From assembly GCA_036381035.1 (NCBI GenBank), contig DASVDQ010000099.1, positions 1-64,000 on the forward strand: a DNA stretch of 64,000 nucleotides, read 5' to 3'. The translations under genes were made by a program, and so were the position numbers. This DNA is from Trueperaceae bacterium (lineage in GTDB: Bacteria; Deinococcota; Deinococci; Deinococcales; Trueperaceae). Each line of letters opens with the position of its first letter. Positions within the stretch are counted from its first letter, which is position 1. The notes under the pieces were generated by a model. That model was not told where the DNA came from, ran no database searches, and saw only the letters and a program-made list of their open reading frames with translations. Of the stretch, positions 1 to 64,000 are shown in pieces.

Positions 1-108
1 GCGTTCGTGAAAGCGTTCTCGCCCCGGCGCACCCTGCTGGTGGGCGGCGACGGGATCCCGCTGCGCGAGTTCCTCGCGAGGCCGGTGACGCACTGGATGC
101 AGGACTGA
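1..108 (+). CDS. C-terminal end of an AAA ATPase with DUF4143-like tail (partial)
   Basis: The window opens inside a gene; 35 codons remain before the TGA. The tail reads as a glycine-rich segment LLVGGDGIPLREFL followed by a short end with the pattern RPVTHW. This resembles the last residues of bacterial AAA-family ATPases of the DUF4143 group, where the closing segment concerns a nuclease-like fold. The assignment rests on a remembered C-terminal pattern only, because the ATPase domain lies outside the window. Confidence 0.45.
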   Translation, partial: AFVKAFSPRRTLLVGGDGIPLREFLARPVTHWMQD

Positions 109-174
109 GCCCCCGCGGAACGCCCCGCTCGACCCGCCCAGTAGCATGGGACGCGAAGCTCTGGGGGGCGCGAG

Positions 175-744
175 TTGTTCGTAGAGATGTTCGGTTCGGC
201 CCTGCGTCAGGCGTTGCCGCTCCTCGCCGTCCTCGCCCTGGCGTTCGTCGCCTTGGTGGTGCTCAAAGGACGCTCGAGCGGAGCGGGCTCGAGGCCCGCG
301 AGCTTCCCCTACGTGCGGCGACCTGGCCTGTTCACGGAGGCCGAGTCCAAGTTCCTATGCGCACTCCGTGCGGCGGTGCCGGACCTCGACGTGTTCGGGA
401 AGGTGCGCCTCGAGGACGTGGTGGAGGTCCGCCGCGGCCTGTCGGAGGGCGAACGGGCGTCCGCCCGCAACCGCATCAAGTCGCGGCACCTGGACTTCGT
501 CCTCACCGACCCCGCCTCGACCCGGATCGTGTGCGTGGTCGAGCTCGACGACAGGAGCCACGCCACGAAGCGGTCTATGCGGTCGGACGAGGTGAAGGAG
601 GGCGCGCTGGCAGCCGCTGGCGTACCGCTCCTGCGCGTGCCGGTTCGCGCGTCCTACGACGTGGAGGAGCTGAAGGGACGCGTGGCCGCGGCGTTGAACC
701 CTGAGCCGCTTGCCGCCGGACCGAGGCCGCGCGGCAGGATGTAG
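175..744 (+). CDS. Membrane-anchored DUF2726 protein
   Basis: A 189-residue protein. Residues about 10-30 form one hydrophobic helix (LLAVLALAFVALVVL), followed by a short linker and a DUF2726 domain from about residue 45: the FPYVRRPGLFTEAESKF opening, then FGKVRLEDVV, the HLDFVLTD strand, VELDDRSH and a closing LLRVPVR. DUF2726 is a restriction-endonuclease-like fold of unknown substrate. In this family the D..E.D pattern is compatible with a nuclease core, but activity is inference. The TTG start is chosen because a run of six G at 163-168 lies six bases upstream. An ATG at 187 is the alternative. A TAGCAT box at 142-147 could be its -10. Confidence 0.75.
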   Translation: MFVEMFGSALRQALPLLAVLALAFVALVVLKGRSSGAGSRPASFPYVRRPGLFTEAESKFLCALRAAVPDLDVFGKVRLEDVVEVRRGLSEGERASARNRIKSRHLDFVLTDPASTRIVCVVELDDRSHATKRSMRSDEVKEGALAAAGVPLLRVPVRASYDVEELKGRVAAALNPEPLAAGPRPRGRM

Positions 745-862
745 GCCAAGCGCCGGCGGATCGCAAGCCCATCGTTCGGCAGGTCGAAGGTCGGCTCGCC
801 GGTGGGTCGCAGACCGAACCTGCGGCGGCATCCAAGCGAGAGAGCCACCGCCTACTTGAGGC

Positions 863-1432
863 CTAGCGAACGACCTCGTAGGCGAGGAGGCGGCCGCCGG
901 CATCGAGGACCACCAGGTCGCCGACGAGGCTGACCGCCGGGGAGCCGCCGCTGCTCGCTGCGGCCACCCCTACCTGCGACTTCGCCACGGACAGGGCGCC
1001 CAGGTCGAGCCACACGAGCTCGCCCAGGTCGGTGACCAGCGCGAGGGTGCCGCCGGCCTGGTCGAGCACGGAGAAGCTCGGGCTGGTGCCCGGTAGCGGC
1101 AGGCGCCACGGCTCAGAACCGTCGATGGGGTCCAGGGCGACGAGGTCGCCGAAGCTGCGGTGCGCGAGGACCGCGGCTTCGCCGGCGAGCGCCACCGTGA
1201 TGCCCTCCCGGTCGCCGCTCACGTGGGCGCGCCAAGACTCGCGGCCGGTCGCGTCGAAGGCGACGTAGACGCGGCCCTCCCCGCCGACGTCCGCTACCAG
1301 GGCGTGTCGTTAGCCGAGCAGGACATCTGCCTCCCACACGGGGCGCAGGCTCGGCGGCTGCGCGTCTGCGGGCGCGGCCGCGAGGGCCAGCGCGGAGAAC
1401 TGGAGCGCCGCCTAGAACGACGCTGGGCGCAT
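863..1432 (-). pseudogene. PQQ-like beta-propeller exported protein, broken by two stop codons
   Basis: One continuous frame runs from an ATG at 1432 to the TAG at 863-865 but is interrupted by TAG at 1412-1414 and TAA at 1310-1312. Ignoring the stops it reads as a signal peptide (MRPASF, stop, then AALQFSALALAAAPADAQ), followed by propeller-like repeats with alternating GRVYVAFDATGRESW and DLVALDPIDGSEPWRLPL motifs. These are typical of PQQ-binding-like propellers that fold on the outer side of the cell. A promoter is still present (TAACCT six bases before the ATG). The intact 3' part (863-1222, GTG) could be translated but would lack the export signal. At about 180 residues it is also short for a propeller. 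Confidence 0.7.
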
Positions 1433-1438
1433 GAGGAC

Positions 1439-1444
1439 AGGTTA
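1439..1444 (-). promoter_or_regulatory. Leaderless -10 box of the broken propeller gene
   Basis: On the minus strand the hexamer TAACCT lies exactly six bases (GTCCTC) before the ATG at 1432. This is the same arrangement as the leaderless promoters elsewhere in the window, so the dead gene appears to keep its promoter. Confidence 0.5.
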
Positions 1445-1485
1445 GCCGCGGGCAGCGGGGTCGAGCCGCCGGCGTGCCGCCTCCG

Positions 1486-2334
1486 CTAAGACGGCCACGG
1501 CAGCTCGGCGCCGTCGAGCCTTCCCTCCAAGGCCCGCCGGTAGCGCTCCACGGAGCGCCGCACGGCGTCCTTGGCGCCCGACTCGATGACCGTTCCCCAC
1601 CAGCCGCCGTGGATGCGCTCGAACGCGAACGGCGCGACGGCCGCGCCGACCCTCTCGACCTCCCGGGCGGGCAGGGGGATCTGGTTCGGGTAGGAGTACA
1701 GGAACGAGACGTGCCTGCGGTCGGGGACGACCCTGATGATGTCGCTGGTGAGCAGCGCGCCGCGGCCGCCGGCCCCGGCGGGCCAGTGGAGCACGGTGCC
1801 GCCGGCGAAGTGGCCGCCCGCCCGCACGAGCGTGACGCCGCCGAACAGCTCCAGGCGCTCCCCCTGCCAGAACCGGATGCGGGGGCTGGGATGGGTCACG
1901 TGCTCCCGGTCCGCCTCGTGCAGGTGGACGGTCGCGCCCAGCAGCTCGGCGAACAGGGCGATGCCCGTGTAGAAGTGCGGGTGCGACACCGCGATCGCCG
2001 CCACGCCGCCGAGCTCCTCCAGGCGGGCCCGGCCGGCCTCGGTGAGCACCGGCACGCAGTCCCATAGCACGTTGCCCTCCGGCGTCCTCACCAGCAGGGC
2101 GCGCTGGCCGATGCCCACCGGCGGCTCGACGCCCACCCCGTGGAGGTCTGGCTCCACCTCCTCGATGCGGTTCACGTGGTCCTCGGCCAGGCTCGCCAGG
2201 CTCAGCCAGCGCTGGCCGCCGGTCGGCACGTACTGGCGCTCGTCGGCGCAGATGCGGCAGGTGTCGGGCCGCGGGGCGTCGCCCGGGTAGTGGGCCCCGC
2301 AGGTCGCGCATACGTGAGCGGCAACCGGGGTCAC
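1486..2334 (-). CDS. MBL-fold hydrolase with N-terminal zinc ribbon
   Basis: A 282-residue protein. Residues 7-33 hold two CxxC pairs (CATC and CRIC) with HYPG between them, which looks like a small zinc ribbon. The rest is a metallo-beta-lactamase fold: the metal site reads SHPHFYTG instead of the usual HxHxDH, then HLHEAD, a GGHFAGGTVLHWP strand and the LLTSDI segment. The H-P-H pair is kept but the D-H pair is not, so metal use may differ from standard members. Substrate unknown. The GTG start overlaps the stop of the upstream TDT transporter gene by four bases, so the two are translated together and the hydrolase may act on what the transporter moves. Confidence 0.8.
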   Translation of the reverse strand: MTPVAAHVCATCGAHYPGDAPRPDTCRICADERQYVPTGGQRWLSLASLAEDHVNRIEEVEPDLHGVGVEPPVGIGQRALLVRTPEGNVLWDCVPVLTEAGRARLEELGGVAAIAVSHPHFYTGIALFAELLGATVHLHEADREHVTHPSPRIRFWQGERLELFGGVTLVRAGGHFAGGTVLHWPAGAGGRGALLTSDIIRVVPDRRHVSFLYSYPNQIPLPAREVERVGAAVAPFAFERIHGGWWGTVIESGAKDAVRRSVERYRRALEGRLDGAELPWPS

Positions 2335-3431
2335 GCCACCGCTCCCTCTCGCCCGGCGCCCGTCACGAGCGACCTCACCAGGCCGAGGAACGTGGCGGCC
2401 CAGGCGGCGACGGCCGCGACGACGAAGACGCGCGAGACGCCCTCGAGGAAGCCCAGCTCGAGCGCCCGCGCCAGGTGGTGGCTGCACAGCGTGTACATGC
2501 CCAGCGGGAAGACCATCCCCCAGTACGCGGCGTCGTAGCGCAGCGGGAAGCGCTTGACCAGGTGCCGCCACACGCCGAGCACCACGAGCATGGGTATCCA
2601 CCAGGTGCCCGTGGCCCAGAAGAGGATCGTCACGCCCTTCAGGAGCGGCTCGATGGCCGCGAGCAGCGACGAGCCGGCCGTCTCGCCGTGCACGATCAGC
2701 AAGGTGCCGGCGAGCGTCGAGATGGCCATGGCCCCCATGTTGATCCAGTAGGGCGGGGTCAGGTCCGCGGGCGAGAACGCGTAGAAGACGTGGCGGTAGA
2801 AGATCAGCGCCATCAGCCAGACGTAGAGCATGCCGCCCCACAGCCACATGGAGAGCGCGAGGAACCAGAGCGGCGGCAGCAGCGAGCCCTCGACGGCCGG
2901 GACGATCTCCAGGGCCAGCACCACCACCGACTGCGTCGCCACGACGGCCAGCAGCCAGCCGCCCGTGATGCCGCCGGCCAGGTCGGGCTTCGACTCCTTG
3001 ATCGTCAGGCCGGCGAACACCGTGAACGTGAGGAGCGTCCACAGCGCCAGCGTCAGCACCCACAGCGCGCTCGCGACCCAATAGGCCGCCCACAGCGCGA
3101 CGAACTGGCTGCCGAGGACCCCCGTGGCCGCTACCACCGTGAAGAAGCCGGGCCCGTTCACGTGGTCGAAGAGGTCCGCCAGCAGCGCCCGTCGGTGGCG
3201 GGCGAGGCGGGCGACCGTGAGCGCCCAGAGCAGCGCGTAGGCGACCACGTTGAGCGCTCCCAGGGCGTCAGGCAGCAGGGGCAGTCCGAGCTCGCGGCCG
3301 GCGATGGCGATCACGCCGGTCGCCATGACCAGCGCGAAGTAGGAGGAGGGCAGGTTCCTCACGCCGGCGTCGAGGCGGGCCGCGATCCCTGCCGAGCCGT
3401 GCCGAGGCGATGTGCTTGCTTGACCTGGCAT
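2331..3431 (-). CDS. TDT-family (TehA-like) membrane transporter
   Basis: A 366-residue protein with about ten hydrophobic helices. It begins the fold with NLPSSYFALVMATGVIAIAG, the signature of the tellurite-resistance/dicarboxylate transporter (TDT) family, and later has the FYRHVFYAFSPADLTPPYWINMGA block, also conserved there. Members include TehA, malate permeases and S-type anion channels, and the ion here cannot be told from sequence. It is the first gene of a two-gene unit with the MBL hydrolase (4-base overlap). The N-terminal 25 residues are polar and probably cytoplasmic. Confidence 0.85.
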   Translation of the reverse strand: MPGQASTSPRHGSAGIAARLDAGVRNLPSSYFALVMATGVIAIAGRELGLPLLPDALGALNVVAYALLWALTVARLARHRRALLADLFDHVNGPGFFTVVAATGVLGSQFVALWAAYWVASALWVLTLALWTLLTFTVFAGLTIKESKPDLAGGITGGWLLAVVATQSVVVLALEIVPAVEGSLLPPLWFLALSMWLWGGMLYVWLMALIFYRHVFYAFSPADLTPPYWINMGAMAISTLAGTLLIVHGETAGSSLLAAIEPLLKGVTILFWATGTWWIPMLVVLGVWRHLVKRFPLRYDAAYWGMVFPLGMYTLCSHHLARALELGFLEGVSRVFVVAAVAAWAATFLGLVRSLVTGAGREGAVA

Positions 3432-3580
3432 CGGGGCCCCAGCCTACGCCTGGTGCCCACCTCGGACGGGAGGTGCGCGGCGAGGCGGCGGCCGGTGGCT
3501 GGGCTCGGGTTCGGCGGCGGGGCGTGGGGTCGGCGGCGAGGTGGGCGGGACGGGCGCAGGTCCGCGGCGGGACGGGCGTC

Positions 3581-3733
3581 CTACTGGGACCCGGAGAGGT
3601 CCTTCGTGCCGAGGGAGCGCAGCAGGCGCCCATCGAGGCCTATCACGTCGCTGTGGAGCGCGCGGAGGCTGGCCGCTCTCTCGTGAGCCGGGTTGACGAT
3701 GACCTCGTGGTCGTAGATGCGCCAGACGCGCAC
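3581..3733 (-). pseudogene. Stump of a RES-domain toxin (50 residues)
   Basis: The GTG start follows the antitoxin stop with no gap. The product begins VRVWRIYD, which matches the usual N-terminus of RES toxins (strand then RI), but jumps straight to HEVIVNPAH, which resembles the C-terminal VxLNPAH segment of RES proteins. It then ends 34 residues later. The roughly 90-100 residue catalytic core that hydrolyses NAD+ is missing. I read this as an internally deleted toxin beside a retained antitoxin. The similarity is from motif memory; the short frame could instead be an unrelated small protein. Confidence 0.45.
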
Positions 3734-4072
3734 TCAGTACACCCCGTACTCGATCTTCCCGAGCGTGCCCTTGACGCGCTCGTACCCGTCGATGCTGTCG
3801 AGATGGTCTATGGGCCGCTCGTTGTCGAGGCTGATGATGGGGCTGGTGAGCCACCTGCGAGCGAGCTCCTCGTCCCTGAACACTCGTGTGGTTTCCTCGA
3901 GCACCTTCTCGACCATCTCGACCTTCAGGCTCTCTCCGCTCTTGAGGTGCTCTTCCTCGGCGCGGCGCAGGTAGGTGCGGGGGTCGATGCCGAGGAAGTC
4001 CGCGTGTTCCTTCTGGGTGAAGCCGACCCTACGGCGGACATGCTCTGCCACCCCGAACGACCGCGGCCGCAC
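3734..4072 (-). CDS. Xre/MbcA/ParS-type antitoxin (DUF2384)
   Basis: A 112-residue protein. Residues 18-50 make a helix-turn-helix-like region (FTQKEHADFLGIDPRTYLRR), and residues 60-112 match the toxin-binding DUF2384 domain, ending RWLTSPIISLDNERPIDHL and LGKIEYGVY. Family members neutralise a downstream RES toxin and repress their own promoter. Here the gene that follows directly (3581-3733) is only a stump, so the antitoxin is probably solitary. The start is uncertain: GTG at 4072 gives the longest frame, while GTG at 4051 would remove seven residues. Confidence 0.8.
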   Translation of the reverse strand: MRPRSFGVAEHVRRRVGFTQKEHADFLGIDPRTYLRRAEEEHLKSGESLKVEMVEKVLEETTRVFRDEELARRWLTSPIISLDNERPIDHLDSIDGYERVKGTLGKIEYGVY

Positions 4073-4144
4073 ACCGCTCGTGGGGCCGTGGCGTCCCCGG
4101 GGGCCCGTCCGGCGCTCGCGCCCCTCGTGCGTTCGCGCCTCCGC

Positions 4145-4513
4145 TCAATCGCTCACGCGGGCCACCCACCAGTCGCCCTCCTCGACGAACAGCTCGACCC
4201 TCACGCCGCCCTCCAGCTCGACGAAGAAGTAGTCGCGGTGGAGCTCGTGGCCGTCCCACCAGCGGCCGTCGTAGCGCCAGCGGTCGATGACGGTGAGGAC
4301 ACGGCGCGGGCGGGCGGCCTGCCCCCGCGGGGCGGGGCGGCCCGTCGGGGAGCCGGGGCCGCCGGTCGGAGTGGGGGCGCGGGCGGGCGGCGGGCCGGCG
4401 TCCTCGGGCGCCGCGTCCCGCGCCCGCCGCGGCCCGGGCGGCGCCCACGTCACGGCCATGAGGGAGCCGTCGGGGGAGAGCTTGACCGTGGCGGGCGTCA
4501 TCAGCAGGCGCAT
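4145..4513 (-). CDS. DUF6504-like small protein, probable DNA-damage gene
   Basis: A 122-residue protein with an N-terminal strand region (MTPATVKLSPDGSLMAVTW), a proline/arginine-rich middle (about 30-68), and a C-terminal domain with VLTVIDRWRYDGRWWDG and RDYFFVEL. This last pattern resembles the DUF6504 proteins that accompany ImuB-type polymerases in Deinococcota and Actinobacteria. The assignment is from memory. The ATG at 4513 has GAGGT at the right distance; the longer frame upstream runs through the operator and was discarded. A perfect palindrome like the one before lexA sits 44 bases upstream, which links it to the SOS response. Confidence 0.65.
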   Translation of the reverse strand: MRLLMTPATVKLSPDGSLMAVTWAPPGPRRARDAAPEDAGPPPARAPTPTGGPGSPTGRPAPRGQAARPRRVLTVIDRWRYDGRWWDGHELHRDYFFVELEGGVRVELFVEEGDWWVARVSD

Positions 4514-4556
4514 GGGACCTCGATCCGTCGGGCGCGGCCGGCGCGGCGCGCCGCGC

Positions 4557-4575
4557 ACCCTATGAATCATAGGGT
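4557..4575. promoter_or_regulatory. Candidate LexA operator upstream of the DUF6504-like gene
   Basis: ACCCTATGAATCATAGGGT is a perfect 19-bp palindrome with nine-base arms. On the minus strand it contains TATGAT, a near-consensus -10 hexamer, so a bound repressor would block the promoter of the gene starting at 4513. It shares ACCCT-N9-AGGGT with the palindrome in front of lexA. Confidence 0.65.
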
Positions 4576-4726
4576 AACGGCGAGGCGGCCCCGTGCATGA
4601 GAGCGTCGTCACCGCGGCGGACACAGCGCGCCGCACGCGTCCCTCACGGCTCTCGCGCGGCCGCTACCAGCGCCGGCGCGACGGAAAGTAAGAGAACGGT
4701 GAGAAGAGACCTGGCATGCTCTCGCC

Positions 4727-5083
4727 GTGGCGGAGGACTCACACCTCTGGGGTGGTCACGCCTGCGTGCCGGAGGCGGCTCCTGGGCTCAGGCTCGGCCT
4801 GCCCGGCGACAGCCTCGCCTCCGTGGCCACGAAGACGGGCACGCTCGCCCTGCTGGCCTCGGGCCACGGCGTGGAGGTCATGAACGTCGACCTCCAGGAC
4901 GGTGAGCGGCTGAACCTCGTCCCCGCCGAGGACGGGCGCAGCGCCCTCGAGGTCGGGGTCGTCGTCTCCGGGGTGCTGACGGCGCCACCGGAGCTCGAGG
5001 GTCGCCTGCTGCCGCCCGGCAGCGTGATCACCGCCGAGGGCCTGCGCCGGCCCGTCAGCTTCACGGCGCAGGGCGAGGTCTAG
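4727..5083 (+). CDS. N-terminal sensor part of an amber-split HD-GYP protein
   Basis: A 118-residue product ending at TAG 5081-5083. It has beta-rich, cupin-like segments (GTLALLASGHGVEVMNVDL, ALEVGVVVSGVLTAPPEL, LLPPGSVITAEGL) and no catalytic motif. The reading frame continues unchanged past the TAG (LVYVTSSPFFEEIRRDL) into the HD-GYP gene at 5093, so both parts once formed, or still form, one 333-residue protein. The GTG start has CATGCT six bases upstream, in line with a leaderless promoter. Whether it is dead, read through or a sequencing error cannot be told here. Confidence 0.6.
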   Translation: MAEDSHLWGGHACVPEAAPGLRLGLPGDSLASVATKTGTLALLASGHGVEVMNVDLQDGERLNLVPAEDGRSALEVGVVVSGVLTAPPELEGRLLPPGSVITAEGLRRPVSFTAQGEV

Positions 5084-5092
5084 CTCGTCTAC

Positions 5093-5728
5093 GTGACCTC
5101 GAGCCCCTTCTTCGAGGAGATCCGCCGCGACCTCAACGAGCTCCGGCGCCTGGCCGTGGAGATCGAGGTCACCGACGGCTACACGGCCGACCACTGCGAG
5201 AGGCTCCAACGCCTCTCCTACGCCACCGGACGGGAGCTGGGGCTCGACGCCGCCAGCCTCTACACCCTCGACTTCGGGGCGTACCTGCACGACGTCGGCA
5301 AGGTGAAGGTGCCGCGCGAGATCCTGACCAAGCCGGGCAAGCTCACCGACGAGGAGTGGGCGATCGTCAAGCTCCACCCCACGTACGGACGCGAGCTGCT
5401 GGAGCCCACGTTCATGCGCGACGCGGGCGCGATCGTCGAGCAGCACCACGAACGCCTCGACGGCAGCGGCTACCCGCATGGCCTGGCCGGCGACGAGGTG
5501 CTGACCGAGTCGTACATCGTCGCCGTCGCCGACACCTACGACGCCATGACCACCGACAGGCCGTACCGTTCCGCACTCCCCGCGCAGGCCGCGTTCGACG
5601 AGCTCGAGCGCCTGGCCGGCGTCCACTACCCGCGCGACGTAGTGCGCGCGTTCCGCTCGGCCGTCACCCAGGTCGAGCCCTTCCCCCACGCTGAGGACCG
5701 CCGCTGTGGGGGCGCGGCGATTCTCTGA
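5093..5728 (+). CDS. HD-GYP domain phosphodiesterase (C-terminal part of split gene)
   Basis: A 211-residue product. The HD-GYP core is complete: HCERLQ, HDVGKVKVP (metal-binding HD), HPTYGREL, HHERLDGSGYP and ADTYDAMTTDRPYR. HD-GYP enzymes hydrolyse cyclic-di-GMP to pGpG or GMP in the cytoplasm. It sits in the same frame as, and nine bases after, the stop of the sensor segment ending at 5083. The GTG at 5093 has no good ribosome site, so independent translation would rely on restart after the amber codon. The last ten residues (EDRRCGGAAIL) look non-conserved. Confidence 0.8.
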   Translation: MTSSPFFEEIRRDLNELRRLAVEIEVTDGYTADHCERLQRLSYATGRELGLDAASLYTLDFGAYLHDVGKVKVPREILTKPGKLTDEEWAIVKLHPTYGRELLEPTFMRDAGAIVEQHHERLDGSGYPHGLAGDEVLTESYIVAVADTYDAMTTDRPYRSALPAQAAFDELERLAGVHYPRDVVRAFRSAVTQVEPFPHAEDRRCGGAAIL

Positions 5729-5741
5729 GAGAGGAGTGTCG

Positions 5742-6023
5742 GTGAAACGTCAGCTTCGCGTCCTCGTCATCCTCACCGCTGCCCTCGCCATGGCGAGCAG
5801 CGCATCGGCCAGGGACTTCCACCTGTTCCTGAACGTGCCGATCGTCACCGCGGTGACAGACCGGCTGCCGCTGGGAGGCATCGGGGATGGGCTCCACGCC
5901 GCACAGGAGAGCGTGCACGAGGTCGTCGGACGCCTCACCGGGGTGCGCCTCCCCCACGACTACCTGTGGCTGCACCTCGGCAAGACCAGGGTCCCGATCG
6001 ACCCCATCAACTTCAGCCGCTGA
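5742..6023 (+). CDS. Small exported protein of unknown function
   Basis: A 93-residue protein. It starts MKRQLRVLVILTAALAMASSASA, a clear signal peptide with an AxA cleavage site near residue 22, followed by about 70 residues rich in leucine, histidine and valine. No family recognised. The GTG at 5742 is preferred over GTG 5736 because GAGAGGAG (5728-5735) then has proper spacing. The mature part contains HEVVGRLTGVRLPHDYLWLHLGK. It lies between two HD-GYP genes and is followed by a strong hairpin. Confidence 0.65.
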   Translation: MKRQLRVLVILTAALAMASSASARDFHLFLNVPIVTAVTDRLPLGGIGDGLHAAQESVHEVVGRLTGVRLPHDYLWLHLGKTRVPIDPINFSR

Positions 6024-6035
6024 TCCGCTAGCCGG

Positions 6036-8303
6036 TCAGCCACGAGGTGGCGCCCCCACGGGCGCCACCTCTCTCTTGCCCTCGGCGGGCCGCTGTCCGG
6101 CGGGGCGCCCGCTGCGGTCGGCGCCCATCATGCGCAGGAACTCGGCGGCGATCGCCGGGTCGAACTGGCGGCCGGCCTGCGAGGCGATGTAAGCGAGCGC
6201 CTCCTCGCGCGACCACGCCGGCCGGTAGGGCCTGTCGTTCGTCAGCGCGTCGTAGACGTCGACGATCGCGAAGATGCGCGCGGCGCGCGGGATCTCGTCG
6301 CCCTTGAGGCCCAAGGGGTAGCCGGTGCCGTCCCACCGCTCGTGGTGCAGGTAGGGGATCTCGAGGGCCGGCCACAGGAACGGGATTGGCTTGAGCAGCT
6401 CGTAGCCGTGCGTCGTGTGGCGCTTCATCACCTCCCACTCCTCGCGGTCGAGCTTGCCGGGCTTCAGCAGGATCGCGTCGGGCACGCCCATCTTCCCGAT
6501 GTCGTGGAGCAGCGCGCCGCGACGGACGTGCATCAGCTCCTCGCCGCGGATGCCGAGCCGGGCCGCCAGCGCCACCGACAGCTCGGTGACGCGGCGGCTG
6601 TGACCCTCGGTCTCCTGGTCCTTGAGGTCCAGCGCCCGCGCCCAGCCCTCGATCGTGCGGTCGTAGGAGAGCGTGAGCTCGTCGTGCGAGCGCTTCAGGC
6701 CGGCGATGAGGTTCGCCTTGGCGATCGCGATCGCGGCCTGGGCCGCCACCGTCTGGAGGAACTCGTGCCACTCGTCGTCCGGCGCTATGCGCCGGCGGGT
6801 GAAGAGCTCCAGCGCGCCCACGAGCTCCTCGTTCGCGACCAGGGGGACGGCGACGTACGACTCGAAGCCCTCCCGCGCGTACTGGTAGTGGCGCCACAGG
6901 CGGCGCGCGATCTCGTCGGACCCGCGCAGGACTATGACCGCCCTCTGCTCCACGCAGCGGCCCATCAGGCCGTGGCCGACGGGCACCGAGACCGGACGCC
7001 ACTCCGAGTCGCGGAAGCCGCGCCTGGCGCCGAAGACGAGCCGCTCCTTCTCGGCCGAGTAGAGGAGCACGTTGCCGGCGTCCAGGTGGAGGCGGTCCAG
7101 AGCCACCTCGAGGATCAGCCCGAGGGTCTCGCGGAGGTCGCCGGCCTTGGCGATCGCGGCGTCGATGGCGTGCACGGCGCTGAGGGCGTGGAGCCGCTCG
7201 CGGAGCACGGCGTTGAGGGCGTCGATGCGGGCGTGGGCGGCGTCGAGCTCGCGCCGGTCGATGCCGACGCCGGCCAGGAAGCGGTCGCCCCTCGACCTCA
7301 CGCGGGCCGCGACCACGTAGAGGGGCACGTGGTGGCCGTCCCGCGACAGCACGCGGACCTGGAAGCTGGCGCTGCCCGACTCCAGCGCCTCGGCCATCGC
7401 GCCGCGCGCGGCCTCGCGGTCCTCTGGCGCGACGAGGCTCAGGGCGTGCGACCGCCGCAACTCCGCCTCGCTCACGCCGAGCAGGTCGAGGACGTTCTTG
7501 TTCCACTGCACGAAGCGGCCGGCCTCGTCGACCACGTAGTACGCGCCGGGGAAGCTGTCGCGGATGGCCTCGTTGAGCTCGCGCTGGGCCTCGAGCTCCG
7601 CCCTCGCCTCCAGCGCCTGCACGCGCAGTGCCGACTCGTGCGCCGCAGCCCTGAGCAGCGCCCAGCGCAGCGTGATGCCGAACCGCTCGAGGAGCACGAC
7701 GATCGCCACGTAGACGACGCTGAAGTCGAGGGCCGACGCGCGGCCTAGCCACACGGAGCCGAACTGGGAGCCGAGCTGGAGGCCGTCGCCGGTGCCGGGG
7801 GTCGGCGCGTCGAGGCCGGGCTGGGCGCCGGGCCCGAGGGTCGCGACGAATGGCGCCAGCCACACCGTCGCCAGGGACGCCGCGGCGGTGATCACGAGGC
7901 CGCGCCGGCCGAGGGTGAGCCCGGCGAGCGCGAGGGGGATGAACAGGTGGTACGGCGTCAGGAGGGAGCCGGCCGGCGCCAGCCGCGAGGCGTTCAGCGC
8001 GACGAGGAACGCGGCCGTGACGAGCCAGACGGCCGCCGCGCTGCGCCCGCGGTGGTTGAGCACCAGCCCCGTCGCGAGGATCGCGATGATGACGACGGGG
8101 AAGGCGTAGAGGTAGCGGCCGGGAGCATCGACGGCGTGCGGGCCCGCCACGAGGCGCGCGAGCACCAGGACCAGGAGCGTCGCGAGGAACACGGTGAGGA
8201 CCTGGCGGCGCCGCGCCTCGAAGCGCGCCATCACCAGGTCGTGCGCCGTCGGCTGCGGCGAGCGTGCGGCGTCTCTGGCCGGCGTCTCTGGCGTCTCTTC
8301 CAT
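6036..8303 (-). CDS. Membrane PAS-GAF-HD-GYP cyclic-di-GMP phosphodiesterase
   Basis: A 755-residue protein. Residues about 35-210 carry six or seven membrane helices, followed by a short coiled coil (ALEARAELEAQRELNEAI). Then come a PAS domain (about 245-360, YYVVDEAGRFVQWNKNVLDLLG), a GAF domain (about 385-540) and a full HD-GYP domain (about 555-730) with HDIGKMGVP, HHERWDGTGYP and DVYDALTNDRPYR. It should degrade cyclic-di-GMP in response to a membrane or small-molecule signal. It is a close paralogue of the gene at 15251, with the same domain order. TAACCT on the minus strand 13 bases before the ATG suggests a very short leader. Confidence 0.9.
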   Translation of the reverse strand: MEETPETPARDAARSPQPTAHDLVMARFEARRRQVLTVFLATLLVLVLARLVAGPHAVDAPGRYLYAFPVVIIAILATGLVLNHRGRSAAAVWLVTAAFLVALNASRLAPAGSLLTPYHLFIPLALAGLTLGRRGLVITAAASLATVWLAPFVATLGPGAQPGLDAPTPGTGDGLQLGSQFGSVWLGRASALDFSVVYVAIVVLLERFGITLRWALLRAAAHESALRVQALEARAELEAQRELNEAIRDSFPGAYYVVDEAGRFVQWNKNVLDLLGVSEAELRRSHALSLVAPEDREAARGAMAEALESGSASFQVRVLSRDGHHVPLYVVAARVRSRGDRFLAGVGIDRRELDAAHARIDALNAVLRERLHALSAVHAIDAAIAKAGDLRETLGLILEVALDRLHLDAGNVLLYSAEKERLVFGARRGFRDSEWRPVSVPVGHGLMGRCVEQRAVIVLRGSDEIARRLWRHYQYAREGFESYVAVPLVANEELVGALELFTRRRIAPDDEWHEFLQTVAAQAAIAIAKANLIAGLKRSHDELTLSYDRTIEGWARALDLKDQETEGHSRRVTELSVALAARLGIRGEELMHVRRGALLHDIGKMGVPDAILLKPGKLDREEWEVMKRHTTHGYELLKPIPFLWPALEIPYLHHERWDGTGYPLGLKGDEIPRAARIFAIVDVYDALTNDRPYRPAWSREEALAYIASQAGRQFDPAIAAEFLRMMGADRSGRPAGQRPAEGKREVAPVGAPPRG
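6044..6071. terminator. Hairpin terminator overlapping the end of the HD-GYP gene
   Basis: GAGGTGGCGCCC and GGGCGCCACCTC form a perfect 12-bp stem with a CCAC loop. It lies 20 bases past the small exported gene and encodes the last residues of the convergent HD-GYP gene. The downstream T-run on the plus strand is weak (TCTCTT). Confidence 0.65.
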
Positions 8304-8475
8304 GCTGCGAGCGGCCAGGTTAAGCCGGGGCTACTTACCCGACTCTTACAGCCGCCCTGGGAGGGGCCCGGTCGGGCCCCGGCCGCCGCGGCGCGCGGCG
8401 TCCGTCCCGGGCGCGGGTCGGGGCCCGCGCGTCCGGGCTGGCCGCGGGAGGCCGCGGCGTGCAAGTCTGCCAGCC

Positions 8476-9159
8476 ATGCGCGCCGATCCGACGGAACCCG
8501 CGCTCGTCGCCTCCGGCCTGAGCGTGCGGCTGGGCGGCGTGGTCGTCATCGAGCGCGCCGACCTCAAGCTCGCCGCCGGCGACCTCGTGCTGCTGACCGG
8601 CCCCAACGGGGCGGGGAAGAGCACGTTCCTGCGCGCGCTGGTCGGCCTCGTGCCCGCGAGCGGCGACGTCGCGATCGCGGGACGCCCCCCGGCCTCGCTG
8701 TCGGGGCGCGCCGCCTTCGCCTTCGTCCCCGACGAGCCGGCGCTCTACGAGGACATCACGCTGGCCGAGCACGCCTACCTCAACGCCGCGCTCTACGGCG
8801 ACGCCGGCGCCGAGGGCCGGGCGCTCGAGCTCCTCGGGCGGTTCGGGCTCGGCGAGCGCACAGACGAGTTCCCTGGCACCCACTCACGCGGCATGAGGCA
8901 GAAGCTGGCCCTGTCGCTGGCTCTCGCCCTGGAGCGTCCCGTCACGTTGCTCGACGAGCCCTTCAACGCCCTCGACCTGGGGTCGCAGGAGCTGCTGGCG
9001 CGGCTGCTCGCCGAGCGCGCCGCCGCGGGCGGCGCCGTGCTCCTCACCGGCCACCAGCGCGACCTCGCCGGTCTCCTGGGCGCCCGCGTCGTGGCGATGG
9101 ACGGCGGCCGGCTCGAGGCCGTCGGCGCCGCCGCGCCCGCCGCGTCGGAGGGCGCGTGA
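8476..9159 (+). CDS. ABC transporter ATP-binding protein
   Basis: A 227-residue protein with Walker A GPNGAGKS at 42-49, a signature region HSRGMRQKL, Walker B VTLLDEP and a switch histidine (TGHQRD). The signature is SRGM rather than LSGG, as often seen in CcmA/ABC-2 exporter ATPases. The permease gene at 9215 probably forms the membrane part. The longer frame upstream of ATG 8476 was discarded because it overlaps the divergent HD-GYP promoter. Substrate unknown. Confidence 0.85.
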   Translation: MRADPTEPALVASGLSVRLGGVVVIERADLKLAAGDLVLLTGPNGAGKSTFLRALVGLVPASGDVAIAGRPPASLSGRAAFAFVPDEPALYEDITLAEHAYLNAALYGDAGAEGRALELLGRFGLGERTDEFPGTHSRGMRQKLALSLALALERPVTLLDEPFNALDLGSQELLARLLAERAAAGGAVLLTGHQRDLAGLLGARVVAMDGGRLEAVGAAAPAASEGA

Positions 9160-9218
9160 CTGCGGCCTCGGCTCCGGAGGGCGCCCGGCGCCGTACGAAG
9201 GCCGCGCAGGGCGCGTGA
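9156..9218 (+). other. 20-codon bridging ORF between ATPase and permease
   Basis: A GTG at 9156 overlaps the ATPase stop by four bases (GTGA). The frame runs 20 codons and stops in a TGA at 9216-9218 that overlaps the GTG start of the permease by four bases. It may be a translational relay or a leftover of a longer ATPase tail; both ends contain the repeated stretch GGGCGCGTGA. Protein product unproven. Confidence 0.3.
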
Positions 9219-10834
9219 GCGTGGTCGCCGTCGCGGACGCCGCCCGCGCGGTGTCCTTCCTCCGCCGCCGCACGCTGCTGCGCTCGGCGCGGGCCTACGC
9301 CCGCTGGGTCGGCAGGGCGGTCGGCTGGTGGACCGTCGCCTACCTCGTCTTCTGGCTCGCCGTGTTCGTCGCCTCCGGCGTGCAGCTGGCCCTCGTACCC
9401 GCCGCCGAGCCCCTGCCCGCCGAGCTGGCGGCGCTGGCCTCGGCCGGGCTGGCGGTGTGGCTGGCGCTGCCGCTGCGAGCCCGCGTGCCGCCGGTCCACC
9501 TCGACCGGCGCGACCTCGTGCGCCTGGCGCTGGCGCCCGTGCCACCGCGCGCCGCGCTCGGCTACCGCCTGTGGCTGCGAAGCGGCGCCGCCGCCCTCGG
9601 CGGGGCCGCCCTCGGCGCGGTGTGGTCGCTGTTCGCCGGCTCGTACCTCCGCTTCGCCGCCCCGTGGGCCGCGCTGACCGTGGCCGCCCTGGCCGTCGCC
9701 CGTGTACAGCTCGCTTGGCTCCGCTACGTGGGGGCATCCGCCGCGACCCCCGCCGACCGCGGTGCCGGGCGGCTCGGCGGCCTCCTCGCGCTCGCAGCCG
9801 CGCTGTCCGCGGCGTCCCCCGCCCTCCTCGCGCTTCTGGGTAGCGCGCCTCGCTGGGACCTGGCCGTGACGAGCGGTCTCGCGGCGGGAGGACCGGCGGT
9901 CGCGCTGGCGCCGCTGGCGCTGCTCGCGGTCTCCTGGCTGGCCGTCAGGAGCTCCCTGGCGGAGAGCTGGCCGCCGCGCTTCGCCGCGCAGTGCCTGGTG
10001 CTCTCGCAGCTCGGTGGCCTGCGGGCGCTGCAGCTGTTCTCCGCGGCGGCCGGGCTCGACCTGGGCGGCGGGGCCCAGGGCGCGGAGCGCGAGCGGCTCC
10101 TGGCGGCGCTCCACGACAGGCCCGGCAGCCTGCGGCCGGCGCGGTCGCTGCGGCGCCCCGCCCCGGGCGGGCCGGCCTGGCTCGCGCTCGCCTGGCGCAC
10201 CGCGTCGGCGCTGTACCGGCGACCGGCGCGTCAGTGGCCGCGCCTGGCTCTGCAGGCGCTCGCGGCCACCGCTGCCGGGCTGGCGGTGAGCGGGGCGGCA
10301 GGCCTCGCGCCCATAGCCCCGGGTGCGCCCGCGAGCGGCGGGGCGTCCTCGGCGGTCGCTCCGGCGCTGCCCGGCGCCGCGCTGGGAGCGTCGCTCGGCG
10401 GACCCGTCGCCGTGCTCGTCGCCGGCTTCCTCATTGCCCAGGCGGTAGCCGCGCTGCTCGGACCGGCGCCGCCCTCGCGCCTGGCGCCGCTGGCTCCCGC
10501 CGCGCGGACCTGGGGCCGGCTCCTGCCAGTGCTGGCCGCCCTGGCCGTGGTCGCCGCGTTCGCCGCCCTGCTCCTCGACGCCGTCTCCGCGGGGCCGCTG
10601 GCGAGCGCCGCGACGGCCGTGGCGGGGTTCGTCGCCCTGACCCTCGCGGCGGCGCTGGTGCTCGAGAAGTACTCGTCGTGGACCGGCGTTCCTCCCACGC
10701 GGCTCGAGCCCCAGGCGGTGGCCGCGATCGTGGTCGCGCTGCCGGCGCTGCTCCTCGAGGCGTTCGGCTACGCCTCCTGGACCCTCGTCGCCCAGTGGGT
10801 GCTGCTGGGCGTGGTGCTGCTCGTCGACGTCTAG
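9215..10834 (+). CDS. Large membrane protein, probable ABC exporter permease
   Basis: A 539-residue protein, alanine- and leucine-rich, with about twelve predicted membrane helices (for example near residues 40-60, 75-95, 130-160, 190-215, 380-415 and 435-540) and a basic N-terminus (FLRRRTLLRSARAYARW). No sharp family motif. The layout and position right after an ATPase fit an ABC-2-type permease. Between about 290 and 350 is a charged cytoplasmic loop (LAALHDRPGSLRPARSLRR). The gene starts with GTG coupled to the short ORF at 9156. Confidence 0.65.
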   Translation: MSVVAVADAARAVSFLRRRTLLRSARAYARWVGRAVGWWTVAYLVFWLAVFVASGVQLALVPAAEPLPAELAALASAGLAVWLALPLRARVPPVHLDRRDLVRLALAPVPPRAALGYRLWLRSGAAALGGAALGAVWSLFAGSYLRFAAPWAALTVAALAVARVQLAWLRYVGASAATPADRGAGRLGGLLALAAALSAASPALLALLGSAPRWDLAVTSGLAAGGPAVALAPLALLAVSWLAVRSSLAESWPPRFAAQCLVLSQLGGLRALQLFSAAAGLDLGGGAQGAERERLLAALHDRPGSLRPARSLRRPAPGGPAWLALAWRTASALYRRPARQWPRLALQALAATAAGLAVSGAAGLAPIAPGAPASGGASSAVAPALPGAALGASLGGPVAVLVAGFLIAQAVAALLGPAPPSRLAPLAPAARTWGRLLPVLAALAVVAAFAALLLDAVSAGPLASAATAVAGFVALTLAAALVLEKYSSWTGVPPTRLEPQAVAAIVVALPALLLEAFGYASWTLVAQWVLLGVVLLVDV

Positions 10835-10850
10835 GCGCGCCTAGGCGCCC

Positions 10851-10871
10851 GCACGCGCCGGGCGCGCGTGC
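10851..10871 (+). terminator. Hairpin after the permease gene
   Basis: GCACGCGC and GCGCGTGC form a perfect 8-bp stem with a five-base loop, 17 bases after the stop. Just upstream, CTAGGCGCGCCTAG (10831-10844) is a perfect 14-bp palindrome overlapping the stop codon. No long T-run follows. Confidence 0.5.
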
Positions 10872-11000
10872 TGCTGATGCCTTTCGTCTTCGGCCGCCGC
10901 GACGTGGAGCGGATCGCCGACGTCCCCTGCGGCGATGGAGGGCGTGAGCAGACCCCGGACGCCTACCGCACGCCGATGCGTCCCGCGGGTGCCCCGTTGC

Positions 11001-12188
11001 TCACGGCGCCTCCAGCCAGGCGTAGACCCAGCTCAGGCCGTTCGTGTTCGAGCAGGTGCCGTCGCCCGTCCAGTCGATGTCGAGCGCCTCGCCGGCCGGC
11101 GACAGCATGTCGCGGCCCATGCGGAGCGGGCGCCGCGAGCCGTCCGGCGCGACGAGCGTGGCGGTCACGCGGTACGGCCCGGCGGGCAGGTCGCGCACGT
11201 CGTAGTCGCGCGCGGGGTCCGTGATCGTGCGGGTGAACGGCGCGACGGTCGAGCCGTCGATGCGGGGACCCGTGGGCGTGAAGGCCAGCTCGATCGCGTT
11301 GCCGGCGTAGTACCCGGCGTTCATCACGCGGAGCATCCCGCCGAAGTGCTCGCCCAGGTCCCGGAGGTCCTCGATGGGGCCGGTGAGCTGCCAGCGGAAG
11401 TTCCGCACCGCCCCGTGGGTGGGCACGAACGAGTCGTAGTCGACGGGCGAGTCCATGCCCAGGCGCAGGCAGAGCTGGCTACCGCCGTACTCCACGTAGG
11501 CCCAGGCCTTGGCCGTGTAGGGCACGTCGAGGAGTCCCTGCGCCAGGTAGCGGCCGGTGGCGTCGGTCCTGACCTCGACCAGTCCCGTGGTTATCGACGG
11601 CTGGATCCACACGCGGGCGCCGGGGATGGGGCGCCCCTGGGTGTCGACCACCGTGCCCGTGACCGTGCGCGGCTGGGCGGCCGGCGGCGGCTGCGCCTGG
11701 TCCGCCGGCGGGGCCGGGGGCCGGCTCACCGGCGGGACCGGCGTCTGGCCAGCGGGCGGCGTCGGTGGGGCGCCGCCCCCTCCCGCCGCTCCGCCTGCTC
11801 CCGCCGCGGCGATCGTGAGGCGGTAGGCGCCCGACTCGTTCGGGAAGGCGGACGTGACCACGACCGTGTAGCGTCCGGCCTCCGGCAGGGTCACCGTGGC
11901 GTTCACGTTCAGGCCCGCCCCGGCGCTGTCGTCCTCCTGGAACAGCGGTCGGTCGCTGGGGTCGAGGACGATCAGGTAGGGGTCGAACTCGGTGGACGTC
12001 AGCTCGATGACGACGGTGTCGCCGGCCGCGGCGTCGAAGGTGACGCGGTCGTAGTACTCGCCGCTGGCGAGCTGGGCGTCGCCGGGGCCCAAGCGACCGG
12101 CGCCGGCGGCGGCCGTGCCGGCCAGCGCCAGGGCCAGTGCCGCCGCGGCGGCGCCTGTGAAGCGTCGAGACGAACCGGGTAGCCGCAT
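11001..12188 (-). CDS. Exported PPC-domain protein with carboxypeptidase-regulatory-like domain
   Basis: A 395-residue protein. It has a signal peptide (about 1-28, ending GTAAAGA), a bacterial pre-peptidase C-terminal (PPC) domain at about 35-130 (YDRVTFDAAAGDTVVIELTSTEFDPYLIVLDPSDRPLF ... AFPNESGAYRLTI, broken here by the dots), a proline-rich linker at about 138-170, and a carboxypeptidase-regulatory-like domain from about 173 (VTGTVVDTQGRPIPGARVWI). No protease domain is present. It is likely a cell-surface or secreted binding protein. GGAGGT precedes the ATG at good spacing, and TATCCT near 12225-12230 (minus strand) may be its -10. Confidence 0.8.
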   Translation of the reverse strand: MRLPGSSRRFTGAAAAALALALAGTAAAGAGRLGPGDAQLASGEYYDRVTFDAAAGDTVVIELTSTEFDPYLIVLDPSDRPLFQEDDSAGAGLNVNATVTLPEAGRYTVVVTSAFPNESGAYRLTIAAAGAGGAAGGGGAPPTPPAGQTPVPPVSRPPAPPADQAQPPPAAQPRTVTGTVVDTQGRPIPGARVWIQPSITTGLVEVRTDATGRYLAQGLLDVPYTAKAWAYVEYGGSQLCLRLGMDSPVDYDSFVPTHGAVRNFRWQLTGPIEDLRDLGEHFGGMLRVMNAGYYAGNAIELAFTPTGPRIDGSTVAPFTRTITDPARDYDVRDLPAGPYRVTATLVAPDGSRRPLRMGRDMLSPAGEALDIDWTGDGTCSNTNGLSWVYAWLEAP

Positions 12189-12265
12189 GTCCGACCTCCG
12201 CGGGCCGTGCAGTGTGGAGCTCGCCGGAGGATAGCGCCCGCGCGGCGGCGTGGCGGTGGCGGACG

Positions 12266-12349
12266 CGGCGCGTCGGTCCCGGTGTGGCGCCCGCGGCGCG
12301 CCGGTCCCGGTGTGGCGCCCGCGGCGCGGCGGTCCCAGCGTGGCGCCCG
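12266..12349. repeat. Three tandem copies of a 28-bp GC-rich unit
   Basis: Units at 12266-12293, 12294-12321 and 12322-12349 share GGTCCCGGTGTGGCGCCCG with a few substitutions in the third. They lie in the 237-base gap between imuB and the divergent PPC gene. No spacers, so not CRISPR. Each unit contains GGCGCC. Confidence 0.75.
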
Positions 12350-12425
12350 CGCGGCGAGGGGTGGTGCGGCGGTCGGCGCGTGCCGCGTGGGCCCCGGCCG
12401 CGCGGTGTCTCGCGTCGGCGCGCGC

Positions 12426-13988
12426 TCAGGCCGCCTCGAGGCCGTAGTCGTCGTCCTCGAGCGAGTACTCCTCGGTGTAGCGCTGGCCCCGGCGCCTGGG
12501 GAAGAGCCGGCGCTGCGTCGGAGCGTCGCCCCGGCTCCCGGCGGAGACGCGCGCGGGCAGGCCCAGGCCCTCGTCGTCGCTCACGAGCTCCTCGGCCGGC
12601 GTGAACGCGCCGGTGAAGAGGGCGTCCAGGTACCTCGCCGCCGCGACGGTGCCCGGGGCGGGCTCCTGCGCGGGGGCGCCGTGCGCACCGGCGACGTCGG
12701 CGACGGCCGGCGTGGGCAGGTAGGGCTGGTCCTCGAACAGCGGCACCGAGGCGGCCAGGGCCGCCTCCGGCACGGGCGCGCGCTCGCCCGCGCCGGCGCG
12801 ACGGCGCCGGCCCGCGGGGGCGGCCTGCGGCGCGGCGCGCTCGGCCACCGACGCGGCGTCGTACGCCCCTCCCTGCCTGGCGTAGCCCTCCCAGCGGCCG
12901 ACGCGGTCCGTCGCCTGCGCGTGGGGGTCGTCCCACTCGAGCCGCCGCGGGGCGCTGGGGAAGCGCTCCATGGTCGCCTCCAGCGCCCGCTGCCGCCGCT
13001 CCCGGCGCGGCCACAGGCCCTCCTGCACGCCGAGCGGCTCGGGGGCGGCGAGCTCGAGGGTGATCCGCTCGATGGGCTGGCCCTGGGCGCGGCTGTCGTG
13101 CAGGGCGAAGAGCGCCTGCTGGCGGATGTGGCGCGCCTGGGTGAGCGGCTGCTTGCTCAGGCGGCTGGCGCGGCGCGTGCTGCCGGGGAGGCTGGCGGTG
13201 AGCGTGAGCCGCCGCGCGGCGCGTCCGCCGAGCTGCCTGGCGAGCTCCTCGGCCAGGCGGTCGATGGCTGGGAGGAGCTGGCCCGGCTCGACGACGGGCT
13301 CGGTGAAGGCGAGCGACCGGCTGACCGTGGGCACCTGCTCGAAGGGCCGCAGGGCGGTGCGGCGCGGCCCGTGGACGTAGGGGAGGAGGGCGTCTCCCTC
13401 CTCGCCCAGGTACGAGGAGACCTGGGAGGGCGTCCACGCGGCGAGGTGGCCGACGGTGCCGAGGCCGAGCCAGGTGAGGCGGGTGAGGTTGCCGTCGGAC
13501 AGCCCGACCCCGCGCAGGAAGCGCAGCGGGAGACGGGCGAGGAAGCCGTGGACGTCGTCGACCTGCCGCGCCGCGCCCGGCCGCACGCTGAGGGCGGCCA
13601 GCTCGGCGGTCTCGCAGTCGGGCGCGACGCCGACGCGTACGCCGTAGGCGGCGGCGAGGGCCTCGGCCTCGTCCGGCTCGAGCCGGGCCAGCGCCCGGCC
13701 GCGCGCGAGGCTCTCGACCCAGGGGGTGTGTCCGCTCAGCTCGCGCAGGAGCTCGTCCCAGGCGTGCTGGAGGTCGGGCTCGGCGTAGGAGACCGCCTGC
13801 AGGCCCTCGACGCGCAGGCGCGCGCCGTCGAGCCGCATGCCGGGCGTGATGCCGTGGCGCTTGGCGGCGGCGTTCGCGTGGGTGACGCGCTGCTCCTCGA
13901 CGCTGACGAGGGGCGCCCTGGCCAGCTCCGGGTCGGCCCTGACCGCCAGGAACAGCGGCAGCGGGTCGAAGCAGAGGGCGGCGATCAT
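12426..13988 (-). CDS. imuB: ImuB-like Y-family DNA polymerase homologue, catalytically degenerate
   Basis: A 520-residue protein. Residues 1-330 follow a Y-family polymerase: CFDPLPLFLAV in place of the first metal motif, HGITPGMRL, then FLARLPLRFLRGVGLSD of the thumb and the little-finger region. The second catalytic motif, normally S-x-D-E, reads SLAR at 93-96, so both acidic residues are lost, as in mycobacterial ImuB. The low-complexity C-terminal half carries QRRLF at 492-496, a consensus sliding-clamp motif, and another PLF site earlier. Its expected role is as a clamp-bound adaptor in translesion synthesis with a DnaE2-type polymerase. lexA lies 250 bases away, and a small RNA candidate sits between them. 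Confidence 0.75.
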   Translation of the reverse strand: MIAALCFDPLPLFLAVRADPELARAPLVSVEEQRVTHANAAAKRHGITPGMRLDGARLRVEGLQAVSYAEPDLQHAWDELLRELSGHTPWVESLARGRALARLEPDEAEALAAAYGVRVGVAPDCETAELAALSVRPGAARQVDDVHGFLARLPLRFLRGVGLSDGNLTRLTWLGLGTVGHLAAWTPSQVSSYLGEEGDALLPYVHGPRRTALRPFEQVPTVSRSLAFTEPVVEPGQLLPAIDRLAEELARQLGGRAARRLTLTASLPGSTRRASRLSKQPLTQARHIRQQALFALHDSRAQGQPIERITLELAAPEPLGVQEGLWPRRERRQRALEATMERFPSAPRRLEWDDPHAQATDRVGRWEGYARQGGAYDAASVAERAAPQAAPAGRRRRAGAGERAPVPEAALAASVPLFEDQPYLPTPAVADVAGAHGAPAQEPAPGTVAAARYLDALFTGAFTPAEELVSDDEGLGLPARVSAGSRGDAPTQRRLFPRRRGQRYTEEYSLEDDDYGLEAA

Positions 13989-14075
13989 CGGCGCCCCCTG
14001 ACCGACAGGCGCAGCGGCGGTCGGCCGACGGGCGGCCGGCCCGGCCGCGGCGGCGTCCCGGCCGGCTGGGTCGGC

Positions 14076-14104
14076 TTGGTTGCCCGGTTGGGGGGTGTTA
14101 GCAT
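14076..14104 (+). promoter_or_regulatory. Putative sigma-70 promoter of the small RNA
   Basis: TTGGTT (14076-14081) and TAGCAT (14099-14104) are separated by 17 bases. Transcription would start near 14111, just before the two hairpins. Confidence 0.45.
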
Positions 14105-14110
14105 GAGAGC

Positions 14111-14202
14111 GACCTGAGTTCCGACCGCGTTCGCGGTCGACTATGGGCGGCGAAAGGACACATTCTCTTGCTTGGCGGCGGTGGATGTGTCCTTCCGTTT
14201 TT
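14111..14202 (+). ncRNA. Candidate small RNA between imuB and lexA
   Basis: About 92 bases with two perfect hairpins: CGACCGCG-TT-CGCGGTCG (14122-14139, tight) and AAGGACACAT/ATGTGTCCTT (stem 14154-14163 with 14185-14194, 21-base loop). The second is followed by CCG and TTTTT at 14198-14202, a classic intrinsic terminator and one of very few T-runs in this GC-rich window. A promoter-like pair precedes it at proper spacing. No open frame fits. It does not match the signal recognition particle, 6S or tmRNA motifs I know. It could instead be a terminator plus attenuator without a separate function. Confidence 0.55.
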
Positions 14203-14238
14203 GTCCTCGACTAGCGGCCCGGCGGCGAGCCGGGGCCG

Positions 14239-14877
14239 TCAACCACTCCCTTCGAGGAGCAGGTCCTGCACCACGTCACCGCGGATGAGGCCGCGCATGA
14301 CGCCGTCCACGTGCAGCTCCGACGCCGGGACCGTGAGCGTGGGGTAGCTGGGGTTGTGGGGCCGCAGCCGGTACGCCGGGGGCCTGTCCCCCGCGCGCGG
14401 CTGGCTCCACTCCAGGTACTTGAGCGTGGACTCGTCGTCCCCCACCCTCACGGCGCAGACCTCGCCGGAGCGCTGCGGCTCGCCGCGCTGCAGGAGCACG
14501 ACGTCGCCGTCCTCGATGCGGTCGGCCATGGAGTCGCCCCGCACGCGGAGCGCGAAGTGGTCGGGCCGTCCGCGGAGCACGAGGTACCCCTCGGGCTCCG
14601 GGTAGGTGCCCACGGGCAGGCCGGCGGCGATCTCGCCGAAGAGCGGGACGCCCACGGCGGAGCCGAGCAGCCGCAGGCGCGGCGCGCGGCCGGGGCCGCG
14701 GCTCTCGAGCACGAGCTTGCCCTTGGCCTCCAGGGCCTTGAGGTGCTCCCGCAGCGTGGGGTAGGTGATGCCGAAGCTGCGCGCCAGGGACGAGAGGTCA
14801 GGCGTGGCGCCCGTGCGCTCGTAAGCGCTCTTCAGCGCCTCGAGGATCTGGGTCTGCTTGAGCGGCCGCGGCGGCAT
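14239..14877 (-). CDS. lexA: LexA repressor
   Basis: A 212-residue protein. It has an N-terminal winged helix-turn-helix (about 5-68, DLSSLARSFGITYPTLREHLKAL) and a C-terminal peptidase S24 domain. The cleavage site is Ala85-Gly86 (GEIAAGLPVG), the catalytic serine is Ser116 (RGDSM) and the lysine is Lys153 (STLKYLE). It represses DNA-damage genes until RecA filaments trigger self-cleavage. The ATG at 14877 has GGAGG seven bases upstream; a GTG at 14895 would overlap the operator and was not chosen. The N-terminal HTH is more GntR/MarR-like in spacing than E. coli LexA, so the operator need not be the usual CTGT box. Confidence 0.9.
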   Translation of the reverse strand: MPPRPLKQTQILEALKSAYERTGATPDLSSLARSFGITYPTLREHLKALEAKGKLVLESRGPGRAPRLRLLGSAVGVPLFGEIAAGLPVGTYPEPEGYLVLRGRPDHFALRVRGDSMADRIEDGDVVLLQRGEPQRSGEVCAVRVGDDESTLKYLEWSQPRAGDRPPAYRLRPHNPSYPTLTVPASELHVDGVMRGLIRGDVVQDLLLEGSG

Positions 14878-14893
14878 CGTGCCTCCCTCCGTC

Positions 14894-14912
14894 ACCCTTA
14901 GAAAATAAGGGT
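14894..14912. promoter_or_regulatory. Candidate LexA autoregulatory operator
   Basis: ACCCTTAGAAAATAAGGGT is a 19-bp palindrome with seven-base arms. It lies 16 bases before the lexA ATG and covers TATTTT, a likely -10 on the minus strand. It shares ACCCT-N9-AGGGT with the site at 4557-4575. Confidence 0.7.
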
Positions 14913-15250
14913 AAGCACAGGATAGGGGCGGTGCGGGCGGCTGTCAAGCGGGACGCGACGCGCGCTCGCGCGGCGGCGGACGCCGGCGACGGACCGGCGG
15001 GCGCCGGGGCTCCGCCCGCCCCCTGGCCAGGGGAGGCGGGCGCGAGACCGCCTATGGGAGAGATGTACTGCATCGAGGGCCCGAGTCACTTAGGCTGTCG
15101 AGGTCAGCGTCACAGCGCGCCCTGGGGGTGGGGCGCGTCGAGCCACCAGGGGGTGAGCATGATCCAGCGTCGTCACGTCACGTCCTCCCGCGTCGGGCCG
15201 GGCCGGTCGCGGCCACCGAGGCCGCGCGGCCCCGCCCCTGCGAGAGCCGC
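14913..15250. other. lexA / HD-GYP intergenic region with inverted repeat and possible leader peptide
   Basis: This gap has two notable items. CGCCCGCC-CCCTGG followed by CCAGGG-GA-GGCGGGCG (15013-15042) is an inverted repeat of 14 pairs with a two-base bulge, able to form a cruciform. A 31-codon frame from ATG 15159, preceded by AGGGGGTG, ends in a TGA (15252-15254) that overlaps the GTG start of the next gene by four bases, so it could be a leader peptide coupled to the HD-GYP gene. Nothing else is evident. Confidence 0.4.
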
Positions 15251-17350
15251 GTGACGCGGGAAGCGTCCGAGCTCTTCTCGCGCGTCGAGAAGCAGCGGAT
15301 CGCCGTCGTCCAGCGCGTCCTGTGGGTCCTCTTCGCGATCTCCGGGGTCACGCTACTCGCCATCGTGCTGGGCTCGAGCGGCGCACCGTGGCGCGAGACG
15401 CCCTTCTGGGTGAACCTCATCGCCCTGCCCGTGCTGGGGGCGGCGCTGTGGCTGAACCACAGGAACCGCTTCGCCTTCGCGGTCTCCATCGTCATGGTGG
15501 TGCTGGTGCTGGCGGGCACGGCGCCGCTGATGCTGGGAGGGCTCGACGGCAGCCCGCTCAGCCTGCTGATCCTGGCCGTGCCCATCGTCCTCGCGGGCCT
15601 GGTCCTCACGCGGCGTGCCCTGGTCGTCGTCACCGCCTGGTCCGTGGGGGTCGTGGCGCTGACGACGGCGCTCGAGGCCCGCGGGCTGCTGCCCTCCGCC
15701 GGCGGGCCCGACCTCAACCTCGCCGTCCAGGCGGTCGTGCTCCTGCTGCTGATCGCGTTCTTCCTCGACCGCTTCGGCCTGGTGTTCCGGGCCACGCTCA
15801 CCGACGCCCTCGACTACCAGGTCCGGCTCAAGGAGCAGGCCAACGACCGCCTGCGGACCCAGGCCGCCCTGCTCGAGCAGAAGAGCCTGACGGAGGCGAT
15901 GATCGAGAACACGCCAGGCCTGTTCGCGCTCATCGGGCACGACGGCAGGCTCAGCCGCTGGAACCGCAGCCTGCAGCGCGTGCTCGGCCACACCGAGTCG
16001 GACCTCGAGGGGCTGGCCTCGACGGACCTGGCCGCGCCGGAGGACCGGCCGGCGTTCGCCGACCTGCTCCGCGAGATCCTCGAGCGCGGCGTCGGCTCCG
16101 GCGAGGTGAGGCTCGCGACCCGCGACGGACGCAAGGTGCCGTTCATCATCCACGGCGCGCGGCTGACGCTCGCCGGCGAGGACTTCATCATCGGCATGGG
16201 CCTGGACCGCAGCGAGGTCGCCGCGGCGCGCTCGCGCATCGAGAGCCTGGACAGCGAGCTGCAGGAGAGGCTCGAGCACATCACGGCCCTGCACGAAATC
16301 GACAGGGCGATCACGGGCAGCCTCGACCTGGGCCTCACCCTCGACGTGATCCTGCTCCAGGTGACCCGACGCCTCCACGTGGACGCCGCCTCGGTGCTGC
16401 TCTTCGACCCCTCGCGCAACATGCTCGTCTTCGGCGCGAGCCGCGGCTTCCACGGCAAGGTCCTCCGCAGCACCGCCCTCAACCTGGGCGAGGGGCTGGC
16501 GGGGAAGGCGGCGATCGACAGGAGCCGCGTCGTCGTCGTCGGCGCCGACGAGCTGAGCGCCTCCTTCCCGCCCGACAGCAAGGTCCAGGCCGAGGGGTTC
16601 GAGAGCTACGTGGCCACCCCCCTCGTCGCCAAGGGCAGGCTGCAGGGCGTGCTCGAGCTGTTCCACCGCAGCGAGCTCGAGCCCGACGACGACTGGCACG
16701 ACTTCCTCACGACCCTGGCCACCCAGGCGGCGATCGCGCTCGACAACGCTACGCTGTTCGAGAGCCTCGAGCGCTCGAACCTCGAGCTGCGGCTGGCCTA
16801 CGACAGGACGATCGAGGGCTGGGCGCGCGCCCTCGACCTCCGCGACGAGGAGACCGAGGGCCACAGCAGGCGCGTCACCGACATGACGGTGCGACTCGCC
16901 GAGCGCATGGGCATGCCCTCCGAGGAGCTCGTGCACGTCAGGCGCGGCGCGCTGCTGCACGACATCGGCAAGATGGGCGTCCCCGACCGCATCCTCCTGA
17001 AGCCGGCGAAGCTCGACCCCGACGAGTGGGAGATCATGAAGAAGCACCCCACCTACGCGGTCGACCTCCTGTCGCCGATCGAGTTCCTGCGGCCGGCCCT
17101 CGACATCCCGTACGCTCACCACGAGCGCTGGGACGGCAACGGCTACCCGCGCGGCCTCTCCGGCGAGCGCATACCGCTGGCCGCGCGCATCTTCGCCGTC
17201 GTCGACGTCTACGACGCCCTCACCTCGGACAGGCCGTACCGCGCCGCCTGGCCACCCGAGAAGGCGCTCCAGTACATCAGAGAGCAGTCGGGCCAGCACT
17301 TCGACCCGCGGGTGGTCGACGAGTTCCTCGAGATGATCGCGCAGGGCTGA
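15251..17350 (+). CDS. Membrane PAS-GAF-HD-GYP cyclic-di-GMP phosphodiesterase (paralogue)
   Basis: A 699-residue protein with the same layout as the gene at 6036-8303. A membrane region at about 20-185 has six or so helices, then a coiled coil (EQANDRLRTQAALLEQKSLTEA broken across helices), PAS (about 215-330), GAF (about 345-500) and HD-GYP (about 515-699) with HDIGKMGVP, HHERWDGNGYP and DVYDALTSDRPYR. The GTG at 15251 is preferred because the longer frame reads into a low-quality arginine/proline stretch. It overlaps a possible leader peptide. A perfect hairpin follows the stop. Confidence 0.88.
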   Translation: MTREASELFSRVEKQRIAVVQRVLWVLFAISGVTLLAIVLGSSGAPWRETPFWVNLIALPVLGAALWLNHRNRFAFAVSIVMVVLVLAGTAPLMLGGLDGSPLSLLILAVPIVLAGLVLTRRALVVVTAWSVGVVALTTALEARGLLPSAGGPDLNLAVQAVVLLLLIAFFLDRFGLVFRATLTDALDYQVRLKEQANDRLRTQAALLEQKSLTEAMIENTPGLFALIGHDGRLSRWNRSLQRVLGHTESDLEGLASTDLAAPEDRPAFADLLREILERGVGSGEVRLATRDGRKVPFIIHGARLTLAGEDFIIGMGLDRSEVAAARSRIESLDSELQERLEHITALHEIDRAITGSLDLGLTLDVILLQVTRRLHVDAASVLLFDPSRNMLVFGASRGFHGKVLRSTALNLGEGLAGKAAIDRSRVVVVGADELSASFPPDSKVQAEGFESYVATPLVAKGRLQGVLELFHRSELEPDDDWHDFLTTLATQAAIALDNATLFESLERSNLELRLAYDRTIEGWARALDLRDEETEGHSRRVTDMTVRLAERMGMPSEELVHVRRGALLHDIGKMGVPDRILLKPAKLDPDEWEIMKKHPTYAVDLLSPIEFLRPALDIPYAHHERWDGNGYPRGLSGERIPLAARIFAVVDVYDALTSDRPYRAAWPPEKALQYIREQSGQHFDPRVVDEFLEMIAQG

Positions 17351-17352
17351 CG

Positions 17353-17372
17353 GGCGCGGGCGAGCCCGCGCC
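17353..17372 (+). terminator. Hairpin terminator after HD-GYP gene
   Basis: GGCGCGGGC-GA-GCCCGCGCC forms a perfect 9-bp inverted repeat two bases after the stop codon. No T-run. Confidence 0.55.
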
Positions 17373-17480
17373 GGAGCGCCGGCCCAGGGGGGGCGTACGG
17401 CGCTCGCCGGCGCGCGGTCCCGTTTACGGCCGACCGGGCCCCGCCCCGCCCCCGAGCGGCCGGTGTGGCCGACCCCACAG

Positions 17481-17509
17481 GCGCTTCGTGGTGCGGGCCA
17501 ACGAAGCGC
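17481..17509 (+). promoter_or_regulatory. Inverted repeat upstream of the small two-gene unit
   Basis: GCGCTTCGT and ACGAAGCGC are perfect nine-base arms separated by 11 bases. They lie 15 bases before a TATCGT -10-like box (17525-17530), so an operator is more likely than a terminator. Confidence 0.4.
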
Positions 17510-17570
17510 GGGGAGTTCGGCGCGTTATCGTCGGCCTCATCCGGCCCTCATGGGCCGCGGGAAGCCCCCG

Positions 17571-17948
17571 ATGATCCGACCGCTGAGACGCCGCCTCCCC
17601 AAGCCCCACGCCGCGTTCGCCGAGCTGCTCACGGCCGAGGAGGCGCAGGAGTACCTGCCGCTCTCGCGCACGAGCGAGGCGCTCGTCTACTTCGCGGTCC
17701 ACGGCTACGGCTGGGACCGCGGTCAGGGGTGGCCGGCCCGCCGGCAGCGCCGGCGGCGGCCCGTCGCGATCGTCACCTGGGACCCTCGGGCGCGGGAGGT
17801 GCGCGGCGTGACGTGCTTCACATACCCGTTCTGCGTCGAGTACCACTCCCTGCTCATGGTCATCGAGAGGCCGCAGGACCTCGACGACCTCGTCGACAGC
17901 CTCCACCCCTTCGTCGACCCGCGCGACCGGCGGGTCCGCCTGGCGTGA
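17571..17948 (+). CDS. Hypothetical protein, first of a coupled pair
   Basis: A 125-residue protein with no family recognised. It has a basic N-terminus, a helical part (FAELLTAEEAQEYLPLS), an aromatic-rich core (ALVYFAVHGYGWDRG, VTCFTYPFCVEYHSLLMVI) and an acidic tail segment (RPQDLDDLVDSLHPF). It contains two cysteines about nine residues apart and no signal peptide or membrane helix. ATG 17571 is chosen over ATG 17550 because GGGAAG lies six bases before it. The stop overlaps the next start by four bases, so the two products may work together. Confidence 0.6.
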   Translation: MIRPLRRRLPKPHAAFAELLTAEEAQEYLPLSRTSEALVYFAVHGYGWDRGQGWPARRQRRRRPVAIVTWDPRAREVRGVTCFTYPFCVEYHSLLMVIERPQDLDDLVDSLHPFVDPRDRRVRLA

Positions 17949-18280
17949 GCGTCGCGCGCTACCGACGGCTCACGGCCGGCGAGCTCGAGCCCTTCGCCGG
18001 CCGCGACTGGGTGGCGTGGGGGGCGAGCCGCGACCCGCGCTCGTTCCGCCTCGACGGCGTCTCGCTGCACGTCCCCGACCACCCCGAGCCCGTCGTGTTC
18101 GTGTGGTCATTCGCGACGGTCAGCGGCGACGAGCGCGGCACGCCCGTGTTCAGCCACGTGCCCTACCCGCACGACCTCCCCAAGCAGGCGCGCCGGACCG
18201 TCGAGGCGCTCCAGTCGTACGACGGGCCCTTCGCGGGCTTCCTGCGCCTCCTGGACTCGCTCGCCTCGCGCCTGGACTGA
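17945..18280 (+). CDS. Hypothetical protein, second of a coupled pair
   Basis: A 111-residue protein with no family recognised. It contains many short strands (RSFRLDGVSLHVP, PVVFVWSFATVSGDERG, PVFSHVPYPHD) and a C-terminal helix (AGFLRLLDSLASRLD). It starts GTG in a GTGA overlap with the upstream gene. No export signal. The strand-rich body followed by a helix suggests a small alpha-beta fold. Confidence 0.6.
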   Translation: MSVARYRRLTAGELEPFAGRDWVAWGASRDPRSFRLDGVSLHVPDHPEPVVFVWSFATVSGDERGTPVFSHVPYPHDLPKQARRTVEALQSYDGPFAGFLRLLDSLASRLD

Positions 18281-18403
18281 GCGCCCGCGCCCGGACCGCG
18301 GCCAGGCGGCGCCATACCGCGCCACCATAGCCGGACGGCGGGCGTGGCGCGGCGTCGCGCCGGCCGTCACGGGGGCATCACGATGGCGTCACGGCCCGTT
18401 CCC

Positions 18404-18432
18404 TACCCTCCGACCGAGCCAGCGAAGCTGGC
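18404..18432 (+). promoter_or_regulatory. -10 box and 5'-terminal stem-loop of the exported protein gene
   Basis: TACCCT at 18404-18409 is a plausible -10. Transcription would begin about two bases before GCCAGC-GAA-GCTGGC (18418-18432), a perfect 6-bp stem that ends just before the GAAGGAGG ribosome site. It could protect the mRNA end or tune initiation. Confidence 0.4.
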
Positions 18433-18448
18433 CCGAAGGAGGTCGGCG

Positions 18449-18769
18449 ATGAAGAAGGCACAGGTCCTGCTCCTCGGCGTCATCCTCGCTGCGTCCTCGA
18501 TCACCACGGCACACGTCGGCGCCACCTACGACCGCGGCACGTCTGGCGGCTCCGCCGCGGACTTCTCGAGCTCCTACCCCTGGTCGCTCACCGACCCGCG
18601 GGCGAGCGTGGCGGTGAGCGAGAGCGAGCTGTTCCCCGGCTACCCGCAGCCGAGCCACGCGGCGCGGGCCGCGACCGACGCGCGCCTGCAGCGCGTCGGC
18701 CTCGCCGCCCCGCCGGAGCGCGTCGTGCTGTTCGGCGGCCAGGGGCTGAGCCAGTACCTCGTCCCCTGA
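18449..18769 (+). CDS. Small exported protein of unknown function
   Basis: A 106-residue protein. MKKAQVLLLGVILAASSITTAHVGA is split here as a basic start, a hydrophobic core and a cleavage region near residue 25. The mature part begins TYDRGTSGG, is rich in serine and alanine, and ends FGGQGLSQYLVP. No family recognised. An excellent GAAGGAGG ribosome site precedes the ATG, suggesting strong expression. It is followed by a long hairpin. Confidence 0.7.
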   Translation: MKKAQVLLLGVILAASSITTAHVGATYDRGTSGGSAADFSSSYPWSLTDPRASVAVSESELFPGYPQPSHAARAATDARLQRVGLAAPPERVVLFGGQGLSQYLVP

Positions 18770-18808
18770 GGAGCACACCGAGCCCGGCGCGTCGACCGCG
18801 ACGGGCCG

Positions 18809-18854
18809 CCCCCGCGCGCCCCCGGGGCACCGAGCACCCGAGGGCGCGCGGGGG
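18809..18854 (+). terminator. Long hairpin after the exported protein gene
   Basis: CCCCCGCGCGCCC and GGGCGCGCGGGGG are perfect 13-base arms with a 20-base loop, 39 bases past the stop. A strong terminator-like structure without T-run. Confidence 0.6.
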
Positions 18855-19101
18855 CAAGTGGCGCGTAGTGCGGGCGCGAAGGCACGGCTTCGCGGAGGAC
18901 GGGGAACGGGCGTAGTACCACGGAGCCCTCAGGAGCCTGGGACTCGTCTCATGCCGGGCTCTGGCACCATCCGTTGCCGGGTCGGGGCGGGCGCGAAGGG
19001 CGCCCGAGAGGCGCCACCACCTTCGCTACGCGTTCGGCGCCCGCCGCGGCCCTCCACCTCCGCGCCTGCGGTGCGACGGATTCCCATGCTGTGGTCACGG
19101 G
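18855..19101. other. Gap before the GGDEF gene, with a second hairpin
   Basis: Together with the preceding hairpin this makes a 332-base gene-free stretch. CGCGAAG-GCACGG-CTTCGCG (18875-18894) is a perfect 7-bp hairpin. GAG...CAGGAGCCTG...CTC near 18922-18944 is a weaker one. No open frame with good start signals is seen. The region could be the untranslated leader of the cyclase gene. I see no cyclic-di-GMP riboswitch motif. Confidence 0.35.
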
Positions 19102-20577
19102 GTGGCTGTAGCTTGGTGCACGGATGTCACAGGGCGCACCTCGGCAGGGGGTCGGGGGTCCATCTGGACGCCCACGCTCGCTCGCGCGCCCGTCAGGGGC
19201 GCCGCCCTGTGGGTGCTGCTCGGTGCGGCGACCGCGGGCGCGGCGCTCGTCGTTCTCGCCTGGTACATGGGGTTGGGCGACCCCTTCACGAACCTCGTCG
19301 TGCTGGCGGCGATCGGCTGGCTCACCGTGGCAGGCGTCGTGGGGGGCGAGCCGCGGCGCTACGTACTGGCCGTCACCCCGTACGCGCTGGCGGGGCTGAC
19401 CCTCGTCACGCTCGCCGTGCTCCAGGCGACCGGGGACCCGGGTGAGATCCGGCACACGAACGCGCTCCTCGGGGCGTTCCTTACGCTGCCCGTCGTCTAC
19501 CTGCTGTTCTTCCTGCTCAGGCGCCCGTCCGAGGCGCTGTGGGCGGCGATCGTCACGCTCGCCGCCGCCGTGGCCCTGCAGCTCGCGCTGCCGCCCGCCG
19601 TAGCAGGCAGGCAGACGGAGGCCACCTGGGTGGGCCTCCTCACGGCCGCGTGGCACGGCGTCCTCGTCCTGCTCTTCTACTCTGTGCCGCGCCTGCGCTC
19701 GGCCAAGGACCTGCTCGAGGCGGTGATCGGCAGCTCGCGCGACGCCGTGGTCCTCGTCAGCCCGACGGTCGAGGAGCCGGCGGACGGTGCCGCCCGCGCC
19801 GTGACCCTGGCCCCGGTGAGCTTCGCCAACGAGGCCGCCAGGCGCCTGTTCGCCGCGCGCCCCGGCGAGGACCTGCTGGCGTCCGGGCCTCTGGCGGGGG
19901 AGACGAGCCTGCACGAGCGGCTCCTCGAGGCGGAGCGCGGCGACGGCGCGGTGAGCAGCAACGTCTCCCTGCCCACCCTCGAGGGCCCCGTCTGGTTCCG
20001 CGTGACGGCGGCGGCGTTCTGGGGCGGGGTCGCCGTGACGTTCGCCGACATCACCGAGCATAAGGAGGACGAGTCGCGGGCCCTCGAGCTCGCCCACACC
20101 GACCCACTCACCGGGCTGACGAACCGGCGCGGCTTCGAGGCCGAGGCCGAGGAGTGCCTGAAGGCGGCCGCGGCCGCGGGCGAGGAGGTCGCGCTGTGCT
20201 ACCTCGACCTCGACGGCTTCAAGGCCGTGAACGACCGCCACGGTCACGACGTCGGCGACGACCTGCTGCGGCACGTCGCCGGCAGGCTCCGCACGGCCGT
20301 GCGCGCGTCCGACCTCGTCGGTCGCATCGGCGGGGACGAGTTCGTGATCCTCGCCACGGGCCTGGACCGGGACGCCAGCGTGGCGTACTTCGAGCGCGTC
20401 CGCGCGGCGGTGGACGCCCCCTACTCGGTGACGGGCCTGCGGCTGGACGTCACGGCGAGCCTCGGCGTGGTGCCGCGCGTCGCGTCGCTTCCGTCCGCGC
20501 TCGCCCGCGCCGACGCCGCCATGTACCGGGCCAAGCAGCGCGGCGGGGGCGTCGAGCTCGACACCGAGCCGCCCTAG
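19102..20577 (+). CDS. Membrane-bound diguanylate cyclase (PAS-GGDEF)
   Basis: Up to 491 residues. About 35-190 holds six membrane helices, about 205-320 a PAS-like domain (LLEAVIGSSRDAVVLVSP ... FADITEHKEDE), and about 325-485 a GGDEF domain starting AHTDPLTGLTNRRGF. The active site GRIGGDEF is intact and the inhibitory site RxxD (RASD) sits exactly five residues upstream, so it should make cyclic-di-GMP from two GTP and be product-inhibited. The start is not secure: GTG 19102 opens the frame but has no ribosome site, and a GTG at 19210 would begin just before the first helix. Confidence 0.85.
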   Translation: MAVAWCTDVTGRTSAGGRGSIWTPTLARAPVRGAALWVLLGAATAGAALVVLAWYMGLGDPFTNLVVLAAIGWLTVAGVVGGEPRRYVLAVTPYALAGLTLVTLAVLQATGDPGEIRHTNALLGAFLTLPVVYLLFFLLRRPSEALWAAIVTLAAAVALQLALPPAVAGRQTEATWVGLLTAAWHGVLVLLFYSVPRLRSAKDLLEAVIGSSRDAVVLVSPTVEEPADGAARAVTLAPVSFANEAARRLFAARPGEDLLASGPLAGETSLHERLLEAERGDGAVSSNVSLPTLEGPVWFRVTAAAFWGGVAVTFADITEHKEDESRALELAHTDPLTGLTNRRGFEAEAEECLKAAAAAGEEVALCYLDLDGFKAVNDRHGHDVGDDLLRHVAGRLRTAVRASDLVGRIGGDEFVILATGLDRDASVAYFERVRAAVDAPYSVTGLRLDVTASLGVVPRVASLPSALARADAAMYRAKQRGGGVELDTEPP

Positions 20578-20714
20578 GGGCGCGGCGCGGCGGAGAGCGC
20601 CGTCCGGGGCAGCGTCGGCGCGGCCGGCGCGGTCGGCGGGTCGCCGTGGGCCAGGGTCTCCCGGAGCGCGCGTCGCGAACCAGGGGGCGGCATAATGCTT
20701 GTCGACCTAGGGAG

Positions 20715-21392
20715 ATGGCAGAGGTGAGGCAGTTCACGCTCTCTGCGTTCTTCGGGTTCCGCGGTCGCCCGATGAGGGTGATCACACAGGTGCCGAGGGA
20801 CGCGATGACACGTGAGCACTGGTTCGCCGAGTCGGGCCTCGAGGCCAGCCTCACGACCGAGGAGCTGAGGATGCTCAGGCGCGAGCGCTACCTCTACGAC
20901 CCCGAGACGAACACGATCCACCTCGACCTGGAGGACGCGACCGGCAAGCTGGTGCTCGACGAGGCCGGACGCCCCGTCATGGAGGCCGAGCGCGACACCG
21001 AGACGGGAGAGCTCCGCTCCCTGCGCTTCCACCTGCCGCAACCCGAGGGCGTGGAGCTCACGGTCGGACCGGACGAGTCGTCGCCCGGCGCCGTCGACCT
21101 CTCCGCGCTCACGGCGGACCACAGGTTCGACAGGCGCGGACGTCCCACGTACACGCGCTACCGCGACGAGTCCGGACGGGTAGTCGAGGAGCGCTTCTAC
21201 ACCTACGACGCTCGCGGCTTCCTCGCCAGCGTCATGCGGCTCAGCCCCAGCGCCGCGCTGCGGGTCCTGTTCGAGTACGAGGTGGACGGACCCGGCAACT
21301 GGACGACGAGGCGGGCGCTGCGCCGCGACCTGATGAGCGGCGCCGAGGCGCTCAGCGTGGCGCTGCGCGAGATCGCGTACTGGCGTCAGTAG
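20715..21392 (+). CDS. Hypothetical protein with YD-like repeat segment
   Basis: A 225-residue protein rich in acidic and basic residues, with no signal peptide or membrane helix. The C-terminal half contains FDRRGRPTYTRYRDESGRVVEERFYTYDARGFL, a spacing of GR/Y-D steps reminiscent of YD (RHS) repeats; this quote is broken by family variation and should be treated as a pattern. The N-terminal half has NTIHLDLEDATGKLVLDEAGRPV with a similar rhythm. CATAAT at 20691-20696 is a plausible -10. ATG 20715 has GGGAG directly adjacent, so GTG 20724 is an alternative start. The function is unknown. Confidence 0.65.
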   Translation: MAEVRQFTLSAFFGFRGRPMRVITQVPRDAMTREHWFAESGLEASLTTEELRMLRRERYLYDPETNTIHLDLEDATGKLVLDEAGRPVMEAERDTETGELRSLRFHLPQPEGVELTVGPDESSPGAVDLSALTADHRFDRRGRPTYTRYRDESGRVVEERFYTYDARGFLASVMRLSPSAALRVLFEYEVDGPGNWTTRRALRRDLMSGAEALSVALREIAYWRQ

Positions 21393-21398
21393 TCGGGG

Positions 21399-22208
21399 TC
21401 AGAGGTGCAGGTCGGAGTCGCCCTCGGCGAGCAGCAGCGCGCCGAGGTGCAGGCGGACGGCCTTGGCCGTCGCCGCCTCGACCTCCGGCAGCCGCGGCTC
21501 GTAGAGCGGCGGGACCGGGTCGGGCCGCGGGTGACCGATGCCGAAGCCCTGCACGTGGGTAGCGCCGAGCTCGCGCAGGCCGTCGCACAGCGCGGGGTCC
21601 TCCACGCCCTCGATGACGACCACGGGGAAGCGCTCGCCGAGCTCGCGCACGAAGCGCTCGAGCTCCCGGCGCCGGCTGCCGTCGGCGAGGCCGCCGGTGA
21701 CGCTGCGGTCGACCTTGACGCCGTCGATGAGGTCGGCCGAGGGGATGCGGTCGGCGGCGTCGCGCTCGGTGACGTCGTCGAGCAGGAGCGCGCCGCAGCG
21801 CTCGCGCAGGGCCGCGAGGCTGTTCCACAGGCGCCTGGCGTCGCCGAAGCGCTGCTCGGTGAGCTCGATCCTCAGGCGCTGCCTCACGTCGGGCAGCAGG
21901 CCCTCTAGGCTCGCCAGTGTCTGGGGGTGGGTCACCTGCGCCGGGCTGAGGTTCACCGACACGCTTACGTCGTCGTGCTCGGCCAGCGTGGCCGCCACGC
22001 GCTCGATGCTGAAGCGCGTGAAGACGTCCTGGCGCTGCTCGGAGAGCCAGTGCGGCAGGACCTGCAGGGGACCGCGGACGGTGCCGTCCAGGAGGTGCCA
22101 GCGCACGAGCGCCTCGACCCAGATGGCCTCGGGCTCGCTGAGGCTGACGATGGGCTGGTACTGGAAGCCCAGTTCGTGCAACGGGGGCATGCTGTTTCTT
22201 TCAGGCAC
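21399..22208 (-). CDS. EAL-domain cyclic-di-GMP phosphodiesterase
   Basis: A 269-residue protein, a stand-alone EAL domain. The key residues are all present: VEALVRW (EAL), VNLSP (Asn), IELTE (Glu), LLLDDV (Asp-Asp), GVKVDRS (Lys), VIEGVED (Glu) and HVQGFGIGHP (Gln), so it can be expected to hydrolyse cyclic-di-GMP to pGpG. The DDFG motif is changed to DDVT. GTG 22208 has AGAGGGG at seven bases; ATG 22190 is an alternative. It converges with the hypothetical gene ending at 21392, only six bases away. Confidence 0.88.
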   Translation of the reverse strand: MPERNSMPPLHELGFQYQPIVSLSEPEAIWVEALVRWHLLDGTVRGPLQVLPHWLSEQRQDVFTRFSIERVAATLAEHDDVSVSVNLSPAQVTHPQTLASLEGLLPDVRQRLRIELTEQRFGDARRLWNSLAALRERCGALLLDDVTERDAADRIPSADLIDGVKVDRSVTGGLADGSRRRELERFVRELGERFPVVVIEGVEDPALCDGLRELGATHVQGFGIGHPRPDPVPPLYEPRLPEVEAATAKAVRLHLGALLLAEGDSDLHL

Positions 22209-22377
22209 TATGCGGCCCCTCTGAGGGCTTCCGTGGTCGAGAACGTGGGGGCAGGGACGGCCGCGGCCTCGCGGTGCCCTGCTGCTTGGCCGGTCGCGCT
22301 GCGAGCCCGTGCGGGCTCCCCCCGTCGGTCAGCGCGCCGGAGCGGTCAGGCGGGGTGGGGTAGGGAAGACGGCGGGC

Positions 22378-22524
22378 TCAGCCGGGATCCCAGTCGCCCC
22401 TCTGGCCGCCGCTGTCGGCGATCGTGGCGTTGGCGGTGAAGGCGTTGGTGACCTGGACGGAACCGAAGGCGAGACCGAGGACGGTGAGGGCGACTGCGAC
22501 TGCACGAGCGACCTTGTTGAACAT
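22378..22524 (-). CDS. 48-residue exported peptide
   Basis: ATG at 22524 with a perfect AGGAGG seven bases upstream. The product begins MFNKVARAVAVALTVLGLAF, a short basic start and a hydrophobic core, continues GSVQVTNAFTANATIADSGG and ends QRGDWDPG. It looks like a signal peptide followed by a 20-25 residue mature peptide with a charged, Trp-containing tail. No homologue recognised. It stands alone between the EAL gene and the divergent 64-residue/BTAD pair. A secreted signal, a small structural peptide or a lantibiotic-like precursor are all possible. Confidence 0.65.
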   Translation of the reverse strand: MFNKVARAVAVALTVLGLAFGSVQVTNAFTANATIADSGGQRGDWDPG

Positions 22525-22666
22525 GAGTACCTCCTGAGATGGATGAAAGGTACATCCGGGGGCGCTTCAAACCCGCTTCAGTGCCTCGCAGCGTCGCCGT
22601 ACCCGAATGATGCGCCGCTGAATCGGCGCGCCGCCTAACGTGGCCGCACTACCAGGGAGGTAGGCA

Positions 22667-22861
22667 GTGGAAAGAGCTGAAGCACTCGCGCGTCTGCAGC
22701 GCTCGACTAGGTTCCAGTTCGTTGGGGAACGGCTGGTCGTCCGGGAGGTCGCGCTGCTCAGGTCGATCGCGGCGGCGGAACGGGTCGAAGAGGAGAACGG
22801 GGTCGCGGCGCGACGCGCCGACGTGGACGCCACCGCGCCGCTGGGGCTGGCCGCGGCGTAG
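22667..22861 (+). CDS. 64-residue protein of unknown function
   Basis: The GTG start has GGGAGG six bases upstream and TAACGT at 22637-22642 as a possible -10. The product is mostly helical and charged (VERAEALARLQRSTRFQFVGERL, read in parts, then VVREVALLRSIAAAERVEEENG) with a flexible Ala/Asp tail. It has no signal peptide. It lies 86 bases before the BTAD regulator, on the same strand. Unrecognised family. Confidence 0.5.
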   Translation: MERAEALARLQRSTRFQFVGERLVVREVALLRSIAAAERVEEENGVAARRADVDATAPLGLAAA

Positions 22862-22935
22862 GCCGCGCCGCTCGTCCGCGCGCCGTCGCGCGGCGAGAAG
22901 CGGTTCACCTGAACTAGGCCACACCTCGGCGGCGC

Positions 22936-22941
22936 TATCCT
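22936..22941 (+). promoter_or_regulatory. Leaderless -10 box of the BTAD regulator
   Basis: TATCCT lies six bases (GGCGGC) before the ATG at 22948. No ribosome-binding site is present. Confidence 0.55.
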
Positions 22942-22947
22942 GGCGGC

Positions 22948-25392
22948 ATGTGGCTGCCGCGCGTCGCCGAGGCCGTGATCGGGTCCGACAGGCCCGTCGC
23001 CCTCGTGGGCGGCGAGCCCTTCGGCGTGCCTTTCGTCATCGAGTCGCTGCGGCAGCACGGACCGCTGGCGTGGTTCGACCTCGACCCCTGGGGCGACCAG
23101 GTCGCCCAGGGCAACGCGCTCGCGCGGGCCGTCAACGGCGAGCTCTCCGCGCCGCTGCTGACGCTGGCGCTCCCCTACAGGTCGCACCTGGCGGCGCTGG
23201 CGCGCTACCGCGCCGACCTGAGGCCGCTGAGGTTCGCGGTCACCACGCCCGACCTCGAGCAGCCGCTCATAGGCGACCTCCTCGACCTCCACGGCAACGG
23301 CTACGCGGTCGTCCTCGACGTCAGGAGCCCCGTGGCGGGCCAGCGCGAGGTGCTGGACCGCTGCCTCGTCCTCGACGAGGAGTTCTTAAGCGTCACGCGC
23401 GAGGAGGCCGCCGCCATCGTGCCCGGGGGCCTGGGCCGTCACGCGGTCGAGGAGCTGTGGCGCGCCTCCGGTGGCCGGTTCACCGACCTCACGACGGCCG
23501 CGCAGCAGGCGGCCGGCCTGCCGCGGCTCCACGTGCCGTCGCCGGGCGGCCCGCTCCTGCCGGAGGCCGTGCCCGAGCTCGTGGACGTCAGGCAGGCGGT
23601 CTACGCCTACATGCGGGAGGGCGACCCCATCTCGGCGCTGGAGCTCGCCGTGCTCAAGGCGCCCGACCTCGTCGACGACCTGCTCAAGCACGCCGGCCCC
23701 CGCTTCCAGTCCGAGGGCCTGCTGGGTCGCCTCCACGTCCTCCTCTCCGCCCTGCCCGAGTCGCACGCCCACGGCGAGCGGGTCCTCGAGTGGCGGGTGG
23801 TCGCCGGCGTGGCCGCCAACGACTACCAGGCCGCGCTGGCCGACGCCGACGCCTACCTCGCCGCCCACCTGGCGCCGGCCCTCCGGGCCCGGCGTGCCGG
23901 CACGCTCCCGCAGGACGAGGGCTTCGCGATGGCCGAGCAGGCCGCCGCGGCGCGCAAGACCCCCCTCACGCTGTGGCAGTACGGCCGGCTGCACCCGAAC
24001 GACGAGAAGGCCGTGGAGATCCTGCGGGACAGCGTGCGGCTGGCCGAGGAGCAGGGCAGCGCGTACGACGTGGCGCGCAACGCCTCTACGCTAGCATCGC
24101 GCCTCCTGCACACGGGCGAGTACGCGCGCGCGGCGAGCTGGGCGCGGTGGGCCCTCGACGTCGTGGACCGAGAGCAGCTCCAGGACGGCAGCAGGCGGCT
24201 GATGATCATCAACCAGCTCGCCATGGCGCGCATCATGGCGGGCGACCTGTTGGGCCTGCGGAACACGCTCGAGGACGCGCAGGCGCTCGTCGAGGGGAGC
24301 CTGCCCAACCTCGCCGTGGCGTTCCGCAGCACGCTGGCCCTGCTGGAGCTGGCCGAGGGCCGCCCCGCCGAGGCCGTGGAGCTCTTCAGCGCCACCTACC
24401 AGGCCAGCCAGCGCCGGCACCGCGCCCGCTACGGCTACCAGCTCGTGCGCGCCCTGCTCGAGCTGGACCGCGTAGCCGAGGCCAGGAAGGTCGCCGACGA
24501 CGCCTGGGAGGTCGCCTCGGCCGGGGAGGGCCACGAGCGCAGCCTGGCGGCCCTCGCCAGGGGCATGGTGGGCGCGGTGACGGGTGAGCCGACGGCGACG
24601 GACGACCTGTTAGAGGCGCTCCTCGCCAAGGAGCTCGTCGCCGAGCAGCGCCTCACGGCGGCGCTCTACTACCTGCTCGCCAGCGGCGGCGCGGCGCACA
24701 ACGTGCCGCGCGAGCTCGTGCCCGTCCTGAGCGGCCTGAGCCGCACCGGCCTGGCCGTGCTCAGCGGCCCGGCGCGGGCCTTCGAGCGCGTGTGGGCGAC
24801 CCTGTCCGCGCCGCGCGCCCCGCTGTCGTTCCGGTTCCTGGGCGGCTTCGAGTGCCGCCTCGACGGCGAGGAGGTGCAGCTCCCGCCGCGGCTCGCCGAG
24901 GCGGCGCTCGCGCTCGTGCTCCATCCCGACGGGATCACCCGCGACGAGCTCAACGACTTCCTCGTCTCGGAGGGCAACGCGCCGTTCACCAGCGGCGGCA
25001 TGCGCAGCCTCGTGACGCGTCTGCGCCAGGTGCTGCCGGTGAGCGACGCGCCCTACCGCTTCACGGTGCCGTACGAGGCCGACGTCCTGCAGGTCGAGGA
25101 GCTGATCAAGGCCAGCCGCATACGCGAGGCCGTGAGCCTGATGCGGGGGCCCCTGCTGGCGCAGAGCGACGCGCCCGGCGTCGTCGACCTGCGCTGGGAG
25201 GTCGAGGAGGAGCTCAGGCAGGCCGTGCTGCTGGCCGGCGACGCCGACGCCCTCTACGACCTGGCCGAGCGCCTCGGCGACGACCTCGAGTTCTGGCAGG
25301 CGGCCGCGGCCGCGCTCTCGGCGGGCGACCCGCGGCTGGCGCTGGCCAGGGCGCGCGTGCGCCGGCTCGAGGAGTCGTACGGGCTGTCCTGA
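22948..25392 (+). CDS. Large TPR/BTAD-type transcriptional regulator
   Basis: An 814-residue protein. The N-terminal 190 residues look like a decayed STAND/MalT ATPase: the P-loop position reads VGGEPFGVPFV, without GKT, while LAWFDLDPWG and the winged segment RHAVEELWRASGGR remain. About 195-615 is a helical TPR-like array (YEAARAASWARWALDVVDRE type helices). From about 628 comes a winged-helix domain of the OmpR/SARP type (FRFLGGFECRLDGEEVQLPPR broken by domain start) and a BTAD-like tail. Such regulators occur in several copies in Deinococcus-group genomes. Ligand unknown; no ATP use is expected. Confidence 0.75.
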   Translation: MWLPRVAEAVIGSDRPVALVGGEPFGVPFVIESLRQHGPLAWFDLDPWGDQVAQGNALARAVNGELSAPLLTLALPYRSHLAALARYRADLRPLRFAVTTPDLEQPLIGDLLDLHGNGYAVVLDVRSPVAGQREVLDRCLVLDEEFLSVTREEAAAIVPGGLGRHAVEELWRASGGRFTDLTTAAQQAAGLPRLHVPSPGGPLLPEAVPELVDVRQAVYAYMREGDPISALELAVLKAPDLVDDLLKHAGPRFQSEGLLGRLHVLLSALPESHAHGERVLEWRVVAGVAANDYQAALADADAYLAAHLAPALRARRAGTLPQDEGFAMAEQAAAARKTPLTLWQYGRLHPNDEKAVEILRDSVRLAEEQGSAYDVARNASTLASRLLHTGEYARAASWARWALDVVDREQLQDGSRRLMIINQLAMARIMAGDLLGLRNTLEDAQALVEGSLPNLAVAFRSTLALLELAEGRPAEAVELFSATYQASQRRHRARYGYQLVRALLELDRVAEARKVADDAWEVASAGEGHERSLAALARGMVGAVTGEPTATDDLLEALLAKELVAEQRLTAALYYLLASGGAAHNVPRELVPVLSGLSRTGLAVLSGPARAFERVWATLSAPRAPLSFRFLGGFECRLDGEEVQLPPRLAEAALALVLHPDGITRDELNDFLVSEGNAPFTSGGMRSLVTRLRQVLPVSDAPYRFTVPYEADVLQVEELIKASRIREAVSLMRGPLLAQSDAPGVVDLRWEVEEELRQAVLLAGDADALYDLAERLGDDLEFWQAAAAALSAGDPRLALARARVRRLEESYGLS

Positions 25393-25411
25393 GGTCGCGT
25401 CGCAGCGCGCC

Positions 25412-26710
25412 TCAGCCTTGCAGCGCGGCGAACGACGCCGCGGCGGCGTCCACGACGGCGGCGATGTCCTCTCGCGTGTGCGCGGCCGAGACGAAGGCCG
25501 CCTCGAACTGGCTCGGCGGCCAGTAGACGCCCCTCTCGAGCAGGCCGTGGAACCAGCGCGCGAAGAGGCCGAGGTCGGACCGCTTGGCGCCGTCGAGGTC
25601 GCGCACGGGCCCCGGGGTGAAGAACACCGTGACCATCGAGCCCACGCGGTTCACCGTCACCGCGATCCCGGCCGCGTCAGCCCCGGCGCGCAGGCCCCGC
25701 TCGAGCGCGGCCGACGCCTCCTCGAGCCGGTCGTAGAACCCGACCTCGGCGTCGATCGCCTCGAGCGTCGCGGCGCCGGCGGCCATCGCGACGGGGTTGC
25801 CAGACAGCGTCCCCGCCTGGTAGACGTCGCCGGCTGGCGACACGCGGTCCATCAGCGCGGCCGGGCCGCCGTACGCCCCCACGGGGAAGCCCCCGCCGAT
25901 CACCTTGCCCCACGTCACCAGGTCGGGCTCGAGCCCGAACCTCTCCACGGCGCCGGCGCGGGCGAGGCGGAAGCCCGTCATGACCTCGTCGACGACCAGC
26001 AGCGCGCCGTGCTCCCTGGTAAGGGCCCGGACGCCTTCCAGGTAGCCCGGCTCGGGCGGCACGACGCCCATGTTCCCCGCGACCGGCTCGAGGACCACGG
26101 CGGCGACCTCGCCGCGCCGCGAGGAGAGCAGGCGCTCGAGGGCCGGCAGGTCGTTGTAGGGCGCCACCAGCGTGTCGCGCGCGACCGCCTCCGGCACGCC
26201 CGCGCTCGACGGCACGCCGGTGGTCAGGGCGCCGGAGCCGGCCTGCACGAGGAACGGGTCGGCGTGCCCGTGGTAGTTGCCGGCGAGCTTGACGAACGCG
26301 TCGCGGCCGGTGACGGCGCGCGCCAGGCGCAGCGCGCTCATCGTCGCCTCCGTGCCGGAGTTCACGAAGCGCACGCGCTCGCAGAGCGAGTACCTGTCGA
26401 GGACCAGCTCGGCGAGGCGGACCTCGCGCGGGCTGGGGGTACCGAACGCGACGCCGTCCTCCAGCGCCTCGCGGGTCGCGGACACCACGGAGGGGTGCGA
26501 GTGGCCGAGCAGGTGCGGGCCCCAGGCCCCGACCATGTCGACGTACTCGTTGCCGTCGACGTCGTAGACGCGACTGCCCCGGCCCCTCGCCATGAACACC
26601 GGGCTGCCGCCCACCGCTCCGAAGGCGCGCACCGGCGAGCTCACGCCGCCGGGCATCAGGCGGCGGGCCCTCTCGAACAGCGCGCGCGACGTCTCGTGGC
26701 TCCTTGGCAT
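25412..26710 (-). CDS. hemL: Glutamate-1-semialdehyde 2,1-aminomutase
   Basis: A 432-residue protein. It converts glutamate-1-semialdehyde to 5-aminolevulinate with PLP, the second step of the C5 heme route. Hallmarks: MPGGVSSPVRAF, GAWGPHLLGHSHP, VNSGTEATMSALRLAR, NYHGHAD, LLVVDEVMTGFR and the PLP-lysine motif TWGKVIGGGFPVGAYGG. ATG 26710 is chosen over 26719 because CAACAT seven bases before it mirrors the TAACAT box of divergent hemA, and the length then matches the family. It is transcribed divergently from the heme operon. Confidence 0.93.
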   Translation of the reverse strand: MPRSHETSRALFERARRLMPGGVSSPVRAFGAVGGSPVFMARGRGSRVYDVDGNEYVDMVGAWGPHLLGHSHPSVVSATREALEDGVAFGTPSPREVRLAELVLDRYSLCERVRFVNSGTEATMSALRLARAVTGRDAFVKLAGNYHGHADPFLVQAGSGALTTGVPSSAGVPEAVARDTLVAPYNDLPALERLLSSRRGEVAAVVLEPVAGNMGVVPPEPGYLEGVRALTREHGALLVVDEVMTGFRLARAGAVERFGLEPDLVTWGKVIGGGFPVGAYGGPAALMDRVSPAGDVYQAGTLSGNPVAMAAGAATLEAIDAEVGFYDRLEEASAALERGLRAGADAAGIAVTVNRVGSMVTVFFTPGPVRDLDGAKRSDLGLFARWFHGLLERGVYWPPSQFEAAFVSAAHTREDIAAVVDAAAASFAALQG

Positions 26711-26807
26711 GGCGGGCATGTTGTCACATGCCGGGCCGCGGCCGGCGTCAGCGTGAGCCGCGGCCACAGGCTGACACTTCCGTGACAAACCTCAGCCGGG
26801 ACGCGCT

Positions 26808-26813
26808 TAACAT
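26808..26813 (+). promoter_or_regulatory. Leaderless -10 box of the heme operon
   Basis: TAACAT lies seven bases before the hemA GTG, and GTGACA (26782-26787) upstream may serve as a weak -35. No ribosome site exists, so the ten-gene mRNA probably begins at or next to the GTG. Confidence 0.6.
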
Positions 26814-26820
26814 TCGCCGC

Positions 26821-27978
26821 GTGGAGCGGCTGGCCGTCATCGGCGTGTCACATTCCCGCGGCGGGCCGGAGGCCGTGGCCGCCTTCCAGGCCTGCTACCG
26901 CGGACCGCTGGACGTGGCCCGCCTGGGCTTCCCCGAGGCCGTCGTCGTGGCGACGTGCAACCGCTTCGAGGCCGTCGTCGCGCTGCCCCCAGGCGTGAGC
27001 GCGCGGTCGGCGCGCGCGGCGCTGCCGCCGGCCGACGGGCGCTACGAGCCCGCCTTCGCCTTCGCCGGCGACGCCGCCGTCGAGCGACTCATGCGGGTCG
27101 CCGCCTCCCTCGACTCCATGAACCCGGGCGAGGACCAGGTGATGCGCCAGGTGCGGCGCGCCTACGCCGAGGCGCAGGCCCGCGGCACCACAGGTCGCCT
27201 CACCAGCTTCGCCTTCGAGCAGGCCCTCAAGGCGGCGAAGCGCGTGCGCCGCGAGGTGCCGCTCGCGCCGCTCAACACCTCGCTGTTCACGCTGGCCCTG
27301 CCGCGGCTGCGGGAGCTGCTGCGCCCGGGGGACGGCGTCGCCGTGCTCGGCGCCGGCGAGATGGGCAGGGCCGCCGCCGTGGCCCTGGCGCGCGCCGGGC
27401 TGGGCCTCGACCTACTCGTCGTGAACCGCGACGCCGTCCGGGGCGGGGCGCTGGCGGAGGAGGTCGGCGGGCGCTGGACGCCGCTCGACGCCTTCCTCGG
27501 GGAGCCTCCCGCGGTGGCGGCGGTCGTGTGCGCGACGCCGCGACGGGACCTGCTGAGCGCCCCCGTGCTGGCCGCCATGCCGGACCTGCGGGTCGCCGTC
27601 GACCTCGGCACGCCGCCGAACGTCGACGCGGGCGCCGCGCGCTCCCTGGGCGTCGAGGTGATAGGTCACGCTGAGCTAGAGGCCGCGGGTCGGCGCCGGC
27701 GCGAGCGCCTCGCCGCCAGGCTGGCGCGCGCCGAGGCCGTCGTGCTCGAGGAGCTCGACGCCGCGCTGGAGGCCTGGACCGAGCGCGAGCTCGCGCCGGC
27801 GATCGGTCGGCTGCGCGCGCACTACGTGGACACGATCAGGGGCCTGGTGGCGCCCGGCGACGCCGAGCGCCTGGCGAGCCGCTTCGCGCGCGCGCCGCTC
27901 AAGGGCCTGCGGGAGCTGGCCAAGCGCTACGGCGTCGGCGCGGCCGAGGCGTTCGTGGCGGCCATGGAGGAGAAGTGA
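26821..27978 (+). CDS. hemA: Glutamyl-tRNA reductase
   Basis: A 385-residue protein. It reduces glutamyl-tRNA(Glu) to glutamate-1-semialdehyde with NADPH, the committed step of C5 heme synthesis. The catalytic cysteine is Cys46 in VVATCNRFE. IGVSHS starts the catalytic domain, LAPLNTSLFTLAL leads to the Rossmann fold with VLGAGEMGRAAA, and the C-terminal helices form the dimer domain. It is the first gene of the operon and starts GTG at a leaderless promoter. Its stop overlaps hemC by four bases. Confidence 0.93.
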   Translation: MERLAVIGVSHSRGGPEAVAAFQACYRGPLDVARLGFPEAVVVATCNRFEAVVALPPGVSARSARAALPPADGRYEPAFAFAGDAAVERLMRVAASLDSMNPGEDQVMRQVRRAYAEAQARGTTGRLTSFAFEQALKAAKRVRREVPLAPLNTSLFTLALPRLRELLRPGDGVAVLGAGEMGRAAAVALARAGLGLDLLVVNRDAVRGGALAEEVGGRWTPLDAFLGEPPAVAAVVCATPRRDLLSAPVLAAMPDLRVAVDLGTPPNVDAGAARSLGVEVIGHAELEAAGRRRRERLAARLARAEAVVLEELDAALEAWTERELAPAIGRLRAHYVDTIRGLVAPGDAERLASRFARAPLKGLRELAKRYGVGAAEAFVAAMEEK

Positions 27979-28880
27979 TACGCATCGCGACGAGGTCCAG
28001 CGCGTTGGCGTTGTGGCAGGCGCGCCGGGTCCAGGAGCTGCTGGCAGCCGCGGGGGTGCGCTCCAGGCTGGTCACCGTGACGACGGAGGGGGACCGCGAC
28101 CACAGGCCCTTCGCCCAGCTCGAGGGCAGCGGCTTCTTCACGAAGGCCGTCCAGGAGGCCGTGCTGCGCGGCGAGGCCGACGCGGCCGTCCACTCCTACA
28201 AGGACCTGCCCAGCGCGCCGGTGCCGGGCCTCGTGATCGCGGCCGTCCCCGAGCGCGCCGACCCCCGCGACGCGCTGCTGTGCCGCCGCGAGGCACACGA
28301 CCCGGGCGCGCCGGGGCTGCCCGTCGCGGCCGGCGCGCGGGTGGGCACGAGCGCCTCGCGGCGCCGGGCCCAGCTCGCTGCGCTGCGCCCGGACCTCGTG
28401 CAGGCCGACCTGCGCGGGAACGTCCCGACCCGCGTGGGGAAGCTGCGGTCCGGCGACCTCGACGCGATCGTCGTGGCCAAGGCCGGCCTGGACAGGCTCG
28501 GGCTCGACCTCCGCGACCTCGCCTGCGAGGTGCTGGAGCCGGAGGTGCTGATGCCGGCGCCGGCGCAGGGAGCGCTGGCCGTGGAGACGACGCCGGAGCT
28601 GGCGGACGCGGTCGGGGCGATCGACGACCCCGCCGCGCGGCGCCGCGTCGCCGCCGAGCGCGCGCTCATGGCCCGCTTCGACGCCGGCTGTCAGCTCGCC
28701 CTGGGCGCCGTGGCGCGCGAGACGGGCGGTCGGCTGGAGCTGAGCGCCTGGTACGAGGGCCGGCGCGCCAGCGCCACCGCCGACGCACCGGAGGAGGCGG
28801 CCGCGGCCGTCTACGCGCTGCTCACCGGCCGCTCCGGGGAACCGGGCGTCGCGCCGCTCGCCGCCGGGAGGGCGCCGTGA
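27975..28880 (+). CDS. hemC: Porphobilinogen deaminase (hydroxymethylbilane synthase)
   Basis: A 301-residue protein. It polymerises four porphobilinogens into hydroxymethylbilane. It begins IRIATRSSALALWQA, with GGxF-like EGSGFFTKAVQEAVL, AVHSYKDLPS, GTSASRRRAQL and DLRGNVPTRVGKL. The dipyrromethane cofactor cysteine is Cys239 in FDAGCQLALGA. Starts GTG in a GTGA overlap with hemA and overlaps hemD by four bases. Confidence 0.94.
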   Translation: MIRIATRSSALALWQARRVQELLAAAGVRSRLVTVTTEGDRDHRPFAQLEGSGFFTKAVQEAVLRGEADAAVHSYKDLPSAPVPGLVIAAVPERADPRDALLCRREAHDPGAPGLPVAAGARVGTSASRRRAQLAALRPDLVQADLRGNVPTRVGKLRSGDLDAIVVAKAGLDRLGLDLRDLACEVLEPEVLMPAPAQGALAVETTPELADAVGAIDDPAARRRVAAERALMARFDAGCQLALGAVARETGGRLELSAWYEGRRASATADAPEEAAAAVYALLTGRSGEPGVAPLAAGRAP

Positions 28881-29650
28881 GGGTGGGCCTCACGCACTCG
28901 CGCGGCGCGCTGCCGGGCCTGGACGCGCGCCTCGCCGCCGCGGGCCTGACCGTCGAGTGGCAGCCGCTTGTCAGCACCGAGCCGCGAGGCGCGGCGGCGC
29001 TGGTCGAGGAGGCGGGGAGGCTCGTCGGCTGCGACTGGCTGGTGTTCCCGAGCCGCTCCGCCGTAGGCGCGTGGTTCGGCCACGCGCTACCCGCGCTCCG
29101 CTCCGCTTCGCCGGCGGCCGCGGTCCGCCTCGCGCGCCAGCGCGCCGACGGCGGTCCGTCGCTGGCCGTCGTCGGCGCGGGCACGGCGGCGGAGCTGCGC
29201 GACTGGGGCCGCGCGGCCGACCTCGTCGGCGGCGGCGACGCCCGCTCCACCGCCGCCGCGCTGGTGGCCGTGACCGGCGCCGGCGAGCGCGTCGGCCTCG
29301 TCCAGGGCGCGCTGGCGCGCCCGACGCTGCGCTCGGAGCTGGAGCGGGCGGGGCGAGAGGTGGTAACCGCGACCGTGTACGACACGATCACGCGTCCGTG
29401 GGCGGGAGAGCCGGCCCACGTGACGGTCTTCGCCAGCCCCTCGGCCGTGAGGGCGTTCGGCGGCGCGGCCCTGCGCCGCACGCGCCCCGTGGCGATCGGG
29501 GAGGTCACGCTGGCCGAGCTCGCGCGGCTGGGCCTGGAGGCGACGGTCGCGGCCCGGCCCGACGGAGCTGCGGTGGCCGAGGCCGTGGAGCGGGCCGCCG
29601 CGGTCGCCGGCGTCCCGGACCGGTCCGCTGGCGGGGAGGCGCGTCCGTGA
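28877..29650 (+). CDS. hemD: Uroporphyrinogen-III synthase
   Basis: A 257-residue protein. It closes hydroxymethylbilane to uroporphyrinogen III. The family is poorly conserved. Supporting signs are the opening VGLTHSRG, LVFPSRSAVGAWF, VGAGTAAEL, the TVYDTI segment and TVFASPSAVRAF, plus the position between hemC and hemB. It is shorter than many fused forms and has no methyltransferase domain. Four-base overlaps on both sides. Confidence 0.88.
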   Translation: MRVGLTHSRGALPGLDARLAAAGLTVEWQPLVSTEPRGAAALVEEAGRLVGCDWLVFPSRSAVGAWFGHALPALRSASPAAAVRLARQRADGGPSLAVVGAGTAAELRDWGRAADLVGGGDARSTAAALVAVTGAGERVGLVQGALARPTLRSELERAGREVVTATVYDTITRPWAGEPAHVTVFASPSAVRAFGGAALRRTRPVAIGEVTLAELARLGLEATVAARPDGAAVAEAVERAAAVAGVPDRSAGGEARP

Positions 29651-30651
29651 CGCTCACGAGGGCGCGCGGGCCCGCCGTCAGGCCGCGCCGGCTGCGGGCG
29701 ACGCGGGCGCTGCGCGACGCCGTGGCCGAGACCGAGGTCTCGCCGCGCCACCTCATCGCCCCGCTCTTCGTCACGTCGGGTGAGCCGGGTCCGGTCTCCG
29801 GCATGCCCGGCGTCGAGCGCCACGCGCCCGAACGGGCGCTGGCCGCGATCGAGGAGCTCCTGCGCCACGAGGTGAGGACCGTGCTGCTGTTCGGCGTGGT
29901 CGAGGAGCCCGCCAAGGACCGCCTGGGCAGCGCGTCGCGCGACCCGGGCGGGCCGGTCCCGCGCACGCTGGCCGCCGCCAGGCGCGCGTTCGGCGACGAC
30001 GTCGTCCTCGTCACCGACGTCTGCCTGTGCGGCTACACGGACCACGGACACTGCGGCGTGCCGGCCGCCGGGCCGCGCTTCGCGGTCGACAACGACGCCA
30101 CGCTGCCGCTCCTGGCGGCGATGGCGCTGGCGCACGCCGAGGCGGGCGCCGACCTCGTCGCCCCCTCCGACATGATGGACGGCCGCGTCGGCCACATCAG
30201 GAGCGAGCTCGACAGGGCCGGCCACGAGGGCGTGGGCGTGCTGTCCTACGCCGTGAAGTACGCCTCGGCGTTCTACGGGCCGTTCCGCGAGGCCGCCGGC
30301 TCCTCGCCCGAGCACGGCGACCGCTCCGGCTACCAGATGGACCCGCGCAACCGGCGCGAGGCGCTCAGGGAGGCGCGGCTCGACGTGGCCGAGGGCGCCG
30401 ACATGCTGATGGTCAAGCCGGCGCTCGCTTACCTCGACGTGATCCGCGACGTGCGCGCCGCCACCGACCTGCCCCTCGCCGCCTACAACGTCTCGGGCGA
30501 GTACGCGATGGTGAAGCACGCGGCGGCGGCGGGCGCGCTCGACGAGCCGCGCGCGGTGCGCGAGACGCTCATGGCGATCAGGCGGGCGGGCGCCGACCTG
30601 ATCATCACCTACCACGCCCTCGACGCCGTGCGGGGAGGATGGCTGTCATGA
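29647..30651 (+). CDS. hemB: Delta-aminolevulinic acid dehydratase (porphobilinogen synthase)
   Basis: A 334-residue protein. It condenses two 5-aminolevulinates into porphobilinogen. Active-site lysines are Lys204 (YAVKYASAFYGPFR) and Lys257 (DMLMVKPAL). Cys126, Cys128 and Cys136 (DVCLCGYTDHGHCG) form the catalytic zinc site, so this is the zinc-dependent class rather than the magnesium-only class. Starts GTG; its stop overlaps the histidine kinase start (ATGA). Confidence 0.94.
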   Translation: MTLTRARGPAVRPRRLRATRALRDAVAETEVSPRHLIAPLFVTSGEPGPVSGMPGVERHAPERALAAIEELLRHEVRTVLLFGVVEEPAKDRLGSASRDPGGPVPRTLAAARRAFGDDVVLVTDVCLCGYTDHGHCGVPAAGPRFAVDNDATLPLLAAMALAHAEAGADLVAPSDMMDGRVGHIRSELDRAGHEGVGVLSYAVKYASAFYGPFREAAGSSPEHGDRSGYQMDPRNRREALREARLDVAEGADMLMVKPALAYLDVIRDVRAATDLPLAAYNVSGEYAMVKHAAAAGALDEPRAVRETLMAIRRAGADLIITYHALDAVRGGWLS

Positions 30652-31805
30652 CGACCAAGCACCTCCGCCGGCGCGCCCGCTTCACGCAGTGGGCCTTCGG
30701 CTTCGTCGTCGTCTTCACCGTGGCCCAGGTGGCGTGGTGGCTGTGGTTCCAGGCCGACTACATCGGCCGCGTCACGGACGCGACCGAGGCCGCCTGGCGC
30801 GACGACGCCGCGCTGGCCGACCGCATCGCCGCGATCGAGCCGGCGGCGATCGACGAGCTCCTCGCGGCGCACCCGCACCTGCGCTACGAGGACGGCCGCT
30901 TCGCCGTCGACCAGCTCCGCCTCGAGGCCTTCGTCGACGAGCAGCGCAGCGCCCTGAGGATGTACCGCTACGAGGGCGTCTTCTTCCTGCTCATCGTCAT
31001 GACCGGCCTCGTCCTCCTGGCCAGGAGCCTGGCGGCGGAGCGCGAGCTCGAGCGGCGCCAGCACAACTTCCTCCTCGCGGTCACCCACGAGTTCAAGACG
31101 CCGATAAGCGCCATGAGGCTGCTGATCGAGACGCTGCAGTACCGGAAGCCGTCGCCGGAGCGGCTGGAGGAGTACCTGCGCCGCATGGACCGCGAGCTCA
31201 CGAGGCTCCAGCACTCCAGCGACCAGGTGCTGGCCAGCGCCAGGCTCGAGCAGCTCGCGCACCAGGGCGAGGCGAGGCGCGAGGACCTCGACAGGCTGGT
31301 GCCGGCCCTCGTGGCCAAGGTGCGCGGGTCCTTCGAAGCGCGCGGCGCCCGGCTCACGGTCGAGCCGGCGGGAGAGCCGCTGGAGGTGCGCGCGTCGCCC
31401 GAGGCGTTCGAGCTGGTGCTCACGAACCTGCTCGACAACGCCGTGAAGTACAGCCCGGGCGAGGAGAAGCCGGTGCTCGTGAGGCTGGCGCGGCGCGGCG
31501 ACCAGGCCGTGCTCGTCGTCGAGGACGAGGGCGTCGGGGTGCCGCCCGCGGAGGCCGACAAGGTGTTCGAGAGGTTCTACAGGCCCGGGAGCGAGATGAC
31601 GCGGAGGAGCCGAGGTGTCGGATTGGGTCTCTACCTGGTGAGGAGCAACGTCGAGATGATGGGCGGTCGCGTGGCCTGTCAGCCGCGACCCGACGGGAGG
31701 AGGGGCACCCGCTTCACGGTGACGCTGCCGCTCGCGCCGGCGGCCGACGCGGCGCCGGGACTGCAGGGCGCCCCGGTCGGCCAGGCGGCGGGGAGGTCGG
31801 CGTGA
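30648..31805 (+). CDS. Sensor histidine kinase inside the heme operon
   Basis: A 385-residue protein. Membrane helices at about 14-35 and 109-127 enclose an outer loop of about 73 residues (AWRDDAALADRIAAIEPAA and following) that could sense a signal. There is no HAMP. The HisKA box is AVTHEFKTPISAMRLL with phospho-accepting His147. The HATPase domain has NLLDNAVKYS, DEGVGVP and GVGLGLYLV. It should phosphorylate the adjacent regulator. GGGAGG lies eight bases before the ATG. Wedging into a heme operon suggests a redox, heme or metal signal, but that is inference. Confidence 0.88.
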   Translation: MTTKHLRRRARFTQWAFGFVVVFTVAQVAWWLWFQADYIGRVTDATEAAWRDDAALADRIAAIEPAAIDELLAAHPHLRYEDGRFAVDQLRLEAFVDEQRSALRMYRYEGVFFLLIVMTGLVLLARSLAAERELERRQHNFLLAVTHEFKTPISAMRLLIETLQYRKPSPERLEEYLRRMDRELTRLQHSSDQVLASARLEQLAHQGEARREDLDRLVPALVAKVRGSFEARGARLTVEPAGEPLEVRASPEAFELVLTNLLDNAVKYSPGEEKPVLVRLARRGDQAVLVVEDEGVGVPPAEADKVFERFYRPGSEMTRRSRGVGLGLYLVRSNVEMMGGRVACQPRPDGRRGTRFTVTLPLAPAADAAPGLQGAPVGQAAGRSA

Positions 31806-32569
31806 CGGGGCTGGCGGCCGAGGGGACGCGGCCCGCCGCCTCAGTGCTAGTGGTCGAGGACGAGCCGGCCCTCGCCGAGGTGCTCTCCGAGAACCTCGTC
31901 GAGGAGGGGTACGACGTGACGGTCGCCGGCGACGGGGCCGAGGCGCTCGCCGCCTGGCGGCGCGAGACGCCCGACCTGGTGGTCCTGGACGTCATGCTGC
32001 CGCACGTCGACGGCTTCGAGGTCTGCCGCGTGCGGCGCGCCGAGGGCGACTCGACGCCGGTGCTGTTCCTCAGCGCGCGCGGCGAGGCCGTGGACCGCAT
32101 CACCGGCCTCGAGGCCGGGGCCGACGACTACCTGACGAAGCCGTTCCACCTCCACGAGTTCCTGCTGCGCGTGCGCGCGCTCCTGAAGCGGACGCTGCCC
32201 GCGCCGGCGCAGCGCCTGGCCTTCGGCGGCCACGTCGTCGACTTCAGGACCTGGACCGCGAGGCTCGACGACGGCCGCGAGGTCCAGCTGTCCGAGCGCG
32301 AGCTCGGCATCCTGCGCGTGCTCGCCGAGCGGGCGGGCGAGGTCGTCAGCCGCGACGAGATCATGGACCGCGTCTGGGGCGACGACACCTTCCCGAGCAG
32401 CCGCACGATCGACAACTTCATCGTGCGCCTCCGGCGGCACTTCGAGCCCGACACCGACGAGCCCGTCTACATCCACACCGTGTGGGGCGTCGGCTACCGC
32501 TTCACGCCGGACGCCACGCCGGCGTCGTCGGCCGGGCCCGAACGAGCGGGAGAGGAGCGTCCGGCGTGA
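31802..32569 (+). CDS. OmpR-family response regulator inside the heme operon
   Basis: A 255-residue protein. The receiver domain (about 14-125) has the acidic pair ED at 19-20, phospho-acceptor Asp63 (LVVLDVMLPHVDG) and the LTKPF lysine. A winged-helix DNA-binding domain (about 140-240) ends YIHTVWGVGYRF, with the TIDNFIVRLRRHFE recognition part. It is the partner of the preceding kinase (four-base overlap) and is itself coupled to hemE. Target promoters unknown; control of the heme genes is a reasonable guess. Confidence 0.9.
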   Translation: MTGLAAEGTRPAASVLVVEDEPALAEVLSENLVEEGYDVTVAGDGAEALAAWRRETPDLVVLDVMLPHVDGFEVCRVRRAEGDSTPVLFLSARGEAVDRITGLEAGADDYLTKPFHLHEFLLRVRALLKRTLPAPAQRLAFGGHVVDFRTWTARLDDGREVQLSERELGILRVLAERAGEVVSRDEIMDRVWGDDTFPSSRTIDNFIVRLRRHFEPDTDEPVYIHTVWGVGYRFTPDATPASSAGPERAGEERPA

Positions 32570-33600
32570 GCGTCTACCTCGAGACCCTCAGGGGACGGGA
32601 CGGCGAGCGCGCGCCGGTCTGGTTCATGCGCCAGGCGGGCCGCTACCTGCCCGAGTACCGGCGCATTCGCGAGAGGCACTCGTTCTGGGAGATGGTGCGC
32701 ACGCCGGAGCTCGCCGCCGAGGTCACCCTCCAACCGGTCGAGCGCTTCGGCGTGGACGCGGCGATCCTCTTCCAGGACATCATGTCGCCGCTCCCGGACA
32801 TGGGCGTGGAGGTCGAGTTCGCGCCCGGCCCCGTGATCGCCAGGCCCGTGCGCGACGCCGCGTCGGTCGCCGCCCTGCGCGTGCCGCCAGCGGGGGAGGT
32901 GGCGCCCTTCGCCGCGGAGGCCGTGCGGCTCGCCTCCCAGGCCTCGCCGGTGCCGGTCATCGGCTTCGCCGGCGCCCCCCTCACCCTGGCCGCCTACCTG
33001 GTCGAGGGCGGCGGCTCGAAGGACTTCGCGACGTTCCGGGCGTTCCTGCGCTCCGAGCCGCTCGTCGCGGAGGCGCTGCTGGCGAAGCTCGCCGACGTGG
33101 CGGTCGGCTACCTCGCCTCGCAGGTGGCCGCGGGCGCCAGGGCCGTGCAGCTCTTCGACTCGTGGGCCGGCCTCCTGGACCGGCGCACCTACGCCAGGCA
33201 CGGGGCGCCGCACCTGCGGCGCATCGTCCGCGCCGTGCGCGACCTGGGCGTGCCGGTGACCTACATGGCCGTCGGCGCGGGACACCTGCTCGAGGAGGTC
33301 GCCGGCCTCGGCTGCGACGCCGTCAGCGTCGACTGGCGCACGCCGCTGCGCGCGGCGCGGCGCCTCCTGCCCGGCAAGGCCCTGCAGGGCAACCTCGACC
33401 CGGCGGCGCTGTTCGCCCCGCGCGAGGCGCTGCTCGCGGAAGCGCTGCGGGTCCTCGACGAGGGGCGAGGCGGCCCGCACGTGTTCAACCTCGGCCACGG
33501 ACTGCTCCCCGGCACCGACCCCGACGCCGTCGCCGCCGTCGTCGACCTCGTCAAGGGCTACGCGCGTCGGCCGGCGTCCGCGGCGGAGGTGGGGGCGTGA
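32566..33600 (+). CDS. hemE: Uroporphyrinogen decarboxylase
   Basis: A 344-residue protein. It removes four acetate carboxyls from uroporphyrinogen III to give coproporphyrinogen III. Motifs: FMRQAGRYLPEYR (phosphate/carboxylate-binding arginines), ILFQDIMSPLPDMG with the catalytic aspartate, IGFAGAPLTLAAYLVEGG, FDSWAGLL and FNLGHGLLPGTDPD with the conserved histidine. Starts GTG; four-base overlaps with the response regulator and hemF. Confidence 0.95.
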   Translation: MSVYLETLRGRDGERAPVWFMRQAGRYLPEYRRIRERHSFWEMVRTPELAAEVTLQPVERFGVDAAILFQDIMSPLPDMGVEVEFAPGPVIARPVRDAASVAALRVPPAGEVAPFAAEAVRLASQASPVPVIGFAGAPLTLAAYLVEGGGSKDFATFRAFLRSEPLVAEALLAKLADVAVGYLASQVAAGARAVQLFDSWAGLLDRRTYARHGAPHLRRIVRAVRDLGVPVTYMAVGAGHLLEEVAGLGCDAVSVDWRTPLRAARRLLPGKALQGNLDPAALFAPREALLAEALRVLDEGRGGPHVFNLGHGLLPGTDPDAVAAVVDLVKGYARRPASAAEVGA

Positions 33601-34568
33601 GCGCGCCGTGGGACTCCGCCGCGGCGCGGCGCGTCGTCGACCTGGTGAGGGGCGCGCAGGGCGAGATCGTGGCGCGCTTCGAGGGGCTCGAGGAGCGGGC
33701 GCGTTTCCGCCCTCACACCTGGGAGCGGCAGGGCGGCGGTGGCGGCACGGCGATGGTGCTGCAGGACGGGGAGACGTTCGCCAAGGTCGGCATCAACGTC
33801 TCGGCCGTGCACGGCGCCGAGGTGCCGGCCAGCCTGGCGGCCGTCCACCCCGAGGCGGCCGGTAAGCCGTTCTTCGCGACCGGCCTGTCGCTCATCGCCC
33901 ACGCCGTGAACCCGTACGTGCCGTCGTTCCACGCCAACTACCGCTACTTCGAGGTCGGCGACCTGTGGTGGTTCGGCGGCGGCGCCGACCTCACGCCCAA
34001 CTACGGCTTCGAGGAGGACGTGCGCTACTTCCACGGCGTGCTCAAGGCGCAGTGCGACGCGCGCGACCCGGCGCTCTACGACGAGCTCAAGCGGCGCTGC
34101 GACGAGTACTTCTACCTCCCGCACCGCCGCGAGACGCGGGGCGTGGGCGGCATCTTCTTCGACCAGCTCACGCCGCCGCGCGAGCTCGCCGCCGCCGGCG
34201 CCGACGGCGCGCCCGGCGGACCGCTCTGGGAGGCCGACCTGGCGTTCGTCGCCAGCGGCCTCGCGGCGATCCCCGAGGCGTACCTGCCGCTCGTCGCGAG
34301 GCGGCGCGCCGCCCCTTACGGCGAGCGCGAGGTGGCGTGGCAGCGCCTGCGGCGCGGGCGCTACGTGGAGTTCAACCTCGTCTACGACCGCGGCACGCTG
34401 TTCGGCCTGCAGACGGGAGGGAACATCGAGGCGATCCTCGTCTCCCTGCCCCCGCTGGCCGCCTGGGCCTTCGACCACCGGCCCGAGCCCGGCAGCCCCG
34501 AGGCGCGACTGGCCGAGTACCTCGTCCCCCGCGACTGGCTGGGGACCCGCCGACAGGAGACGGCATGA
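33597..34568 (+). CDS. hemF: Oxygen-dependent coproporphyrinogen III oxidase
   Basis: A 323-residue protein. It oxidatively decarboxylates coproporphyrinogen III to protoporphyrinogen IX using O2. Motifs: WERQGGGGGTAMVL, HAVNPYVPSFHANYRYFE, WWFGGGADLTPNYGFEEDVRYFH (read in parts), GVGGIFFDQL and the closing GRYVEFNLVYDRGTLFGLQTGGN region. The use of hemF shows an aerobic, protoporphyrin-dependent route; no oxygen-independent HemN is in this window. Starts GTG overlapping hemE. Confidence 0.95.
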   Translation: MSAPWDSAAARRVVDLVRGAQGEIVARFEGLEERARFRPHTWERQGGGGGTAMVLQDGETFAKVGINVSAVHGAEVPASLAAVHPEAAGKPFFATGLSLIAHAVNPYVPSFHANYRYFEVGDLWWFGGGADLTPNYGFEEDVRYFHGVLKAQCDARDPALYDELKRRCDEYFYLPHRRETRGVGGIFFDQLTPPRELAAAGADGAPGGPLWEADLAFVASGLAAIPEAYLPLVARRRAAPYGEREVAWQRLRRGRYVEFNLVYDRGTLFGLQTGGNIEAILVSLPPLAAWAFDHRPEPGSPEARLAEYLVPRDWLGTRRQETA

Positions 34569-35767
34569 ACGAGACGGACACGGCGTCCGCGGGTGTGGAC
34601 CGCGGGGAGGCGCGGGGCGACGAGCGCGGCGCGTCCCGCGGGGCACAGCGGGGCGAGCCCCGCCGCCCCACGGGCATCGTGATGCTGAACCTGGGCGGCC
34701 CACGGGACCTCGACGAGGTCGAGCCGTTCCTCCTCGAGCTCTTCGCCGACGAGGAGATCATCCAGCTACCGGCGCAGCGCTGGCTGGGGCCGTTCATCGC
34801 CAGGCGGCGCGTGAGGTCGGTGCAGGCGAACTACCGGGACATCGGCGGCGGCAGCCCGATCCTCGACTGGACGACCAAGCAGGGGCGCGGCATGTGCGAG
34901 CGGCTCGACAGGATCTCGCCGCAGACCGCTCCGCACCGGTTCTACGTGGCGTTCCGCTACGCCAAGCCGAAGAGCGAGGACGCGCTGGCCCAGATGAAGG
35001 CGGACGGCGTGACGCGCGCCGTGGCCTTCACGCAGTACCCGCAGTTCTCCTGCGCGACGACGGGCAGCAGCCTCAACGAGCTGTGGCGCGCCGCGCGGCG
35101 GCTGGGCATGGAGGGCGACTTCGCCTGGAGCGTCATCGACAGGTGGTTCGCCCACCCGCGCTTCGTCGAGGCGATGACCGAGACCGTGCGCGCCGGCCTG
35201 GCGGGCTTCGCCCCCGAGGACCTGGCCGACGTGCTCATCGTCTTCAGCGCCCACAGCCTGCCGATGAGCGTCGTCAACCGCGGCGACGCCTACCCGGCCG
35301 AGGTCGGCGCGACCGTGCACGAGGTCATGAAGAGGCTCGGCTACGCGCACGAGTACCTCGTCAGCTACCAGTCCGAGGTGGGCCCGGTGCCGTGGCTCGG
35401 GCCCTCGACCGAGAGCGTCGTCAGGGAGCTGGGCGCGAAGGGGAGGCGCAACGTCCTCGTCGTCCCCGTCGCGTTCACCAGCGACCACATCGAGACGCTC
35501 CACGAGCTCGACATCGAGTACGGCCACCTCGCCGCCGAGGTCGGCATCACGAACTACCGCCGCGCCCCGGCCCTGAACGACGCGCCGCTGTTCCTCGACG
35601 CCCTCGCCGCGATCGTCGCCGAGCACCTGGCGGCGGGCGAGGCCTGCTCGGGACAGTACGGCCTGAGGTGCCCGGGCTGCGTGAACCCGCAGTGCCGCGA
35701 CCTGCCGAACGCCGTCGCACCCTACCGGCGCACGCCGGTGGGTCCGCGCGCCCGCGAGGCGAGTTGA
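34565..35767 (+). CDS. hemH: Ferrochelatase with animal-type [2Fe-2S] ligands
   Basis: A 400-residue protein. It inserts Fe2+ into protoporphyrin IX. The core runs from about residue 35 (GIVMLNLGGP), with catalytic His230 (FSAHSLPM) and HIETLHELDIEY. Four cysteines match the human [2Fe-2S] ligands in position: Cys163 in QYPQFSCATTGSSLNE, and Cys369, Cys372 and Cys377 in CPGCVNPQC, with Cys361 as an extra. The first 34 residues are charged and low-complexity, not an obvious targeting signal. Starts ATG overlapping hemF; the stop overlaps the TTG start of hemY. Confidence 0.94.
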   Translation: MNETDTASAGVDRGEARGDERGASRGAQRGEPRRPTGIVMLNLGGPRDLDEVEPFLLELFADEEIIQLPAQRWLGPFIARRRVRSVQANYRDIGGGSPILDWTTKQGRGMCERLDRISPQTAPHRFYVAFRYAKPKSEDALAQMKADGVTRAVAFTQYPQFSCATTGSSLNELWRAARRLGMEGDFAWSVIDRWFAHPRFVEAMTETVRAGLAGFAPEDLADVLIVFSAHSLPMSVVNRGDAYPAEVGATVHEVMKRLGYAHEYLVSYQSEVGPVPWLGPSTESVVRELGAKGRRNVLVVPVAFTSDHIETLHELDIEYGHLAAEVGITNYRRAPALNDAPLFLDALAAIVAEHLAAGEACSGQYGLRCPGCVNPQCRDLPNAVAPYRRTPVGPRAREAS

Positions 35768-37218
35768 CGCCCAGCGCGAGCGAGCGGGACGGCGCGGGCG
35801 AGCCGCGGACCGCCGCGGCCGCCGGGCAAGGTCAGAGGGCCGGCGCCGCGCCGGTCGACGTCCTCGTCGTCGGCGGCGGCCTAGCCGGCCTCGTCACCGG
35901 GTTCTGGGCCTCGCGCCTCGACCCCTCTGCGCGCGTCGTCGTGCTCGAGGCCGCGGCGCGCGCCGGGGGCAAGGCGTCCACCGTGGAGGTGGACGGGTTC
36001 GCGGTAGACACCGGGCCCGGCACGCTGTCTCTCGAGCCGGAGGCGACCGCCCCGCTCCTCGAGGCGCTCGGACTGGCGGGGGAGGCCCTGGACCCGGCCA
36101 CCGACGTCGGCCGCCGGTACCTGGTGAGGAACGGCCGCCTCGTGCCCGTCCCCTCCGGCCCGGGCGGCTTCCTGGCGTCGCCGCTGCTGCCGTGGCCGGC
36201 CAAGGCCTGGGCGCTGCTCGAGCCGACGCGTCCGCCCGCGACCGGCGACGAGACGGTGCACGACTTCCTCGCCCGCCGCTTCGGGCCGGGCGTCGCGCGG
36301 GTCTTCGGCGAGGCGCTGGTCTCTGGCGTGGCGGCCGGCGACCCCCGCGACCTCAGCGTCGCCGCGCTCTTCCCCCAGCTCAAGGCGCTGGAGGCGCGCG
36401 CCGGCAGCCTCATCAGGGGCATGGCGGCCGCGCGTCGGGCGGGGGCGCCGCCGCGGCGCACCGTGGCCCTGCGCGGCGGGATGCGCCGCCTGCACGAGGC
36501 GCTCGCCTACGCTCTGGGCGCGCGGCTGGTCACCGGCGCGGAGGCCGCGTCGCTGCGGACCAGGGGAGGCGTCTACGAGGTCGCGTCGCTCGACGGCCGG
36601 ACGTGGACGGCGCGGTCGGTGGTCCTGGCGACGCCGGCGTACGTCACGGCGCGGCTCCTGGAGGACACGGCGCCGGAGGCGGCGAGGCTGCTCGGGGAGG
36701 TGCCCTACGCCCCGGTCGACGTCGTGGCCCTGGGTTACCGGCGGGAGGACGTCCCGCCGCTCGCGGGCTTCGGCTTCGTAGCGCCGCGCGGCCAGGGCGT
36801 GAGGAGCCTCGGGGTCATCTACGCCTCGGCCATCGCGCCCGGCCTGGCGCCCGAGGGGCACGTGCTCCTCAGGGCGATCGCCGGCGGCGCGCTGGACCCG
36901 GGCTTCGCCGACCTGGAGGCCGGCGATAAGGTCGAGGCGGTGCGGGCCGACGTGCGGGCGGCCCTGGGCGTGACGGCCGAGCCGGTCGTCGCGCACGTCG
37001 CCAGCTGGCCGCGGGGGATACCGCAGTACCGCCTCGGGCACCTGGAGAGGCTGGCGGCGGCCGAGGCAGACCTGGCGCGGCTGCCCGGCGTGCGGCTCGC
37101 CGGCGACGCCTACCGGGGGCTCGGCGTCGTCGACAGGCTCAGGGAGGGCCTGCGCGTCGCCAGGGAGCTGACGGCCGGACGCGCGGCGGCGCCCACCGGC
37201 GCGTCCCCGCCCGGCTAG
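35764..37218 (+). CDS. hemY: Protoporphyrinogen oxidase (HemY type)
   Basis: A 484-residue protein. FAD-dependent oxidation of protoporphyrinogen IX to protoporphyrin IX. The N-terminal dinucleotide fold is VDVLVVGGGLAGLVTGFWAS at about 32-50, followed by VVVLEAAARAGGKAST. FGEALVSGVAAGDPRDLSV and the closing SWPRGIPQYRLGHLERL and LAGDAYRGLGVVD match the family. A TTG start is inferred from the perfect four-base overlap with hemH, in line with all other junctions. It ends the heme operon and converges with sppA. Confidence 0.92.
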   Translation: MTPSASERDGAGEPRTAAAAGQGQRAGAAPVDVLVVGGGLAGLVTGFWASRLDPSARVVVLEAAARAGGKASTVEVDGFAVDTGPGTLSLEPEATAPLLEALGLAGEALDPATDVGRRYLVRNGRLVPVPSGPGGFLASPLLPWPAKAWALLEPTRPPATGDETVHDFLARRFGPGVARVFGEALVSGVAAGDPRDLSVAALFPQLKALEARAGSLIRGMAAARRAGAPPRRTVALRGGMRRLHEALAYALGARLVTGAEAASLRTRGGVYEVASLDGRTWTARSVVLATPAYVTARLLEDTAPEAARLLGEVPYAPVDVVALGYRREDVPPLAGFGFVAPRGQGVRSLGVIYASAIAPGLAPEGHVLLRAIAGGALDPGFADLEAGDKVEAVRADVRAALGVTAEPVVAHVASWPRGIPQYRLGHLERLAAAEADLARLPGVRLAGDAYRGLGVVDRLREGLRVARELTAGRAAAPTGASPPG

Positions 37219-37220
37219 CC

Positions 37221-37238
37221 GGGCCGCCGCGGCGGCCC
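37221..37238 (+). terminator. Terminator hairpin after the heme operon
   Basis: GGGCCGCCGCGGCGGCCC forms seven to eight pairs with a tiny loop, two bases past the hemY stop and in the short gap before the convergent sppA gene. No T-run. Confidence 0.55.
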
Positions 37239-37252
37239 CGCCCGCGGTCGTC

Positions 37253-38929
37253 CTAGCGGAGCCGCAGCGACACGTCTGGCACCAGCAGCGCGCGCTCGGC
37301 GAGCAGGGGGGCCACGGACGCGAGCGCCTCCTCCGGCCCCTCGCCGGCCGGCAGGACCAGCCGGGCGGGCGCGTGGACGTCCCACACGTCGGCGTCCTCG
37401 TGCAGGCCCGCCAGCTCCTTGGCCAGGGCGATCGCGTGCCTCACGTCTCCGAGCTCGTCGACGAGGCCGACCTCCAGCGCGTCGAGGCCCGTCCAGATGC
37501 GCCCGCGACCGATCTCGTCGACCCGCTCCCTGCTCAGGCGCCGGCCCGCCGCGACGCGGCTCACGAACCTGTCGTAGACCTCGGCGATGTAGCGCTCCAT
37601 CAGCCCGCGCTCGTCGTCGTCCCAGCCTCGCGACGTGCGCATGAGGGTCGCGAAGCGCCCGCGCCTCAGCACCTCGGGGTTCAGGCCATGGCGCTCGTTG
37701 AACTCCTCGAGCACGAGCTTGCCGGCGACGACCCCGATGGACCCGGTCAGGGTCGCGGGGGAGGCGACGACCCTGGTGGCCGCGGCGAGGACGTAGTAGC
37801 CGCCGCTGGCGGCGAGCCGGCCCATGACAGCGACCAGCGGCATGCGCTCGGCGATGCGCCTCACCTCGCGCCAGATCAGGTCGCTCGCCAGCGCCGAGCC
37901 GCCGCCGGAGTCGACGTGGAGCACCACGGCCTCGGTGTGCGGGTCCCTGGCGGCGGCGCGCAGTGCCCGTACCAGGGTCTCGCTGCCGGCCATGGTCCCG
38001 CCGAAGATCGGCAGGGGAACGGGCGAGCGGCGCGAGCGGCCCGTGACGATGGTGCCCTCCAGCGAGACGACCGCGACCCGTCCGCCAGGCGGGCGCGGCC
38101 GGCTCGGCGCGAGGGCCGCCGCCCGCTCCGCGGGCACGTACCCGGCGCCGACGACCTCGTCCTCGTAGGCCACGCGGTCGACCATGCCCAGCTCGAGCGC
38201 GCGCCCGGCGCTGGTCACGCCCTCCTCGATCCAGCGCCTCACCTCGTCCGGGGGCCGGCCGCGCCCCGCCCCGACGGCCCCGAGGTAGTAGCGCTCGACG
38301 CCGTCCAGGACGGCCTCGTACTGGCGGCGCTGCGCCTCGCTCATCGCCGGGAGCGCGAGCTCGTCGCCGGCGTTCTTGTACTCGCGGATCGCGAGCTTCT
38401 CGAACCTGATGCCGGCGCGCCCCAGCGCGTCGGCCACGAACGTCGCCCCCAGGGCGCTGCCGTGCACCCACAGCTCGGCGCTCTCGGGCACGACGACCTC
38501 GTGGGCCGCCGAGACCACGAGGTAGCCGGCCATGTCGAGGGCCGGGGCGACGGCGACGGTGCGCTTGCCGGCGCCGCGTAGGCGCGCGACGAGGCGCCGC
38601 AGGGCGTAGGCCGCGGCGAGGTCGACGCTCAGCTCGTGAACGCGCAGCACGACGCCCTCCAGCGACGGGGAGCGGCACAGCGCGTCCACGGTCTCGGCCA
38701 GCTCGGCGAGCGAGGTCTCGCGCCGGCCGGAGGCGAGGGCCTCGAGGGAGAGTAGCCGGCGCGGGGGCCTGCGCTCCGGGTAGCGCCCGGTGAGCTCGAG
38801 CACCGCCCAGCGCGGGCGCGGACCGGGCAGCGCGGCGACGAGGGCGTCGCGCACCCGCGCCGCGGCGTTGCCGAGGGCTCGCCCGGCCTCGCGCAGCGCC
38901 GGTGACGTCCCCCGGCCCGGCGGGGTCAT
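37253..38929 (-). CDS. sppA: Signal peptide peptidase SppA (long form)
   Basis: A 558-residue protein, the two-domain form. The catalytic pair is Lys185 (IREYKNAGDE) and Ser375 (GRLAASGGYYV), the spacing known from E. coli SppA. VAVVSLEGTIVTG opens the second domain and LHVDSGGGSALASDLIW is conserved. It normally degrades cleaved signal peptides at the membrane, yet no N-terminal membrane helix is visible here, so this copy may be cytoplasmic or peripherally bound. Its ATG overlaps the pepF stop by four bases. Confidence 0.88.
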   Translation of the reverse strand: MTPPGRGTSPALREAGRALGNAAARVRDALVAALPGPRPRWAVLELTGRYPERRPPRRLLSLEALASGRRETSLAELAETVDALCRSPSLEGVVLRVHELSVDLAAAYALRRLVARLRGAGKRTVAVAPALDMAGYLVVSAAHEVVVPESAELWVHGSALGATFVADALGRAGIRFEKLAIREYKNAGDELALPAMSEAQRRQYEAVLDGVERYYLGAVGAGRGRPPDEVRRWIEEGVTSAGRALELGMVDRVAYEDEVVGAGYVPAERAAALAPSRPRPPGGRVAVVSLEGTIVTGRSRRSPVPLPIFGGTMAGSETLVRALRAAARDPHTEAVVLHVDSGGGSALASDLIWREVRRIAERMPLVAVMGRLAASGGYYVLAAATRVVASPATLTGSIGVVAGKLVLEEFNERHGLNPEVLRRGRFATLMRTSRGWDDDERGLMERYIAEVYDRFVSRVAAGRRLSRERVDEIGRGRIWTGLDALEVGLVDELGDVRHAIALAKELAGLHEDADVWDVHAPARLVLPAGEGPEEALASVAPLLAERALLVPDVSLRLR

Positions 38930-40728
38930 GCGCCGGCGAGGCGCTCGAGCTCAGCCACGTGCCCCTCGAGGACGGCGAAGGCGCGCTCGATGGGCTCCGG
39001 GGTCGTGAGGTCGACGCCAGCGGCGCGCAGCGCGTCGATGGCCGGCAGCGAGCTGCCGGCGCGCAGGAAGCCCAGGTAGCGGTCGACCGCGCCCGGCTCG
39101 CCCCCGTAGACGTCCTCGGCGAGCGCCGCGGCGGCCGAGATCCCCGCCGCGTACTGGAACGTATAGAACGGTATGTACAGGTGCCCGAACTCCGCCCAGG
39201 TGATCCCCACGCGCTCGTCGGCGCGGATGTGCTCGCCGTAGCCCTCCTGGAACAGGTCGCGCATCAGGCCCACGAGCTTGTCGGCCGTGAGCCCCTCGCC
39301 GCGTGCCGCCGCCTCGTGGACGGTCAGCTCGAAGCGCACGAGCGTGGGCATGACGAAGAAGTAGCGGTGGAAGTTCCCGAACGCCTCGTCGAGCACGTCG
39401 AGGCGCTCGTCCGGCTCGGTGAAGCGGGCCAGGAGGTGGCGGCGCACCAGCGCCTGGTTGAAGTTCGAGGCCGTCTCGGCCGCGACCATCGACACGTCCG
39501 TGTACGGCAGCGGCTGGGCCGAGTCCATGAGGACGTCGTGCATCGCGTGGCCGAGCTCGTGCGCCAGGGTCGACAGCGAACCCAGGTCCCCGACGAAGCT
39601 CATCATCACCTGGGGCGTGCAGCCGTAGGCGTGCGAGCAGAAGGCACCGTCGCGCTTGCCGCGGTTCGGGTAGACGTCGACCCAGCGCTGCTCCAGCAGG
39701 CCGCGGCGCAGCGGCTCCACGTAGTCGGCGCCGAGCGGCGCCAGGCCCTCGAGTACCATCTCCACGGCCTGGGGGTAGCTGATCTCCATGGGCCGGCGCG
39801 ACAGGGGAGCGAAGACGTCCCACTCCTCGAGGCGCTCGACGCCCAGCAGCCTGCGGCGCGCCGCCCAGTAGCGGTGCCACACCGGCAGCTTCGCCTCGAA
39901 CGTGTCGACGACGGCGTCGAGGACGCTGCGGGGCACCTCGTACGGCTCGAGCTCCTGGGCCACGGTGTCCGCGTAGCCGCGCGCCCGCGCCGTGTACACG
40001 GCCTGCTTGACGCGGCCGACGTAGAGCTCGGCGAGCGTGTCGGCGAAGGAGAGGAAGCCGTCCTTGTAGGAGAGGTACGCGGCCTCGCGCACGGCGCGGT
40101 CGCGCGAGCCCTTGAGGGCCGGGTAGGTGCTGCGCTCGACGACGTACTCCTCGCCGTTCACCCGCGCGGGCTCGAAGCGTATGTCGCCGTTGGCGAGGCT
40201 GTTGTAGGCGCGCCCCACGGCGCCGAACGGCTCCGACAGACCCGACAGCAGCTCCTCGACCTCGGCCGAGCGGACGTGCGGCCGCATCACCTCGAGCCGC
40301 TCGAAGTACCGCCTGAGGTAGGCGAGGCCCGGCTCCTCGCGCATGAACTCCTCTACCTTCGCGGCGCCGAGCCCCAGCAGCTCGGGGCGCACGAAGGCCA
40401 GGCGCTGGCTCGCCCGAGCCGCCACGGCGGCGAACTCGCCGGCCTTGCGACGGGCCTCCTGGTCGTGCTGGTCGACGCTGACCGGCAGCGTCGCGTAGTT
40501 GCGGAGCCGCTGCATCGTCTCCAGGTAGCCGAAGAACAGCTCGAGGAACGAGGCGAGCGTGGCGGCCGACTCGCCGAGGCGTCCGCGGTAGCCGGCCAGG
40601 GCCTCGACCTCGCCGGCGACGCGCTCCAGGTCGGCGCGGTAGGCCTCCTCGCTGGCGTAGAGCACGGAGAGGTCCCAGGTGTAGGCGGCATCGACCTCGT
40701 GGCGTGAGGGGAGCGTCTTGACTGCCAT
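38926..40728 (-). CDS. pepF: Oligoendopeptidase F (M3 metallopeptidase)
   Basis: A 600-residue protein. The zinc motif HELGHAMH is at 390-397, with the glutamate ligand in the following SMVAAETASNFNQ. It starts like other PepF (WDLSVLYASEEAYRADLE) and has FYTFQYAAGISAAAALA near the end. It cleaves 7-17-residue peptides in the cytoplasm, a fitting partner of SppA, with which it is translationally coupled. The ATG has TACACT seven bases upstream and no ribosome site. Confidence 0.93.
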   Translation of the reverse strand: MAVKTLPSRHEVDAAYTWDLSVLYASEEAYRADLERVAGEVEALAGYRGRLGESAATLASFLELFFGYLETMQRLRNYATLPVSVDQHDQEARRKAGEFAAVAARASQRLAFVRPELLGLGAAKVEEFMREEPGLAYLRRYFERLEVMRPHVRSAEVEELLSGLSEPFGAVGRAYNSLANGDIRFEPARVNGEEYVVERSTYPALKGSRDRAVREAAYLSYKDGFLSFADTLAELYVGRVKQAVYTARARGYADTVAQELEPYEVPRSVLDAVVDTFEAKLPVWHRYWAARRRLLGVERLEEWDVFAPLSRRPMEISYPQAVEMVLEGLAPLGADYVEPLRRGLLEQRWVDVYPNRGKRDGAFCSHAYGCTPQVMMSFVGDLGSLSTLAHELGHAMHDVLMDSAQPLPYTDVSMVAAETASNFNQALVRRHLLARFTEPDERLDVLDEAFGNFHRYFFVMPTLVRFELTVHEAAARGEGLTADKLVGLMRDLFQEGYGEHIRADERVGITWAEFGHLYIPFYTFQYAAGISAAAALAEDVYGGEPGAVDRYLGFLRAGSSLPAIDALRAAGVDLTTPEPIERAFAVLEGHVAELERLAGA

Positions 40729-40735
40729 GCCCCCG

Positions 40736-40741
40736 AGTGTA
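40736..40741 (-). promoter_or_regulatory. Leaderless -10 box of pepF
   Basis: On the minus strand TACACT lies seven bases (CGGGGGC) before the ATG at 40728. GCCCCC and GGGGGC around it form a small inverted repeat (40729-40748). Confidence 0.5.
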
Positions 40742-40860
40742 AGGGGGCCGCCCGCTTCCGCGGGCCGTCGCGGGGCCGGCGCCGCCGCAGACCCGGGCGC
40801 TGGCGCTCGGGGAGGGTCCGTCGCGCCCCTCCGGCACCGCCGCGGGGTCGCCGCCGCGGT

Positions 40861-40866
40861 TAGAGT
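40861..40866 (+). promoter_or_regulatory. Leaderless -10 box of the MFS gene
   Basis: TAGAGT lies exactly six bases (CGCCTG) before the GTG at 40873. Confidence 0.55.
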
Positions 40867-40872
40867 CGCCTG

Positions 40873-42231
40873 GTGCTCCGCGACGGCCGGCTCCAGCTGT
40901 TCCTCGTGTGGGTGGCGGCGTACGTGCTGTCGTACTTCTACCGGTCGGCGAACGCCGTCATCGCCGGCGACCTGCGGGACGACGTGGGCCTCGACGCCGA
41001 GCAGCTCGGCCTGATGACGAGCCTCTTCTTCCTGGCCTTCGCCGCCGTGCAGCTCCCGCTCGGCGGAGCGCTCGACAGGTGGGGGAGCCGCCGCGTCGTG
41101 CCGGTCATGCTCCTCGCGGGCGCCGCCGGCTCGGCGACCTTCGGGCTCGCCGACGGCTTCCTGCCCCTGGCGGTCGGCCGCGCGCTCCTTGGCGTCGGGT
41201 TCGCCGGCGTGCTGATGGGCGCGGTCAAGGCGTTCGCGGCGTGGTTCCCGCCCGGAGCCTTCGCGACGGTCTCGGGCCTGTTCGTGGCGATCGGCTCGGC
41301 CGGGGCGCTGATGGCGGGCACGCCGCTGGCGCTGCTCGCCGGCGCGTTCGGCTGGCGCGCCGTGTTCGCTTGGGGCGGCGCCGTCGTGCTGGCGGCCGCG
41401 GCCGCGATCGCCCTGCTGACCAGGGACGCCCCGCCGGCTGCCGGGCCGGGAGAGCGCGCCGCCGGGCGGCCGGCGGGCTCGGGGGCCGGTGCGTCCCTAC
41501 GAGCGGGCCTCGAGGCGACCGGGCCAGAGCGCGTCGCCGACGGCGGCGAGATCGCTCCTGGAGCGGCGAAGGCGGCGTCCGCCGGCCTCGTCGGCGTCCT
41601 GCGCGACCACCGCTTCTGGCGCATCTCGTTCGTGAACCTGGGGCTCGTCGGCGCCGTGCTGGCCGTGCAGGGCCTGTGGGCCGGGCCCTACCTCGCCGAC
41701 GTCTACGGCCTCCCGCCCGTGGCCGTCGGCAACCTGCTGGTGGCGCTGGGCATAGGCGTCGTCGCGGGCAACGCCGTCACCGGCTGGCTGGCCGACACCT
41801 TAGGCCGGTACGCGACCGTGCTCCTCGCCGGCGTGCTGGCGGCCGCCGCGAACCTGGTGCTGGCGGCGGCCCCGCCGGGGCTGTCGCAGGCGGCGCTGGG
41901 CGCCGCGTACCTGGCGCTGGGCTACTCGGGCTCGTTCTTCGCCGTGCTGCTGGGGCACGTCAGGGAGCTGGCCGCGCCCGGGGCGCTCGGGCGCGCCATC
42001 ACGGCCGTGAACTTCTTCGGCATCGCCGGCGCGATGGCGCTGCAGTGGCTGATGGGCGCGATCGTCGAGGGCGGTGCCGCGGTCGGCGGCTACGGGGCGG
42101 CGGCGTACCGGCCCGCCTTCCTGCTCACCGCCGGCCTGGCCGTCGTCTCCACGCTCCTCTACCTGCCGGTGGCCGGGGGGCGCAGGGCGGCGCGCGGGAG
42201 GCGGACCCCGGCCGCGGCCGAGCCGGGCTGA
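40873..42231 (+). CDS. Major facilitator superfamily transporter
   Basis: A 452-residue protein with about twelve membrane helices. The loop between helices 2 and 3 reads GGALDRWGSRRVVP, the MFS signature, and YFYRSANAVIAGDLRDDVGL resembles members of the nitrate/phosphate-ester-like anion group. A central loop (about 185-240) is long and variable. Substrate cannot be told. It converges with the DUF6483-like gene, eleven bases away. Confidence 0.85.
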   Translation: MLRDGRLQLFLVWVAAYVLSYFYRSANAVIAGDLRDDVGLDAEQLGLMTSLFFLAFAAVQLPLGGALDRWGSRRVVPVMLLAGAAGSATFGLADGFLPLAVGRALLGVGFAGVLMGAVKAFAAWFPPGAFATVSGLFVAIGSAGALMAGTPLALLAGAFGWRAVFAWGGAVVLAAAAAIALLTRDAPPAAGPGERAAGRPAGSGAGASLRAGLEATGPERVADGGEIAPGAAKAASAGLVGVLRDHRFWRISFVNLGLVGAVLAVQGLWAGPYLADVYGLPPVAVGNLLVALGIGVVAGNAVTGWLADTLGRYATVLLAGVLAAAANLVLAAAPPGLSQAALGAAYLALGYSGSFFAVLLGHVRELAAPGALGRAITAVNFFGIAGAMALQWLMGAIVEGGAAVGGYGAAAYRPAFLLTAGLAVVSTLLYLPVAGGRRAARGRRTPAAAEPG

Positions 42232-42242
42232 GCCCCGGGGGG

Positions 42243-42950
42243 TCAGGCGCCCCGCAGCGCCCCGAGACGCGCCTCGACGTCCGCCCGTCCCTCGCCCAGC
42301 TCCGCGCGCGGCAGCCCCCCGGCGGCCAGCTCGGCGTCGTCCCTCAGCTCCAGGTCGGCGTAGAGCCGGCCGGCGACGCGCCCCACGTCGGCGGCGTCGC
42401 CGCCCCGCTCCTCGACCTCGTCGAGCCAGTCGAAGAGCGCGTCCTCGGCGTGGGCGTAACGGCGCAGCGCGAGCCAGAACCAGACGAGGCGCTCCCGCGT
42501 CGCGGGGCTCAACGAGCCCGCGGGCGCGAGGGCGAGGAGGCGCTCGACGCGGTCCGGCAGGTCGGGCTCGCCGAGCTCCTCGATGCCGGCCTCGAGCGCC
42601 ATGTCGAGGGCGCGCGACCGCAGCGAGACCACGAGTGGGTCGTCCGCCCCGGCGCCGAGGGCGTGCTCGAGCTCAGCCTCGGTCTCGAGCAGGGCCGAGA
42701 GTAGGTAGGCGCGCTCGCCGTCGACGTAGCCGGCGGAGCCGATCACGGCCAGGAGGTCGTCGGTGGAGAGGCGGGAGACGAGCTCGGCGCTGGTGCCGAG
42801 GAAGCGGCGGTAGACGTCGTCGAGCTCGGCGCGCAGCTCTTCGGCCTCGACGTCGCCGACCTCGAGGTCCGCGGAGCGGGAGGTGAGCCGCAGGAACGCC
42901 GCCGCGAGCTGGCGGATCACGCGCTCGATGAGCTCGTCGCGTACCGGCAC
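42243..42950 (-). CDS. DUF6483-like helical protein
   Basis: A 235-residue, strongly acidic, all-helical protein. It opens RDELIERVIRQLAAAFLRL, like DUF6483 proteins, which have an N-terminal helix and later tetratricopeptide-like helices. The function of the family is unknown. GTG 42950 has TAACCT six bases upstream (leaderless). The family assignment is tentative. Confidence 0.55.
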   Translation of the reverse strand: MPVRDELIERVIRQLAAAFLRLTSRSADLEVGDVEAEELRAELDDVYRRFLGTSAELVSRLSTDDLLAVIGSAGYVDGERAYLLSALLETEAELEHALGAGADDPLVVSLRSRALDMALEAGIEELGEPDLPDRVERLLALAPAGSLSPATRERLVWFWLALRRYAHAEDALFDWLDEVEERGGDAADVGRVAGRLYADLELRDDAELAAGGLPRAELGEGRADVEARLGALRGA

Positions 42951-42956
42951 CCCGGC

Positions 42957-42962
42957 AGGTTA
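42957..42962 (-). promoter_or_regulatory. Leaderless -10 box of the DUF6483-like gene
   Basis: On the minus strand TAACCT is six bases (GCCGGG) before the GTG at 42950. Confidence 0.5.
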
Positions 42963-43125
42963 CGCCCGCGCGCGCCGGCGCGCCAGCCGGTGGGGCGCGC
43001 GCCGCGACGGACGCCGGTCTGCTCGGCTAGCTCCCCGTCAACGGGCCGGGTGCCGCGCAGCCTCGGCCTCGTCGACGGGCACCGATGGGGCACTCCCGGC
43101 CCCGCTGATACGATTGGCGCCACTC

Positions 43126-44076
43126 ATGCTCGGCTACGTCGGCCGGCGCTGCCTGCTGGCCCTACCCACGCTCTTCGGCGTCGCGCTCATCGTCTTCGCC
43201 CTCATGCGCTCGGTGCCCGGCGACGTCGTCACGAACCTCGTCGGGCTCCAGGGCAACGTCTCCCAGGAGCGCCTGGCCGAGCTGCGGCGGATGTTCGGCC
43301 TCGACCTGCCCGTGCACGTGCAGTTCGGCCAGTGGGCCGGCGCCGCGGTCCGCGGCGACCTCGGCAGCTCGCTGCGCACGGGTAGGCCCGTGGCCCTCGA
43401 CCTGGCGCTGCGCTTCCCCGTGACGCTCGAGCTGACGGTCCTCAGCCTCGTCGTCGCCCTGGCCATCGCCCTGCCGGTGGGGGTGCTGGCCGCGCTGAAC
43501 CGCGGGCGCTGGGCCGACCACCTCGGCTCGGTGTTCGCGCTCCTGGGCCTCAGCATCCCCGGGTTCTTCCTCGGCATCCTGCTGATCCTGCTGTTCTCCC
43601 TGCGCCTCGGCTGGCTGCCGCCCGCCGGCTACGTCCCCCTCGCCGAGGGGCCGCTGGCGAACCTGCGGCACATGATCATGCCCGCCCTGTCGCTGGGGCT
43701 GATCCTCGCGGCCGCCACGGCGCGCATCGTGCGCTCGACGCTGCTAGAGGTGCTCGGCCTCGACTTCGTCCGCACCGCCCGCGCCAAGGGCCTCGCGGAG
43801 CGGGCCGTCGTGCTGCGGCACGCGCTGCGCACGGCCCTCATACCCGTCGTCACCGTCGTGGGGCTGCAGTTCGGGCAGCTCCTCGGCGGGGCCGTGATCA
43901 TCGAACAGGTGTTCAGCCTGCCCGGAGTGGGGCGCTTCGCGCTCGAGGGCATCAACCTGCGCGACTACCCCGTCGTGCAGGGCGCCGTGCTGCTGATCGC
44001 CGCGTCGTTCGTGGTCGTGAACCTGCTCGTGGACGTCCTCTACGCGCTCATCGACCCGCGGGTCCGCTATGACTGA
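43126..44076 (+). CDS. Peptide/nickel-type ABC permease (DppB-like)
   Basis: A 316-residue protein with six membrane helices. It starts MLGYVGRRCLLALPTLFGVALIVFALMR in the usual way (two segments), with the typical PGDVV, then GLSIPGFFLGILLILLFS and the EAA loop DFVRTARAKGLAERAVVLRHALRTALIPV, which docks the ATPases. TACGAT at 43108-43113 is a plausible -10. It is the first gene of a three-gene unit for oligopeptide or related uptake. No ATPase genes follow in this window. Confidence 0.9.
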   Translation: MLGYVGRRCLLALPTLFGVALIVFALMRSVPGDVVTNLVGLQGNVSQERLAELRRMFGLDLPVHVQFGQWAGAAVRGDLGSSLRTGRPVALDLALRFPVTLELTVLSLVVALAIALPVGVLAALNRGRWADHLGSVFALLGLSIPGFFLGILLILLFSLRLGWLPPAGYVPLAEGPLANLRHMIMPALSLGLILAAATARIVRSTLLEVLGLDFVRTARAKGLAERAVVLRHALRTALIPVVTVVGLQFGQLLGGAVIIEQVFSLPGVGRFALEGINLRDYPVVQGAVLLIAASFVVVNLLVDVLYALIDPRVRYD

Positions 44077-44956
44077 GAGCGCCGCCACGCTCGGCGAGCG
44101 ACCCGAAGCGACCTCGTCGCGGCGCCGCCGGCCCTACCGCGTCGCGCTGGCCGGGACTGGCGGCCTGGGCGCGGCGATCGTCGCCGTGGCCGCGCTGGCC
44201 GCGGTGTTCGCGCCCTGGGTGGCGCCGTACGACCCGGTCGCGCTCGACCCGCCGGCGCGCCTCCTGGGGCCGACGCGCGAGCACCTGCTCGGCACGGACC
44301 AGTACGGGCGCGACACGCTGTCCCGCATCGTCTACGGCGGACGCAGCTCGCTCTCCGTGGCGGCGGCCTCCACGCTCTTCGCGCTCGTCGTCGGCGGCAC
44401 GCTCGGCGTCCTGGCCGCCTACTACCGCGGCTGGGTCGACGGGCTCATCATGCGCGTCACCGACGTCCTGCTCTCGTTCCCGGCGATCCTCCTCGCGATC
44501 GCGCTGCTGGCGTTCCTCGGCCCCGGGTTCGTGAACCTGGTGCTGGCGATAGGCCTCGTCTACGTGGGGCCCTTCGCGCGCGTGGCGCGCGGCGCCGTGC
44601 TGACGGTGCGCGAGGAGCTGTTCGTCGAGGCCAGCCGCTCCCTGGGCAGCCGCGACTGGCGCGTGATGCTGGGCACGGTCCTGCCGGCGGCCGCGGCGCC
44701 GCTGATCGTCGAGGTCACGCTGCGCCTCGCCTACGGCATCCTGGCCGAGGCCTCGCTCTCGTTCCTCGGCCTCGGCACGCAGCCGCCGGCGGCGAGCTGG
44801 GGCCTGATGGTCGCCGAGGGGCGGCGGTTCCTCTCGCTCTCGCCGTGGGCGACGGTGGCGCCCGGTCTGGCCATCATGGTCGTCGTGCTCGGCTTCAACC
44901 TCTTCGGCGACGCGCTGCGCGACGCCCTCGACCCGCGGACGAGGACGCGCGGCTGA
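44069..44956 (+). CDS. Peptide/nickel-type ABC permease (DppC-like)
   Basis: A 295-residue protein. After one helix (ALAGTGGLGAAIVAVAALAAVFAPW) it has LLGTDQYGRDTLSRIVYGGRSSL, a DppC hallmark, and the EAA loop LFVEASRSLGSRDWRVMLGTVLPAAAAPLIVEV. It overlaps dppB-like by eight bases and pairs with it in the membrane. Confidence 0.9.
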   Translation: MTESAATLGERPEATSSRRRRPYRVALAGTGGLGAAIVAVAALAAVFAPWVAPYDPVALDPPARLLGPTREHLLGTDQYGRDTLSRIVYGGRSSLSVAAASTLFALVVGGTLGVLAAYYRGWVDGLIMRVTDVLLSFPAILLAIALLAFLGPGFVNLVLAIGLVYVGPFARVARGAVLTVREELFVEASRSLGSRDWRVMLGTVLPAAAAPLIVEVTLRLAYGILAEASLSFLGLGTQPPAASWGLMVAEGRRFLSLSPWATVAPGLAIMVVVLGFNLFGDALRDALDPRTRTRG

Positions 44957-45051
44957 CGGCGGCTAGCGCGACCGCGCGGCCGGCCGTCGCGGACGCGGGC
45001 GCGCGGCTGGAGTATCGTCGGCCGGTAGCTGACACTCGGAGGAGGTCCCGC

Positions 45052-46581
45052 ATGGCTCGCCGCCTGATGGCCCTGTTACTCGTCGCGACCGCCGGACTGG
45101 CGCTCGCCCAGCAACCGAAGTACGGCGGAACGCTGATCGCCGGCATGCAGACGGACCCCGTGGGCCTCGACCCCCACATCACGAACGCCACCTCCACGCG
45201 GAACATGCTCGAGAACGTCTACGACACGCTGGTGATGTTCGACTCGTCCCTGCAGATCGTCCCAGGCCTCGCCGAGTCGTGGGAGGTGTCGGACGACGGG
45301 CTCACCTGGACGTTCCACCTGCGCCAGGGCGTGACGTTCCACGACGGCGACCCGCTGCAGGCGTCGGACGTCGTGTTCTCGATCAACAGGATCAAGGACC
45401 CTGCCGTCGCCTCGCCGCGCGCCGACGACTTCGCCGTCGTCGCCGACATCCAGGCCCCCGACGACAGCACCGTGGTCATGACGCTCTCCGAGCCGTTCAG
45501 CCCGCTGCTCTCGAAGCTGGCCGCCAGCCTCAACGTGATCGTCTCCGAGGACGTGGTGAAGGCCAACGGCGACCTGCAGAACGTGGTCGTGGGCACGGGG
45601 CCCTTCAGGTTCGTGGAGTACGTGCCGCAGACGAGGCTGGTGCTGGAGCGGAACCCCGACTACTGGGGCGCGGACGAGAGCGGCAACCAGCTCCCGTACC
45701 TCGACGGCATCGTCTTCCAGTTCTACCCGGACCCCACCGCGCGCACCACGGCCATCCAGACCGGCAACGCCGACTTCATCGAGTACGTGCCCTCGGCCGA
45801 CGTGGAGGTCCTGCAGGCCGACCCCAACGTCGAGGTCGTCGGCGGCCTCTCGGCGAACTTCCGCAGCATCTACTTCAACGTCGAGCGTCCCCCGTTCGAC
45901 GACGTGAACGTGCGCCGCGCGATCGCCTACGCGATCGACGAGCAGGCGATCGTCGACCTGGCGCTCTTCGGCACCGGCGGCGTCCCGGCGACCGGCACGA
46001 CGATCCCGGCCTCGAACTACTACGGCATCAGCGACAGCCCCTACGTCGGCCGCGACCTCGAGGCGGCGCGCGCCGCCCTGGCCGAGTCGGCCTACCCGGA
46101 CGGCTTCGAGTTCGACCTCTACGTCACGAGCACGTACGACTTCCTGCGCACCCCCGCCGAGGTGATCCAGGCGAACCTGGCGGACATCGGCATCACGGCG
46201 AACATCGTCGCCGAGGACTGGTCGATCTACCTGCCGAAGGCGCTGGAGGGGGACTTCGCGGCCACGATCCTCGGCGAGTCGGGCCAGAGCGACCCGGACG
46301 ACTTCCTCTTCAACGTCTTCTACACGGACAACGGCGGGAACCTCGGCAACTTCAGCGACGCCGAGCTCGACGCGCTGCTCGAGGAGGGCCGCAGGGTCGC
46401 CGACCAGGAGGCGAGGCGCGAGGTCTACCGGCAGGCGCAGGAGCGGATCCTCGAGCTCGTCCCGCACGTGTTCCTGTTCCACTCCTCGCAGTTCGAGGCG
46501 CTGCGCAGCGACGTGAAGGGCTTCGAGCACTTCCCGAACACCAGCTACCTCGGCCTGCGCACGACCTGGCTCGACCGCTGA
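45052..46581 (+). CDS. ABC transporter substrate-binding protein, family 5
   Basis: A 509-residue protein. Signal peptide MARRLMALLLVATAGLALA, then QQPKYGGTLIAGM. No lipobox, so likely periplasmic rather than lipid-anchored. Family 5 features: LAESWEVSDDGLTWTFHLRQGVTFHDG, VVGTGPFRFVEY, YFNVERPPFDDVNVRRAIAYAID and the NFSDAELDALL tail. Candidate ligands are oligopeptides, opines, nickel or glutathione. CGGAGGAGG precedes the ATG. The ATPases are encoded elsewhere. Confidence 0.9.
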   Translation: MARRLMALLLVATAGLALAQQPKYGGTLIAGMQTDPVGLDPHITNATSTRNMLENVYDTLVMFDSSLQIVPGLAESWEVSDDGLTWTFHLRQGVTFHDGDPLQASDVVFSINRIKDPAVASPRADDFAVVADIQAPDDSTVVMTLSEPFSPLLSKLAASLNVIVSEDVVKANGDLQNVVVGTGPFRFVEYVPQTRLVLERNPDYWGADESGNQLPYLDGIVFQFYPDPTARTTAIQTGNADFIEYVPSADVEVLQADPNVEVVGGLSANFRSIYFNVERPPFDDVNVRRAIAYAIDEQAIVDLALFGTGGVPATGTTIPASNYYGISDSPYVGRDLEAARAALAESAYPDGFEFDLYVTSTYDFLRTPAEVIQANLADIGITANIVAEDWSIYLPKALEGDFAATILGESGQSDPDDFLFNVFYTDNGGNLGNFSDAELDALLEEGRRVADQEARREVYRQAQERILELVPHVFLFHSSQFEALRSDVKGFEHFPNTSYLGLRTTWLDR

Positions 46582-46608
46582 GCGGCTGAGCGTCGCAGAG
46601 GCGGAGAG

Positions 46609-46647
46609 GAGGCGCCCGCCGACCGAGCGAAGATCGGCTGGCGCCTC
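46609..46647 (+). terminator. Hairpin terminator of the peptide transport unit
   Basis: GAGGCGCC-c-GCCGA pairs with TCGGC-t-GGCGCCTC: 13 pairs with one mismatch and an 11-base loop, 27 bases past the stop. No T-run. Confidence 0.6.
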
Positions 46648-46751
46648 GCCGTCGAGGCAACGGGTCTCACTGGACCCCGGCGCGGCGGCGGCCGTCCGCG
46701 GGCACGCGTCAGCGGCTCGGCGCCGTGCGGCCGCCGCCGGCCGGGGTCGCC

Positions 46752-47030
46752 TCAGCCGTTCGCGGTCTCCGGGCCGATGACCTCCGCGATCACGGTCACT
46801 GAGTCGCAGGGGAAGCCGCCGCGGCGGGCGTGCTCGCGGACGATGTCGGGGTCCGCGGTCTCGTGCACGCAGTAGATCTTGTCCCCCGCCACGTAGCTAT
46901 GCAGCCAGCGGTACGGCACGCCGAGGTCTGCCACGACCCGGTTCGACGTGCGGGCGATCTCCCGCAGCTGCTCCTGGCTCAGCTCGCCGGCACCCGGCAG
47001 CGTCCGCTCGATGATGAAAGTGGGCATCAT
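46752..47030 (-). CDS. DUF4242 protein
   Basis: A 92-residue protein. It starts MMPTFIIERTLPGAGELSQEQLREIARTSN in family fashion (broken here), then VPYRWLHSYVAGDKIYCVHETADP and DIVREHARRGGFPCD. DUF4242 members (for example SCO4226 from Streptomyces) are small ferredoxin-like-fold proteins, some binding nickel. The GGAAGGGAG before the ATG is a good ribosome site. It lies 73 bases downstream of the LuxR-type regulator on the same strand and may be its target or cotranscribed. Confidence 0.85.
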   Translation of the reverse strand: MMPTFIIERTLPGAGELSQEQLREIARTSNRVVADLGVPYRWLHSYVAGDKIYCVHETADPDIVREHARRGGFPCDSVTVIAEVIGPETANG

Positions 47031-47103
47031 GGGCTCCCTTCCGACCTCTACGGTCGGCCCGATCCTGCGGCGGCGCGGGGCCGCGCGGCATCGGGGGAAC
47101 CCC

Positions 47104-49719
47104 CTAGCTTGAGGCCGGCGGGAGGTCCTCGCCCCCCGGCACCAGCCCGAGGCCGACGGCGGTGGCGACGGCCCGCGCCCGGTTCGGGGCGCCGAGCTTG
47201 GCCAGCACGGCCGACACGTGGTGCTCGGCGGTCTTCTCGGTGATGTCGAGACGCTGGGCGATCTCGGCGTTCGTCAGCCCGGCGACCATGAGCTCGAGGA
47301 CCTCGACCTGGCGCGGCGTGAGCTGGGCGGGGTTCCGCCTGGTGACGCGGCGCGGTCCGCGCGGCAGATGGGAGAGGCCGAGCTGCCGCATGCGCGCCGC
47401 GAGCCGAGCGGCGGCGGGAGCGGCGCCGAGGCGCCTGAACTCGACCAGCGCCTCGCGCATCGCGTCCTCGTCGCCGTGCGCCAGGGCGAACGCGCGCTCG
47501 TAGGGGCAGCCGATCTCGCCCCACAGCCGGGCCGAGCGGCGCCAGTCGCCGCGCACGAGGGCGGCGAACGGCTCGGCCGAGCCCGGCAGCGGCTCCGCCA
47601 TGGCGCCGGCCTGCCACGACCACAGCGACACCTCGCCGCGCGCCCACGGGCTGTCGGCGTCGGTGACCTGCGGCATCACGGGAGCGAGCAGCTCCGGGAT
47701 CTCCGCCTCGCGGCCCTCGAGCCAGGCGAGCTCGGCCAGGCCGCAGTAGGGGGACCACAGGTACTGCATGGCGGCCCTCGGGCTGACGGCCAGCGCCTGC
47801 CGCAGCACCTCTTCGGCCCCGGCCTCGCCGCGGCGCACCATGGTCCTCCCCTTGGCGCCCAGCGCGGTGATCGGCCCGATGATGCCGTGGCCGGGGCGCG
47901 GCGGCACGCGGTCGGCGAGCCGCACGGCCTCGTCGTACGCGCCGCGCTCGAACGCCACGCGGGCCCGCCAGGCCACGCCGTAGGCCAGCGCCGAGTCGTC
48001 GTCGGTGTCTGAGGCGGACGCGACCATCGCGGCCAGCGCCTCCTCGGCCTCGTCGTAGAGCCTCGCCTCGCCGGCGCCCGAGCCCAGCATCCAGGTGGCC
48101 AGCCGGGAGACGTCGGGAGCGCCCACGCGCTCGCCGATGCCGTGGGCCTCGCGCAGCAGTCCCACGGCGCGCCGTGCGTCGCCCATCACGATCTCGGTGG
48201 TGCCGAGCATGATCATCGTCCGGCCCTCGAGGCGCGCGTCGCCCAGGCGCCGCGCCATCTCCAGCGCCGCTTCCGCCGCGGCGACGGCGGGTCGGTAGTG
48301 GCGCTGGAGCATCGAGACCATGGCGGCCTGGTCGTAGGCGCGGGCCTTGGCGAGGCTGTCGGGGAGGTCCCGGAGCAGCTTCAGGCACTCGCCGATGGGC
48401 CCGGCCACCTGGTCGTCGAGGCCGGCGCGGAAGCGCGCGTGGCCGAGCTGGCCCAAGGCGAGCGCGAGCTCCTCGGGGTCGCCGAGCTCTCGCCTCAGCC
48501 CCACCGCCCTCTCGCTGGCCGTGAGGGCCTCGGCGTGGAGGTCGAGCACGTGCAGCTCGTACGCCAGCTCCGCCCACAGCGCCGCCGCGGTGGGCCGGTC
48601 GAGGTGCTGCTCGCGCTCGAGCGCCAGCCTGAGGAACTGCGCCGCCTCGCGGTGGGCGCCGCGCTCGGCCGCCTGGCGCGCCGCCAGCGGCGCGAAGCGG
48701 ACGAAGAGGTCCCAGGCGTGCGCCCTGGCGGCATGGTGGGCGAGCCGGGCCAGGTCGTCCGGCTGGCTCCGCTGCAGCAGGTCGACCATCGCCCGGTGCC
48801 ACGCGAACTGGCGACCGAGGGGCGTGACGGCCTCGATAGCGCCGCGGGCCAGCTCGTGCCTGAACCTCAGGTGGCCGCGCTCGGCGAGCAGGACGCCTGC
48901 GGCCACCGCCTCGTCGGCCGCCGACGGCTCGGCCTGCGCCACCTCGAGCGCGACCGTCAGCTCCAGCGAGCGCGGCGCGGTGGCGACGACCTCGACGACG
49001 CGCCTGGCGCTGTCTCCGAGCCGCGCCGCGCGCGCCAGCACGGCCTCTCTCACGGTCCGTGGCACCTCCTCGCCGGAGGCGAGCACCTCGGTGACGTAGA
49101 AGGCGTTGCCGTCGGTGGCGCGGTGGACCCGCGCCGCCCGGGCGGCGTCGCCGCCCGCCAGCTCCGTCACGGCCTCGAGGCTGAGCGGCGGCACCGACAG
49201 CAGGCGCACGGAGGGCCGCGCGGTCAGCTCGCCTATGACCGGCCGCGCCGGGTGCCGGGGGCCCACCTCGTCGTCGCGGTAGGTGGCCACGACCAAGGAG
49301 GGGAGCCCCGCGATGCGGCGTCCGATGAACCGCAGGAAGTCGAGCGTGCCCTCGTCGGCCCAGTGGACGTCTTCGATCACGAGGACGAGAGGGACGTCGG
49401 AGTCGGCCATCCGGCGCTGGATGGCCGTGAACAGCTCGTAGGGCTCGGCCGAGGCGGCGAACGTGGCGGAGAGGTGAGAGCGGGGGTCGACCGCGATGTC
49501 GACGAGGGGGCTCAGGGGGCGCGGGGTCGTGAGCGGGTCGCAGCCGCCGAACAGCACGTGCGCGCGCTGGCCGTGACGGTGCCCGAACTCGGTGACGACC
49601 GCCGTCTTGCCGGCCCCGGCCTCCGCGCCGAGGAGCACCAGCGAACCGCGGCCGCCCACGGCGGCGCGCAGCCGCGTGCCCAGCTCGTCAAGCAGGCCCT
49701 CGCGTTCCAGGAGCGGCAC
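47104..49719 (-). CDS. LAL-type LuxR transcriptional regulator with ATPase domain
   Basis: An 871-residue protein. It has an N-terminal AAA_16/STAND ATPase with Walker A GAEAGAGKT (31-39) and Walker B LVIEDVHWAD, the middle part of helical TPR-like repeats, and a C-terminal LuxR helix-turn-helix (about 805-865): LTPRQVEVLELMVAGLTNAEIAQRLDITEKTAEHHVSAVLAKLGA (read as motif). LAL regulators are ATP-dependent switches for catabolic or secondary metabolic genes. The effector is unknown. GTG 49719 has AAGGGGGG upstream at fair spacing. Confidence 0.88.
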   Translation of the reverse strand: MPLLEREGLLDELGTRLRAAVGGRGSLVLLGAEAGAGKTAVVTEFGHRHGQRAHVLFGGCDPLTTPRPLSPLVDIAVDPRSHLSATFAASAEPYELFTAIQRRMADSDVPLVLVIEDVHWADEGTLDFLRFIGRRIAGLPSLVVATYRDDEVGPRHPARPVIGELTARPSVRLLSVPPLSLEAVTELAGGDAARAARVHRATDGNAFYVTEVLASGEEVPRTVREAVLARAARLGDSARRVVEVVATAPRSLELTVALEVAQAEPSAADEAVAAGVLLAERGHLRFRHELARGAIEAVTPLGRQFAWHRAMVDLLQRSQPDDLARLAHHAARAHAWDLFVRFAPLAARQAAERGAHREAAQFLRLALEREQHLDRPTAAALWAELAYELHVLDLHAEALTASERAVGLRRELGDPEELALALGQLGHARFRAGLDDQVAGPIGECLKLLRDLPDSLAKARAYDQAAMVSMLQRHYRPAVAAAEAALEMARRLGDARLEGRTMIMLGTTEIVMGDARRAVGLLREAHGIGERVGAPDVSRLATWMLGSGAGEARLYDEAEEALAAMVASASDTDDDSALAYGVAWRARVAFERGAYDEAVRLADRVPPRPGHGIIGPITALGAKGRTMVRRGEAGAEEVLRQALAVSPRAAMQYLWSPYCGLAELAWLEGREAEIPELLAPVMPQVTDADSPWARGEVSLWSWQAGAMAEPLPGSAEPFAALVRGDWRRSARLWGEIGCPYERAFALAHGDEDAMREALVEFRRLGAAPAAARLAARMRQLGLSHLPRGPRRVTRRNPAQLTPRQVEVLELMVAGLTNAEIAQRLDITEKTAEHHVSAVLAKLGAPNRARAVATAVGLGLVPGGEDLPPASS

Positions 49720-49903
49720 CCGGGCGGCACCCCCCTTCCGGTTCGTGTGCTGTGACCATACTGCTCCGCGCCGGCCGGCCCGTCTCCCTCCGTGTTGTAG
49801 GGTGACGGGGTCCGCGCACAGGCAGGCCGCTCACGGGGCTCGTGCGCGGCGCGCCTAGAAGAGCCGCTCACTGTCCCTTGACCCCGACCGCTACGGAGAC
49901 GAC

Positions 49904-51235
49904 ATGACGACCGCACAGCGACGAGACGCCCCAGCTCCCCCCGACGGCCAAAGCCGAGAGACGACCAAGATCGCGGTGCGGGGCCTCTACAAGGTCTTCG
50001 GCCCCGAACCCGCCCGCGCCATCGCGGCGCTCGAGCGGGGCGCGACCAAGGCCGAGGTGCAGACGCGCCTCGGCCACGCCGTCGGCGTCGCCGACGTGAA
50101 CCTGGACATCGAGGCGGGGGAGACCTTCGTGCTCATGGGCCTCTCTGGCAGCGGCAAGTCGACGCTGCTCAGGCTCCTCAACCGGCTGCACGAGCCCACC
50201 CGCGGCAGCGTCGTCGTCGACGGCGTCGACATCACGCGGCTGTCCCGGCGGGAGCTCCTGGAGTTCCGGCGCGAGAGGTTCAGCGGCATGGTCTTCCAGC
50301 AGTTCGCGATCCTGCCGCATCGCACCGTGCTCGACAACGTCGCCTACGGCCTCGAGGTCCAGGGCGTGCCGAGGACCGAGCGGCGGGCGCGCGCCGAGCG
50401 GGCGATAGAGCTCGTGGGCCTCGCCGGCTGGGAGGGCAGCTACCCTCACCAGCTCTCGGGCGGCATGCAGCAGCGCGTGGGCCTGGCCCGCGCGCTCGCC
50501 GTGGACGCCGACGTCCTGCTGATGGACGAGGCCTTCAGCGCCCTCGACCCGCTGATCAGGCGCGAGATGCAGGACGAGCTCATAGACCTGCAGGCGCGCA
50601 TGAGGAAGACGATCGTCTTCGTCACTCACGACCTCGACGAGGCCCTGCGCCTCGGCGACCGCGTCGCGATCATGAAGGACGCGCGCGTGGTCCAGGTGGG
50701 GACGCCGGAGGAGGTCATCACCGCGCCGGCGGACGACTACGTGGCCGCGTTCGTGGAGGGCGTCGACCGCAGCGGCGTCCTCACCGCCGGGTCGATCATG
50801 CAGCCGGTGCGCGAGGTGGTGCGCCTCCGCGACGGACCGCAGACGGCCCTCAACAAGATGCGCCGCTCCGGCCTCTCCGGCGTGCTCGTCGTCGACGGCG
50901 AGCGAAGGGTGCTCGGCTACCTGACCTCGGAGCGCATCGTCGCGGCGCTGCGCGAGGGCGGCGTGACCCAGGAGCGCATCCACGGCGACCTCATGGAGGA
51001 CGCGCCCACCGTGTCCACGGACACCCCCCTCAGCGACGTCATGCCGCTCGCCTCGGAGGGCTCGTTCCCCATAGCGGTCGTCGACGAGGACGGGCGCCTG
51101 CGCGGCGTGGTCGTCAAGGGCGCGATCCTGGCGGCGCTGGCGCGACCCTCGGGGGCCGAGAGGGACCGGGCAGCCGGCGCGCCGCCGCCGGCCCAGGCGC
51201 CGACCGAGCCGAGGACGGAGGCCCGCGGTGCCTGA
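49904..51235 (+). CDS. proV: Glycine betaine/proline ABC transporter ATP-binding protein
   Basis: A 443-residue protein. Walker A GLSGSGKST at 79-87, signature LSGGMQQR, Walker B VLLMDEAFSALDP, then two C-terminal CBS domains (about 290-410), where ionic strength is sensed in relatives. Typical opening KVFGPEPARAIAALERGATKAEV (in parts). It energises uptake of betaine or related osmolytes. A proline/arginine-rich tail of about 35 residues is non-conserved. It is followed by the permease with an eight-base overlap. ACGGAG lies before the ATG. Confidence 0.92.
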   Translation: MTTAQRRDAPAPPDGQSRETTKIAVRGLYKVFGPEPARAIAALERGATKAEVQTRLGHAVGVADVNLDIEAGETFVLMGLSGSGKSTLLRLLNRLHEPTRGSVVVDGVDITRLSRRELLEFRRERFSGMVFQQFAILPHRTVLDNVAYGLEVQGVPRTERRARAERAIELVGLAGWEGSYPHQLSGGMQQRVGLARALAVDADVLLMDEAFSALDPLIRREMQDELIDLQARMRKTIVFVTHDLDEALRLGDRVAIMKDARVVQVGTPEEVITAPADDYVAAFVEGVDRSGVLTAGSIMQPVREVVRLRDGPQTALNKMRRSGLSGVLVVDGERRVLGYLTSERIVAALREGGVTQERIHGDLMEDAPTVSTDTPLSDVMPLASEGSFPIAVVDEDGRLRGVVVKGAILAALARPSGAERDRAAGAPPPAQAPTEPRTEARGA

Positions 51236-52067
51236 CTTCCGCGTGCCCATACGCGACTGGGTGTCGGCCGCCGTCGACTTCCTGCGCGACGCCCTGGGCC
51301 CGCTCTTCGACGGCTTCGCCGACGGCGTCGACGCCCTCATCGGCGGCCTGCTGGCGGCGCTCCAGTGGGCCCCGGTGCCCGTCGCGATCGCGTTCTTCGC
51401 CGGGCTCGCGGCTCTGCTGGCCGGCTGGCGCGTCGGTCTGTTCGCGGTCGCCGGGCTCTTCGTGGTGGCCAACGTAGGTCTCTGGCGTCCGTTCCTGGAG
51501 ACGCTGGCGCTGGTGCTCGCCGCGCAGGTGCTGATCCTCGCCGTGGGCGTCCCTCTGGGGATCCTGGCGGCCCGCAGCGACGCCGTGGACGGCGTGCTCA
51601 AGCCCGTCCTCGACTTCATGCAGACGATGCCAGCCTTCGTCTACCTGATCCCTGCCGTGATGTTCTTCGGGATCGGCGTCGTGCCGGGCGTCGTGGCCAC
51701 CTTCGTGTTCGCGATCCCGCCGCTGGTGCGCCTCGTGAGCCTCGGCATCAGGCAGGTGCCCGCGGACCTCATCGAGGCCGCCGACGCCTTCGGGTCCACG
51801 AGCTGGCAGCGCCTCGTCAAGGTCGAGATGCCGGTGGCGCGGCCCAGCATCATGGCCGGCGTCAACCAGTCGATAATGCTCAACCTCTCGATGGTCGTCA
51901 TCGCCGGGATGATCGGCGCGCGCGGCCTGGGGGCCGAGGTGCTGCGGGGCATCCAGCGGCTGAACGTGGGCCAGGGGTTCGAGGCCGGCTTGGCCGTGGT
52001 CATCATGGCGATCGTCCTAGACCGCGTCACCGCCTCGGTGGGACGGCGCCGCGCCCGCGACGCCTGA
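51228..52067 (+). CDS. proW: Glycine betaine/proline ABC permease
   Basis: A 279-residue protein with about six membrane helices. It has VGVPLGILAARSDAV, LKPVLDFMQTMPAFVYLIPAVMFFGIG (two segments), and the EAA loop LIEAADAFGSTSWQRLVKVEMPVA. All are typical of ProW/OpuAB. GTG 51228 has CGGAGG upstream. It is translationally coupled to proV. The matching binding protein is a separate unit 281 bases downstream. Confidence 0.92.
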   Translation: MPDFRVPIRDWVSAAVDFLRDALGPLFDGFADGVDALIGGLLAALQWAPVPVAIAFFAGLAALLAGWRVGLFAVAGLFVVANVGLWRPFLETLALVLAAQVLILAVGVPLGILAARSDAVDGVLKPVLDFMQTMPAFVYLIPAVMFFGIGVVPGVVATFVFAIPPLVRLVSLGIRQVPADLIEAADAFGSTSWQRLVKVEMPVARPSIMAGVNQSIMLNLSMVVIAGMIGARGLGAEVLRGIQRLNVGQGFEAGLAVVIMAIVLDRVTASVGRRRARDA

Positions 52068-52348
52068 GAGCCGCCCCTGCCGCCCGGCCGGCGGCCGGCG
52101 CTGACCCCGGTCGGCCGCCGCTGACCCGCCGCGGCAGGGGAGCGTCCGCCGCCCACGCGGGACAGCGGGGCGGCGCAGTGCGCGCAGCAGCACTGCCGCG
52201 GCACCGAGGGTTGGCAGCCTCGGAGCGAGCGTGTTAGGTTCGGGACTAGCCGGTTGCGGCTTGTGGAAGTCAGCGTGCGTGCGTACGCTCGCGGAACGGT
52301 TCGTCGTTCCGTCGCCACCAAAGCCTCGAATTCATCGGGAGGTAACAG
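52068..52348. promoter_or_regulatory. Structured region before proX
   Basis: This 281-base gap holds several perfect inverted repeats: CCGAGG-N8-CCTCGG near 52207, AGCGT-N8-ACGCT near 52272, and CGGAACG-GTTCGT-CGTTCCG (52292-52311), the last 17 bases before the GGGAGG ribosome site. They suggest a separate promoter and a folded leader for proX. No open frame is seen. Confidence 0.4.
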
Positions 52349-53191
52349 ATGCGCAAGTGGTGCGCCGCCTTGGCGGCCTTGATGCTATGCGGTACCGCCT
52401 TGGCTCAGGACACGACCATCGACCTCGGCTACGTGCTGTGGGACTCCGAGATCGCCTCTACCCACGTGGTCGCCGCCGTGCTGATGGACGAGCTCGGGTA
52501 CGACGTCGAGCTGACCTCGGTCGACGCCGGCCCCATGTGGACTGGCCTCGCCCAGGGCGACTTCGACGCGATCGTCGCCGCCTGGCTGCCCGCCACGCAC
52601 GCCGCCTACTGGGAGCAGACGCAGGACAGCCTCACCGACCTCGGGGCGAACCTCGAGGGCGCCGACATCGGTTGGGCGGTCCCCACCTACGTGGAGATCG
52701 ACAGCATCACGGAGCTCAACGACCACGCCGACACGTTCGGCGGCGAGATCGTCGGCATCGACCCGGGCGCGGGCCTCATGGCCGCCAGCGACAGGGCCCT
52801 CGACGTCTACGGCCTCTCGAACTTCGTGCTCCTCGACGGGTCCGACGCCGCCATGACCGCCGCGCTCGACCGCGCCTACAGCCGTGAGGAGCCGATCATC
52901 GTCACGAGCTGGCGTCCGCACTGGATGTGGGCCGCCTACGACCTCAAGTACCTCGAGGACCCGGAGGGCGTCTTCGGCGAGGCCGAGGAGATCCACACCA
53001 TCGTCAACAGCGAGTGGGCCGAGAACGATGCCCCGGAGGACGTGCTCGCCTTCCTCGACAACTTCCACTGGACCGGCGAGCAGATGGGCGAGGTCATGCT
53101 GATGATCACGCAGCAGGGCATGGAGCCGCTCGAGGCGGCGCGCGCCTGGATCGCCGACAACCGCGACGTCGTGGAGGGCTGGCTGCAGTAG
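52349..53191 (+). CDS. proX: Glycine betaine/proline-type substrate-binding protein
   Basis: A 280-residue protein. Signal peptide MRKWCAALAALMLCGTALAQ; a Cys at residue 14 is inside the hydrophobic core, so lipid attachment is not clear. OpuAC fold: LGYVLWDSEIASTHVVAAVL, FDAIVAAWLPATHAAYWEQ, IIVTSWRPHWMWAAYDLKYLEDP. The tryptophans supply the cage that binds quaternary amines. It has its own ribosome site (GGGAGG) and probably its own promoter. A strong hairpin follows. Confidence 0.9.
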   Translation: MRKWCAALAALMLCGTALAQDTTIDLGYVLWDSEIASTHVVAAVLMDELGYDVELTSVDAGPMWTGLAQGDFDAIVAAWLPATHAAYWEQTQDSLTDLGANLEGADIGWAVPTYVEIDSITELNDHADTFGGEIVGIDPGAGLMAASDRALDVYGLSNFVLLDGSDAAMTAALDRAYSREEPIIVTSWRPHWMWAAYDLKYLEDPEGVFGEAEEIHTIVNSEWAENDAPEDVLAFLDNFHWTGEQMGEVMLMITQQGMEPLEAARAWIADNRDVVEGWLQ

Positions 53192-53207
53192 GCCGCCCGC
53201 ACGGACG

Positions 53208-53240
53208 GGGGGCCGGCGCACGTGACGGGTGCCGGCCCCC
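53208..53240 (+). terminator. Hairpin terminator after proX
   Basis: GGGGGCCGGCGC pairs with GTGCCGGCCCCC: 12 pairs including one G-U, with a nine-base loop. It lies 16 bases past the stop. Confidence 0.65.
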
Positions 53241-53282
53241 GCCTCGACCGCTCCGGACGACCGCCTCGCGCTCCGGCGCCAC

Positions 53283-53795
53283 CTACCTGTCCGGACCCGC
53301 CCCCGGCTCCGGGCCGTCCCCGCTCTCGAACTGGATGACGCTGAGCTGGCCGTCCACCTCGAGGATCGCCTGCTTCACCGTCGAGACGTCGTCGATGCCC
53401 TGCGCGCGCAGGCTGGCGGCCAGCTCTTCCGCGGTGAGACGCTCGCGGCGCATGTTCGCCCGCAGCGGCTTGCCCATGTGGACGACGAGGGTCGGGGTGT
53501 CGCGCGTCAGGCGTCGCCAGCTCGGGAACCTGAACTCCCACAGGTCGATCAGGTAGCTCCACATGATGACCACCACGGCCATCAGCAGGTAGTCGAGCAT
53601 CGAGCTCGAGCCGCCGCCGATCGCGTCGGTCGTCAGGCCGCCGATGATCACGAGGGCGATGAAGTCGTTCGGCGAGATGTTGCCGAGGTGCCGCTTGGGG
53701 ATCACGCGCAGCACGACGACGATGGCCAAGTAGGCCACCGTGCCACGCAGGACGATCTCCCACAGCGGCTTCTCGAAGGCGAAGACGGTGTCCAT
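53283..53795 (-). CDS. DUF421 membrane protein (YetF/YcaP family)
   Basis: A 170-residue protein. Three N-terminal membrane helices (about 10-28, 40-60, 65-85) with KRHLGNISPNDFIALVIIGG, the family signature, then a soluble domain with VHMGKPLRANMRRERLTAEEL and VKQAILEVDGQLSVI. The function is unknown. ATG 53795 has GGGAGGAGC upstream; the longer frame was rejected. It converges with proX. Confidence 0.88.
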   Translation of the reverse strand: MDTVFAFEKPLWEIVLRGTVAYLAIVVVLRVIPKRHLGNISPNDFIALVIIGGLTTDAIGGGSSSMLDYLLMAVVVIMWSYLIDLWEFRFPSWRRLTRDTPTLVVHMGKPLRANMRRERLTAEELAASLRAQGIDDVSTVKQAILEVDGQLSVIQFESGDGPEPGAGPDR

Positions 53796-53899
53796 CGTTC
53801 CGCTCCTCCCGTCGACGGAGCGGGCCGCGCCGCTCGTGGCGCCGCGGCTGGACCGAGCCGGCCACGGCCGGCCGCTCCGCACGCGCGTGCGTAGGGGAC

Positions 53900-53905
53900 T
53901 AGTTT
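53900..53905 (+). promoter_or_regulatory. Leaderless -10 box of modA
   Basis: TAGTTT lies six bases (GGGAGC) before the GTG at 53912. GGGAG could alternatively be a close ribosome site. Confidence 0.5.
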
Positions 53906-53911
53906 GGGAGC

Positions 53912-54688
53912 GTGAGGCGCCTCCTGTCGGTACTCGCCGTCGCGGTGCCCGTGCTCGCGGCGGCGCTGCTGCTCTCGCCGCGCCGGGACGGCGCGGGCCG
54001 GCGGGAGCTGACGGTCTTCGCCGCCTCGAGCCTCGAGGAGGCGTTCACCAAGCTGGCCGCGAGGTTCGAGGAGCGGGAGCCCGGCGTGGACGTGAGGCTG
54101 CAGCTCGCGGGCTCCTCGACCCTCGCGCTCCAGATCGTCGAGGGCGCCGAGGCAGGCGTGTTCGCCTCCGCCGACGCGGCGCAGGTCGAGCGCGTCGCTT
54201 CCGCCGTCGACGGCTACGGTCTCGGGCGCGTCTTCGCCACGAGCCGCCTGGTCGTCGCTCTCGCGCCGGGTTCGGGCTTGCGCGCCGTCGAGGACCTCGG
54301 CCGCCCCGGCGTGAGGCTGGTCCTGGCCGGGCCCGAGGTGCCGGCGGGCCGGTACGCGCGCGAGGCGCTCGCCGAGGTGGCTGCCGGGATGCCAGGCGGC
54401 GAGGGTTGGCTGGCCAGGGTCCAAGCGAACGTCGCCTCCGAGGAGCAGAACGTGCGGCTCGTCGCCGCGAAGGTGGCGGTGGGCGGCGCCGACGCCGGCA
54501 TCGTCTACGCGACCGACGCCGCCTCGTTCCCGGGACTCGAGACGGCGGCCATCGACGCGTCCGTGACGCCGACCTACGTGGTGACGGACCGGGCGGGCGA
54601 CCGGGCGGCCGAGAGGTTCGTGGCGCTGCTCATGTCAGAGGAGGGAGCGGCCGTCCTGCGCGGCTACGGCTTCTCGCCGGCGCGGTAG
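53912..54688 (+). CDS. modA: Molybdate ABC transporter substrate-binding protein
   Basis: A 258-residue protein. Export signal in residues 1-22, then ELTVFAASSLEEAFTKLAARFEE, where the serines of AASS ligate the oxyanion; LAGSSTLALQIVEGAEAGVFASAD and DAGIVYATDA also match ModA. It binds molybdate or tungstate in the periplasm. It is followed nine bases later by modB. No modC ATPase is present in this window. Confidence 0.9.
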   Translation: MRRLLSVLAVAVPVLAAALLLSPRRDGAGRRELTVFAASSLEEAFTKLAARFEEREPGVDVRLQLAGSSTLALQIVEGAEAGVFASADAAQVERVASAVDGYGLGRVFATSRLVVALAPGSGLRAVEDLGRPGVRLVLAGPEVPAGRYAREALAEVAAGMPGGEGWLARVQANVASEEQNVRLVAAKVAVGGADAGIVYATDAASFPGLETAAIDASVTPTYVVTDRAGDRAAERFVALLMSEEGAAVLRGYGFSPAR

Positions 54689-54697
54689 CGTGCGCCC

Positions 54698-55495
54698 GTG
54701 AGCCGCGGTCGACCGCGCGTCGAGGTGCTGGCGGCGGGGGTGCTCCTCGCCGCCTACCTCTCGCTCCCGACGCTGGCGATCGCCGTGCGCGCCTTGGGCG
54801 CGCCCCGCGCCGCGCTGGTATCGCCCGCCGTCCTCGACGCGCTGCGCCTCAGCGTGGCCACCAGCTCGCTGGCCATGGCCCTGGTGGTCGCGCTCGGGAC
54901 GCCGCTCGCCTACCTGCTGGCGCGCCACGACTTCCGCGGGCGCAGGCTCCTCGACGCCGTGGTCGACCTGCCTCTGGTGCTGCCGCCCGTGATCGCCGGT
55001 CTCGGCCTGCTGCTGGTGTTCGGCAGGCGCGGACCCGTCGGGGCGGCGCTGGAGGCGGCGGGGCTGGGCGTCGCGTTCACGACCGCCGCGGTGGTGATGG
55101 CGCAGGTCTTCGTCGCCACCCCGTACTACGTGCGTACGCTCAAGGTCGGGCTCGCCGCCGTGCCGCGCGAGGTCGAGGCGGCGGCGCTGACCGACGGAGC
55201 GGGTCGCTGGCTCGCCTTCTGGAGCGTGACGCTGCCCGTGGCCCTCCCCGCCGCGACAGAGGGGCTGGTCCTGGCGTGGTCGCGCGCGCTGGCCGAGTTC
55301 GGGGCCACCCTGGTGTTCGCCGGCAGCCTCATCGGCCGCACCCGCACCCTGCCCCTCGCCACCTACGCGGCGCTGGAGAGCGGCGTCGAGGAGTCCGTGG
55401 CGCTGGCCCTCGTGCTCACCGTGCTCTCGCTGGCCCTGTTCGCCCTGTCCCGCGCGGCGCTGCGGGCGCCGGGGGCCGCGCCAGGGCGGGGGTGA
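54698..55495 (+). CDS. modB: Molybdate ABC transporter permease
   Basis: A 265-residue protein with about six helices. LGTPLAYLLARHDFRGRRLLDAVVDLPLVLPPVIAGLGLLLVFG (in parts) and the EAA loop EVEAAALTDGAGRWLAFWSVTLPVALPA are standard for ModB, as is ALAEFGATLVFAGSLIGRTRTLPLATY. GTG 54698 is preceded by TAGCGT at six bases, overlapping the modA stop, and has no ribosome site. Confidence 0.9.
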   Translation: MSRGRPRVEVLAAGVLLAAYLSLPTLAIAVRALGAPRAALVSPAVLDALRLSVATSSLAMALVVALGTPLAYLLARHDFRGRRLLDAVVDLPLVLPPVIAGLGLLLVFGRRGPVGAALEAAGLGVAFTTAAVVMAQVFVATPYYVRTLKVGLAAVPREVEAAALTDGAGRWLAFWSVTLPVALPAATEGLVLAWSRALAEFGATLVFAGSLIGRTRTLPLATYAALESGVEESVALALVLTVLSLALFALSRAALRAPGAAPGRG

Positions 55496-55501
55496 CGTCG
55501 T

Positions 55502-55520
55502 CCCCGCGACGCGCGCGGGG
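55502..55520. terminator. Hairpin between modB and the convergent aminotransferase
   Basis: CCCCGCG-ACGCG-CGCGGGG, a perfect 7-bp stem seven bases after the modB stop. It may serve both directions. Confidence 0.5.
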
Positions 55521-55551
55521 AGGTGGACCCGCGCCCCCGTGAAGCGGTCGG

Positions 55552-56865
55552 CTAGGCCAGCACCTTCAGCGCCGCGTCGAGCCCCTCGAACCCGAAGGAC
55601 AGGTCCTCGCGCGAGATCGTGAGGGGCGGCGAGACGATGAGCACGTTGTAGCGTCCGAAGGCGTAGACGCCGCGCTCGCGCAGCGCCGCCGTGAGCTTGC
55701 CGATGGGAGCGTTGTCCCCGCCGTACCACGGCACGAGCGGCTCGCGCGTGGCGCGGTCCTTGACGAGCTCGATGCCGAAGAACGCGCCGACCCCGCGCAC
55801 GTCGCCGACCACGGGGTGGCGCTCCTTGAGCGTCTCGAGGCCGTCGCGGATCACGGGCTCGAGCTCCCGTGCGCGCCGGAACAGGCCCTCCTGGCGCATC
55901 GCCGTCACGGTCGCGAGGCCGGCGGCCATCGCCAGCGGGTGGCCAGAGTAGGTGTGGCCGCACATCAGCACGTTGTCGTCGAAGTGCTCGGCCAGCGACT
56001 CGCGCACGAGCACGCCGCCGAGAGGCACGTACGCCGAGGCGACGCCCTTGGCGAAGACGATCATGTCGGGCGTGACCTCGAAGCGCTGCGCCGCGAACGT
56101 CTCGCCGGTGCGGCCGAAGCCCGTCATGACCTCGTCGAACACCAGCACGATGCCGTGGCGGGCGGTGATGTCGCGCAGGCCCTTGAGGTAGCCCTCGGGG
56201 TAGACGACCACGCCGTTCGAACCGACCACGGGCTCGATCACGAGGGCGGCGATGTTCTTGGCGCCCTCGAACGTGATCACGTCCTCGAGGTGCTGCAGCG
56301 CGCGCCGCGTCTCCTCGGCCGGGTCGTCGGTGAAGAACGGCGAGTTGAACGGGTAGGGCGCGAAGAAGCGCACCACGCCCGGCATGCCCGGCTCGTTCGG
56401 CCAGCGCCTGTCCTCGCCGGTGAGGCTGCCGGCGCCCGGCGCCGAGCCGTGGAACGACCGGTATGCCACCAGCACCTTGTGCCGGCCGGTGATCATGCGC
56501 GACATCTTGACCGCGTCCTCGTTGCCCTCGCCGCCGTTGGCCGTGAAGAAGACGCGCGCGCCCTCGTCCCAGGGCGAGACCTCGGAGAGCAGCGCCGCGA
56601 AGTCGCTGCGCACGTCGTTCATCAGCGAGGGCGCGGCGTAGAGGAGGCGCTCGGCCTGGCGCTTGATCGCGTCGACGACGGCGGGGTGGCCGTGCCCGAG
56701 GTTCACGGCGACGAGGCCCGCCGAGAGGTCGAGGTAGCGCTTGCCGTCCTCGTCGTAGAGGTACGAGCCCTGGCCCCGCGTGATCGTCGGCGTGTTGACC
56801 GCCGACTGCTTGCTCCACGGGGTGAGCACGTGCTTGTGGGTGCGGCTGGTGGCGGTAGGCGACAT
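55552..56865 (-). CDS. Class III PLP aminotransferase
   Basis: A 437-residue protein. Motifs: YLDLSAGLVAVNLGHGHP, FFTANGGEGNEDAVKM, YRSFHGSAPGA, VLVFDEVMTGFGRTGE (PLP aspartate) and FAKGVASAYVPLGGVLV with the Schiff-base lysine in AKG. The closest remembered relatives are taurine/beta-alanine-pyruvate or similar omega-amino-acid aminotransferases. The substrate is not certain. ATG 56865 has GAGGGAGG upstream. No pathway partner is evident beside it. Confidence 0.88.
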   Translation of the reverse strand: MSPTATSRTHKHVLTPWSKQSAVNTPTITRGQGSYLYDEDGKRYLDLSAGLVAVNLGHGHPAVVDAIKRQAERLLYAAPSLMNDVRSDFAALLSEVSPWDEGARVFFTANGGEGNEDAVKMSRMITGRHKVLVAYRSFHGSAPGAGSLTGEDRRWPNEPGMPGVVRFFAPYPFNSPFFTDDPAEETRRALQHLEDVITFEGAKNIAALVIEPVVGSNGVVVYPEGYLKGLRDITARHGIVLVFDEVMTGFGRTGETFAAQRFEVTPDMIVFAKGVASAYVPLGGVLVRESLAEHFDDNVLMCGHTYSGHPLAMAAGLATVTAMRQEGLFRRARELEPVIRDGLETLKERHPVVGDVRGVGAFFGIELVKDRATREPLVPWYGGDNAPIGKLTAALRERGVYAFGRYNVLIVSPPLTISREDLSFGFEGLDAALKVLA

Positions 56866-57038
56866 GCTGACTGCCTCCCTCGCTGCGCCGGTCTGCCGGC
56901 GTCGCTGTGGCTCGGCTGGCAGAGTACTCCTTCCGGAACGGGCCCGGCCGCCCTCGCCTCGCGGACGCGGAGCGTCCCGGACGCCCTCGGTGTCGGGCGA
57001 TGACCGGCGCCGCCGGCCCGCGCGGCGGCTGCCCGGCC

Positions 57039-59417
57039 TCAGCCCACCCGCAGCGGACCGAAGCTCGGCAGCGGCAGGCCGGAGTCGGCGCCGCGGATCA
57101 CGTCCTCGAGGTACTCCGAGGTGGCCGTCGGCTCGTGCGGCCTCATGTAGCGCAGGTAGACGTCGCCGGCCGGGTTCGACGCCAGCGTGATCACGACCTT
57201 GCGGGCGTCGGAGGCGTGGCGCTCCACGTTCGCGATGGCCAGCTCGTTGCTGCTGCCGTACGAGCTGGAGTAGTCGGAGCCGCCGTCGGGCGGGCCGTCC
57301 CAGGCCGTGAAGTAGCCCGAGTAGGCCGCCGGTCCGCTCACCTGGGGCGGCGTCACCTCCCGGTCGAACGTCAGCGTCACCGTGGTCCCGGAGCGCGTGA
57401 GCGAGACGAGGCGCGGGCCGGTGCCGTCGACGTCCCAGCCCAGCACGTGCTCCTGGTAGGCCAGGGCGACGCGTCTGGCGAGCACCTGCTGCCCCTCGGC
57501 GCTGAGGTGGATCCTGTCGAACCGCGGCAGGTCGTGCGTCACCACCATGTGCGCGCCCTGCACCCCGCCCTCGAGGCCGGAGCTCGGGAGCAGGTGGGGG
57601 GTGCCGAGGAAGGCGCCCTCCTCGAGCCGCCGCTGGCGCTCGGCGATGTCGTGCGACTTGAGCTGCTCGACGTAGGCGTCGGTCGGGCTCTCCGCGCCGA
57701 AGCAGCAGCCGTAGGCCGCGAGCTGGGCGTAGATGATCACGGGGTCCACGGCGCCCGTCGCGCCCGCGAGCGTCGCCCGCATCGCCTCGAACACGCTCGC
57801 CGTGTAGCCCGCGTAGTCCTCCCGGAGGTCGAGGGTCGAGTTGTCCGACTCGCCCTGGTACCAGAACACGGCGCTCACCGGCCCGCCCTCCGGCTCCTGG
57901 TCCCCGACGGGGTCGTCGCGGAGGCCGGCCGACAGCAGCGCCCGGTACATCGCGCTGCCGTAGAGCGTGTCGCGGTCGGTGCCGGCGAGGTCGGCGGGCC
58001 CGAGGTACCAGCCGACGTTCGTGATGGGCCGCGGCGTCATGCGGCTGCCGCCGAGGGCGGCGGGTATCAGGTAGGCGGCGCGACCGGTGCCCGTCACGCC
58101 GGCGTCCTCGTCCCCCACCGCGAGGAGCCGGCCGAGGGACGTGCCCGCCGAGGTGCCAGGGTCGGCGTCCTCGCTGACCACGTCGAGCTGGCCCGTCGGG
58201 TCGTCCAGCGGCTCGGTGGCCGGTCGCCACCTGTAGTCGTTCCCGAGCATGCGCACGGTCGGGAAGGCGTCGCCGTCCTGCAGCTCGGCGGGGACGTCCC
58301 TGTCCCAGCCCACGGCGTTCGACTGGCCGGCGACGAGGACCGCGACGTTGCCCACGAGGACCTGGGTCTCGGCGTCCCCGGCGACGACCCGGAGGGTACC
58401 GAGGGCGTCGTTCGGGTCGGTCGTCAGCGTCCACAGCGCCGACTGGCCCTCGATGGGCCAGCTCACCTGGCCGACGAAGCCGCTGCCGTTGAGGTTCACG
58501 CCGAAGAACGCGAGCCCCGAGAGCGGGGCGTTGCCGGCGTTGCCCACGAGCACCGGCGCGCCGGCGCGCAACCGCGCGTAGCCCAGGAGCGGGGGTTTGG
58601 CCACCGGCGCGGCCTCCGCGTCGGGGAAGGCGGCCTTCACGAACGCCTGGCGCACGTCGGCCTCGTCGTAGACGCAGTCGCCGGTGAGGTCGGCGTGGAA
58701 GAGCTCGTGGGGGTCGCCGCCGGCGAGGCCTTCCTCGGCGATGGCCGTGTGGATCAGCACCACGTCGCGTAGGTCGACGTCGCCGCCGGCGTCGATGTCG
58801 CCGAGCGGGTAGGAGGCCAGCTCGGCCGGGTAGTCGGACGAGAGGCAGGCAGAGGTGGCGTCGGCGTCGGGCTCCAGCTCCGGTAGGCCGTCGTGCAGGT
58901 CCACGGGCTCGTCGGAGCCGTCCTCAGCGAAGCCGCCGAGCGCGACCGCGCCGGGGACGTCGGAGCCGTCGGGACCGTAGGCGGAGGACCCGGTCACCGC
59001 GGGCGGCGCGGCGTCGGGCGGCGAGGACCAATGGAGCGTGAGCAGGTGGCCCGACCCGGCCTCGTAGGAGAACCAGTGGACGCTCACCCTTCCGGCACCG
59101 TCGTCGCGAGCGGCCGCGATGGCGGCTGCGTCGGCCACGGTGAGCCCCCGGAACGTCGCCTCCTCGGGGTCGTAGGCGACCGTGACGACGAGCGCCGAGA
59201 CCGCGTCCTGTGCTTCGAGATGCTGCGCCAGCCACTGGCTGCCGGGCGGTGGCGGCGGGGGAGGCGGGGGCTCGGGCGGCGGTGGGAACAGCGTGTCGCA
59301 AGACGCGAGCAGGAGGGCTACCGCGAGCGCCGCCAGGGCGCCCGGCCCGGGCCGCCCACCGACGAGCGACCGGCGCGTCCTCTCGCTGACCGTCCGCAAC
59401 GGTGAAGGCTCTCCCAC
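57039..59417 (-). CDS. Lipoprotein with dockerin-like repeats and sialate O-acetylesterase-like SGNH domain
   Basis: A 792-residue protein. Lipobox LLLASC with Cys40, then a polyproline linker (about 45-58). A first domain is about 60-190; a type-I dockerin pair at about 205-265 has two calcium loops (GDIDAGGDVDLRD and ADLTGDCVYDEAD). An SGNH esterase of the SASA/CE6 kind starts at about 360: GQSNAVGW (Ser366), AALGGSRMT, FWYQGESDNS and RIHLSAEGQ (catalytic His). It probably deacetylates a glycan at the cell surface. GTG 59417 has GGAGGAGG upstream; the longer frame is rejected. A C-terminal strand domain follows. Confidence 0.82.
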   Translation of the reverse strand: MGEPSPLRTVSERTRRSLVGGRPGPGALAALAVALLLASCDTLFPPPPEPPPPPPPPPGSQWLAQHLEAQDAVSALVVTVAYDPEEATFRGLTVADAAAIAAARDDGAGRVSVHWFSYEAGSGHLLTLHWSSPPDAAPPAVTGSSAYGPDGSDVPGAVALGGFAEDGSDEPVDLHDGLPELEPDADATSACLSSDYPAELASYPLGDIDAGGDVDLRDVVLIHTAIAEEGLAGGDPHELFHADLTGDCVYDEADVRQAFVKAAFPDAEAAPVAKPPLLGYARLRAGAPVLVGNAGNAPLSGLAFFGVNLNGSGFVGQVSWPIEGQSALWTLTTDPNDALGTLRVVAGDAETQVLVGNVAVLVAGQSNAVGWDRDVPAELQDGDAFPTVRMLGNDYRWRPATEPLDDPTGQLDVVSEDADPGTSAGTSLGRLLAVGDEDAGVTGTGRAAYLIPAALGGSRMTPRPITNVGWYLGPADLAGTDRDTLYGSAMYRALLSAGLRDDPVGDQEPEGGPVSAVFWYQGESDNSTLDLREDYAGYTASVFEAMRATLAGATGAVDPVIIYAQLAAYGCCFGAESPTDAYVEQLKSHDIAERQRRLEEGAFLGTPHLLPSSGLEGGVQGAHMVVTHDLPRFDRIHLSAEGQQVLARRVALAYQEHVLGWDVDGTGPRLVSLTRSGTTVTLTFDREVTPPQVSGPAAYSGYFTAWDGPPDGGSDYSSSYGSSNELAIANVERHASDARKVVITLASNPAGDVYLRYMRPHEPTATSEYLEDVIRGADSGLPLPSFGPLRVG

Positions 59418-59750
59418 CGGCCCTCCTCCTAGGGCCGGCGCCAGCGGCGGCCGGGCCCCCGCGCGACCGTGTTCGCGCGCTGCCGTGCATCGTGTCAGCG
59501 GAAGATGTGAGCCGCGTGACGGCGGCAGCACGCTCCGCCACGCGACCGGCCGGAGGGGCTGCCATGCGCCTCTCATCTGGCCAGCGGTTTCTCATCTTCC
59601 TGCTAGTACCCTCGCACTACTCGTACGAGATCGCCTGCCCGGCTCCGTGGGGGACCGCGGATGCCGTTGGCAGCGCGAAGTGGCGATCGCAGCGGTGCCC
59701 GGCCGGGTCGGGCGCGAGGCCAGTAGTCCGGCGTACCAGAAGGAGACGAC
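59418..59750. other. Divergent promoter region between two lipoprotein genes
   Basis: A 333-base gap. It includes CTCGTACGAG (59620-59629), a perfect palindrome, and TAGTACCCT and TACTCG segments that could be promoter elements, in a locally less GC-rich stretch (59590-59630). A frame from ATG 59564 looks signal-peptide-like at first (RLSSGQRFLIFLLVPSH) but soon becomes arginine-rich. No secure gene. Confidence 0.4.
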
Positions 59751-61079
59751 GTGCAGAGACTTCGATTGGTAGCCATCTTCACGGCGCTGGCGGTCGTCGT
59801 GGCGGCCTGTGGCGAGCCGATACCACCGGCCGAGACGCACACGCTCACGGTGAACGTGGGCGGCGACGGCACGGGATCGGTGAGGTTCGACGCTGCCGAC
59901 GGCGAGAACGCGGCCGGCGCCAGCGAGCACGAGGCGGGCACGGAGGTGACCCTCGTCGCCGCGCCCGGCGACGACAGCGTCTTCGGCGGCTGGGGCGGCG
60001 CCTGCTCCGGCGCGGACCCGCAGTGCGTGGTCACGATGGACGCGGACAAGACGGTGACCGCGACGTTCACCGCGGAGCCGCAGGTGCCGGCCGAGGTGCA
60101 GCTCAACGTGGACTTCACGGGCAGCACCGGCGGCGGGACGATCGAACAGGCCGAGCTCGGCATCGCCTGCACGTTCGCGCCCGGCGCGGGCGCCACGGGC
60201 GCGTGCGGTCCCGTCACGGCCTCGACCTCGACCGCCTACACCTTCACCGCCACCCCGGCCACCGACATGGAGTTCGCTGGCTGGGCCGGCGACGCCGACG
60301 CCGCCTGTGACGACGCCAACACCACCTGCGCGGTGACGCCGGACCAGGACCCCTTCGTCGTCGTCGCCGTCTTCAGCGACCCCAACGCCGGGGCACCGGT
60401 CTCCGGCTCCGTGGCGATCGCCGGAACCCAAGACGACGGCTTCGAGTGGCGGGCCGACGCGAGCGGCGCGACGGGCGTCCCGGCCGACGTGGAGGGCAAC
60501 ACCTACAACGAACTGCGGCAGATCGGCCTCTCGTACCTGTTCCGCTACGGCGTCGAGGTCGTCTCGGGCTTCGCCTTCCGCGACCTCGAGATACCGCGGG
60601 GCGCCACGGTCCAGGAGGCCTACATCCAGTTCACGAGCATCGTGCGCGAGAACGGCTCGGGCCCGTCCGGCTCGTACGACCCCAGCGACGGCCAGCCGGT
60701 CACGCTGAAGATAAACGTCGAGGACTCGCTGGACCCGGCGCCGATCCCCTCGCGGGACCCCGGTCCGCCGTTCCCCAACAACCTCAGCAGCCGCACCCTC
60801 GTGCCCGACGCCACTGTCGACTGGGACGTCCCCGACTGGGCGGACCACGGCGAGGCGGGCCCGGCGCAGCAGACGCCGGACCTCTCGGCCCTGCTCCAGA
60901 AGCTGGTCGACAAGGGCGGCTGGACGCAGGGCGACAGCGACGTGATGTTCATCGTCTCGAACGCGGACGACTCGCCGGAGACCGGGTGGCGCCAGGTCGC
61001 CGACTTCTCCGAGACCGACGGCGACCCGGGAGAGTTCGCGGCGGTGCTGCACTACTCGTACACGCTCCCCGGACCGTAG
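59751..61079 (+). CDS. Lipoprotein with two InlB-like B-repeat domains
   Basis: A 442-residue protein. Lipobox VVVAAC with Cys20. Two repeats similar to divergent InlB B-repeats: LTVNVGGDGTGSV ... FGGWGGACSG ... VTMDADKTVTATF (about 32-107), and a second with EFAGWAGDADAACDD (about 115-205). The C-terminal half (about 215-442) is a strand-rich domain with FRDLEIPRGATVQEAYIQFTS and WDVPDWADHGEAGPAQQTP, resembling a carbohydrate- or surface-binding module seen in secreted proteins. Extracellular, lipid-anchored. GTG 59751 has AAGGAG upstream. Confidence 0.78.
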   Translation: MQRLRLVAIFTALAVVVAACGEPIPPAETHTLTVNVGGDGTGSVRFDAADGENAAGASEHEAGTEVTLVAAPGDDSVFGGWGGACSGADPQCVVTMDADKTVTATFTAEPQVPAEVQLNVDFTGSTGGGTIEQAELGIACTFAPGAGATGACGPVTASTSTAYTFTATPATDMEFAGWAGDADAACDDANTTCAVTPDQDPFVVVAVFSDPNAGAPVSGSVAIAGTQDDGFEWRADASGATGVPADVEGNTYNELRQIGLSYLFRYGVEVVSGFAFRDLEIPRGATVQEAYIQFTSIVRENGSGPSGSYDPSDGQPVTLKINVEDSLDPAPIPSRDPGPPFPNNLSSRTLVPDATVDWDVPDWADHGEAGPAQQTPDLSALLQKLVDKGGWTQGDSDVMFIVSNADDSPETGWRQVADFSETDGDPGEFAAVLHYSYTLPGP

Positions 61080-61098
61080 CGAGTCGCGGTCACCGGCG

Positions 61099-61129
61099 GG
61101 AGGTGCCCCGTGCGCTGCGGGGCACCTCC
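61099..61129 (+). terminator. Hairpin terminator of the InlB-repeat lipoprotein gene
   Basis: GGAGGTGCCCCG and CGGGGCACCTCC are perfect 12-base arms with loop TGCGCTG, 19 bases after the stop. It is followed by GCCCC, no T-run. Confidence 0.65.
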
Positions 61130-61234
61130 GCCCCTCGGGCCCCGAAGGGTCGCGTGCCGCCGTACCAGCCGGTGCGTGCCGGCGCCGCGCGCGCCAGCGG
61201 GGCGGCCGTCGCGGACAGGGGAACGCCGCTGACC

Positions 61235-61240
61235 TACCAT
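61235..61240 (+). promoter_or_regulatory. Leaderless -10 box of the acyltransferase gene
   Basis: TACCAT lies six bases (GGGCGG) before the ATG at 61247. This would start the glycan gene cluster. Confidence 0.5.
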
Positions 61241-61246
61241 GGGCGG

Positions 61247-61909
61247 ATGCGACGCGGCTTCGGCTCGGCCATCGCCCGGCGGCTCGGCGCCCCCGGGCGC
61301 CGCGTGCGGCGCTGGTGGGACCGCCGCACCATGCCGCGCTTCGCCAGCGTCGGGCCGGGGTTCGTGATGCGGCAGCCCCGCAGCGTCGTGGGCGCCGACC
61401 GCATCCACGTCGGCCGCGACGTGAAGCTCGGTCCCGGCAGCGAGCTGAAGGCGAACGTGCGCTACCCGGGAGGCTGGATGCGCCACCCGCTCGGGGAGCA
61501 CGTCGAGCAGCGCTTCGAGCCCGTGATCCGCATCGGCGACCGCGTGACGGCCACGGCCGCGCTGCAGGTCGTCGCGTTCCGGGAGGTCGTCATCGAGGAC
61601 GACGTCATGTTCGCCTCCAACGTCTTCGTCGCCGACGGCACGCACGCCACCACGAGCGGGGAGGTCCCGTACAAGTACCAGGGCATCGCGCCGGTGGCCC
61701 CGGTCCGCATCGGACGCGGCGCCTGGCTCGGTCAGAACGTGGTCGTGCTGCCCGGCGTGACGATCGGCGAGCTGGCGGTCGTGGGCGCCAACAGCGTCGT
61801 CACGCGGGACGTCCCGCCCCGCACCGTCGTGGCCGGCGTGCCGGCCCGGCCCGTGAAGACCTGGGACGAGGCGAGCGGCGCCTGGCGCCCCGCCGACTCA
61901 AGGGGGTGA
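61247..61909 (+). CDS. Left-handed beta-helix acyltransferase (WbbJ/maa type)
   Basis: A 220-residue protein. Hexapeptide-like repeats run from about 45 to 195: VGADRIHVGRDVKLGPGSEL, PVIRIGDRVTATAALQVVA, then FVADGTHATTS with the catalytic histidine, and VRIGRGAWLGQNVVVLPGVTIGELAVVGANSVVTRDV (read in parts), ending VVAGVPARPVKTWD. It transfers an acetyl or succinyl group to a sugar. It is followed by two glycosyltransferases, so it belongs to a polysaccharide cluster. Confidence 0.88.
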   Translation: MRRGFGSAIARRLGAPGRRVRRWWDRRTMPRFASVGPGFVMRQPRSVVGADRIHVGRDVKLGPGSELKANVRYPGGWMRHPLGEHVEQRFEPVIRIGDRVTATAALQVVAFREVVIEDDVMFASNVFVADGTHATTSGEVPYKYQGIAPVAPVRIGRGAWLGQNVVVLPGVTIGELAVVGANSVVTRDVPPRTVVAGVPARPVKTWDEASGAWRPADSRG

Positions 61910-61919
61910 AGCGAGCCTG

Positions 61920-62852
61920 GTGAGCCCACCGCTGGTCACGATCGGCATCCCGACGTACAACAGGGCGCGCGGCTACCTCCGCGAGGCGCTGGCGTCGGCG
62001 CTGGCGCAGACCTACGAGCGCGTCGAGGTCGTCGTGGCCGACAACTGCTCGGAGGACGACACCGCCGAGGTGGTGGCCGAGGTCGGCGCCGGCCGCGTCA
62101 GGTACCACAGGCACGAGAGGAACCTGGGCGCGCAGGCGAACTTCAACTCGCTCCTCGAGCTCGCCGCGGGCGACCACTTCGTGCTGCTGCACGACGACGA
62201 CCTGATCGACGCCGACTTCGTCGCCACCTGTGTCGCGGCCATGGGGGAGAGGCGGCCGGGCCTGGTGCGGACGGGCACCCGCGTGATCGGCGAGGACGGC
62301 CGCGTCGTGTACCAGCGCCTGAACCAGGCCCCCGGCACCGACGTCCGCGGCCTCGTCGAGGCCTGGTTCGCGAACCGCACCTCGTTCTACCTCTGCAGCA
62401 CGATGTTCGACACGGCGGTGCTGCGCGGCGTCGGCGGCTTCGACACGCCGCGCGCCCTGTTCAACGACGTGGCCGCCTACGTTCGCGTCGCCGCCGCGGC
62501 CGGGACCGTCGAGGTCCCCGACGTCAAGGCGACGTTCCGGATGCACCAGGACAGCGCCGGCAAGGCCGCGAAGGTGAGGGCGTGGGCCGAGGACGCCGCC
62601 TACGTCGTCGAGCTGATGACGGACCTGGTGTCGCCCTCGGCGGCGCTGCCGGACACCGCCTTCGCCGCGCGGGCCAGGGAGTACTTCTGCGGCAACTGCT
62701 ACCACCGGGCCAGCCGCATCGCCGACCCGCGCGCCCGGCGCGAGGCGATGGCGGCGGTGCACGAGGCCCTCGGCTGCACGCCGCCGTGGCGCTACGAGCT
62801 CGAGCGCCTCGCGCTGCGCGTGCGGCGCCGCCTGGGGCCCCGGCCCGCTTGA
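61920..62852 (+). CDS. Glycosyltransferase family 2
   Basis: A 310-residue protein. GT-A fold: VTIGIPTYNRARGYLREAL, VVVADNCSEDDT (first nucleotide-sugar aspartate) and HFVLLHDDDLIDADF with the metal-binding DDD. Single domain with a helical C-terminal part. Probably adds a sugar to a lipid-linked or surface glycan. GTG 61920 has AGGGGGTG upstream. Its stop overlaps the next gene by four bases. Confidence 0.88.
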   Translation: MSPPLVTIGIPTYNRARGYLREALASALAQTYERVEVVVADNCSEDDTAEVVAEVGAGRVRYHRHERNLGAQANFNSLLELAAGDHFVLLHDDDLIDADFVATCVAAMGERRPGLVRTGTRVIGEDGRVVYQRLNQAPGTDVRGLVEAWFANRTSFYLCSTMFDTAVLRGVGGFDTPRALFNDVAAYVRVAAAAGTVEVPDVKATFRMHQDSAGKAAKVRAWAEDAAYVVELMTDLVSPSAALPDTAFAARAREYFCGNCYHRASRIADPRARREAMAAVHEALGCTPPWRYELERLALRVRRRLGPRPA

Positions 62853-64000
62853 GCGGCGCCGCGCCCCGCGCCCGCTACCGGGTGGCGTTCCTCACGCCGG
62901 AGTACCCGACCGAGCTGACCGGCGAGGGCGGCGTGGGCAGCTACGTCCACAAGACCGCGCACCTCCTCGCGCGGGACGGCCACGACTGCACGGTGTTCGT
63001 CACCAGCGACGCCGACGAGAGGCTGCGCGACGGCGACGTCGCGGTCGTGCGGGTGGCCCGCAGCCGCTCTTCCGCGCTGCGGGGGCTCGCCTGGCTGCTG
63101 CGGCGCCTCGACCGCGCCTCCGGCTACCTGCCCGCCTACGTCGCGAACGCGCGGCGGCTGGCCGCGGCTCTCGAGGCGGAGCACGAGCGCGCGCCCTTCG
63201 ACCTCGTGCAGTCGGCGAACCTGCGGTTGGCGGGCCTGTTCGTGCGTCGGCGGGAGGGCCGGCGGCACCTCGTGCGCATCAGCACCTCGCGGCTGCTCTA
63301 CGAGCCCGCCTCCGGACGCCCCGTGACGCCTCTGGCGCGCCTCACCGAGCGCCTCGACGTGCTGGCCCAGCGCCGCGCCGACGCCTCCTACGCTCCCAGC
63401 AGGCTGCTGCAGCGCCACTTCGCCGACCGCTACGGGCTCGACGTGGGTCTCGTCTGGCCGCCTCTGCCCGTCGACGTCGCCGACCGCGGGGAGCCGCCGC
63501 CGCCGGGCCTGCCGGGGCGCTACCTCGTGCACTTCGGCTCCCTGGGGCGCCGCAAGGGCACCGACGTGGTCGCGGACGCGCTGCCCCTGGCCTGGGAGCG
63601 CGAGCCGGGGCTGCGCATGGTGTGGGCCGGCCCGCTGGCCGACGCGGCGCGCGAGCGCTACCGCGCCGCGTGGGGCGAGCGCGCCGAGCTGGTCACGCTG
63701 CTGGGCCCGCTCGCGAGGCGGCGCCTCTACGGCGTCGTGGCCGGGGCCGTCGCCAGCGTGCTGCCGTCGCTGATGGACAACCTGCCGAACACGGTCATCG
63801 AGAGCCTGGCGCTGGGCGTGCCGGTCGTCGGCACCGACGGCGCCAGCATCGACGAGCTGGTGAGGCACGGCGAGAGCGGGCTGCTCGTCCCGCCGGGCGA
63901 CGCGCCGGCCTTGGCCGACGCCCTCGTCGAGGTGTGGCGCGGCCGGCCGTTCCCGCGCGTCTCTCCGCCGGAGGAGATGCTCCCTGAACGAGCCGTGAAC
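62849..64000 (+). CDS. Glycosyltransferase family 4 (cut by window end)
   Basis: At least 384 residues, with no stop before the window end. GT-B fold: VAFLTPEYPTELTGEGGVGSYVHKTAHLLARDGHD is the nucleotide-free N-domain start (in parts); the C-domain has YLVHFGSLGRRKGTDVVADAL, the donor-binding LPSLMDNLPNTVIESLALGVPVVGTDGASIDEL (E..E pattern) and GLLVPPGDAPALADAL. A TTG start is inferred from the TTGA overlap with the GT2 gene. Confidence 0.88.
   Translation, partial: MSGAAPRARYRVAFLTPEYPTELTGEGGVGSYVHKTAHLLARDGHDCTVFVTSDADERLRDGDVAVVRVARSRSSALRGLAWLLRRLDRASGYLPAYVANARRLAAALEAEHERAPFDLVQSANLRLAGLFVRRREGRRHLVRISTSRLLYEPASGRPVTPLARLTERLDVLAQRRADASYAPSRLLQRHFADRYGLDVGLVWPPLPVDVADRGEPPPPGLPGRYLVHFGSLGRRKGTDVVADALPLAWEREPGLRMVWAGPLADAARERYRAAWGERAELVTLLGPLARRRLYGVVAGAVASVLPSLMDNLPNTVIESLALGVPVVGTDGASIDELVRHGESGLLVPPGDAPALADALVEVWRGRPFPRVSPPEEMLPERAVN

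Follow-up and report, generated by a model that had tools for sequence, protein, structure and literature searches.

What lies in the short gap between the two DNA-damage genes of a Trueperaceae contig, and is it a gene? We analyzed a 64,000-nt stretch (contig DASVDQ010000099.1, positions 1–64,000; hereafter, the window) in which an imuB-type Y-family protein gene (12426–13988, –) and a second lexA gene (lexA2; 14239–14895, –) are separated by 250 nt. A first-pass annotation had suggested an unlisted small RNA flanked by two DNA-damage genes, and Pfam agreed on the flanks, assigning LexA_DNA_bind and Peptidase_S24 to one product and IMS and IMS_C, of the impB/mucB/samB (ImuB-like) type, to the other. 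By direct reading, the plus strand of the gap carries a predicted small RNA gene, convergent with lexA2 and divergent from imuB, and, as had been noted, that strand has no gene ending directly upstream of it. No RNA family had been recognized, in line with Rfam 15 giving no match in the window at gathering score and matches at chance level only under lax thresholds.

We predict an RNA of ~93–95 nt (14110–14202, +), a block kept in relatives, with its start inferred about 7 nt past an extended –10 element, TGTTAGCAT (14096–14104, +), where TGn precedes TAGCAT (14099–14104). The first-pass annotation had read a promoter pair with 17-base spacing. The spacing is as described and the extended –10 is conserved, but the pair is weak: the candidate –35, TTGGTT (14076–14081, +), and TAGCAT match the consensus at three and four of six positions, respectively, a 9-of-12 promoter scan did not call TTGGTT-17-TAGCAT, and the –35 is not kept in the 14 aligned relatives. 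On the opposite strand, the ATG of a 39-codon ORF (13985–14104, –) overlaps the –10 and its TGA overlaps the imuB start (ATGA); the ORF may be a leader peptide or an imuB extension, and its start codon is not kept in all relatives.

The predicted RNA contains two hairpins. Hairpin 1 (14122–14139, +; CGACCGCG-TT-CGCGGTCG), earlier described as a tight 8-bp hairpin, has 8 complementary bp on paper but 7 bp and a 4-nt GUUC loop as RNA; it appears in the predicted folds of relatives with a variable stem sequence. Hairpin 2 (14154–14194, +) had been read as 10 bp followed by TTTTT, and its arms, AAGGACACAT (14154–14163) and ATGTGTCCTT (14185–14194), extend to 12 bp counting the inner UC/GG pairs, with CCG leading to a T5 tail (14198–14202, +), the putative intrinsic terminator of the small RNA. 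The tip, GCTTGGCGGC (14170–14179, +), consists of the hexaloop TTGGCG (14172–14177) closed by GC/GC; the core folds as GC-UUGGCG-GC and is flanked by a U-rich strand that faces a G-rich one. The 96-nt RNA has a minimum free energy of –44.3 kcal/mol against a shuffled mean of –32.0 (z = –4.1; 0 of 200 shuffles as low). The observation that the other terminator-like hairpins lack a T-run also stood: across both strands of the 64 kb, hairpin 2 is the sole hairpin with a perfect stem of at least 9 bp and a T-run, whereas 10 Markov simulations gave 0–1 each, and it was missed by a short-loop terminator scan because its loop is long. The words "textbook terminator" fit the window genome, where the T-run is clear, but the run is degenerate in most relatives.

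A lack of stem conservation in relatives had been named as one half of what would refute the candidate, and the relatives show the opposite. A DNA similarity search of 101 genomes with the whole gap as the query gave six convincing matches in the same gap, covering the RNA and not its flanks, and in these relatives, obtained by plain sequence similarity, stem 2 covaries. For hairpins 1 and 2 together, the seven sequence-selected homologues were 92% paired with seven double-change pairs (0 of 500 shuffles). A covariance model (R1) of the six matches and the window sequence brought in more family members and the first members in another family of the order. In an alignment of 14 family sequences, 97.6% of the cells of hairpin 2 are paired and 5 of the 12 pairs have changed on both sides, a covariation score reached by none of 500 shuffles; with the partner slid by one base, pairing falls to 40–51%. 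The stem covaries and the tip is nearly fixed, with UUGG (14172–14175), a YUNR sequence in the apical loop, kept in nearly all homologues. Upstream, the form TGnTAnnnT is kept in 12 of the 14, as TGTTAGCAT, TGCTAGCAT, TGATAGCAT, TGCTACGAT, TGCTAGGCT, TGCTAGGAT or TGGTACGAT.

The distribution of the element follows that of lexA2. In a LexA search of 39 family genomes, the window lexA fell as a paralogue into a second, patchy LexA group found in 15 genomes, with 63–75% identity to the window protein; the other LexA, at ~48–57% identity, is also present in 13 of the 15, and it is the second paralogue that accompanies imuB, with a palindromic box of its own. The small RNA is present in 14 of 14 assembled lexA2 loci (the fifteenth, at a contig edge in G015, was left out), including one with a decayed loop (G013) and one recognized by eye from its covarying stem and core GCTTGGCGGC (G027). 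Among the 24 genomes with no detected lexA2, some of them incomplete, only G010 has it. A Fisher test on nearly these counts (14/14 against 1/24) gives a p of ~1e-8, to be read with the genomes of one family not being independent.

In the window, the LexA box ACCCTTAGAAAATAAGGGT (14894–14912) lies at the lexA2 start and adjoins the lexA2 promoter TTGACA-17-TATCCT (14947–14919, –), and a scan recovered the same palindrome, ACCCTNA-N5-TNAGGGT, upstream of lexA2 in most relatives. A second candidate box, ACCCTATGAATCATAGGGT (4557–4575), is a near-perfect palindrome with two mismatches to the lexA2 box pattern. In scans, the interval from lexA2 to imuB yielded neither a LexA box nor a sigma-70-like promoter. 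The gap is therefore likely crossed by a single mRNA, to which the small RNA would be exactly antisense. The locus resembles lexA-imuA-imuB-dnaE2 cassettes in being a LexA-controlled operon with imuB; dnaE2 was not recognized directly after imuB in the window. We know of no small RNA in such cassettes and of no report of one at the lexA2-imuB gap, and a literature search on small RNAs with lexA and imuB in Deinococcus found nothing. The small RNA dsr11, reported in Deinococcus radiodurans of the same phylum (PMC7022480), comes from a different locus.

Complete copies also occur away from lexA2. In G013 and G010, of two genera, a copy with its own –10, again of the TGnTAnnnT form, lies between peroxiredoxin and ABC-transporter ATPase genes; G010 has the RNA at this locus only, and in G013 the displaced copy has the canonical loop while the lexA2-adjacent copy has lost it. 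These copies indicate that the RNA is independent of the lexA-imuB gap, a gene in its own right, and that it most likely has the plus-strand sequence. What is expected of a stand-alone small RNA gene, namely its own promoter, conserved structure and lack of coding, is seen in the extended –10, the covariation and indels not in threes. On this sequence evidence, the gap looks like it holds a genuine small RNA gene that had not been listed before, and the candidate of the first-pass annotation gains support from the covarying stem, the conserved extended –10 and the full copy that two genomes carry at an unrelated locus.

The most interesting part, absent from the first-pass annotation, is that the fixed loop is common to other replicons, the tip being nearly invariant in the family, in the second family of the order, on plasmids and in IMG/VR contigs. 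In three genomes of the other family (G104, G099 and G107), the same tip stands on a 12-bp stem with T4 and an extended –10, TGCTAAAAT, and a comparison of G104 with G107 shows covariation in the stem. The G104 hairpin sits between cas3 and cse1. A small frame there (L050 1303–1482, –), in a type I-E CRISPR locus, lies under the antisense hairpin RNA and has no Pfam match. The IMG/VR contigs L129 and L136 have the same tip, each on a stem of 10–11 bp. In G104/G107, L129 and L136, the tip hairpin overlaps the region where small genes of the opposite strand begin, which is where an antisense RNA would be expected; in G104, L129 and L136, the predicted plus-strand RNA would start at or in the small gene and cover its ribosome-binding site.

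The same tip was found on actinobacterial plasmids or plasmid-like contigs of Occultella (L290), Georgenia (L291), Ruania (NZ_CP042827.1), Cellulosimicrobium (NZ_CP101476.1), Paraoerskovia (NZ_AP027730.1), Miniimonas (NZ_CP029050.1) and, in a diverged form, Xylanimonas (NZ_CP035496.1). The element is the middle hairpin of a hairpin block, in several cases near a small NikA/RHH-like gene and an HTH gene, and 10 of its 11 pairs have changed on both sides (0 of 500 shuffles). In the cleanest case, Miniimonas, which was reached via the neighboring hairpin only, an identical core GCTTGGCGGC sits on a wholly different stem. The block itself (L302 4001–4168, L303 4001–4126, L328 and L330) is a noncoding feature common to actinobacterial plasmids, near an HTH/MarR-like gene; it resembles a replication or transfer control region and belongs to no Rfam family.

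How these matches were chosen bears on their weight. Loop-pattern matches were preselected on the loop and kept if a stem was present, so alignment A4 overstates the case; the selection of G107, Miniimonas, Ruania, Cellulosimicrobium and Paraoerskovia did not depend on their stems. Most of the at least 120 viral and 77 genome matches to bare loop patterns had no matched hairpin, and consideration was limited to matches that had such a stem. Random sites reach a stem score of at least 9.5 at a rate of ~0.4–0.5%; L290 and L291 were found among 76 matches, where 0.3–0.4 would be expected by chance, and both therefore called for independent plasmid homologues, which they have. The matches L175, L110, L203/L196 and L274 are weaker and were not relied on. 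Weak covariance-model matches in other genomes (L045–L047, L049, L051–L061 except L053, and L319–L327 except L321) were rejected as coding-like or chance. BLAST of the window element, and of the G104 element, against plasmids and phages gave no match.

The tip hairpin is probably a reusable pairing device for gene control. The complement of the loop lies in the lexA2-imuB gap, and the nearest complementary loop would be that of the predicted lexA2-imuB mRNA. Our leading reading, which we hold tentatively and at a little under an even chance, is a cis-encoded antisense RNA that kisses this mRNA loop to loop, damps imuB and can act in trans. The stand-alone gene would be part of an accessory lexA2-imuB mutagenesis cassette, its RNA perfectly complementary to the intercistronic mRNA, whose hairpin would expose a CGCCAA loop. 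First contact would be a loop–loop kiss via the U-turn-type UUGG, and the resulting duplex would lead to RNase III cleavage or premature termination, keeping imuB below lexA2 until the SOS-induced mRNA outnumbers the RNA. As pairing would begin at the loop, action from another locus would be possible, which would explain the displaced copies. Against this reading, a purely cis antisense RNA need not keep its loop identical across phyla, and the poor T-run in most relatives counts against it as well. With a small RNA in a LexA-controlled mutagenesis cassette, the mutation rate that follows DNA damage could be under direct RNA control.

Action by loop–loop kissing is assumed from the UUGGCG motif and the YUNR fit. 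The title of a 1998 paper by Asano, cited in PMC10724649, names UUGGCG as a loop motif of the target of ColIb-P9 inc RNA. On ColIb-P9, the target mRNA carries the motif and the antisense RNA its complement, whereas in the window UUGGCG is on the small RNA; ColIb-P9 regulates a replication initiator, whereas the window element belongs to a chromosomal SOS cassette. The signs of homology are absent in that the plasmid and phage search with the window element was negative, its neighbors are lexA and imuB with no replication initiator, and no similarity of stem or flank to the ColIb-P9 system was found. The parallel is a match of a six-base motif, not homology. Loop sequences of U-turn antisense RNAs vary from system to system; unlike CopA/CopT-type RNAs, the window element has a ten-base tip nearly fixed across phyla. 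Like CopA/CopT and other U-turn antisense RNAs, it has a YUNR (UUGG) in an exposed loop, and PMC4485353 reports such U-turns to be ubiquitous among antisense systems whose pairing begins between loops. I-complex replication control (ColIb-P9 Inc RNA and RepZ mRNA; RNAI of IncB/O, IncK and IncZ) starts pairing by kissing loops (PMC10724649), and the window element is like this system in being a predicted short stem-loop RNA, with UUGGCG in a hairpin loop, on the strand opposite to the transcript it would regulate.

The recurrence of the tip on unrelated stems and distant replicons raises the question whether it is a convergent best solution for fast kissing or has a shared partner. A serious though less probable account is a trans-acting small RNA with its target elsewhere, its lexA2-imuB position being shared inheritance and its tip kept by one conserved partner, be it an mRNA, a tRNA or a protein. 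The identical tips on unrelated stems and replicons and the complete copies at the peroxiredoxin locus of two genera speak for it, and the sole copy of G010 and the loop pattern of G013 favor a target in trans that is distinct from the lexA2-imuB mRNA. The almost perfect linkage to lexA2-imuB argues against it, as does the lack of any universal complementary site standing out in E. coli 16S, 23S or 5S rRNA or in the 23S region of the window genome. Pairing of UUGGCGG with the anticodon loop UUGCCAA of tRNA-Gly(GCC), which is present in the window genome, needs two G–U pairs and is near chance by estimate. The idea that the tip mimics 5S rRNA (UGCYUGGCGGC) was rejected in view of the general character of Deinococcota 5S sequences. 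Within the imuB coding region, 12 nt complementary to the loop occur only in the window genome and two relatives and are explained by GC-rich Ala-Ala-Lys codons.

Broader, and in our view unlikely, is the idea that GC-UUGGCG-GC is a widespread RNA module of chromosomes, plasmids and phage-like elements in at least two phyla, its stem free and its tip docking on one conserved partner, for instance a widely shared RNA-binding protein or the anticodon loop of tRNA-Gly(GCC); the lexA2-imuB RNA would then be the SOS-wired instance.

It is improbable that the functional molecule is instead the minus-strand mRNA, the gap serving as its structured leader or holding a processing hairpin. Although G104/G107, L129 and L136 also have the hairpin within a minus-strand 5' leader, the kept G–U pairs of the tip stem and stem 2 are possible in plus-strand RNA only (A–C on the other strand), the conserved extended –10 is on the plus strand, and the displaced copies have no suitably placed downstream minus-strand gene. 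A peptide read on the opposite strand, PPPSK, was rejected as its frame relative to the stem shifts between homologues. We regard as quite improbable an ordinary (bidirectional) terminator serving lexA2 and any transcription unit convergent with it: the strong hairpin with T5 in the window genome and the convergent position at the lexA2 3' end would suit one, but the conserved promoter, hairpin 1 and the loop would be superfluous, the T-run is not conserved, and on the minus strand the hairpin has no T-run behind it. A mobile DNA hairpin (REP/MITE-like, or a HUH Rep/relaxase nick site) copied into several replicons would agree with the replication- or mobilization-type genes nearby on actinobacterial plasmids and with the phage-like contigs, but is very improbable, as unrelated yet compensating stems are the reverse of a MITE/REP copy, the window genome has one strong copy, and its place is conserved within the family.

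Among the weaker matches, L175 (3020–3200, IMG/VR) contains what appears to be a free-standing three-hairpin RNA, with TGCTAAGAT as the –10, the same tip and then a hairpin followed by T6.
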